NCBI GenBank assembly: GCA_001802125.1
Contig: MGZK01000168.1
Coordinates: 1 to 32,586 of the forward strand
Reading direction: 5' to 3'
From: Geobacteraceae bacterium GWC2_55_20
GTDB lineage: Bacteria > Desulfobacterota > Desulfuromonadia > Geobacterales > Pseudopelobacteraceae
DNA: 32,586 nt
Below are positions 1 to 32,586 of the stretch, piece after piece (position 1 is the stretch's first letter; each line of letters begins with the position of its first letter). The notes under the pieces are model-generated. The model was not told the origin of the DNA. It saw nothing but the letters and a program-made list of their open reading frames with translations, and made no database searches. The translations under genes and the position numbers were made by a program.

Positions 1-1218
1 GTTCACGAAAGAGATAACGCCTTTGATCTCGGCGTCAAGCTGCTCCGGTGTACAGAGAATATGGGCGTCATCCTGGGTAAAACAGCGTACCCGCATCAAG
101 CCGTGCAACACTCCGGCGCGCTCATGGCGATGCACCGTCCCCAGCTCGAAGAAACGCAGGGGCAAATCGCGGTAGCTGCGCAGTTGGGACTTGTATATCA
201 TCATGTGCGAGAGACAGTTCATCGGCTTGATGCCGTAGCTCTGCTCATCAACTTCGGTGAAATACATATTCTCGCGATAGTTCTCGTAATGACCGGAGCG
301 CTGCCAGAGCTCACTCTTCAGAATCTGCGGTCCGACAACTATATCGTAATCGCGACGCAGATGCTCCTTGCGCTCGAAATCCTCGAGAACCGTGCGCAAC
401 ATGGCGCCTTTAGGATGCCAGATCGGAAAACCGGCCCCGACTTCGTCCGAGAATGAAAACAGGTCCAGCTCCCGGCCAAGCTTGCGGTGGTCGCGACGTT
501 TGGCCTCTTCCAGACGGTTCAGGTATGCTTCCAGCTCTTTCTTGTCTATAAAAGCTGTGCCGTAAATACGCTGCAGCATGCGGTTCTTTTCATCGCCGCG
601 CCAATAGGCTCCGGCTATGGAAAGCAGCTTGAAGGCCTTGATGCGCGATGTGGACGGCAGGTGTGGACCGCGGCAGAGGTCGGCAAAGCCCCCCTGGGTA
701 TAGACTGAAACCCGCTCCGCGCCCAGATCGTTGATCAACTCGGCCTTGTAGGATTCGCCCATCGCTTCAAACATGCTGACTGCGTCGGCGCTGGAAAGCT
801 CACTGCGCACGATTTTCTGGTCGGCAGCGGCAAGCTCGGCCATCCTGGCTTCAATCCGCTCCAGATCTTCTGGAGTGAACGGCTTCTCCATGTCGAAATC
901 ATAATAAAAACCGGTTTCGATTGCCGGTCCGATCGTAACCTTGGCCTGCGGGAAAAGCTCCTTGACAGCCTGGGCCATCAGGTGCGAGGCCGAGTGCCGG
1001 ATTATTTCCAGGGCTTCGGGGCTCTTTTCGGTAATTATTTCAACGCGGGCGCCGTCAGGCAACAGCGATGAAAGATCGACCAGCTGCCCGTTGATCTTGC
1101 CGGCCAGGGCCGCCTTGGCCAAACCCGCTCCAATGGAAGCGGCCAGGTCATACACGGTGGCTCCCGACTGGAGTTCACGGGCTGAATTATCCGGTAGCGT
1201 TATTGTGATGGTAGACAT
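1..1218 (-). CDS. thrS: Threonyl-tRNA synthetase, N-terminal 406 residues (3' end outside window)
   Basis: Class II aminoacyl-tRNA synthetase that charges tRNA-Thr in the cytoplasm. The frame is open from an ATG at 1218 to the window edge. Residues 1-62 form a TGS domain ([12 protein letters not shown]). Next comes the editing domain with the zinc/editing HSASH motif (H75, H79), then the tRNA-SAD region ([10 protein letters not shown]), then the start of the catalytic core with motif-2-like residues [15 protein letters not shown]. Family members are about 635-650 residues, so roughly 230 C-terminal residues (rest of catalytic core and anticodon-binding domain) lie beyond the left edge. An AAGGAA ribosome-binding site sits six bases before the ATG. 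A terminator separates it from the upstream tRNA-Val gene. No sign of damage in the visible part. Confidence 0.95.
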
Positions 1219-1234
1219 TGTGTATTCCTTTTTA

Positions 1235-1268
1235 AAAGAAACAGAAAAGGCATCGAAACATCGATGCC
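1235..1268 (-). terminator. Rho-independent terminator after tRNA-Val
   Basis: On the minus strand a perfect 8-bp stem GGCATCGA/TCGATGCC with a 4-base loop (1249-1268) is followed by a T-rich run (TTTTCTGTTTCTTTT). It lies between tRNA-Val and thrS, so it should end the tRNA transcript. A regulatory role in the thrS leader is possible but not shown. Confidence 0.8.
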
Positions 1269-1297
1269 CGCATCCTGCCCGCCTAGCACTGCTTTAA

Positions 1298-1372
1298 TGG
1301 TAGGCGCGGGCGGTCTCGAACCGCCGACCTCTACCGTGTCAAGGTAGCGCTCTCCCCCTGAGCTACGCGCCT
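1298..1372 (-). tRNA. tRNA-Val (anticodon GAC)
   Basis: The minus strand gives a full 75-nt cloverleaf. The acceptor stem AGGCGCG pairs with CGCGCCT, the D arm is TAGCTCAGGGGGAGAGC, and the anticodon stem CTACC/GGTAG encloses the loop TTGACAC with anticodon GAC. The T arm is GGCGG-TTCGAGA-CCGCC, the discriminator is A, and CCA is encoded at 1300-1298. It has its own sigma-70 promoter just upstream and a terminator just downstream, so it appears to be a single-gene transcription unit. Confidence 0.95.
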
Positions 1373-1389
1373 GCATCAAAAGCTGCAAA

Positions 1390-1418
1390 GTAATAGCAAG
1401 TTGAGGGTGGTATGTCAA
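1390..1418 (-). promoter_or_regulatory. Sigma-70 promoter of tRNA-Val
   Basis: The minus strand carries a consensus -35 TTGACA (1418-1413), a 17-base spacer and a -10 TATTAC (1395-1390). Transcription would start near 1383, about ten bases before the mature tRNA 5' end. The site lies in the gap after rlmD. Confidence 0.75.
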
Positions 1419-1428
1419 GCTGATTTTA

Positions 1429-2886
1429 TTACTTTTCCAATCTGGCCACGTTCTCCACATGCACGGTCTGAGGAAACATGTCTACCGGCTGGATTTCTCG
1501 GCAGACATAGCCGAGTCCCTTCAGCACCACCAGGTCGCGCGCCAGACTGGCTGGTGAGCAGGAAACGTAGAGTATCGCTCTGGGACCAAGCGCTGCGACA
1601 CGCTCCAGCACCTTCTGCTCACACCCCTTGCGCGGCGGGTTAAGCACAGCCACGTCAACCCGCTGTTTGTCTTCGGACATTTCCTCCAGAAGCTCGGCTG
1701 CGTCACCCGCCTCGAACCGGCAGTTACGGATATTGTTCGCTTTTGCGTTCAATCCGGCATCCGCCACAGCCTCCTCAACCACTTCCACACCGATCACCTG
1801 CCCGGCCTGTCCGGCCAGAAACATGCCGATTCCGCCGATCCCACAATACATGTCCAGCACGGTCTCGACTCCGGTCAAGGCGGCCCACTCACGAACCTGC
1901 GAATAAATCAGTTCCGCGCCGCTGTTATTGACCTGGAAAAATGAGCGCGGCGAAATTCTGAAGGATATATCGCCGATCTTCTCAACCAGATGATGCTGGG
2001 TAGTCAGAAAATAATCTTTCTGTCCCATGATGACATTGCCTTCGGAGCTGTTCACATTCTGGGCCATCACCTGGATTTCCGGGATCTGTTCCTGCACATA
2101 GCGGCTCAGGTGATGAATTTCATTGTAGGAGCGCTTGGAGGTAACAAACACCACCATCGCCTTTTTCTCGCTTACCGACACCCGTACCACCAGGTAACGC
2201 AAAAGCCCCATCTTGCTCTGCGGATTATAGACCGGCACCTTGCACTTGCTAATCCCCTTCCTGACAGCATCAACCACCTTGTTGATCAGCGGATGGTGAA
2301 GCGGGCACTGTTCCAGATCATAGACATCATGGCTGGCCCGGCGGTAGATGCCGATAAACGGATCGGAAAACTTTCCGGCCACGGTCAGCTTGACTGTGCT
2401 GCGATAATGGATCAGGTTGATCGGGGAAAGCATCGGATGAACGGTGATTCCCGCCAGATCAGGATATTTTGACAGTTCCGAAAGGACCATGCCCCGTTTC
2501 CATGTTTTCTGTTCGGCATACTTCATCGCTACCAGGGGACAACCGCAACATTCAGCGCTTTCACTGCAGGGGGGGCGTTTACTGCGCAGCGCCGAAGGCT
2601 GCAACAGTTTTTTCACATGGCAGAACGCGCTGCCGCCGGCAACATGGTCGATCCCGACCAGGGCCACATCGCCCGGTATTGCGCCGGAAACCTTCAGGGT
2701 CATGCCCTCTTCGCTGCGGGCGGTACCGTAACCATCCTCATCCAGGGCCGCAATTTTCAACTCCAGCACTGAATTACGAACCAACCGGGTGAAAGGCCGT
2801 TCCTTTAAGGTCGCCCGGTCAGACCTGCCGGCCTCAGGCTTGGCTTTTTTAAAATCCTTCTGTTCCATTTTTGCATGATTTTTCAA
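1429..2886 (-). CDS. rlmD: 23S rRNA (uracil-5-)-methyltransferase, RlmD/RumA type
   Basis: SAM-dependent RNA m5U methyltransferase of the RumA/TrmA family, 485 residues. Residues about 36-94 form a TRAM RNA-binding domain. Fe-S ligands are C107-x5-C113-x2-C116, with a candidate fourth Cys in LEQCPLHHP. The SAM-binding motif VLDMYCGIGGIGMFLA is near residue 340, and NPPRKGCEQ follows. The catalytic Cys is C443 in SCSPASLARD, and E478 in HVENVARL fits the general base. The chosen start is TTG at 2886, which overlaps the rdgB stop by 3 bases and has GAGGAAG eight bases upstream. The ATG at 2868 has no ribosome-binding site. It is the last gene of an rph-rdgB-rlmD operon. Whether it modifies U1939 or another uridine cannot be decided from sequence alone. 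Confidence 0.9.
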   Translation of the reverse strand: MKNHAKMEQKDFKKAKPEAGRSDRATLKERPFTRLVRNSVLELKIAALDEDGYGTARSEEGMTLKVSGAIPGDVALVGIDHVAGGSAFCHVKKLLQPSALRSKRPPCSESAECCGCPLVAMKYAEQKTWKRGMVLSELSKYPDLAGITVHPMLSPINLIHYRSTVKLTVAGKFSDPFIGIYRRASHDVYDLEQCPLHHPLINKVVDAVRKGISKCKVPVYNPQSKMGLLRYLVVRVSVSEKKAMVVFVTSKRSYNEIHHLSRYVQEQIPEIQVMAQNVNSSEGNVIMGQKDYFLTTQHHLVEKIGDISFRISPRSFFQVNNSGAELIYSQVREWAALTGVETVLDMYCGIGGIGMFLAGQAGQVIGVEVVEEAVADAGLNAKANNIRNCRFEAGDAAELLEEMSEDKQRVDVAVLNPPRKGCEQKVLERVAALGPRAILYVSCSPASLARDLVVLKGLGYVCREIQPVDMFPQTVHVENVARLEK

Positions 2887-3485
2887 TGTGTTGACTTCCT
2901 CTTTTTTAGATACTCCCGAAACTGCCGAAAAGCCTGTCCGCGATGGCTGATGCCGTTCTTCCGTTCCAGTTCCAGCTCGGCCATGCTGCAGTCAAATCCG
3001 TCCACCAGAAACAGCGGGTCGTAACCGAAGCCGCCATGCCCCCTGGGAGTCTCCAGAATCCGCCCCCCTACCCTGCCGGTGAATGTTTTTTCGAAACCAT
3101 CCGGAGTCACCAAAGCCAGCACGCAAACGAAAGCAGCCTGCCTCTCCTCTGCGGGGACGCTCCGCAGTTCCTCAAGCAGGCGCAGATTGTTGGCGGCATC
3201 GCCGGCGCCTTCGCCGGCAAAGCGGGCCGAGAATACACCCGGACGTCCGCCAAGCGCGTCCACCACAAGACCCGAATCATCGGCCAGAGCCGGCAACCCG
3301 GTGAACATTGATGCTTCGCGTGCCTTTTTGAGGGCATTTTCCTCGAAAGTAGAGCCATCCTCAACAGTGTCCGGAAAATCCGCCAGGTCGGCTGTACAGC
3401 GGAACTCGTCCACCAGATCCCCAAGCATCGCTTCCAGCTCCCGTATCTTGCCACGATTGCGTGTGGCAACCACCAGCTGCATCAT
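2883..3485 (-). CDS. rdgB: XTP/dITP diphosphatase (RdgB/HAM1 family)
   Basis: House-cleaning nucleotide pyrophosphatase that hydrolyses dITP, XTP and ITP to monophosphates, keeping deaminated purines out of nucleic acids. At 200 residues it has the usual family length. Visible motifs are the N-terminal [15 protein letters not shown], the substrate/metal segment [29 protein letters not shown], and the C-terminal GGFGYDPLF and SHRGQAF. It overlaps the end of rph by four bases (ATGATGA; 3482 is an alternative start) and its stop overlaps the rlmD start, so the three genes are probably translationally coupled. rph-rdgB adjacency is common in bacteria. Confidence 0.95.
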
Positions 3486-4201
3486 CGCGACAGGACCTCG
3501 CGTTGAATATCGAACAACCTGCGAATGCCGCTCATGGCAAGCTCGCGCATTTGATCCATCTGGGCGATCGTGAACGGTTCTGCCTCGGCGGTACCCTGAA
3601 CCTCTACGAATCGGTCGCTGGAGGTCATCACATAATTCATGTCAACTTCTGCGGAAGAATCCTCGGGATAATTAAGGTCCAGCAAGGCCTCCCCTTCCAC
3701 AATTCCGACGCTGACCGCGGCAACTGCTTCGCGGATCGGCAGCTCAGCCAGCAATCCCCTGTTCCGCAGTGTATTCAAGGCATCCACCAGGGCCACGTAG
3801 GCGCCGGTTATGGAAGCGGTGCGGGTTCCACCGTCGGCCTGGATCACATCGCAATCGATATGTATCGAGCGCTCGCCCAGCCTGGCAAGATCGACCACGG
3901 CGCGCAAGGAACGGCCGATCAGCCGTTGGATCTCGAGCGTGCGGCCGCTCTGCTTTCCCTTGGAGGCCTCGCGCGCCGAACGTGTGTGGGTGGCACGCGG
4001 CAGCATCGAGTATTCGGCTGTAACCCAGCCGGTGCCCTTGCCCCTCAGAAACGGCGGAACCGACTCTTCTACCGATGCGGTACAGATGACCCTGGTGTCG
4101 CCAAATTCAATCAGTACGGAACCTTCGGCATGTTTGATAAAGCTACGCGTAATGGCAATAGGGCGCAGTTCCCTGGCTTCACGCCCGTCATTCCTTGTCA
4201 T
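3482..4201 (-). CDS. rph: Ribonuclease PH
   Basis: Phosphorolytic 3'-to-5' exoribonuclease that trims tRNA 3' ends, 239 residues from the chosen start (family about 238). Motifs seen include RNDGR at the N terminus, [46 protein letters not shown] with the conserved arginines, and [19 protein letters not shown] with active-site aspartates. I chose ATG at 4201 because GGGAGA lies six bases before it. An in-frame TTG at 4219 has no ribosome-binding site and sits at about the predicted transcription start. First gene of the rph-rdgB-rlmD operon. Confidence 0.95.
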
Positions 4202-4223
4202 GAAGATCTCCCGAATCAATTTG

Positions 4224-4252
4224 ATTATATATATTTCGAACGTGTTCCTTAA
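4224..4252 (-). promoter_or_regulatory. Candidate sigma-70 promoter for rph-rdgB-rlmD
   Basis: A perfect -10 TATAAT on the minus strand (4229-4224) is preceded by a 17-base spacer and a weak -35 TTAAGG (4252-4247). The predicted start near 4217 supports the rph ATG at 4201. The -35 is poor, so an activator may be needed or the hexamer may be misplaced. Confidence 0.5.
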
Positions 4253-4270
4253 CCTGAAGCCGGTGCGCTG

Positions 4271-4304
4271 TCAAACAAAAAGGGAACCCGTAAACAGGTT
4301 CCCT
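4271..4304 (-). terminator. Rho-independent terminator after the zinc-ribbon gene
   Basis: The minus strand reads a perfect 8-bp stem AGGGAACC/GGTTCCCT with an 8-base loop, followed by TTTTTGTTTG. It lies 28 bases past the stop of the small zinc-ribbon gene and isolates it from rph. Confidence 0.8.
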
Positions 4305-4331
4305 CTGTGCTGCCGCCATTCAAGGCGAAAT

Positions 4332-4487
4332 TTATCCAAGTTGGGTATTGTTGTTCTTGGTGCGGTTTGAGAGAATGGTCGAGTCGATCATCTCTCCGCA
4401 ACAAGTGCATTTCCAGGCATCGAACGAGCGGACGAAATCATAGAATTTTTCTGTGAACATGCGACCTTTGCAGCGTGGACAATGCAT
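4332..4487 (-). CDS. Small zinc-ribbon protein, 51 residues
   Basis: Small cytoplasmic protein of unknown function. Two Cys pairs (C3-x2-C6 in MHCPRCKGRM and C27-x2-C30 in WKCTCCGEMID) form a likely four-Cys zinc ribbon. The ATG at 4487 is chosen because GGGGAGGG lies four to five bases upstream. The frame extends 11 codons further back but without a ribosome-binding site. A good sigma-54 promoter lies 46-61 bases upstream and a terminator follows, so it is an independent unit. Ribbons of this type often bind nucleic acid or serve as regulatory adaptors, but nothing here identifies the role. Confidence 0.75.
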   Translation of the reverse strand: MHCPRCKGRMFTEKFYDFVRSFDAWKCTCCGEMIDSTILSNRTKNNNTQLG

Positions 4488-4532
4488 ATAGCCCTCCCCG
4501 GATGCTATTATTTCAAACAATGCGGGGAAATA

Positions 4533-4548
4533 AGCATCTTATGTGCCA
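4533..4548 (-). promoter_or_regulatory. Sigma-54 (-24/-12) promoter of the zinc-ribbon gene
   Basis: The minus-strand sequence TGGCACATAAGATGCT matches the RpoN consensus TGGCAC-N5-TTGC. GG and GC are separated by exactly ten bases, and only the first T of TTGC differs. Transcription would start near 4523, leaving a leader of about 36 bases that ends in the strong ribosome-binding site. RpoN promoters need an enhancer-binding protein; its site was not found. Confidence 0.65.
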
Positions 4549-4610
4549 GCCATCACATCTATTTTATACAGACACTTAATCAGGCCAATACAATCAGTAT
4601 TATCTGCTGG

Positions 4611-5162
4611 TTAGAAATACTTTACGAGTTCTTTATACTTCTTTTCACCAATACCCTCAACGACTTGCAGCTCTTCGCAGCGCATTTTACCGCCATTTTT
4701 TTGACGATACTCCATGATTCGACTTGCAAGGACGGGACCGATTCCCGGTAAATGCTCAAAATCAGCTGCATTCATGGCATTGATATCAAGAGCAATTCCG
4801 AGAAGTGTTCGTTCTTTTGCAGACATAGATCCGCATGAAATTGTTCCTGTTCCGTCACTGCCGAGTTCCAAATGCAAATGATCACCATGGGTGACAATGC
4901 TCTTGCCGCAACTGCCAGGTGCAAAGCTCTTTACTGGCCGGACAGGCTCCGCCATTTCAATGGCGGTCAGCGTCAACGAATTGGCTGTAACACGGTAAAC
5001 TCCGCTGTGGCGGACATCTCCGCTGATCCGGGCCATGACAGTGGCGGACGAAACAATGGAAAAAGCCGCGGGAACAGATATTTTTCTGTTCGCACGGCTT
5101 TTAACAATAACCGGCAGGGCAACCAGGATCGCAAGGACAACAATGATGATCCTCTGTTGCAT
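4611..5162 (-). CDS. Membrane-anchored helix-hairpin-helix (ComEA-like) protein
   Basis: 183 residues with one N-terminal hydrophobic anchor (residues about 3-20, IIIVVLAILVALPVIV), a periplasmic middle part and a C-terminal ComEA-type helix-hairpin-helix domain. That domain contains LDINAMNAADFEHLPGIGP and, further on, VVEGIGEKKYKEL. The segment ARISGDVRHSGVYRV resembles the SLBB-type repeat of ComEA proteins. The family binds double-stranded DNA at the membrane, classically during transformation. In many non-competent bacteria the role is unknown. Start ATG has GGAG eight bases upstream. It begins 16 bases after the cimA stop, so the two are likely co-transcribed, although no functional link is evident. 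Confidence 0.75.
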   Translation of the reverse strand: MQQRIIIVVLAILVALPVIVKSRANRKISVPAAFSIVSSATVMARISGDVRHSGVYRVTANSLTLTAIEMAEPVRPVKSFAPGSCGKSIVTHGDHLHLELGSDGTGTISCGSMSAKERTLLGIALDINAMNAADFEHLPGIGPVLASRIMEYRQKNGGKMRCEELQVVEGIGEKKYKELVKYF

Positions 5163-5178
5163 AAAACTCGCTCCGGGT

Positions 5179-6747
5179 CTATTCCTCCGACTTGTGCAGC
5201 TTGTAATCGATACTGTCGATCAGAGCCTGGTAGGAGGCATCGATAATATTATCGGAAACACCAACCGTACCCCAACGGGCATGCTTGTCGCCGGATTCAA
5301 TCAGAACACGGGTTGAAGAGGCCGTTCCCTGACCGGCAGGCAAAACGCGGACTTTGTAATCCAGCAGCTTGACTTCTTTCAACTTGGGATAAAACTTTTC
5401 CAGCGCCTTGCGGATGGCATTGTCAAGTGCGTTTACCGGACCATTTCCCTCTGCGGCGGTATGCTCGACCTTGCCGCCGACCTTGACCATGATAGTCGCT
5501 TCCGCAATGGGTTTCTGCTCTTCACCGCGTTTCTCGTCAATAACGCGAAAGCCCAAAACCGTAAAAAACTTCTTGTGAGATCCGAGCGCCTTTTTCATCA
5601 ACAGCTCAAAAGAAGCTTCGGCGCCTTCAAACTGGTAGCCGCGATTTTCCATTTCCTTGATGTTATCCAGGATTTCAAGTGTAACCGGATCCTTGCTGTC
5701 CAGGTTGATGTTGAACTCCTCGGCCTTGGCCAGAATATTGGAACGTCCGGACAGGTCCGAAATCAGTACGCGGGTGCAGTTACCCACCAATTCGGGACGC
5801 ATATGTTCGTATGTCTCCGGGTGGCGCTGTATGGCGCTGACATGCACCCCCCCCTTGTGGGCGAATGCCGAATTGCCGACATAGGCCTGATGCTTGTTGG
5901 GAGAGATATTGGCAAGTTCGTAGACAAAGCGCGAGAGATCACGCAGATGGCGCATCTGCTCGTCGGAAATGCAGTCGTGTTTCATCTTGGCTTTCAGTGC
6001 CGGGATGATCGAGCAGAGATTGGCGTTACCGCAACGTTCGCCGAAACCGTTGATCGTGCCCTGCACCTGGACGATGCCCTGATCCACGGCATGCAGTGAA
6101 TTGGCCACGGCGCACTCGGAATCGTTATGGGTATGTATGCCCAGCGGGGTCTTGATATGTTCTTTGACAATCTTGATGATTTCGGACACTTCGTACGGCA
6201 TGCTGCCGCCGTTGGTGTCACACAGAATGATGCAGTCCACACCGGCCTGCTCGGCAGCTTTAAGCGTCTTGATTGCGTAATCCGGATTGGCCTTGTAACC
6301 GTCGAAGAAATGCTCTGCGTCATAGAACACTTCCGGAGCATTTTTCTTCAGATATTCCAGTGAATCGAAGATCAGCTCCAGGTTCTCCTCCAGCGAGATG
6401 CGCAGGGCCTCACGTACATGAAAGTCCCAGGTCTTGCCGAAAATAGTGATCGCATCCGGTTCGGCTTTCACCAGGGTAATGATGTTGCTGTCCTTGTCAG
6501 GTGTCACCTTGGCGCGGCGGGTCGAGCCGAAGGCGGCGATTTTGGCCTGCTGAAGTTTCTCCTTCTTGATTTCCTTGAAGAAAGCAACATCCTTGGGGTT
6601 GCTGCCGGGCCAGCCCCCCTCGATATAATGAATACCGAGCTCATCCAGTTTATGTGCAATACGGATTTTGTCTTCCAGCAGAAAGGAGATGTCCTCCGCC
6701 TGGGTTCCATCCCTCAGAGTTGTATCGTACAATTTGATAAGACTCAT
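5179..6747 (-). CDS. cimA: (R)-citramalate synthase
   Basis: Condenses acetyl-CoA with pyruvate to (R)-citramalate, the first step of the threonine-independent isoleucine route. 522 residues, typical of the long CimA/LeuA-like group. The HMGL-type TIM barrel shows [11 protein letters not shown] at the N terminus, [15 protein letters not shown] with metal-binding His residues, [11 protein letters not shown] and [12 protein letters not shown]. The last 130 or so residues form a LeuA-type regulatory dimer domain, so isoleucine feedback is plausible. ATG at 6747 follows GGAGG by seven bases. 2-Isopropylmalate synthase is the alternative family, but length and the [15 protein letters not shown] start favour CimA. 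Confidence 0.9.
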
Positions 6748-6791
6748 ACCTAAACCTCCATTTGAATTGAATATTTTCCACGGATTTCCAT

Positions 6792-6817
6792 AAAACCGTA
6801 TTTTGCTGAACGGTTTT
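6792..6817 (-). promoter_or_regulatory. Inverted repeat in the cimA leader
   Basis: A perfect 8-bp inverted repeat AAAACCGT/ACGGTTTT with a 10-base loop lies 45 bases upstream of the cimA start. It could form an mRNA hairpin or be an operator. A weak promoter-like pair (TTGATT, 17 bases, TACAAG) lies just upstream on the same strand. Function is unproven. Confidence 0.3.
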
Positions 6818-6957
6818 CCCTTGTACCGGTTTAGATCAAAAAAATCAACTGATTTGCAAGCCTTCAGATCTTGACCAGGTCTCGCTCACATGCAATTTGT
6901 CTTTATTTAAAGCGGCTGTTCTGCTATATGGAGCTATTGTGAAATTCTGGTCTACCC

Positions 6958-7313
6958 ATAAAAGATTTTGACTTACTCGGCGTGCATCCAGCCTTTCTCG
7001 GCGGTTAACAAAAGCTTTAAATCATGGAACCGCCGATTAACGCCGATACACGCAGAGAAGGCCAAAAACATAAAAGATGAAATGATTTTGGGTTACACAT
7101 AAAAGACTTTGACTTACTCGGCGTGCATCCAGCCTTTCTCGGCGGTTAATAAAAGCTTTAAATCATGGAACCGCCGATTAACGCCGATACACGCAGAGAA
7201 GGCCAAAAACAGAAATGATGAAAAGATTTTGGGTTACCCATAAAAGACTTTGACTTACTCGGCGTGCATCGCTTGGAAGCGCCTACTTCTGGCCGCCTTT
7301 CTCGGCGGTTAAA
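6958..7313. repeat. Array of a 141-bp hairpin repeat, two and a half units
   Basis: Units start at 6958, 7099 and 7240, an exact 141-base period. Each unit has a left arm (ACTCGGCGTGCATC, then TTTCTCGGCGGTT), the centre GCTTTAAATCATGG, and a right arm (AACCGCCGATTAACGCCGAT, then ACACGCAGAGAA) roughly complementary to the left arm. A full unit can therefore fold into a long hairpin. The third unit stops after its left arm and carries an extra insert (7271-7294) before the SLBB gene. The related array is at 11623-11956. The rest of the 6748-7351 gap contains only the cimA leader and the SLBB-gene leader. Confidence 0.9.
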
Positions 7314-7351
7314 TATTTATTACTGATGATATATTCACAACAGGAGTTCTC

Positions 7352-10009
7352 ATGAAGTTAAAGAGTATTGTTTCACTGCTGTCAATGCTGCTTGTAGCCC
7401 AGTTGACCTTGAGCCAGCCGGTCCACGCCGAAGGCGGAGCGCCGGCCGCGCTGTCCGCGGCCCCGGCTGCTTCCTTTTCCGCCTCCGCCCCGGCCACATT
7501 GAGCGCGCCATCCGGACAGCTTTCATCGGCGCCCGGAGCCGGCGGCATTACCGCGCCGTTGGCGCCCTCTACAGGCCCGCTATCCATGCAGCCCGGAATA
7601 CCGGCACAATCAACATCGGCACTGCAACCGCCACAGCCGGCAACCTCCCAGCTTACCGCACCAATCCAGGGAGTTGCCGACCCGGCACTTCAGGCAACCC
7701 AACCCCAGAGCGCGCCCCCCCAACCTCCGCCCACACAAGGCGCAGTTGTGGAGATGTCCAACGCCGAGCGCTCCATGCTGGACTCCGGCAGCGGCGCCGA
7801 CAAATCGACCCCGCAGGAATTCAAGGTCAAAAGCCTGAAACAGTTCGGCTACAGTTTTTTCCGTCCCGATATGCAGGGTTTTTCGGCGCTTACCGATATT
7901 CCGGTCGGACCCGATTACCAGCTTGGCGCCGGTGACCGCATCGTCATGACCGTATGGGGAAGCCTGGAAGGTTCCTATGAGCTGGAGGTAAACCGCAGCG
8001 GCGAACTGGTACTGCCAAAGGTCGGATCGGTAAAAGTAGCCGGAACAACCTTCGGCCAGCTCCCCAAACTGCTGACCGGACATCTGGCTAAAGTCTTCCG
8101 CGATTTCAACCTGAATGTCACCATGGGCAAACTGCGCATGATCAAGGTCTACGTGGTCGGCGATGTAAAGTCGCCCGGCGATTACTCCATCTCGTCACTA
8201 TCAACCCTGATAAACGCCCTATCGGCAGCTGGCGGTCCGACCACCAACGGCAGTCTGCGCTCGATCTCGATTGTCAGGGACGGCAAACAGGTTGATTCGG
8301 TGGACCTGTACTCGTTTTTCCTGAAAGGTGACAAAAGCCGCGACATACGCCTGCAGCCGGGCGACACAATCTTCGTCCCTCCGGTCGGCCCGGTTGCCGG
8401 TATTGCCGGCAACGTGCGCCGTCCTGCTATTTATGAGCTGAAAGAAGAGAACAACCTGAAAGAGCTGCTGGAACTGGCCAACGGCATCGTGCCGACCGGC
8501 TATCTGCAGCGCATGCAGATATCAAGAGTAGAAGCCAACGACAAGAAAATCATCACCGACATCAATCTCGACCCCACCAAAAGCGGCAAGGCGCTGGACC
8601 AGCTCACCGCCTCCATCGCCATCAAGGATATGGATCTGGTGAAGATTTTTCCGATCGACGGCACGCTCCGCGGCTACGTGCGCCTGGAAGGATATGTTCT
8701 CCGGCCTGGCGACTACGCGCTTCAGCCCGGCATGCGCATTGAGCAACTGCTGGGCCAGGACAACCTGCTGCCGGAATACCACACGGAAGCGGGGCAGATA
8801 ATCCGACTGATGCCGCCCGACTTCCACCCGGAACTGATCTTCTTCAATGTCAGCCGCGCCATGGCAAAAGATCCGGAATGCAACCTCGAATTGGAGGAGT
8901 TTGACATAGTCCGCATCTTTTCACGCTGGGAGATGGAAGAGATGCCGCGCGTCAGGATCAGCGGAGATATCCAGAAACCGGGCGAATACCGCTATTTCAC
9001 CAACATGCGCGTCCGTGACCTGCTGATCTTCGCAGGAAACCCCAAACTTACCGCCTATTTAAATGATGCCGAGTTAACCAGGCTCAAACTTTCGGCCTCA
9101 TCGGTCAGCAGTTATCCGATTTCGATCAACCTGGCGGAAGCGCTCAAGGGAAATCCGCAACACAACATCCCCCTGGAACCTCATGATGAGCTGACCGTCC
9201 GCAAAATTCCCAACTGGGCCGATGAAAACGAGCGTTACATAACCCTCAAGGGAGAATTTGTCTTCCCCGGCGCCTACCCTATTTTCAAGGGGGAAAAACT
9301 CAGCTCGGTGATCCACCGGGCGGGCGGATTCAGCCCGAAAGCGCACCTGAAAGGCGCGAAATTCACCAGGTCATCGGTGCGTGAACTGCAGCAAAAACGC
9401 ATGGACGAGTTCGTTGCCTCGGCCGAAATGGATATCAACAGCAAAATGAGTGAACTGGCCTCCACAGCGTCTTCCGCTGAAGAACTGGCCGCCACCAAGG
9501 CTTCCATCGAAGGTGTCCGGCGCAGCCTGCAAATGCTAAAGTCCGCCAAGGCCGAAGGAAGGATGGTTATACAACTATCCCAACCGGAAACATTCTCCGG
9601 ATCTCCCTACGACATAGAAGTCCTGGGGGGAGACACGCTTGAAGTTCCCCAGCGCACCAATTCGGTTTCCGTGCTGGGAAGGGTCACGAATCCGACCAAC
9701 TTCGTATTTACCGCGGGAAATAGCGTGGGCGACTACCTGGACCTGGCGGGCGGCATCACCCATGAAAGCAATGACGATGAAATGTATGTGATCAGAGCCG
9801 ACGGTTCGGTCTTCAGCCGCCAACAGTACTCATCGCTGGGATCACTGGTGGGGGGAGGTTTCCTGAACGAACAAATTGATTCCGGCGATGCCATCATAGT
9901 GCCGCAGAAGTTCGAGAAGACCGCCTGGATGAGAAACCTGAAGGATATCACCACCATCATCTCGCAGATAGCGATCAGCGCCGGAACCGTGTTCCTGGGA
10001 TTGCGGTAG
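7352..10009 (+). CDS. Large SLBB-domain polysaccharide export protein (OPX/Wza family)
   Basis: 885-residue exported protein likely to form or line the EPS export channel. A Sec signal peptide ends near VHA (residue 26). A Pro/Ala-rich linker runs to about residue 130. A Poly_export domain begins near 183 (DYQLGAGDRIVMTVWG). Six SLBB repeats follow near 263, 348, 443, 533, 629 and 771, each with a G-x-V-x-x-P-x-x-Y/F core such as VVGDVKSPGDYSI. A coiled-coil-like insert occupies about 690-740 and a hydrophobic stretch ends the protein. Classical Wza is about 380 residues and has no such linker, so this is the long deltaproteobacterial type. Start ATG follows AGGAG. Codon use is GC-rich, unlike the genes after 12 kb. 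No lipobox Cys is visible. Confidence 0.88.
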   Translation: MKLKSIVSLLSMLLVAQLTLSQPVHAEGGAPAALSAAPAASFSASAPATLSAPSGQLSSAPGAGGITAPLAPSTGPLSMQPGIPAQSTSALQPPQPATSQLTAPIQGVADPALQATQPQSAPPQPPPTQGAVVEMSNAERSMLDSGSGADKSTPQEFKVKSLKQFGYSFFRPDMQGFSALTDIPVGPDYQLGAGDRIVMTVWGSLEGSYELEVNRSGELVLPKVGSVKVAGTTFGQLPKLLTGHLAKVFRDFNLNVTMGKLRMIKVYVVGDVKSPGDYSISSLSTLINALSAAGGPTTNGSLRSISIVRDGKQVDSVDLYSFFLKGDKSRDIRLQPGDTIFVPPVGPVAGIAGNVRRPAIYELKEENNLKELLELANGIVPTGYLQRMQISRVEANDKKIITDINLDPTKSGKALDQLTASIAIKDMDLVKIFPIDGTLRGYVRLEGYVLRPGDYALQPGMRIEQLLGQDNLLPEYHTEAGQIIRLMPPDFHPELIFFNVSRAMAKDPECNLELEEFDIVRIFSRWEMEEMPRVRISGDIQKPGEYRYFTNMRVRDLLIFAGNPKLTAYLNDAELTRLKLSASSVSSYPISINLAEALKGNPQHNIPLEPHDELTVRKIPNWADENERYITLKGEFVFPGAYPIFKGEKLSSVIHRAGGFSPKAHLKGAKFTRSSVRELQQKRMDEFVASAEMDINSKMSELASTASSAEELAATKASIEGVRRSLQMLKSAKAEGRMVIQLSQPETFSGSPYDIEVLGGDTLEVPQRTNSVSVLGRVTNPTNFVFTAGNSVGDYLDLAGGITHESNDDEMYVIRADGSVFSRQQYSSLGSLVGGGFLNEQIDSGDAIIVPQKFEKTAWMRNLKDITTIISQIAISAGTVFLGLR

Positions 10010-10052
10010 AACGAATATAAAGAATCAAACTTCCTGATTCGTTCTAATCCGC
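10003..10052 (+). terminator. Hairpin at the 3' end of the SLBB gene
   Basis: A perfect 10-bp inverted repeat, TAGAACGAAT (10007-10016) and ATTCGTTCTA (10037-10046), is flanked by GCGG/CCGC arms and includes the stop codon. No T tract follows, so it may be an mRNA-stabilising or Rho-assisted end rather than a classical terminator. Confidence 0.4.
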
Positions 10053-10073
10053 CACAAAGGCTGAGAAGCAGTC

Positions 10074-10196
10074 CCCTCTCCCTGAGGGAGAGGGCCAGGG
10101 TGAGGGGGAATGTTGCAATATATGCCACTGTTGTCCCCCCTCATCCGGCCTTCGGCCACCTTCTCCCTCAGGGAGAAGGGATTCTCGGCGGTTAAC
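10074..10196. repeat. Two facing REP-like palindromes plus a fragment of the 141-bp repeat
   Basis: A 21-base palindrome (CCCTCTCCC-TGA-GGGAGAGGG, 10074-10094) with the tail CCAGGGTGAGGG faces a second palindrome (CCTTCTCCCTCAGGGAGAAGG, 10159-10179) that has the inverted tail CCCCTCATCCGGCC. This is the layout of a REP doublet. The sequence directly after it, TTCTCGGCGGTTAA, matches the arm of the 141-bp repeat. The remainder of the gap up to 10450 is AT-rich leader. Confidence 0.75.
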
Positions 10197-10379
10197 TGCC
10201 TTTTAAATGTTTTTTGCTTTTGAGAAAGGCCCACGACACCCCACCCCAATCGGTACGCTATTTGCTAGTAACTATATAGACAATTAAACGTGACTACGGA
10301 TCACACGCTTTAATTTGTTGATATTTCGCAATTAATTCTGTTTTGCTATTTTCAAAAAAGTTCTTTAGAATGATTTTTC

Positions 10380-10423
10380 AGGCGGTTATATGTAAGTTTT
10401 TTTTACATAATCATTAAACGCCT
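10380..10423 (+). promoter_or_regulatory. Inverted repeat in the leader of the secreted-protein gene
   Basis: An outer AGGCG/CGCCT pair encloses a perfect TATGTAA/TTACATA pair (10389-10395 and 10403-10409) around a 7-base GTTTTTT loop. The element ends 27 bases before the ATG at 10451. It could be an operator or a leader hairpin controlling translation; nothing identifies the ligand or regulator. Confidence 0.35.
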
Positions 10424-10450
10424 AAATATCCGGGAGAGCTTGGTGAAAAA

Positions 10451-11488
10451 ATGTTCAGACAAAATAGAAAAATAATCGGCGGTTTTTTCGCAATGCTGGG
10501 AATTATGGGTTCGGCATCCGCATCCTTGGCCAGCACCACATGCACTACCCCCGATCCATCGGCAACCAACTGGGCCTGTGTTGACGTGTACCTGACTCCC
10601 TCGCCTTCGGAACTTTTTACTGATATTAGCGGTCTCCAGTTTCAAATCAATAATTCACCACTAGCTACAATATTTTCAGCGACTAACATCAATGAAGCTG
10701 CAACAATGGAATTATTTGCGACGCTCCCCGATCCTGTAATTGTTACTGATTATGTGAGAATCATTGGGGGTACAACCACTCCGTTTTCCTCGGGAACCAG
10801 CCCTCTCTTCAACTTGAAATACGGATTTTCGGCAGGAGTGTTCCCGGCATTCACCATTGACACAGCCACCTATCCGCCAATTTTTGATCCGATGACGGTC
10901 ACATCGGACAACATACTTCTCAAAACGGAATACGTGCTGAACAGCGGTTCTGTGTCCATAATCAACGGCTTCCCGCTTGACGTTACCGTAGGTGGAAGCG
11001 GCACGGGAACCGTTACCAGCACGCCAACGGGTATTTCATGCAGCAGCGGCACCTGTCGCTATCCGTTCACGATTGCGACACCGGTAACATTGACAGCTGC
11101 GATCAGCAACGGATCCTGCTTTTCCGGCTGGAGTTGCCCCGGAGGAACGATCAACTCGAACGTCTGCAGCTTCAGTTCATATAACCCGGCCAACACATCC
11201 GGCGCCACGGCACTAATAAATTTGATGGCAGCAGCGATAAGCGGCCAGACAACTCCCCAATACTGCACACTTCAGGAAGCGATCAACATCGCTGCAAGCG
11301 GAGCAAGCATATTGGCCCGCGCCGACATACTGCAGGAAAATCTGGTCATGAACAGAACTAATACCACTCTGACTCTCAAAGGTGGCTACACGGATTTCAC
11401 ATTAGCCAGCACCGGTATCACCACCCTGTCAGGGTCATTAACAGTCCAACAAGGCTCCTTGATAGTTGAAAAACTTGCGGTATTTTAA
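10451..11488 (+). CDS. Secreted cohesin-like / InlB-repeat protein
   Basis: 345 residues with a Sec signal peptide (cleavage after ASASLAS, about residue 28). The first mature part, with VDVYLTPSPSELFTDISGLQ and FQINN-type beta strands, resembles a cohesin-like beta-sandwich. Residues about 176-225 (VGGSGTGTVTSTPTGISC to FSGWSCPGG) match the divergent InlB B-repeat pattern, with paired Cys likely forming disulfides. The C-terminal part (YCTLQEAINIAASG, LTLKGGYTDF, LTVQQGSLIVEKL) looks like a beta-helix edge often seen at the end of secreted Geobacter-type proteins. No anchor or PEP-CTERM tail. Start chosen at ATG 10451; GGGAG is 14 bases away, which is long. A role in surface or matrix binding is inferred only from domain type and the nearby EPS genes. 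Confidence 0.65.
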   Translation: MFRQNRKIIGGFFAMLGIMGSASASLASTTCTTPDPSATNWACVDVYLTPSPSELFTDISGLQFQINNSPLATIFSATNINEAATMELFATLPDPVIVTDYVRIIGGTTTPFSSGTSPLFNLKYGFSAGVFPAFTIDTATYPPIFDPMTVTSDNILLKTEYVLNSGSVSIINGFPLDVTVGGSGTGTVTSTPTGISCSSGTCRYPFTIATPVTLTAAISNGSCFSGWSCPGGTINSNVCSFSSYNPANTSGATALINLMAAAISGQTTPQYCTLQEAINIAASGASILARADILQENLVMNRTNTTLTLKGGYTDFTLASTGITTLSGSLTVQQGSLIVEKLAVF

Positions 11489-12232
11489 AAAAGAGTATTA
11501 ACGGAAAAAATCGGTGGGGAATAATATCCTGGAAAAGCAGGAGTATTACCCGGTGTAAAAAATTTAACCGACAGTTTTCCATTTTGAAACGTCGATGTAA
11601 CAACAGTTTGGTATGTTAGAGAGTATTTTTTGTAATTATGTATCATTCACAACTTTGCCTCAGTTAAACGGCTAAAATGCTTTAAATCATGGAACCGCAG
11701 ATGAACGCGGCCAAAAGTAGGCGCTCTGTAGCGAACACACAGAAAAGATCAGAAACAGAACGTTTTAAAGATTATGGTTTACCCATAATAGATTTTGATT
11801 TACTCGGCGTGCATCCGCCTTTCTCGGCGGTAATAAAAGATTTAAACCAATGGAACCGCCGATGAACGCCGATGCACGCAGAGAAAAACGGAAACGACAA
11901 AAGAGTTTAAGACTCTGGTTTACCCATAAAAGACTTTGACTTACTCGGCGGTTAAAACATTATTTTCCCGTATGTAACTGATTTTCCAAGTAGCATTGAT
12001 TTTGTTTAAAACGGGTATATAACTTCCACTATAACCAGGCACAGAAAGGAGAATTCAGCAATTTCAAGCCCGCCCCCGGTATCTGTGCTATTACCGGACT
12101 TTAGAGCAATATTAATTATTGCAGTTAATCACAAAACATTATAGAGTAGCCGCAACTGGAACGACGTAACACTACCATCAACGACAACAAAATTGATTTT
12201 GGGTCAAATCCAGCGAAAAAGGAGAATGAATC
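11489..12232. other. Intergenic region with the right-hand 141-bp repeat array and an AT-rich leader
   Basis: No gene is supported here. 11623-11956 holds the repeat array. From about 12034 to 12085 an inverted repeat GCACAGA/TCTGTGC spans 38 bases and may give structure to the leader of the next gene. A small hairpin CCTG/CAGG lies near 11529-11542 after the preceding gene but lacks a T tract. Confidence 0.6.
11623..11956. repeat. Right-hand array of the 141-bp hairpin repeat
   Basis: It holds one right half-unit (centre GCTTTAAATCATGG at 11679 onward, with the extra insert GGCCAAAAGTAGGCGCT at 11709-11725), one full unit starting at 11785 and the first part of another at 11926. The spacing 11785 to 11926 is again exactly 141 bases. 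The sequence is more diverged from the consensus than the left array. Confidence 0.88.
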
Positions 12233-12985
12233 ATGAAACAAATTATTAAGAAATTGGCGATTGTGCTTTCTGTAGCTTTGGTGTGCGCACCAATGGGTGC
12301 CATGGCAGCAAACAAGTTGATTGTGAAGGATGCAACTGGAACTATTGACAAGATGGTTGTGACTGATACGGGACGAATCGGACTCGGTACATCCAATCCG
12401 ACGGCAAACCTTGAACTTGTTGATGTCCCAGGAATAGCCCGTATTCTTATTCAAACCATCGCTACGTCTAAGATTGGTGGTGGAGCTTTTATGGGTTTAC
12501 ATAACAATGGCACAGCTGCCGCTCCAACGCTTCCAACTGCAAACGATCGTCTTGGTTTTCATCTTTTTGGCTCAAAAAATGGCGCTACAGTGCTGACTGG
12601 TGGTGGATTTCAAGTCTTAGCAGAAGGTAATTGGACATCCACTTCATTACCTACCTATTTTACGTTTGAAACAGCAGGCAGTACTGTAGCTCCTGCCAAT
12701 AAATATGAGCGCATGAGAATTACGTCTAAAGGTAATATAGGCATAAATGCTAACAACCCCAAACAACGCTTGGAAGTAGGCGGCGGTGTCCGTCTTAATA
12801 CTACCGCTACGAAATCCGATCCGACAGGAACTCTCAAGCCGGATTGCAGTAATGCTAATGCCAATGTTGCTGCAGATGTCCGTGGCACACTCTGGTTTAC
12901 GCAAAGTGCAGCTGGTGTAGCGGATAAAATGGAAGTGTGTGCAAAAGATTCTGCCAACAACTATGCTTGGGTGGCATTGTTCTAG
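12233..12985 (+). CDS. Secreted tail-fibre-like protein
   Basis: 250 residues with a Sec signal peptide (cleavage after AMA, residue 25). Two copies of the tail-fibre/adhesin motif are seen, GRIGLGTSNPTANLELV near residue 45 and GNIGINANNPKQRLEVGGG near 168. These G-x-I-G-I-G-T-x-x-P-x-x-x-L-E-V segments occur in trimeric phage fibres and in bacterial surface proteins. The tail, RGTLWFTQSAAGVADKMEVC and following, is a small Cys-containing end domain (two Cys, perhaps a disulfide) found at the end of secreted proteins. ATG follows AAGGAG at a good distance. A terminator separates it from the chain-length gene, so it is expressed independently of the EPS operon. A surface fibre role is inferred. 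Confidence 0.65.
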   Translation: MKQIIKKLAIVLSVALVCAPMGAMAANKLIVKDATGTIDKMVVTDTGRIGLGTSNPTANLELVDVPGIARILIQTIATSKIGGGAFMGLHNNGTAAAPTLPTANDRLGFHLFGSKNGATVLTGGGFQVLAEGNWTSTSLPTYFTFETAGSTVAPANKYERMRITSKGNIGINANNPKQRLEVGGGVRLNTTATKSDPTGTLKPDCSNANANVAADVRGTLWFTQSAAGVADKMEVCAKDSANNYAWVALF

Positions 12986-13005
12986 ACTGATTCGTATTTT
13001 GTGAT

Positions 13006-13046
13006 AAGGGGCTTGCATTATGTTCCATGCATGCCCTTTTTCTTTT
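13006..13046 (+). terminator. Rho-independent terminator after the fibre-like gene
   Basis: AAGGGGCTTGCAT (13006-13018) pairs with ATGCATGCCCTT (13027-13038), with one bulge and one mismatch, and is followed by TTTCTTTTT. The ATG at 13020 lies in its loop, which argues against using that codon as the start of the next gene. Confidence 0.75.
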
Positions 13047-13061
13047 TGGGGGATGTTTTTA

Positions 13062-14252
13062 ATGGATTTACTGGGAGTGCAGCTGCACGACAAACCACAT
13101 GGGAATGATTCAATTGACCTGATTGCTTTCGCAGAAATATTTTTCAAGCGCCTTCGTGTTATATTTTTGATAACTCTGGCAGGGCTTTTACTATCAATTT
13201 GCACTTATTTTCTAATACCCAAGAAATTCAGCTCTACTGCACGCATACTCCCTCCAAAGCAAGACCAGGGTATTATGGGTCTTATGATGAGTCAGATGGG
13301 AGGCATGGCGGGTTTAGCCGGCGACATTTTAGGCAAAGGAACCGCCTCGGATCTGTACGTCGGCATGTTGAATAGTGAAGCAGTCAAAGATATAATAATC
13401 AACCGATTTAAACTTATTGAAGCCTATAATAAAGACTCTAGACTCGAAACATATAGTAAGCTTGATAAAAGAGTCGATATAAATGCTGGAAAAAAAGACG
13501 GCATTATCAGCATAACTGTTAAGGATAAAGACCCTAAACGTGCGGCGGATATGGCAAATGCCTATGTGGATGAACTTGGTAAACTTTCCGTTCGACTGAA
13601 TATATCCGGCGCATCTGAAAACAGGAGTTTTCTTGAAGAGCGTCTGGCCAAAGCCAAGGGAGATCTGGCCAAAGCAGAAAATGACCTCAAGCGGTTTCAG
13701 TCACAAACAAATACTCTCGACATAACTGAACAAACAAAAGGAACAATACAAGGAATTGCGGAGTTGTCAGCACAATTGGCTGTCGAAGAGGTTAAGCTGG
13801 CTGCGTTGTTACGTGCTTTTACTGAATCAAGCATTGAAGTGAAAAATCAGCGGGCCATCATTTCCGGCATCAAAAGCCAGATCGCTCGCATGGAAACCGG
13901 CACCAAACATGGAGGAGCGCTGCCTTCAATCAGCGCAGTACCTGCATTGGGTCAGGATTACGTCCGACTAATGCGTGAATTCAAAATTCAGGAGACCATA
14001 GTCGAACTGCTGACCAAGCAATATGAAATCACCAAAATAAATGAGGCTAAACAGGTAGATGGTGTACAGCTCATTCAACCAGCAACAGTACCGGACAAGC
14101 ACATCAGTCCTCGGCCTGCCACCACTATCTTGGGGGGAACCTTTGCAGCATTTCTGGCTGCGCTGTGTTTTGTGTACGCCCAGCACATGATCTCCGCCAT
14201 GCCTGCCAACCTTAAACACCGCTTTAACAATCTTCTTAAAAGCAGTATTTGA
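13062..14252 (+). CDS. Chain-length determinant (Wzz/GumC-like polysaccharide co-polymerase)
   Basis: 396 residues from the chosen ATG at 13062 (GGGGG nine bases upstream; in-frame ATG 13020 lies inside the preceding terminator). An N-terminal membrane helix (RVIFLITLAGLLLSICTYFL) is followed by the Wzz beta/alpha domain (KKFSSTARILPPKQD). A long periplasmic coiled coil (FLEERLAKAKGDLAKAENDL and following) comes next. A GNVR-like region (LTKQYEITKINEAKQVDGVQ) and a C-terminal helix (ATTILGGTFAAFLAALCFVY) complete it. It should control polymer length and couple synthesis to export. No Walker-motif tyrosine kinase is fused, so it is kinase-free, and none is visible nearby. First gene of the core EPS operon; the flippase starts one base after its stop. 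Confidence 0.85.
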   Translation: MDLLGVQLHDKPHGNDSIDLIAFAEIFFKRLRVIFLITLAGLLLSICTYFLIPKKFSSTARILPPKQDQGIMGLMMSQMGGMAGLAGDILGKGTASDLYVGMLNSEAVKDIIINRFKLIEAYNKDSRLETYSKLDKRVDINAGKKDGIISITVKDKDPKRAADMANAYVDELGKLSVRLNISGASENRSFLEERLAKAKGDLAKAENDLKRFQSQTNTLDITEQTKGTIQGIAELSAQLAVEEVKLAALLRAFTESSIEVKNQRAIISGIKSQIARMETGTKHGGALPSISAVPALGQDYVRLMREFKIQETIVELLTKQYEITKINEAKQVDGVQLIQPATVPDKHISPRPATTILGGTFAAFLAALCFVYAQHMISAMPANLKHRFNNLLKSSI

Positions 14253-14253
14253 A

Positions 14254-15537
14254 TTGACTACTGGAGCCACTTCATCAAGACTATCCTTTGCGAATCTATT
14301 TTCCAAAGGCATTTGGGCAGTTCTTGATCAAGGAGTGTTTGCGATATCAAATTTCATCGTAAACATTCTTCTTGCTCGCTGGCTTAGCTTACAGGATTAT
14401 GGTTCGTTTGCCGCTTCATTCTCAGTACTGCTACTGATCGGTACATTTCACACGGCATTGATAACCGAGCCATTACTGGTATATGGCTCCAACAGATTCA
14501 AACACCGCATCACAGACTATGCAGCAAGCCTTATCTTCGGTCATGCCATATTCAGCATATTAACAAGTGTAATGATCTTATGTGCAATTGCTCTTTTGAC
14601 CACTCTGGGACAAAAGCAATATGTCCAGGCAGCAATTGGACTTCTGATCGCACAGCCATTTATTCTCCTCACGTGGCTGACAAGAAGGCTTTGTTACTGC
14701 CATTTTACGGTGCAGCTCGCCGTAATGGCTGGCGTTATCAACCTGTGTGTTACCCTGTCGGGATGTTATCTGCTCTTCAGCATCGGTAAACTGTCGCCCC
14801 TTACTGCATTTGTTTTGATGGGTATATGCGGACTGTTGTCATCATGCTTAATATTATTCAGATTATTTTCGTCGTCGGAAATATTCAATTCGTCTGCTTA
14901 CAATCGGGAGTTCTTATCCGCTCATCTGCACTATGGCCGCTGGGCACTTCCATCAAGCCTGCTGACCTGGATACCAGCCAACTTCTATTTCGTGATTCTC
15001 CCGTTCTGGGGACACATCGAACTAGTTGCTCTGCTGAAAGCCCAAAACAACCTGCTTACCCCAGTGCTGCAATTTAATACTGCACTTGCAACACAGCTCA
15101 TACCGGTATTTGCGAAATGCAAAGACCGACTACAACAAGCAAAATGGAGCCGATACCTGTTAGCTAGCTTTACGATGATTTCACTTTTGTACTGGTTCAT
15201 GTTATTTGTGTTCGGAGATTTTTTGATGCAGGCATTATATGGTCCACATTTTTTGCGGGACAACAAGAGCCTGCTGATACTCGGTCTGCTACCGCTTCTG
15301 ACCGGAGTCATTGCGGTACTCGGCAGTTCTATCCGCGCCAATGATAAACCACATCAGATCTTTTGGTCATATTTGTCAGCCAGTTTTTTCAGCACGACTA
15401 TTGGTGTTTGGATGATGATCCGCTGGGAGCTCATCGGAACATCTATCGCCATAGTTACTTCCTATCTGGTTGTGACTACAGTCATGTCCTGTTACTATGT
15501 TTTCGATAGGAGTCCTCATATTCATGCCATTAACTAA
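14254..15537 (+). CDS. Wzx-like polysaccharide flippase
   Basis: 427-residue polytopic membrane protein of the MATE/MVF (MOP) superfamily. The N terminus shows the family pattern LFSKGIWAVLDQGVFAISNF and LARWLSLQDYGSFAASFS, followed by about 12 hydrophobic segments. It should flip lipid-linked repeat units from the cytoplasmic to the periplasmic face. The start is uncertain. The frame begins with TTG at 14254, one base after the chain-length stop, and no ATG occurs nearby, so translational coupling is likely. Its end overlaps the radical-SAM fusion gene by 14 bases. Confidence 0.8.
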   Translation: MTTGATSSRLSFANLFSKGIWAVLDQGVFAISNFIVNILLARWLSLQDYGSFAASFSVLLLIGTFHTALITEPLLVYGSNRFKHRITDYAASLIFGHAIFSILTSVMILCAIALLTTLGQKQYVQAAIGLLIAQPFILLTWLTRRLCYCHFTVQLAVMAGVINLCVTLSGCYLLFSIGKLSPLTAFVLMGICGLLSSCLILFRLFSSSEIFNSSAYNREFLSAHLHYGRWALPSSLLTWIPANFYFVILPFWGHIELVALLKAQNNLLTPVLQFNTALATQLIPVFAKCKDRLQQAKWSRYLLASFTMISLLYWFMLFVFGDFLMQALYGPHFLRDNKSLLILGLLPLLTGVIAVLGSSIRANDKPHQIFWSYLSASFFSTTIGVWMMIRWELIGTSIAIVTSYLVVTTVMSCYYVFDRSPHIHAIN

Positions 15538-17803
15538 GCTGCTCCAAATTACGTCATATTGCGCTGACTGGTTCCTCAAACCCGCCAGACTTCGTCGTCA
15601 GACCGATTTCCCAAGGGTTCTTAACCTTCTTGTAACAGAAGCATGCAACTGTCGCTGCATAATGTGCAATGTCGGCAGTCAAGATTCACAACGGCAATAC
15701 ACACCAGCTGAGCTATCAAATATACTTGCGGACAAATTGTTCAGCAAATTGCTGCACGTTGGTATTTCCGGAGGTGAACCAACTCTTCGACCTGACTTGA
15801 GCGAGCTTGTCACTTCTATTATCTATTCAGTTCCTGCACTGCGTACCCTCTCACTTACCACAAACGGTACTCGTCCAGACATGTTGAGACAACTGTTGCC
15901 CGCCATTGTCCAGACATGCTCTGAAAAGGGGGTAACATTTACTTTGAATATATCACTGGACGGCCAAGCCAATGTGCATGATGAGATACGACAGCGTGAT
16001 GGCAGCTATAATGACGCAATAGAGTCCCTACAGATTGCCGTTAGCCTTCACATTCCGACACAACTGCAATGCACTGTTTCGTCAGCCAACGTATACGGAG
16101 TTGAGGGGATACGACATCTGGCTGTAAAATTTGGGGTGGAGGTTGTCTTCAGGCTTGCCACAACCATCTCGCGTCTCAACAATCACGAAAAGATTCGTGA
16201 CATTTCTCTGACCGACCATGAAAAATCGTTTTTTGCCGATTTTATTTCCTCGCCGGCTACCCTCAAAAAAACCAAACAACCTAATCGTAGGCTGCTGTAT
16301 CTCGATCTGGCCAGAAGGCTGACACAGGGCGGCACAAGGCGGGCGCCTTGCTATTTCCAGCATGAAGGGGTAATGCTCACTTCATCCGGCGATCTCTACA
16401 CCTGCTCTATCTGCGACTCACCTATGGGAAACGTTTTCAAACAATCTCCTTACGAACTATACTTTTCACCACGCACTAGTGAACAACGCGACAAAATGAT
16501 TAATGAAACATGTCCAAATTGCTTGCACGATCAGTCCGGTGCTTGGTCACCGATCATGCTCGCCAAAGGCATGTTAGCAAATCATCCAGCCGAACGTCTT
16601 TTAAAACGATGCCGCATCGCCGCCAGTTTTTTCACAAATGGACCAATCATGCTATCAAGCAGCCGCAGGTTTTCAAGAAACAAACCAACGCTACCGATAA
16701 CAGAACATAGCTCAAACCTAGTCAAAACAGCACTTCTCATTGGTTGTTACGGAGGAGAACACGTTGGTGATGCTGCAATCCTTGGTGGAGTATTAATGCG
16801 ACTGCACGAAGATTTTGAGATTGAAAAGGCGTTAGTGGCAAGCTTTCGCTCCGACCGCACCAGACGCTGGTCAGAATCGTTGCGCGATTGCATTCCAACC
16901 GAAGTGATCGAGTATACAGATGAGAGTATAGAAAAAGTACTGCCGACATGTACATACCTTGTTTTTGCCGGCGGGCCATTAATGGATTTGCCAGGGGTCC
17001 TTATCCGTCATCTCAGCACAGCTATCAAGGCAGCAAACTTAAATACTCCTATACTCATAGAGGGATGTGGCATTGGGCCATTCAGACTAAAACTCAGCAT
17101 GGCCATCGTACGAAGACTGCTGGAAATGGCTTCATCCATAAGATTGCGCACACAAGCCAGTATTGATATTGCAAGTGCATGGGGACTGGCAGCCCGTTTG
17201 GACAGGGATCCGGCCTTTGATTATCTTGATATGCGCGCAAAGCAAATCGGTCACAAGCCCCCATTACCGACTATGTTACAACATATATGCAAAACCCCCC
17301 GAAAGCTCGTGGGAATCAACCTCCGCCCTCTTTGGCAGCGCTACGCCAAAGGCCACCTGCGACCACAACAGATGCGAACAATCGAAGAGAACTTTCTTGC
17401 GGAATTGGGCCAGGCAATGAAACATTTTCACGACACTATCCGCTTCGTTTTTTTCCCAATGAACCCCGATCAATACGGCTTTTCAGATCTTTCTGTCGCA
17501 TATGCACTGAAAGACAAGCTGTCACTTGAAATCGATTATCATATCTGGGAATATGAGCCTAATGTTGATGAGGTCATCACATTTTTGCAAAGGATGGATG
17601 GATGCATTACCATGAGATTTCATGCCAGCATCTTTGCGCTAGCCCAGAAAATCCCCACTATAGGCATCGACTACGGTATTGCACAGCAGAGCAAGGTAGG
17701 TGATCTTTTTTCCGAGGCAGGATTAGGTGACAATGTATCATCAGTTGAGAAGATAAATCACCAATGGCTAATAGAAAAGTTTAATAGCATTATTGAGTCT
17801 TAG
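15524..17803 (+). CDS. Radical SAM / polysaccharide pyruvyl-transferase fusion
   Basis: 759 residues. Residues about 30-340 form a radical-SAM enzyme. C41-x3-C45-x2-C48 (EACNCRCIMC) binds the 4Fe-4S cluster, GGEPTLRPDL binds SAM, and a C-terminal Cys set (PCYFQ, YTCSIC, TCPNC) fits a SPASM/twitch auxiliary cluster. Residues about 400-745 form a polysaccharide pyruvyl-transferase domain (PF04230) with GGEHVGDAAILGG, FAGGPLMDLPG and ITMRFHASIFA. Such domains transfer enolpyruvyl or pyruvyl from PEP to sugars. ATG at 15524 has AGGAG upstream and overlaps the flippase end. There is no stop or frameshift between the domains, so the fusion is real in this sequence. The radical-SAM substrate is unknown; a peptide or sugar modification is possible. 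Confidence 0.82.
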   Translation: MPLTKLLQITSYCADWFLKPARLRRQTDFPRVLNLLVTEACNCRCIMCNVGSQDSQRQYTPAELSNILADKLFSKLLHVGISGGEPTLRPDLSELVTSIIYSVPALRTLSLTTNGTRPDMLRQLLPAIVQTCSEKGVTFTLNISLDGQANVHDEIRQRDGSYNDAIESLQIAVSLHIPTQLQCTVSSANVYGVEGIRHLAVKFGVEVVFRLATTISRLNNHEKIRDISLTDHEKSFFADFISSPATLKKTKQPNRRLLYLDLARRLTQGGTRRAPCYFQHEGVMLTSSGDLYTCSICDSPMGNVFKQSPYELYFSPRTSEQRDKMINETCPNCLHDQSGAWSPIMLAKGMLANHPAERLLKRCRIAASFFTNGPIMLSSSRRFSRNKPTLPITEHSSNLVKTALLIGCYGGEHVGDAAILGGVLMRLHEDFEIEKALVASFRSDRTRRWSESLRDCIPTEVIEYTDESIEKVLPTCTYLVFAGGPLMDLPGVLIRHLSTAIKAANLNTPILIEGCGIGPFRLKLSMAIVRRLLEMASSIRLRTQASIDIASAWGLAARLDRDPAFDYLDMRAKQIGHKPPLPTMLQHICKTPRKLVGINLRPLWQRYAKGHLRPQQMRTIEENFLAELGQAMKHFHDTIRFVFFPMNPDQYGFSDLSVAYALKDKLSLEIDYHIWEYEPNVDEVITFLQRMDGCITMRFHASIFALAQKIPTIGIDYGIAQQSKVGDLFSEAGLGDNVSSVEKINHQWLIEKFNSIIES

Positions 17804-17869
17804 TCATATCTGTCATTACTTAATAAAAGACATCACAATATGCCACTAAAGTTACATTTATCTTGGAAA

Positions 17870-18049
17870 AATAAGTATCCCCCGGCACAGCCGGGGGTTT
17901 TACGATTGCTGCCCCCTCAAAGGGGGCTGATCGCAATCGGTTAAAGTCAAAATCCCAGAACCTGCAATGCTGGGATGAAGCTTTATTGCCGAAAAAGTCA
18001 AACTTTGGGAGTCCCCCGGCAGAGCCGGGGGATTACCTATAGGAATTTA
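17870..18049. repeat. 180-bp multi-hairpin repeat, copy 1
   Basis: Identical base for base to 21849-22028 and in the same orientation. It contains a palindrome CCCCCGGC-ACA-GCCGGGGG near the left end and a bipartite hairpin (CGATTGC...GCAATCG around GCCCCCT/AGGGGGC). An ATCCCAG/CTGGGAT stem follows, and a near-copy of the first palindrome (loop AGA) sits near the right end, followed by CCTATAGG. The subterminal palindromes resemble ends of IS200/IS605-type elements, suggesting a non-autonomous derivative. The first palindrome followed by TTTTA could also end transcription from the upstream operon. No transposase is in the window. The rest of the 17804-18092 gap is featureless. Confidence 0.9.
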
Positions 18050-18092
18050 TTGTTCCTGACAGTATTTCGTAAATGGAGTAATTTTTAAAAAA

Positions 18093-19388
18093 ATGTCAGA
18101 TAGATATTTATTGTTTCTTGCAATTATCTTGTTGGGCTACTCCATTTTTGGCAAGACATTTGCTAAAATTGGTTTTCCGCCACTATATATTGGCGAGTTG
18201 GCTCTTCTGGCAGGTCTGTATTCCATTGCAAAATCCAATGCAATCCAAAATATTACAAAATTGAAAGTCAATTACGTTTTTATTGCATTCTTTCTAGTCG
18301 GAATCAGTTGTACACTTCCTTATATCACAAGATATAAGGTCGATGCTTTAAGAGATGCAGCGGTTTGGGGCTATGGTTTGTTTGCAATCATACTATTCTG
18401 TAAAATTTATGAGAGACCATCTACTTTAGAGTATTATATAGAATTGTATTCTAAGTTTGTATTTATATTTTTAATAATTACTCCTGTAGTCTGGTTAATT
18501 GTCCAACTCTTTTACGGTGGAGTATCAAAATTACCATCAGCCGGACAAAAGCAGTTGTTTTATATGAAGACGCCTGATGTCATGGTTCATCTTTCCGGTA
18601 TTACAGCTTTTTTTGTAACTGGCTTTGCACGATTCAATAAATTCTATGCAGTATTACTTGTACTCAATATCATGCTCTGCGCGTATTCTACCCGTGCAGG
18701 GATGTTGACATTTATGACTTCGTTTGGTGTGTTGATTATATTTAATCGTGACAACATAATAGTTAAAAGAATGGTTAAAATAATTATTCTGTCTTTGTTC
18801 TTATTTTGGGCCTCGGGAATAAGCATTAAAACCGAAAGACGTGAAATATCCTTTACCCAGTTAAAAAACAATCTTGTTAGTGCATTTACTACATCAAGTG
18901 ATGAGTCTCTGGATGGCACCAAATTATGGAGACTCTTATGGTGGAACGAGATTTTGAACTATACTTTTTTTGGAGAACACTTTTGGCAAGGCAAGGGATT
19001 CGGAATCAATCTCGCAAATGATGATGGGTTCCAGGTACTTGAAGACGATGACTCGTTGCGAAGTCCGCATAATGGGCACATGACATTTCTTGCACGAGAA
19101 GGAGTCCCGGGTTTCATGATATGGATTGCCCTACAACTTGCATGGGCCGGTTCGGTCATCGCCTCCTATCGTTCAAGCAAAAGGAATGGACATCGTCTCT
19201 GGTCCAACTTTTTTCTGTTTCAGCTTGCCTATTGGTCTGCATTTGTAGTTAATGCCTCTTTTGACGTATATCTGGAAGGACCTGTTGGCGGCATTTGGTT
19301 TTGGACGGTTTTCGGGGTGGGCTTGGGAGCGGTGTATATTTATAAGTTCAGAGTGAGCAATAATAATATTTTAAATCTGAAATGTTAA
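18093..19388 (+). CDS. O-antigen polymerase/ligase-like membrane protein (Wzy/WaaL family)
   Basis: 431 residues with about 11-12 predicted membrane segments. It has a large periplasmic loop in the second half containing the family-type SPHNGHMTFLAREGVPG motif (H-N-x-x-L/T...E-G pattern) after LWWNEILNYTFFGEHFWQG. The Wzy_C fold either polymerises lipid-linked repeats or ligates polymer to an acceptor. Because Wzx- and Wzz-like genes are present and no other polymerase is visible, polymerase is the better guess. GGAG is 14 bases before the ATG, a long spacing. AT-rich. It is the first of three genes between the identical 180-bp repeats. Confidence 0.75.
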   Translation: MSDRYLLFLAIILLGYSIFGKTFAKIGFPPLYIGELALLAGLYSIAKSNAIQNITKLKVNYVFIAFFLVGISCTLPYITRYKVDALRDAAVWGYGLFAIILFCKIYERPSTLEYYIELYSKFVFIFLIITPVVWLIVQLFYGGVSKLPSAGQKQLFYMKTPDVMVHLSGITAFFVTGFARFNKFYAVLLVLNIMLCAYSTRAGMLTFMTSFGVLIIFNRDNIIVKRMVKIIILSLFLFWASGISIKTERREISFTQLKNNLVSAFTTSSDESLDGTKLWRLLWWNEILNYTFFGEHFWQGKGFGINLANDDGFQVLEDDDSLRSPHNGHMTFLAREGVPGFMIWIALQLAWAGSVIASYRSSKRNGHRLWSNFFLFQLAYWSAFVVNASFDVYLEGPVGGIWFWTVFGVGLGAVYIYKFRVSNNNILNLKC

Positions 19389-19480
19389 GGCTCATGGTCT
19401 GGAACAATCTATAATTGTCAAGTTAACGCGCGAATTATCTTTCTCGTTTTTACTCTACCTGATAGCACCGGATAACCAGC

Positions 19481-20899
19481 ATGATATTTAACTCACTTTT
19501 GTATATTCTTTTCCTGCCTGTTGTATATATTGTGTTTTACATAACAAAAGACCAACATCGCTGGCTAGTTTTACTTTTGTTTAGTTATGGATTTTATGCA
19601 AGCCTTAATGCACCTCACCTACTGCTAGTATTGATTCTCATCACAATAATCAGCTTTTATTGTGGCTCGGTGCTTGGAAGAACAACAGATGAAACCAAAC
19701 GCAAGTGGGTTTTCCTGGCGGGTGTAACAGGATGCATATTAATATTGGTTATTTTTAAGTATCTGCACATCATTATGCCTTCAAGTTTTGCCAATATATA
19801 TTCGAGTCTGCTTGTCTCTATTGGTATTTCTTATTTTATCTTTCAATCTGTATCCTATATCGTTGACGTTTATATGGAGATACACCCACCGGAACAGCAC
19901 TTCGGCCATTACTCCCTATATATGGCTTTTTTCCCAAAGCTGCTTCAAGGCCCCATTGAACGTGCAGGAGATCTACTCCCCCAACTCAAGAAACCATATG
20001 TATTTAATTATGACACTATGCGTAGCGGCATGCACCTTTTTGCGTGGGGACTTTTTAAAAAAGCAATCGTTGCGGACCGACTTTCACTCTATGTGAACCC
20101 AGTTTACGGAGACGTTCATACCTATGTTGGTTTGCCCTTTATTCTAGCTACTTATGCTTATGCGATGCAGATTTTTTTCGATTTTTCGGGTTATACTGAC
20201 ATGGCTCGTGGAACGGCAAGATTATTTGGACTATCACTGACAGAGAACTTCAATAGTCCTTATCTGGCACCATCAATAGCCGATTTCTGGCGCCGTTGGC
20301 ACATCTCCTTTTCACGCTGGATACTTGACTATATCTTCAAGCCGCTACAGATGTCCTGGCGCAATCTAGGGCAGCATGGAAGCGCACTCGCCCTTCTGAT
20401 CACCTTCTTTATTTCAGGTATTTGGCATGGAGCTACCTGGGGGTTTGTTCTCTGGGGGGTACTGCATGGAGTCTACCTTGCAGCATCCACATATTACCGA
20501 CCGTATCAGAAGAAGCTTCATAAATGGTTTAAGCTGGATAAAAGCAAAGTTCTTAGGGCCTGGCAAGTGTTAGTTACGTTCAATCTGGTGAGCTTTTCTT
20601 GGATTTTCTTCAGAATGGGCAGTGTCGCGGATGCTTGGTATGCAATTATCCATATGTTTAGCGGCATTGGGAATGTACGCGCATGGTTTTTTGTCGAAGG
20701 AAACTTGGAACTGGTTCGTACGGCACTCGCTCTTTTTGTGATTGTTATTTCTGTAATCATAAAACATTACACAAGAATACCGCAGACGTTTTATTCACAA
20801 CCACTGTTGGCTAGATGGACATGTTATTGCGTAATATGCTTTTTGATGCTGTGTCTGTACGTCAGAGCAGACAGCCAATTTATCTATTTCAAATTTTGA
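19481..20899 (+). CDS. MBOAT-family O-acyltransferase (AlgI/DltB-like)
   Basis: 472-residue polytopic membrane protein. Family signatures are FFPKLLQGPIERAGDLLPQL, FFDFSGYTDMARGTARLFG, NFNSPYLAPSIADFWRRWHI and the catalytic-His segment GIWHGATWGFVLWG (H316), all in the usual order. MBOAT proteins pass an acyl group through the membrane to an extracytoplasmic acceptor. AlgI passes acetyl for alginate and DltB passes D-alanine from a carrier protein. The SGNH-like gene follows 11 bases after its stop, as AlgJ/X or DltD partners usually do. The nearby ligase-carrier pair suggests the donor may be an acyl-carrier thioester rather than acetyl-CoA. Confidence 0.88.
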   Translation: MIFNSLLYILFLPVVYIVFYITKDQHRWLVLLLFSYGFYASLNAPHLLLVLILITIISFYCGSVLGRTTDETKRKWVFLAGVTGCILILVIFKYLHIIMPSSFANIYSSLLVSIGISYFIFQSVSYIVDVYMEIHPPEQHFGHYSLYMAFFPKLLQGPIERAGDLLPQLKKPYVFNYDTMRSGMHLFAWGLFKKAIVADRLSLYVNPVYGDVHTYVGLPFILATYAYAMQIFFDFSGYTDMARGTARLFGLSLTENFNSPYLAPSIADFWRRWHISFSRWILDYIFKPLQMSWRNLGQHGSALALLITFFISGIWHGATWGFVLWGVLHGVYLAASTYYRPYQKKLHKWFKLDKSKVLRAWQVLVTFNLVSFSWIFFRMGSVADAWYAIIHMFSGIGNVRAWFFVEGNLELVRTALALFVIVISVIIKHYTRIPQTFYSQPLLARWTCYCVICFLMLCLYVRADSQFIYFKF

Positions 20900-20910
20900 C
20901 TGGAACACCA

Positions 20911-21834
20911 ATGATACGACTTGTGGTAAAAATAGTAATTTTTGCAATATTATCGGTTGCTATCGATAATGCCATTGGAATGTATCTAAAGTCCGGATTG
21001 GATAACTATTACGGCTTCGCCAAAAAAGCCAAAATAGTTTGCATTGGAAATTCTAGGATGGATCTAGGGATCGATGAGAAGAGTATTGAACACGAATTGG
21101 GTGTTCCTGTAGCAAAATATGCATTACACGGCTTTCCCTACAAAGATATCCTAGTGTTAGTGCGCCATTACTTTGAGGTTTGTGCTACGACTCCAAAAGT
21201 TGTCGTTTATAACATTGATTTTGGAAGTGTTAGAGGGGAGGGTAATATTAGTGCCAATCATTATCAGTTATTGTATCCTTACTTGGGCAATCATATCATA
21301 CGAAGTTTTGTAAAGCATAATGAAACCTCTTGGGAGGCATTCCGACTCAGAGAATTCATAAAGACATTTCGTTTCAATACATCATTGATAAACATTGCCC
21401 TGCGCGAAAATATGCATTCAGCCAAACGATATGACAAAAAACTTAAATTGCTGGACATAACGAATTATAATGAAGCTAAGAACCTTGAAATTAAGTCTGC
21501 TGATATCGGACGTCAACTAACGGAATATAAAGGTCTATCCTATATTGATGATGCAATTCATTACCTCCGGGCACGAAATACAAAGATAGTATTCCTCTAT
21601 ATTCCAACAGTTGAAATGATACAGACACCGGAAAACAGGGCCGATTTCGAGATTTTGATTAAATACCTCAAGCAACGTAGCGAAAGTGACCCAGGCATTA
21701 TCCTAATGACTTCCCTGAAGCAGTATGAAAATAGACTTGAATTATTCAATGATGCATATCACTTCAATTCGGACGGTAGAAGGATAGCCACAGCAGAGTT
21801 GACTAAAATGTTAAAGTCAGTGGCGCTGCATTAG
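20911..21834 (+). CDS. SGNH-like acyltransferase partner (DltD/AlgJ-type role)
   Basis: 307 residues from ATG 20911; an earlier in-frame ATG (20815) lies inside the MBOAT gene. One N-terminal membrane anchor (LVVKIVIFAILSVAI) is followed by a periplasmic domain with a putative nucleophile S48 in CIGNSRMDLGID. Near the end D280-x-x-H283 (NDAYHFNSDGRR) completes a Ser/Asp-His set of the type in DltD and AlgX/AlgJ. Overall similarity is too low for naming by eye. Directly after the MBOAT gene, it probably receives the acyl group and transfers it to the polysaccharide. The 180-bp repeat begins 15 bases after its stop. Confidence 0.7.
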   Translation: MIRLVVKIVIFAILSVAIDNAIGMYLKSGLDNYYGFAKKAKIVCIGNSRMDLGIDEKSIEHELGVPVAKYALHGFPYKDILVLVRHYFEVCATTPKVVVYNIDFGSVRGEGNISANHYQLLYPYLGNHIIRSFVKHNETSWEAFRLREFIKTFRFNTSLINIALRENMHSAKRYDKKLKLLDITNYNEAKNLEIKSADIGRQLTEYKGLSYIDDAIHYLRARNTKIVFLYIPTVEMIQTPENRADFEILIKYLKQRSESDPGIILMTSLKQYENRLELFNDAYHFNSDGRRIATAELTKMLKSVALH

Positions 21835-21848
21835 AACTTCTAGCCTTG

Positions 21849-22028
21849 AATAAGTATCCCCCGGCACAGCCGGGGGTTTTACGATTGCTGCCCCCTCAAA
21901 GGGGGCTGATCGCAATCGGTTAAAGTCAAAATCCCAGAACCTGCAATGCTGGGATGAAGCTTTATTGCCGAAAAAGTCAAACTTTGGGAGTCCCCCGGCA
22001 GAGCCGGGGGATTACCTATAGGAATTTA
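21849..22028. repeat. 180-bp multi-hairpin repeat, copy 2
   Basis: Perfect copy of 17870-18049 in direct orientation. The flanks differ immediately outside (TTG before and GGTAATTC after, versus AAA and TTGTTCC), which defines the unit as AATAAG...GAATTTA. It sits between the SGNH-like and ligase genes and would interrupt an otherwise coherent four-gene module. The 22029-22182 stretch after it is AT-rich with no convincing promoter. Confidence 0.9.
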
Positions 22029-22182
22029 GGTAATTCGAACTTTATTTAGTTAATTTAATATCCAAAAGCTCCATAACTACCGGTTTATTAGAAGAGCAAA
22101 GCAGTTAAGTGACAATTAGTTATTAATAGTCATGCTGTTTTATGTTGGAAAAGTTATCAACAAATGTCATAAAGGTAAAATT

Positions 22183-23802
22183 ATGAAGATAATTAATGAA
22201 CAATACAACATCGGCCACATCTGTACCCACCAAATTTGCGAACTTGGACTTAGTGACAAACCGGCATTTCACTGGATATCTTCCCATCAGGAGAAGACAG
22301 TCTATAACTTCAGAGATCTTGATTTTGCATCGAACCGATTCGCCAATGCTTTGCAGTCTCTTGGATTTAAAGCTGGCGAGATTCTGTTTACCTTTTTACC
22401 AAAGACCCCCGAACAGTTCTTCAGTTTTCTGGGCGCTTTGAAGCTTCAGGTCATCTGTGGCACACTATTTTCAAACTTCGGTGACGATGCCTTACTCGAT
22501 AGATTGGGTGATGCCAAAGCCAAAGGAATCGTTACCAAAAAGAGTTTTCTCACAAAAATCAAGCGAATTAGTCACCATTTGCCCTCACTTAAATACATTA
22601 TCGTTACCGACATTAATGAACACCAGTCAGATTATATACTTAGCTATCAGGCTCTTATGCGTGAAGCTTCTGACTATTTTGTCACCCCAATAACACCTGC
22701 GGATACCCCCTCGGTCCTGCACTACACTTCAGGTTCAACCGGTAAACCGAAAGGTGTTTTACACGCCCACCGCAGCATCCTGCACCAAAGTAGAACTGCT
22801 GCAGAAGTGCTGAACTTGTCCAACGCCGACATTTTCTGGTGTACCGCCGACCAGGGCTGGGTAACCGGAACGTCCTACGGAATTATCGGCCCCTGGAGTC
22901 TTGGAATTACACAGGTTCATTATGGTGGCGGCTATGATGCCAAACTATGGTTCGACTTATTACAAAATGAGGGGGTTACCATCTGGTATTCAGCACCTAC
23001 GGCACTGCGCATGCTGATGCGAGAAGATGCAAAACTTTACAAGGAATATGACCTGAGTGCACTTACGCACATCTTCAGCGTCGGGGAACCACTCAACCCC
23101 GAGGTCATCAACTGGGCACGGTCTACGCTTGGCAAGGATATTTACGACACCTGGTTCCAGACCGAAACCGGTGGCATCATGATCACAAACCGACCAGGAC
23201 TTGAAATCAGGCCTGGTTCAATGGGAACACCCATGGACGGTATTGAACCTGCTATCATTGCCGATAATGGAGAATTACTTGACAATAATAAACAAGGTAA
23301 CCTCTGTATTAAGATCGGCTGGCCCTCAATGTTTGTCACCTATCTTAACAATGAATCAGCCTACAATTCCAAAATCAAGAACGGATATTACTATACCGGT
23401 GACACGGCGGTTCGTGATGATTATGGATATTACTGGTTTAAGGGACGCAGTGACGATGTCATTAATACCGCCGGACATTTAATAAGCCCCTTCGAGGTTG
23501 AAAGTGCACTTCTTGAAATTGAAGAAATTGCAGAATCAGGGGTAATCGGCGCCCCAGACGAATTGCTGTACGAAAAAATTGTTGCGTTCGTCCATCTTCA
23601 TAAACAGTTCAACTGGTCAAAGGAGCTTGAAATTAAAGTCAGGCTTCATGTCAGCAACAGAGCTTCATCCATAGCCACACCGCAAGAGATCATCATTATT
23701 GAAAGCATACCAAAAAATAAGAGCGGCAAAATCATGCGGCGGGTTCTTAAATCTCGCTACCTGGGGCAGGATGCTGGAGACTTATCCACACTGGAGGATT
23801 AA
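22183..23802 (+). CDS. AMP-forming acid-CoA/carrier ligase (acetyl-CoA synthetase-like)
   Basis: 539 residues from ATG 22183 (AAAGG eight bases upstream; the frame extends 17 codons back without support). ANL-superfamily motifs in order: HYTSGSTGKPKG near 180, DTWFQTETGG near 323, YYTGDTAV, GRSDDVINTAGHLISPFEVE, and PKNKSGKIMRR with catalytic K516. It should adenylate a carboxylic acid and pass it to CoA or a carrier. The residue before QTETG is Phe (F325), where acetyl-CoA synthetases have Trp and medium-chain enzymes Gly, so a small acid is plausible. The acyl-carrier gene starts three bases after its stop, which points to loading of that carrier. Ordinary acetate activation is the alternative. 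Confidence 0.85.
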   Translation: MKIINEQYNIGHICTHQICELGLSDKPAFHWISSHQEKTVYNFRDLDFASNRFANALQSLGFKAGEILFTFLPKTPEQFFSFLGALKLQVICGTLFSNFGDDALLDRLGDAKAKGIVTKKSFLTKIKRISHHLPSLKYIIVTDINEHQSDYILSYQALMREASDYFVTPITPADTPSVLHYTSGSTGKPKGVLHAHRSILHQSRTAAEVLNLSNADIFWCTADQGWVTGTSYGIIGPWSLGITQVHYGGGYDAKLWFDLLQNEGVTIWYSAPTALRMLMREDAKLYKEYDLSALTHIFSVGEPLNPEVINWARSTLGKDIYDTWFQTETGGIMITNRPGLEIRPGSMGTPMDGIEPAIIADNGELLDNNKQGNLCIKIGWPSMFVTYLNNESAYNSKIKNGYYYTGDTAVRDDYGYYWFKGRSDDVINTAGHLISPFEVESALLEIEEIAESGVIGAPDELLYEKIVAFVHLHKQFNWSKELEIKVRLHVSNRASSIATPQEIIIIESIPKNKSGKIMRRVLKSRYLGQDAGDLSTLED

Positions 23803-23804
23803 CC

Positions 23805-24035
23805 ATGGATTTACAGCAAAAATTGAACGAAATATTCTGTGAAGTATTTGATGACGATGACATCTCTATCACTCGTGAGTCAACAGCAAATGATATCGAT
23901 GGTTGGGACTCCCTTTCTCACGTTAATCTGATCGTAGCAATCGAAGCCAAATTTAACATTAGGTTTAATCAGAAAGAATTGTTGACATTCAAGAATGTGG
24001 GTGATTTGCTTAAATGCATTGAGAGTAAAATTTAA
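23805..24035 (+). CDS. Acyl/aminoacyl carrier protein
   Basis: 76 residues, acidic and helical. It has the phosphopantetheine attachment motif GWDSLSHVNLI (S36 in D-S-L), the length and spacing of ACP/DltC/PCP proteins. GGAGG in the end of the ligase gene serves as ribosome-binding site, and only two bases separate the genes, so they form a two-gene unit. It is unlikely to be the housekeeping ACP, whose usual neighbours fabD/fabG/fabF are absent. It probably carries the acid activated by the ligase to a transferase, with the nearby MBOAT as best candidate. Confidence 0.88.
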   Translation: MDLQQKLNEIFCEVFDDDDISITRESTANDIDGWDSLSHVNLIVAIEAKFNIRFNQKELLTFKNVGDLLKCIESKI

Positions 24036-24120
24036 CATTTACATATTCCAGATTCTATGACTATTGGTCAAGTGATGATACAGCTTTATGCTCAGAATGC
24101 ATAAAACCTCAAGCTGGGAG

Positions 24121-24160
24121 TTAATTACCCCGCCTACAAAGCGGGGCTTCAAATAATTAA
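24121..24160. repeat. Palindromic element after the carrier gene
   Basis: A nested palindrome: outer TTAATTA/TAATTAA arms and an inner CCCCGC-CTACAAA-GCGGGG stem, with CTTCAAA bulged on one side. It is preceded by TGGGAGT, as is the right palindrome of the 180-bp repeat. It resembles an end of an IS200/IS605-type element, or may simply terminate the ligase-carrier transcript; the following T content is low. Confidence 0.5.
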
Positions 24161-24584
24161 ATGCACAGCAATTTTCCGGATTGACTGACAAAATAATACT
24201 ACAAGAACAACCCCAAGATGCTTGAACCTGCCTTCAGCAGGAATGCTTTTCATCCCCGTTCACAGAACTGGAATTCAAGTTTTGAAGATTTCATAAACAC
24301 CCAAAGCCTAAATGTCATCACTGATAAAGCCAATTACGGCCTATATAGATGGTGATGAAATAAGCATACGTCGGAAGGTGGGGGGTCTTCAAAATAGTGA
24401 GTCGATCGAAACGGTGTTTCAAAAGGTATCGACCCACCACATATGGTGGCCATATTTCAGCCAAAAAATCATTACCCAAAATGTTTGTCTTCGTCTTAAT
24501 GGTTAAGTATGTAGTTGGCAATTATTTCCTCATCAGCAACTGTTGAAACAAAGTAGATTTCATCTTATTGAATTTTAGAAATTC

Positions 24585-24633
24585 ATATGATTTGTTTAGC
24601 AAACAGCCATGTTGTTTAACACTGAAATCATAT
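24585..24633 (+). promoter_or_regulatory. Inverted repeat in the beta-helix gene leader
   Basis: Perfect 9-bp arms ATATGATTT (24585-24593) and AAATCATAT (24625-24633) lie directly before the AAAGGA ribosome-binding site. The inner sequence holds GTTT/AAAC and GTT/AAC mini-stems. It could be a leader hairpin affecting translation or a two-site operator. Regulator unknown. Confidence 0.4.
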
Positions 24634-24648
24634 TAAAGGAAAAGATAC

Positions 24649-25875
24649 ATGAAACTATTCTTCTTAATATTATTGGCGTTACAAATCATTCCCACTATTA
24701 CTGAATCAAGTGAAAACCAACACAAATCAATAAACACACCTTCAATCGTCGATACATCATTTTTTGCATCGCAGGGAGAAATTGATAAATTCATCTCTTC
24801 CAATAAAATTTTGATTTCGAAAGATTTAAAAAAAAGGAACGGCGCACTGTTGTTGAAAAATGCAAGCAACAGGATCATCGAACTGGAAGAATTTACTGAT
24901 GAGCAGGGTAAAGATTACGTGCTTAATATTTCAAACTGCAATAACATAACCATAAAAGCCTGCCGCTTTTATAATGCTGACAAGATAGCAGTATTGATCT
25001 CAAACAGTACCAATATTACAATTATTAATTCATCGATTGATGGTGCCAACACATCGAAACAGGGTCTTGGCATTAGTGTATACAAGTCACACAATGTATT
25101 AATCCAGGGAAATTATATAATAAATTGCTCCAGTGGTATGTATGCACTTGAATCAACGGGCATACATTTCATCGGAAATCTGGTTATTGATGTCAAAGGC
25201 CCCAAACCACGCGGTCAAATGGTTCAATTCAATCAAGTGTCTGGAATAAACAACCTGATAAAGGATAATATTGCAATCAACCGGAAGGGCACATCCGATC
25301 CAGAAGACGTCATAAATATTTTCAAATCACATGGAGAAGTTGACTCTCCCATCATAATAGAAGGCAATTATATTTATGGTGATTTGTTATATGGCTCAGA
25401 AGATAAATCAAAAAGCGGTAGCGGAATCATGCTTGCAGATGGTGGCGGTAGTCATATCGTAGCCCGTAATAATGTGGTGCATAGCGCAGGACAAGTTGGT
25501 ATTGGCGTTGTTTCAGGAGACAATATAACTATTGAAAACAATCTTATATACAGTTCTAAAAGCAACCGATCAAATGTCGGATTGATGGTATGGAGCTTTT
25601 ATAAAATCAAGCCTGGTTCAATAAATGTTAATAACAATATCAGCGGGTGGGAAAACTCTAGTGGCAAACAAAACTCTCGCTGGTTTGGCAAAGCAAAGCA
25701 AGGCCATGAATACGAATTTCGCTCTGTTGTTGATAGGGACAATAAATGGATTAAATCGCAAGACTTGGCGAGAGACAAACGGCTTGCGATCAAACCATTA
25801 CTACAAATGAGCCCAGTTCCGGGCAATGTAGCTTGGGATTTGAATAGCATAAACAGTATTTTTAAAAACAACTAG
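24649..25875 (+). CDS. Secreted right-handed beta-helix protein
   Basis: 408 residues with a Sec signal peptide (MKLFFLILLALQIIPTI). From about residue 70 to 330 it shows successive beta-helix coils of the pectate-lyase/NosD type, with N-rich turns such as NISNCNNITIKACRFYNADK, SNSTNITIINSSIDG, KSHNVLIQGNYI and SGDNITIENNLIYSS. ATG follows AAAGGA by eight bases. In EPS loci such folds act as lyases, C5-epimerases or polymer-binding proteins. No catalytic set could be assigned, so activity is open. AT-rich. The GT4 gene begins 22 bases after its stop. Confidence 0.75.
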   Translation: MKLFFLILLALQIIPTITESSENQHKSINTPSIVDTSFFASQGEIDKFISSNKILISKDLKKRNGALLLKNASNRIIELEEFTDEQGKDYVLNISNCNNITIKACRFYNADKIAVLISNSTNITIINSSIDGANTSKQGLGISVYKSHNVLIQGNYIINCSSGMYALESTGIHFIGNLVIDVKGPKPRGQMVQFNQVSGINNLIKDNIAINRKGTSDPEDVINIFKSHGEVDSPIIIEGNYIYGDLLYGSEDKSKSGSGIMLADGGGSHIVARNNVVHSAGQVGIGVVSGDNITIENNLIYSSKSNRSNVGLMVWSFYKIKPGSINVNNNISGWENSSGKQNSRWFGKAKQGHEYEFRSVVDRDNKWIKSQDLARDKRLAIKPLLQMSPVPGNVAWDLNSINSIFKNN

Positions 25876-25896
25876 AAAAGCTAACTTAGAACTGTA

Positions 25897-27066
25897 ATGA
25901 AAATTCTATTTGCTCATAATTTTTATCAACTCTCTGGTGGAGAGGATGTCGTTGTTGCTTCAGAAATCGAACTGTTGCGTCGTTTTGGACATGATGTAGA
26001 GCTCTATTCCGTATCCAATGATACTATTAAAGGTCTCCGCTCAAAGTTTGTAACGGCAATTTCGTCAGCCTATTCAAGCAAGTCGTGCCTTCTTTTTAAA
26101 GAGAAACTTCGTACATATTGTCCAGATATTGTTCATGTTCATAATTTTTTCCCGCTTCTGACACCATCAATCTATGATGCCTGTTGTGATCTGAATATTC
26201 CTCTAGTACAAACACTACACAATTATAGAACTATCTGCTGCGGGGCTTACTTGTTGAGAAATGGCAAGGTTTGTGAAAAATGCCTTGATCATTCACCATA
26301 TTATGGAGTATTGCACCGATGCTACAGAAATTCTTTTATCGCAAGTGCGACTCTGGCACATATGATTTCTTTTCACCATTACAGAAAAACCTGGCAAACC
26401 AAAATCGATGCCTTCATTTCCCTAACATCATTTTCGAAGGATGTATTTATCAAAGCTGGTTTTCCTGCCAGTCGTATTTGGGTAAAGCCAAATTTCATTT
26501 CCGGGTCACAGCCAATCAGGCAACAAGCTAAACGCGAAGGGGCATTGTTTGTAGGAAGATTGAGTGATGAAAAAGGAATTATAACTTTACTTGAAGCATG
26601 GAAAAATATCCCTTATACATTAAAAATTGCAGGAGATGGGCCGCTTCGAACTTTGGTTGAGGAAAATCAAGGGACTCACGTAAGATATCTGGGAAGCTTG
26701 AAACCATCAGAAGTAAGGGAGGAAATGGCCTCATCCGCTTTTCTTGTAATGCCTTCGATATGGTACGAGGGTTTTCCGATGGTTTTGGTAGAATCGTTTG
26801 CTTGCGGTTTGCCGGTAGTTGTATCGAAACTGGGCAGTATGGCTGAAATTGTTTCCGATGGCATTAACGGATTACATTTTTCCCCTGGTGATTCTTCAAG
26901 TCTCAAGGAAAAGGTAGAATGGGCAGTTCATAATCTTGATAAATTGGATGCGATGGGCAGAAACGCATTCGATACATATACAAACAAATATACTGCGGAT
27001 ATAAACTATAAATTGCTTATGAATATATATTCCACTGCCATAAACAATCGCTCGTGTAATGTCTGA
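25897..27066 (+). CDS. Family 4 glycosyltransferase
   Basis: 389 residues with the GT-B fold. The N-terminal acceptor half starts MKILFAHNFYQLSGGEDVVV. The C-terminal nucleotide-sugar half shows GALFVGRLSDEKGIITLLEA and PSIWYEGFPMVLVESFACGL, the E-x7-E retaining GT4 signature (E in YEG and E in VES). A Cys-rich stretch (CGAYLLRNGKVCEKCLDHSP), seen in a subgroup of these enzymes, lies near residue 120. It adds one sugar to the lipid-linked repeat in the cytoplasm; donor and linkage cannot be read from sequence. It overlaps the next gene by eight bases. Confidence 0.88.
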   Translation: MKILFAHNFYQLSGGEDVVVASEIELLRRFGHDVELYSVSNDTIKGLRSKFVTAISSAYSSKSCLLFKEKLRTYCPDIVHVHNFFPLLTPSIYDACCDLNIPLVQTLHNYRTICCGAYLLRNGKVCEKCLDHSPYYGVLHRCYRNSFIASATLAHMISFHHYRKTWQTKIDAFISLTSFSKDVFIKAGFPASRIWVKPNFISGSQPIRQQAKREGALFVGRLSDEKGIITLLEAWKNIPYTLKIAGDGPLRTLVEENQGTHVRYLGSLKPSEVREEMASSAFLVMPSIWYEGFPMVLVESFACGLPVVVSKLGSMAEIVSDGINGLHFSPGDSSSLKEKVEWAVHNLDKLDAMGRNAFDTYTNKYTADINYKLLMNIYSTAINNRSCNV

Positions 27067-27823
27067 ATCGAGATGTTCAATCATACGCAGTACGGTAAGT
27101 CGTACAAGCTACGCCGGTGCATCTGATGTAATCGTGAAATGGGCACTTCAACGCGAATCAAGCTATGTTTGCGTTGCCAATGTTCATATGGTTATGGAGG
27201 CATACGACACCCAGTCGTTTCAAGACGTGGTAAATAATGCTGACCTGATAACGCCAGACGGCATGCCGTTGGTGTGGAGCATGCGTTTACTGGGAGCCCA
27301 TGAACAGCAGCGCGTCTACGGCCCTACCCTGACACTTCATATTTGTGAAAAAGCTGCACAGTCAGCTGTACCAATCGCACTTTACGGTGGGACTGAAGAA
27401 TCACTTTCAAACTTTGAAGAATTCCTTAAGAACACCTTTCCCAGCATTTCAATTGTTTGCAGTATTGCACCCCCTTTTCGCTCTCTTGATACCCATGAAG
27501 ATGATGAATATACACGTAAAATTTGTGAATCCGGCGCAGGTATCGTGTTTGTCGGAATTGGTTGCCCCAAACAGGAAAAATGGATGGCTGCACATAAGGG
27601 TCGGATTCCAGCAGTTATGGTTGGGGTTGGTGCTGCGTTTGATTTTCATTCGGGCAAGGTTAAACAAGCACCTGAGTTTTTACAGAGATGTGGGCTGGAA
27701 TGGTTTTTTAGATTTTGCATGGAACCCAAACGGCTTTGGAAGCGATATATGAAACATAATCCACGGTTTGTTATCCTGATGCTTCTACAAATTGTTAGAA
27801 ATCGCTTGGGCTTACATTCATAG
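27059..27823 (+). CDS. WecG/TagA/CpsF-family (GT26) glycosyltransferase
   Basis: 254 residues, typical of the family. Motifs: [26 protein letters not shown] with the conserved D-G-M/x-[20 protein letters not shown] and [20 protein letters not shown] followed by [19 protein letters not shown], the basic membrane-associating tail. Members transfer ManNAc(A) or a related sugar to an undecaprenyl-linked intermediate (WecG in enterobacterial common antigen, TagA in teichoic acid). It thus probably adds the second sugar here, after an initiating enzyme not in this window. The ATG overlaps the GT4 gene. Confidence 0.92.
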
Positions 27824-27843
27824 AAAATAGACGAGGAGATCAG

Positions 27844-28926
27844 ATGAAAATAGCACTTATAACTGGCATTACCGGCCAAGACGGTTCATATCTGGCCGAA
27901 CTGCTGCTGGAAAAAGGATATGAGGTACATGGCATCAAACGTAGGGCATCGTTGTTCAATACCGACCGTATTGACCACCTCTATCAGGATCCACATGAAA
28001 CAAGTCGCAAATTGGTTCTGCACTATGGTGACATGACCGATTCCACTAACCTGATCAGAATTATCCAGGCGGTTCAACCTGATGAAATTTACAATCTGGC
28101 TGCTCAGTCCCATGTTGCGGTTTCCTTTGAGACGCCCGAATACACCGCCAACGCCGATGCCATAGGGCCTTTGCGCATACTTGAGGCGATTCGAATCCTC
28201 GGACTGGAAAAGAAAACTCGCTTTTACCAGGCATCAACATCTGAGCTGTACGGTCTGGTACAGGAAATTCCACAAAAGGAAACCACGCCTTTTTACCCTC
28301 GCTCGCCCTATGCTGTAGCAAAGCTTTACGCCTACTGGATCACAGTCAATTATCGGGAAGCCTATGGCATTTATGGCTGCAACGGTATTCTGTTTAATCA
28401 CGAATCACCAGTCAGGGGTGAAACTTTCGTCACCCGCAAGATAACCCGGGCTCTTACACGCATAAAACTGGGACTGCAGGAATGTATTTACCTTGGCAAT
28501 CTCGACTCCCTGCGAGATTGGGGGCACGCCAAAGATTATGTAGAAATGCAATGGCTATTGATGCAGCAGGATCAACCGGATGACTGGGTTATTGCCACCG
28601 GTATCCAGCACAGCGTGCGAGATTTTGTCAATGCAGCCGCAGAAGAACTGGGAATCAGGATAACTTGGCATGGGACCGGTACCGATGAGACTGGAATTGA
28701 CCAGTACGATAAAGTCGTAGTCAAAGTTGATCCGCGCTATTTCCGCCTTACAGAAGTTGAGACTCTGCTTGGAGATCCAACTAAAGCCAGGGAAAAGCTC
28801 GGTTGGACGCCAAAGATCAGTTTTAAGGAACTGGTCTCCGAAATGGTGCGCGAAGATTTAAAAACGGCTGAGCGTGATGAGCTTGTTAAAAAACATGGAT
28901 ACAGAGCATTTGATTACCACGAATAA
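27844..28926 (+). CDS. gmd: GDP-mannose 4,6-dehydratase
   Basis: Converts GDP-D-mannose to GDP-4-keto-6-deoxy-D-mannose, the precursor of GDP-L-fucose and other deoxy sugars. 360 residues, a usual length. Short-chain dehydrogenase motifs are [20 protein letters not shown] for NADP binding, [23 protein letters not shown] with the catalytic Ser/Thr-Glu pair, and [12 protein letters not shown] with the Y-x3-K catalytic pair. ATG follows GAGGAG. fcl is immediately downstream, completing GDP-fucose synthesis. Confidence 0.97.
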
Positions 28927-28939
28927 AGGATTCTACATC

Positions 28940-29914
28940 ATGAACATTGACTCAAAAATATTCATAGCCGGATCACATGGCCTTGTCGGTTCTGCCCTTG
29001 TAAGACAATTGCAAACAAGTGGCTATAACAATTTGCTTTTGCCGGAAATCGACGATCTCGACCTCACCAATCAACAGGCCGTTGCCGATTTTTTTTCCAA
29101 AGAGAAACCCGAATTTGTTCTACTTGCGGCTGCCAAGGTAGGCGGCATACATGCCAATAACACCTACCCAGCTGAATTCATCTACATAAACCTGATAATC
29201 CAGAACAATGTGATTCACCAGGCATATCAGCATGGTGTCAAGCGACTCCTTTTTCTCGGTTCTTCCTGCATTTATCCCAAATTGGCACCGCAACCATTGA
29301 AAGAAGAGCATTTGTTAACTGGTCTGCTGGAACCCACCAACGAACCGTATGCTCTTGCCAAGATTGCCGGTATCAAGCTATGCGAATCATATAACCGCCA
29401 GTATGGCACGCAGTTTATCGCGGTTATGCCAACCAATCTTTATGGTCCCGGCGATAATTTTCATCCGGAAAACAGCCATGTATTGCCGGCCCTGATCCGC
29501 CGGTTCCATGAAGCTAAAATTAACGGATCACCAGAAGTAGTTGTCTGGGGCAGCGGAACACCTCGTCGCGAACTGCTTTACGTTGACGACATGGCAGCCG
29601 GATGCCTGTATATCATGCAATTGTCGGAAGAACAAATCCGCCATGAGCTGTTAAGCTACCCAAAACCATGTTTTGTAAACCTGGGCACAGGAGAGGACGT
29701 TACCATTCGTGAGCTTGCTGAAACGGTAAAAACTGTTATCGGATTCAAAGGTGCTTTGGAGTTTGACGCGACAAAACCAGACGGTACGCCTCGCAAACTT
29801 CAGGATATCTCAAGAGCACATTCATTGGGATGGAAGCATTCAACAAGTCTTCAAGACGGTATTTCAAAAACCTATCAATGGTTTCTTAATAACGTGGATC
29901 GCTTATTAACATAA
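28940..29914 (+). CDS. fcl: GDP-L-fucose synthase
   Basis: Epimerase-reductase that turns GDP-4-keto-6-deoxymannose into GDP-L-fucose, 324 residues (family about 320). Motifs: [16 protein letters not shown] (NADP site), [19 protein letters not shown] and [17 protein letters not shown] (catalytic Tyr and Lys), and [23 protein letters not shown] 28940 has AAAGGA at the right distance and starts 13 bases after gmd. A frame extension back to 28874 overlaps gmd and is not used. Confidence 0.96.
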
Positions 29915-29996
29915 CACCCAGGTAGTTATAGTACTGGCTTTTGAAAACGGCAGACCATCCATTAAAATACACTTAACTTATTCCATGGAGCATTGA

Positions 29997-31355
29997 ATGA
30001 AAATTTGTATCTTCGGCGCCGGTTACGTCGGTCTGGTGGCAGCAGCCTGCTTTGCCGAAAGCGGCAACAGTGTCATCGCCGTGGACGTTGACCAGGCTAA
30101 AATCGAAGGGCTCAAGCAGGGTATCATACCTATCTACGAACCGGGCCTGAAAGAGATGGTGCTGCGCAACCAGGCCGAGGGGCGCCTCTCCTTTACCACC
30201 GAAATGACCGAGGCGGTCCAGGCATCATTGGTCTGCTTCATAGCCGTCGGCACCCCGCCCGGCGAAGATGGTTCTGCAGACCTTAAATATGTTCTTGGCG
30301 TGGCCCGCAGCATTGGCCAGGCCATGAACGGCTTCAAAATCATCGTTGACAAATCAACCGTACCGGTCGGAACGGCCGATAAAGTTCGTGTCGCCGTCCA
30401 GGAAGAACTGGTCACACGCTGCGTCAGCCTGGAGTTTGATGTTGTCTCCAACCCTGAGTTTCTGAAAGAAGGGGCGGCCATCGATGACTTCATGAAACCG
30501 GACCGAGTCGTAATCGGTACCGATAATGTGCGAACGTCCGAAATCATGAAGGAACTCTATGACCCGTTTATGCGCAAGCAGAACCTCATGATCGTGATGG
30601 ACATCCGCAGTGCCGAAATGACCAAATACGCCGCCAACGCCATGCTGGCCACCCGCATTTCCTTCATGAACCAGATCGCCGGCCTGTGCGAGCGGATGGG
30701 TGCCGACGTGGCCGCCGTACGCGAGGGAATCGGCTCCGACTCCCGCATCGGTTATGACTTCCTCTTTCCCGGCCCCGGCTACGGCGGTTCCTGTTTCCCC
30801 AAAGATGTCAAGGCGCTGATCAAAACCGCCGAGGAATGCAGCTATGACTTTTTGCTTCTGAAAGCTGTAGAGGAAGTAAACGAACTGCAGAAAGAGGTGC
30901 TGGCCAATAAGCTGATCAAAGTGTTGAGTTCGCCTGACGAAGAGAAACCGCTGACCGGTCGCATCGTAGCCTGCTGGGGACTGTCGTTCAAACCCAGTAC
31001 CGACGACATGCGCGAGGCACCTTCGCTTACAATTATCGAACGGCTGCTGGAGGCCGGCGCCAAGGTGCGCGCCCACGATCCGGAAGCGATTCAGGAAGCT
31101 AAAAAGTACTTCGGAGACCGGATCGAGTACAGCCACAACCAGTATGACATTCTGGACGGCGCCGATGCACTGGCGATCATCACCGACTGGAGCGAATACC
31201 GCAATCCGGACTTCGACCGTATCAAGACGGCCCTGCGATCCCCTACGGTTGTGGACGGACGCAACCTTTATAAACCTGCTCGCATGAAAGCAGCCGGATT
31301 CTCATACATTCCGCTTGGGAGAAACGGTCAAGGTATTAAAGGCGATCATGTCTAG
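29997..31355 (+). CDS. ugd: UDP-glucose 6-dehydrogenase
   Basis: Oxidises UDP-glucose to UDP-glucuronate with two NAD+. 452 residues. Motifs: IFGAGYVGLVAAACFAESG (NAD-binding G-x-G-x-x-G), IPIYEPGLKEMV, DKSTVPVGTADKVR, SNPEFLKEGAAIDDFMKPDR and PGPGYGGSCFPKDVKALI with catalytic C266. The C-terminal UDP-binding domain has WGLSFKPSTDDMREAP. GC content rises sharply relative to the genes before it, suggesting a return to native-type sequence. Product feeds the UDP-xylose synthase beginning at 32422. Confidence 0.96.
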   Translation: MKICIFGAGYVGLVAAACFAESGNSVIAVDVDQAKIEGLKQGIIPIYEPGLKEMVLRNQAEGRLSFTTEMTEAVQASLVCFIAVGTPPGEDGSADLKYVLGVARSIGQAMNGFKIIVDKSTVPVGTADKVRVAVQEELVTRCVSLEFDVVSNPEFLKEGAAIDDFMKPDRVVIGTDNVRTSEIMKELYDPFMRKQNLMIVMDIRSAEMTKYAANAMLATRISFMNQIAGLCERMGADVAAVREGIGSDSRIGYDFLFPGPGYGGSCFPKDVKALIKTAEECSYDFLLLKAVEEVNELQKEVLANKLIKVLSSPDEEKPLTGRIVACWGLSFKPSTDDMREAPSLTIIERLLEAGAKVRAHDPEAIQEAKKYFGDRIEYSHNQYDILDGADALAIITDWSEYRNPDFDRIKTALRSPTVVDGRNLYKPARMKAAGFSYIPLGRNGQGIKGDHV

Positions 31356-31403
31356 CATATCGGTTACACTGTCACCCACTCATAATTATGAAAAGAGTTC
31401 AAA

Positions 31404-32396
31404 ATGAAAGTCATCCTGCCCGTGGCCGGAAAAGGCACGCGCCTGCGCCCCCACACTCATACGAAAGCTAAATCCCTGGTCCATGTTGCCGGTAAAACAG
31501 TCCTGGAGCATATCATCACCCGGCTTGCCCCATTGCAGATCGAAGAATATATTTTTATAGTCGACGAAAATGGCGAACAGATAAAAAACTTCATGAACAA
31601 TAATTTCCCCGACCTGGCTTGCTGCTACATAATCCAGAAAGATCGCAAGGGTCCGGCACATGCTGTCTGGCTTGCTGATTCGCATATTGTCGACAATGAC
31701 GATCTGCTGGTAGTCTTTAATGACACCATCTTCGATACTGATCTTGCCAAAATACCCGTACTGGCCACCGACTGTGACGCCCTGATTTATTCAAAAGAGG
31801 TTGAGGATTATCAACGCTTCGGAGTCAACGTAGTTGACAAAGGCCTGATTGTCAATATGGTCGAAAAGCCTGAAACTCCGATTTCACGCCTGGCACAGGT
31901 CGGCCTGTACTACCTTAAGGACGGAAAAAATTTCATGGGATACCTGACAGCAGCAATTAATGCTGAAGAAATGGTCAAAGGAGAGTATTATCTGCCTGCT
32001 GTGTTCATGCGGATGGTCAGCGATGGCTGCCGCCTGAAGGCTCCTGAAATAGATGCCTGGCTCGACTGCGGCAAACCGGAAACTATTCTGGAAACGAATG
32101 CCTATTTGTTAAAGGGACGCCACCATATCCATGGAGATGCCTGCAATTGCGTTTTCATTGAACCGGTACACATTGAGCGTGGTGTTTCCCTTAGAGATAG
32201 CGTGATCGGCCCTAATGTTTCCGTGGCCTCCGGAAGCGTCCTGGAATGCAGTGTTATCCGTGACAGCATCATCAACAGCAATACCGTAGTGCAAAACATG
32301 GTGCTCACCAACACTATCCTAGGGGATAACGTCCAACTGCTCAGTTCTGCCCGAAAAATGAATATAGGGGATCATTCGCTAATAGAAATGCAATAA
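31404..32396 (+). CDS. Sugar-1-phosphate nucleotidyltransferase
   Basis: 330 residues with an N-terminal nucleotidyltransferase fold ([20 protein letters not shown], then [12 protein letters not shown] and [15 protein letters not shown]). A C-terminal left-handed beta-helix tail has [29 protein letters not shown] and [16 protein letters not shown]. The usual PK after the G-x-G-T-R-L-R-P loop is AK here. The family makes NDP-sugars such as dTDP-glucose, UDP-glucose or GDP-mannose. Lying between ugd and the UDP-xylose gene, it may supply UDP-glucose for ugd, but the nucleotide cannot be decided by eye. Confidence 0.85.
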
Positions 32397-32421
32397 CATC
32401 AATCCCTGGAGGAACATTAGA

Positions 32422-32586
32422 ATGCGTATTCTTGTCACCGGCGGTGCCGGTTTTGTTGGGTCTCACCTCTGCGAACGCCTGCTCGGCCAAGGGCACGACG
32501 TTATCTGCCTGGACAATCTCTTCACCGGCAGCAAGGACAACATCATCCACCTGATGGACAACCACCGCTTCGAGCTGATCCGCCAT
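32422..32586 (+). CDS. UDP-glucuronate decarboxylase (UDP-xylose synthase), N-terminal 55 residues
   Basis: Extended short-chain dehydrogenase start: [20 protein letters not shown], the NAD-binding Rossmann motif, then [20 protein letters not shown]. The FTG-S-K-x-N-I and N-H-R-F-E segments are characteristic of UXS, which converts UDP-glucuronate to UDP-xylose, and the ugd gene two places upstream fits this. GGAGG precedes the ATG. The gene runs off the right edge; family length is about 310 residues. Another NAD-dependent epimerase is possible but less likely. Confidence 0.85.

Follow-up and report, generated by a model that had tools for sequence, protein, structure and literature searches.

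Identical direct repeats on either side of a group of genes raise the question of whether repeats and genes have moved, or can still move, as one unit. Such a pair lies in the window analysed here, a stretch of 32,586 nucleotides from Geobacteraceae bacterium GWC2_55_20 (contig MGZK01000168.1), where two repeats of 180 nt (17870–18049 and 21849–22028) enclose three genes of an exopolysaccharide operon. The original prediction took the repeats to be recently moved, non-autonomous elements related to IS200/IS605, and the pair to be the borders of a polymerase–MBOAT–SGNH cassette whose deletion or swap would cause phase change of the exopolysaccharide. The repeats are therefore considered here on their own, then in relation to their relatives in other genomes, and finally together with the genes that they bracket.

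Structure and copies of the repeated unit

A repeat search showed that the two copies are 100% identical, lie in the same orientation and are separated by 3979 nt from start to start. Identity ends at either edge and the flanks of the copies are unrelated, so the predicted perfect identity with abrupt loss outside was borne out. Two subterminal 19-base palindromes, CCCCCGGCACAGCCGGGGG and CCCCCGGCAGAGCCGGGGG, are present in each copy, and the loop is the sole difference between them, in agreement with the near-identical palindromes that had been described. Two internal hairpins had also been proposed. One of them, nested, at 17903–17939 in copy 1 and 21882–21918 in copy 2, is conserved and shows compensatory changes in relatives, whereas the second (ATCCCAG/CTGGGAT) is present here but unconserved in the alignment of relatives. 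Folding of 201 bases as single-stranded DNA gave a z score of −6.57, and none of 200 shuffles was equally stable. No listed open reading frame of at least 90 aa overlaps either copy, and the unit contains no tnpA.

On the basis of the target/guide covariation at the ends described below, we infer that the mobile unit is about 175 bp long and corresponds to 17871–18045 (copy 1) and 21850–22024 (copy 2), with a right-end limit that is possibly 1 base off. The rest of the 180 nt would be a TAAA target plus one chance base. The transposase strand is the minus strand. On it, the putative insertion target TAAA (TTTA on the plus strand) adjoins the left end at 18046–18049 in copy 1 and 22025–22028 in copy 2, its assignment following from the covariation of its fourth base with the guide. 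The left-end hairpin (18013–18031; 21992–22010) carries the predicted guide TAAT, and the right-end hairpin, with a stem of 8 bp (17879–17897; 21858–21876), the predicted guide AAAA for a cleavage site TTAT. The unit has no terminal inverted repeat and its extreme ends differ. Both copies are annotated as non-autonomous, PATE-like IS200 derivatives because of their identity to each other and to a third copy, and because they have the ends of complete IS200 elements.

The third copy (G000:C161:13227–13405), identical over positions 2–180, was found when all nine candidates in the organism's own assembly (4.55 Mb, 186 contigs) were scored. It is flanked by a PsiE-family gene (Pfam) and a P-type ATPase gene (recognised by eye), and therefore the unit is not a polysaccharide feature. 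The flanks of the three copies are unrelated and no target duplicate was seen in them. An identical copy elsewhere in the genome fits the recent movement that had been proposed. As for the source of transposase, a search of the own assembly gave no intact cognate TnpA, though one could be hidden in a collapsed repeat; the TnpA-like matches consisted of short pieces with 52–56% identity at contig edges, a piece with 31% identity and a remnant in the window. This remnant (24359–24556, minus strand) is a decayed and truncated IS200 of the same group that retains the right-end side and the C-terminal part of TnpA with stops, one TAA lying in the TnpA fragment, and it shows 71.6–74.0% DNA identity over about 200 bp to four of the five complete elements compared. 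A degenerate 50-base element end was also observed on contig C27.

Relatives and the insertion rule

The original prediction had suggested counting copies in the whole genome and in relatives. In addition to the three copies in the own assembly, part or all of the unit was matched in 30 of 97 other genomes of the order (31 of 98 with the genome itself), which is a lower bound since at most eight candidates were scored per genome. In several relatives only the ends match (positions 3–32 and 115–180), about 550–650 bp apart. The five complete elements examined are 646–654 bp long; each has, on the opposite strand relative to the query, an open TnpA frame of 156–157 codons counted from stop to stop. 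The TnpA of one of them (G052) scored 144.7 bits on the transpos_IS200 model (NF033573; cut-off 55), with an E value of 2.7e-39 for Y1_Tnp, and 34.8 on the REP-associated model (cut-off 80). Complete IS200 elements of G052, G057, G046 and G093 share their ends, hairpins and target/guide logic with the unit, and short units with the same ends amount to ten copies of 176–210 bp in seven genomes, including its own (the 180 bp of the window include the adjoining target). The suggested search for a TnpA with matching hairpins gave complete IS200 elements with both in relatives, and no intact cognate TnpA in the own assembly. One locus with ends 6.3 kb apart (L048 of G041) was considered as a captured cassette and rejected; judging from its open reading frames by eye, it encloses IS21-like and other transposase genes and is an interrupted IS200.

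The hairpins are maintained by covariation. In an alignment of eight short elements, 96.6% of the cells of the two terminal and two nested internal stems are paired, and seven pairs have changed on both sides. Pairing was as high in 0 of 500 shuffles on four of five measures and in 12 of 500 on the fifth, and a control with slid partners gave 36–57% paired. The count excludes L050 (G011), which diverges after position 142 and was part of the first alignment.

A second type of covariation links the ends with their targets, as expected for the left-end base and its guide because IS200/IS605 elements transpose as single strands. Target/guide pairings of this sort are described for the family (PMC6006769; PMC7290912). 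On the transposase strand, the left end shows TAAN and, after ten bases, a guide NAAN followed by the hairpin. The fourth bases of target and guide are Watson–Crick partners in 17 of 18 distinct sequences, a value reached in 3 of 10000 shuffles: TAAA occurs with guide TAAT in ten, TAAT with guide TAAA in seven, and the exception, TAAT with TAAT, belongs to a complete element (G030). At the right end the fourth base fits in 14 of 18 (11 of 10000 shuffles as high), mostly as AAAG with TTAC or AAAA with TTAT, and the four misfits have the left-type guide TAAT (three) or AATT (one). Both sets of shuffles ignore the relatedness of the sequences. Ends entered this tally if they had the fixed 10-base spacing, a NAAN guide and at least seven of eight hairpin pairs, after setting aside loci that duplicate the window or its contigs, joined G052 pieces and 80 genome-contig loci. 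Among ends outside the counted set, those of L012 and L028 obey the guide rule, and the short unit L051 of G011, placed outside by a hairpin mispair, goes against it (TAAC with guide TAAC). A scan of left ends gave 34 matches, with L006 counted twice, of which 32 are consistent. Judging by the covariation, the element would insert 3′ of a short target that is recognised through the guide at the foot of its hairpin. Taken together, the ends shared with complete TnpA-bearing IS200 elements, the covarying hairpins and the guide/target covariation give good support to the predicted non-autonomous, IS200/IS605-related nature of the unit.

Bracketed genes and the order of the operon

The genes between the repeats, all on the plus strand, encode a wzy-type polymerase/ligase (18093–19388; Pfam Wzy_C, E 1.2e-12), an MBOAT O-acyltransferase of the DltB/PatA-like type (19481–20899; Pfam MBOAT, E 3.3e-22) and an SGNH/DltD-like partner (20908–21834). 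The MBOAT protein ends in FIYFKF and scores 192.7 bits on the DltB model, under its cut-off of 375. The SGNH-type gene matched no Pfam or NCBIfam family. Its assignment comes from invariant GxS and DxxHxN motifs in a six-sequence alignment and from a protein model (pLDDT 73.8) whose best PDB match is DltD, a weak one (E 1.7e-3; none at ≤1e-3). The predicted content of the bracketed segment was therefore recovered, by Pfam for the first two genes and by motifs and a weak fold match for the third. The wzy gene found only itself among 98 genomes, 76 genomes of the family and 141 of the order (overlapping sets; E 1e-10, 1e-10 and 1e-8). Beyond copy 2, the same strand continues with an AMP-forming acyl/acetate ligase-like gene (22132–23802; Pfam AMP-binding, E 8.1e-69), whose conserved start is probably near 22183, and with an acyl carrier protein gene (23805–24035; Pfam PP-binding, E 3.6e-7). 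An MBOAT and SGNH pair is likewise found in the Dlt and PatA/PatB systems; here, a ligase and a carrier protein adjoin, and the MBOAT's own C-terminal F-x-Y-F-x-F tail together with the carrier gene makes a mixture of two types described there (PMC12148441).

The order seen in relatives is ligase, carrier and then MBOAT. An MBOAT gene follows within 4 kb on the same strand in 31 of the 39 ligase loci outside the window, these being the 39 of 50 non-self ligase matches that have E < 1e-240 (the 11 others, weaker or partial, were excluded); the carrier gene in between was checked in the 18 operon loci that were fetched. In the other eight, MBOAT is upstream in one, just downstream of a second ligase, and none lies within 4 kb on the contig in seven. 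In the window, MBOAT and SGNH precede the ligase. An SGNH homologue follows MBOAT in two of the 18 fetched loci (L110 and L112). The window ligase is 82–84% identical to its homologues in G021, G057 and G018, and the window MBOAT is 52–57% identical to those beside the ligases of G021 and G057. The value is 52% for the MBOATs of G057 and of G021 contig C375 (partial), which are 85% identical to each other and stand next to ligases with 83–84% identity to that of the window. A scan of genome contigs for MBOAT gave nearest matches with 57% (partial) and 54% identity among the best 80 of at least 594; in a similar scan for SGNH, none of the 15 pattern matches could be confirmed. A search after the carrier gene for remains of a native MBOAT found none.

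Because MBOAT here precedes the ligase/carrier pair and is divergent, the operon must have been rearranged, and the permuted order and the divergent MBOAT fit a modular past. On another contig of G021 (C784), an operon of normal gene order also has a divergent MBOAT, 55–57% identical to the others, and an end scan detected no left end of this element in any of the 18 operon loci retrieved, among them several short contigs. Therefore, a divergent MBOAT does not require these repeats.

Origin of the repeat pair

The rearranged operon is an argument for regarding the repeat pair as a composite element or exchange cassette, in which wzy, MBOAT and SGNH came in or were relocated, either through transposition from the outer ends or through homologous recombination, and can be lost again with a change of the polymer. 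Both the gene order, contrary to most relatives, and an MBOAT that has diverged far more than the adjacent ligase agree with it, as do the position of copy 2 at the SGNH/ligase junction and the old IS200 remnant after the carrier gene. Relatives offer two parallels. In G052, a unit of about 6.95 kb with a complete IS200 at each border forms an approximately four-fold tandem array at 99.9% identity, and therefore direct copies of this IS group can accompany amplification of intervening DNA; in G060, a transporter gene is enclosed by two units on the same strand, the second of them diverged and 2.2 kb from the first. Such a cassette is nevertheless unlikely. The flanks agree with two single insertions, the one assembly gives no sign of a circle, a deletion form or an alternative allele, and the G021 C784 operon reached a divergent MBOAT with no element detected. 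Moreover, other short copies adjoin unrelated-looking genes: at nine short-unit loci of relatives the neighbours, identified from translations by eye, include a tRNA synthetase, transporters, regulators, a reductase and others, and the only polysaccharide-related one recognised is a galU-like gene 600 bp from the short unit L052. The same orientation of the two copies would be expected without a cassette because of a lagging-strand bias, since the IS200/IS605 family prefers the lagging-strand template (PMC5371812). As two independent insertions suffice, the predicted deletion or swap of a cassette with phase change of the exopolysaccharide is unsupported as stated. A fuller version, in which a transposase-less IS200 pair captured and relocated wzy–MBOAT–SGNH within the operon, replaced the native MBOAT with a foreign one, and still allows loop-out and a reversible change of the polymer through its direct repeats, appears very doubtful.

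Other readings concern the repeats themselves. Palindromic, intergenic repeats could be REP/BIME-type elements moved by a domesticated RAYT transposase, and the own genome has genes for five Y1 proteins whose open frames span 319–338 aa, a size that we take to be RAYT-like. However, there are three copies only, the guides are TAAT and AAAA instead of GTAG or CGTC, and the ends are common to complete IS200 elements whose TnpA passes the IS200 model and falls below the cut-off of the REP model. REP/BIME elements resemble the unit in having a hairpin with a guide tetranucleotide at its foot, and differ from it in copy number, guide sequence and transposase class (PMC6006769; PMC8266576). This reading is disfavoured, to the point of being hardly credible. 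The repeats could instead have been retained because they control the operon at the RNA or DNA level, for example as attenuators between gene blocks. Their RNA fold is very stable (z −7.38), and seven terminator-like calls fall in 17700–22250 against 3.9 (sd 2.2) in shuffles; each copy contains one of these on the minus strand, and another, on the plus strand (22009–22036), spans the edge of copy 2. Yet the two hairpins called within the copies are directed opposite to the operon, the repeats match no Rfam family (at gathering scores a tRNA is the only match), the third copy lies elsewhere, and a secondary effect on expression needs no separate origin, which makes a control function highly improbable. 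An assembly that joined unrelated segments through the repeats is just as improbable: three identical copies of about 180 bp in 186 contigs and an unusual gene order would allow it, but the operon genes share their strand and make up a coherent locus of the Wzy type, which also includes flippase-like, chain-length and transferase genes.

Thus, each repeat is very probably one palindrome-associated, transposase-less derivative of the IS200 group, about 175 bp long. According to this explanation, a TnpA acting in trans would recognise the two subterminal hairpins on single-stranded DNA, the element would be cut out as a single-strand circle, and the circle would enter the transposase strand 3′ of TAAA and leave no target duplication. 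This would have happened three times in this genome, recently, and twice within a single exopolysaccharide operon, in gaps between its genes and with the same orientation, so that direct repeats now bracket wzy, MBOAT and SGNH. Direct repeats of 180 bp can recombine, so that deletion or circularisation of the bracketed segment by homologous recombination is physically possible, though probably incidental. An alignment of empty and filled sites had been suggested as a check; no empty site was recovered among the genomes searched. For copy 3, no examined relative keeps both flanks (98 genomes, self included; at most four candidates scored per genome), and for copies 1 and 2 the adjoining wzy and radical-SAM/pyruvyl-transferase genes match only themselves in 98 genomes (E 1e-10 and 1e-30).

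The unit is a known kind of element. It is neither a classical MITE, having no terminal inverted repeat and no duplicate in its flanks, nor an autonomous IS200, as it lacks tnpA and the assembly yielded no intact cognate TnpA. The nearest described kind are the PATEs of Haloquadratum walsbyi, which are short, transposase-less and have subterminal palindromes related to IS605-type elements (PMC3119063). Like them, the unit has no transposase gene and no terminal inverted repeats, its palindromes are subterminal, and single-hairpin forms in relatives resemble core-deleted PATEs (PMC3119063). PATEs show no visible target duplication, and in the flanks of the three copies no duplicate is visible. 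In contrast to PATEs, it is bacterial (Geobacterales), is tied to the IS200 group (TnpA only), has a conserved internal hairpin of its own and is present in three copies, versus 177 and 194 PATEs of six families in two archaeal genomes (PMC3119063). With the IS200 group (NF033573) it shares IS200-type ends, hairpins and the target/guide logic, the left-end rule being broken by the IS200 of G030, and it differs in lacking tnpA, so that it would need TnpA in trans. No earlier description of the Geobacterales short element surfaced in a narrow literature search, which is no proof that the family is undescribed.

In conclusion, two recent insertions can account for the striking perfect repeats on either side of a polysaccharide module. 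They can be viewed apart from the rearrangement that the acyl-transfer genes have undergone, whose cause may be a different one. The comparison of guide and target covariation across the IS200 group of the Geobacterales and its short derivatives allows a rule of insertion to be proposed before experiment.

Further repeats and palindromes in the window

Direct repeats of 141 bp were also seen at window positions 6924-7264 and 11675-11950, comprising two units with 94% identity together with diverged copies about 4.5 kb away, and they flank a polysaccharide export gene on both sides. An additional GC palindrome (24128-24146), in which CCCCGC and GCGGGG are separated by a 7-base loop, lies upstream of the decayed IS200 remnant (24359-24556, minus strand) and is perhaps an end of another element of this kind.

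IS200 and derived units in related genomes

A complete IS200 forms the boundary of a unit of about 6.95 kb that is present in about four tandem copies with 99.9% identity in the related genome G052 (C1:208457-236907; loci L154 and L155). By-eye reading of its genes indicated a cation P-type ATPase, an ArsR-like regulator and a thioredoxin-like protein.

Other forms were found among the relatives. In the single-hairpin units of loci L022, L027 and L030, one hairpin is common to the left-end target and guide and to the right-end cleavage site, and these units resemble core-deleted PATEs, the palindrome-associated transposable elements of Haloquadratum walsbyi. Locus L148 (G060:C40:165000-176000) carries two diverged units of the family on the same strand (3741-3799 and 5958-6134), separated by 2.2 kb that contain a transporter gene. 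In L048 (G041:C3:3120300-3128700), an IS200 is interrupted by other transposase genes, some of them IS21-like by eye.

Pyruvyl transferase fusion and acyl-transfer operon

The gene at 15497-17803 encodes a polysaccharide pyruvyl transferase fused to a radical SAM domain, and its only match at E 1e-30 in 98 genomes, its own included, was itself. Further downstream (19481-24035), as in the relatives' loci L107-L124, a ligase, a carrier protein, an MBOAT and an SGNH-type protein are encoded in one operon. Fourteen of the 16 MBOATs read in the correct frame end C-terminally in F-[IVA]-Y-F-x-F; a 17th, translated in an incorrect frame, is outside this count. Because tails of this kind are described for carrier-free systems in PMC12148441, and a carrier protein is present here, the combination of carrier and tail is of a mixed type.
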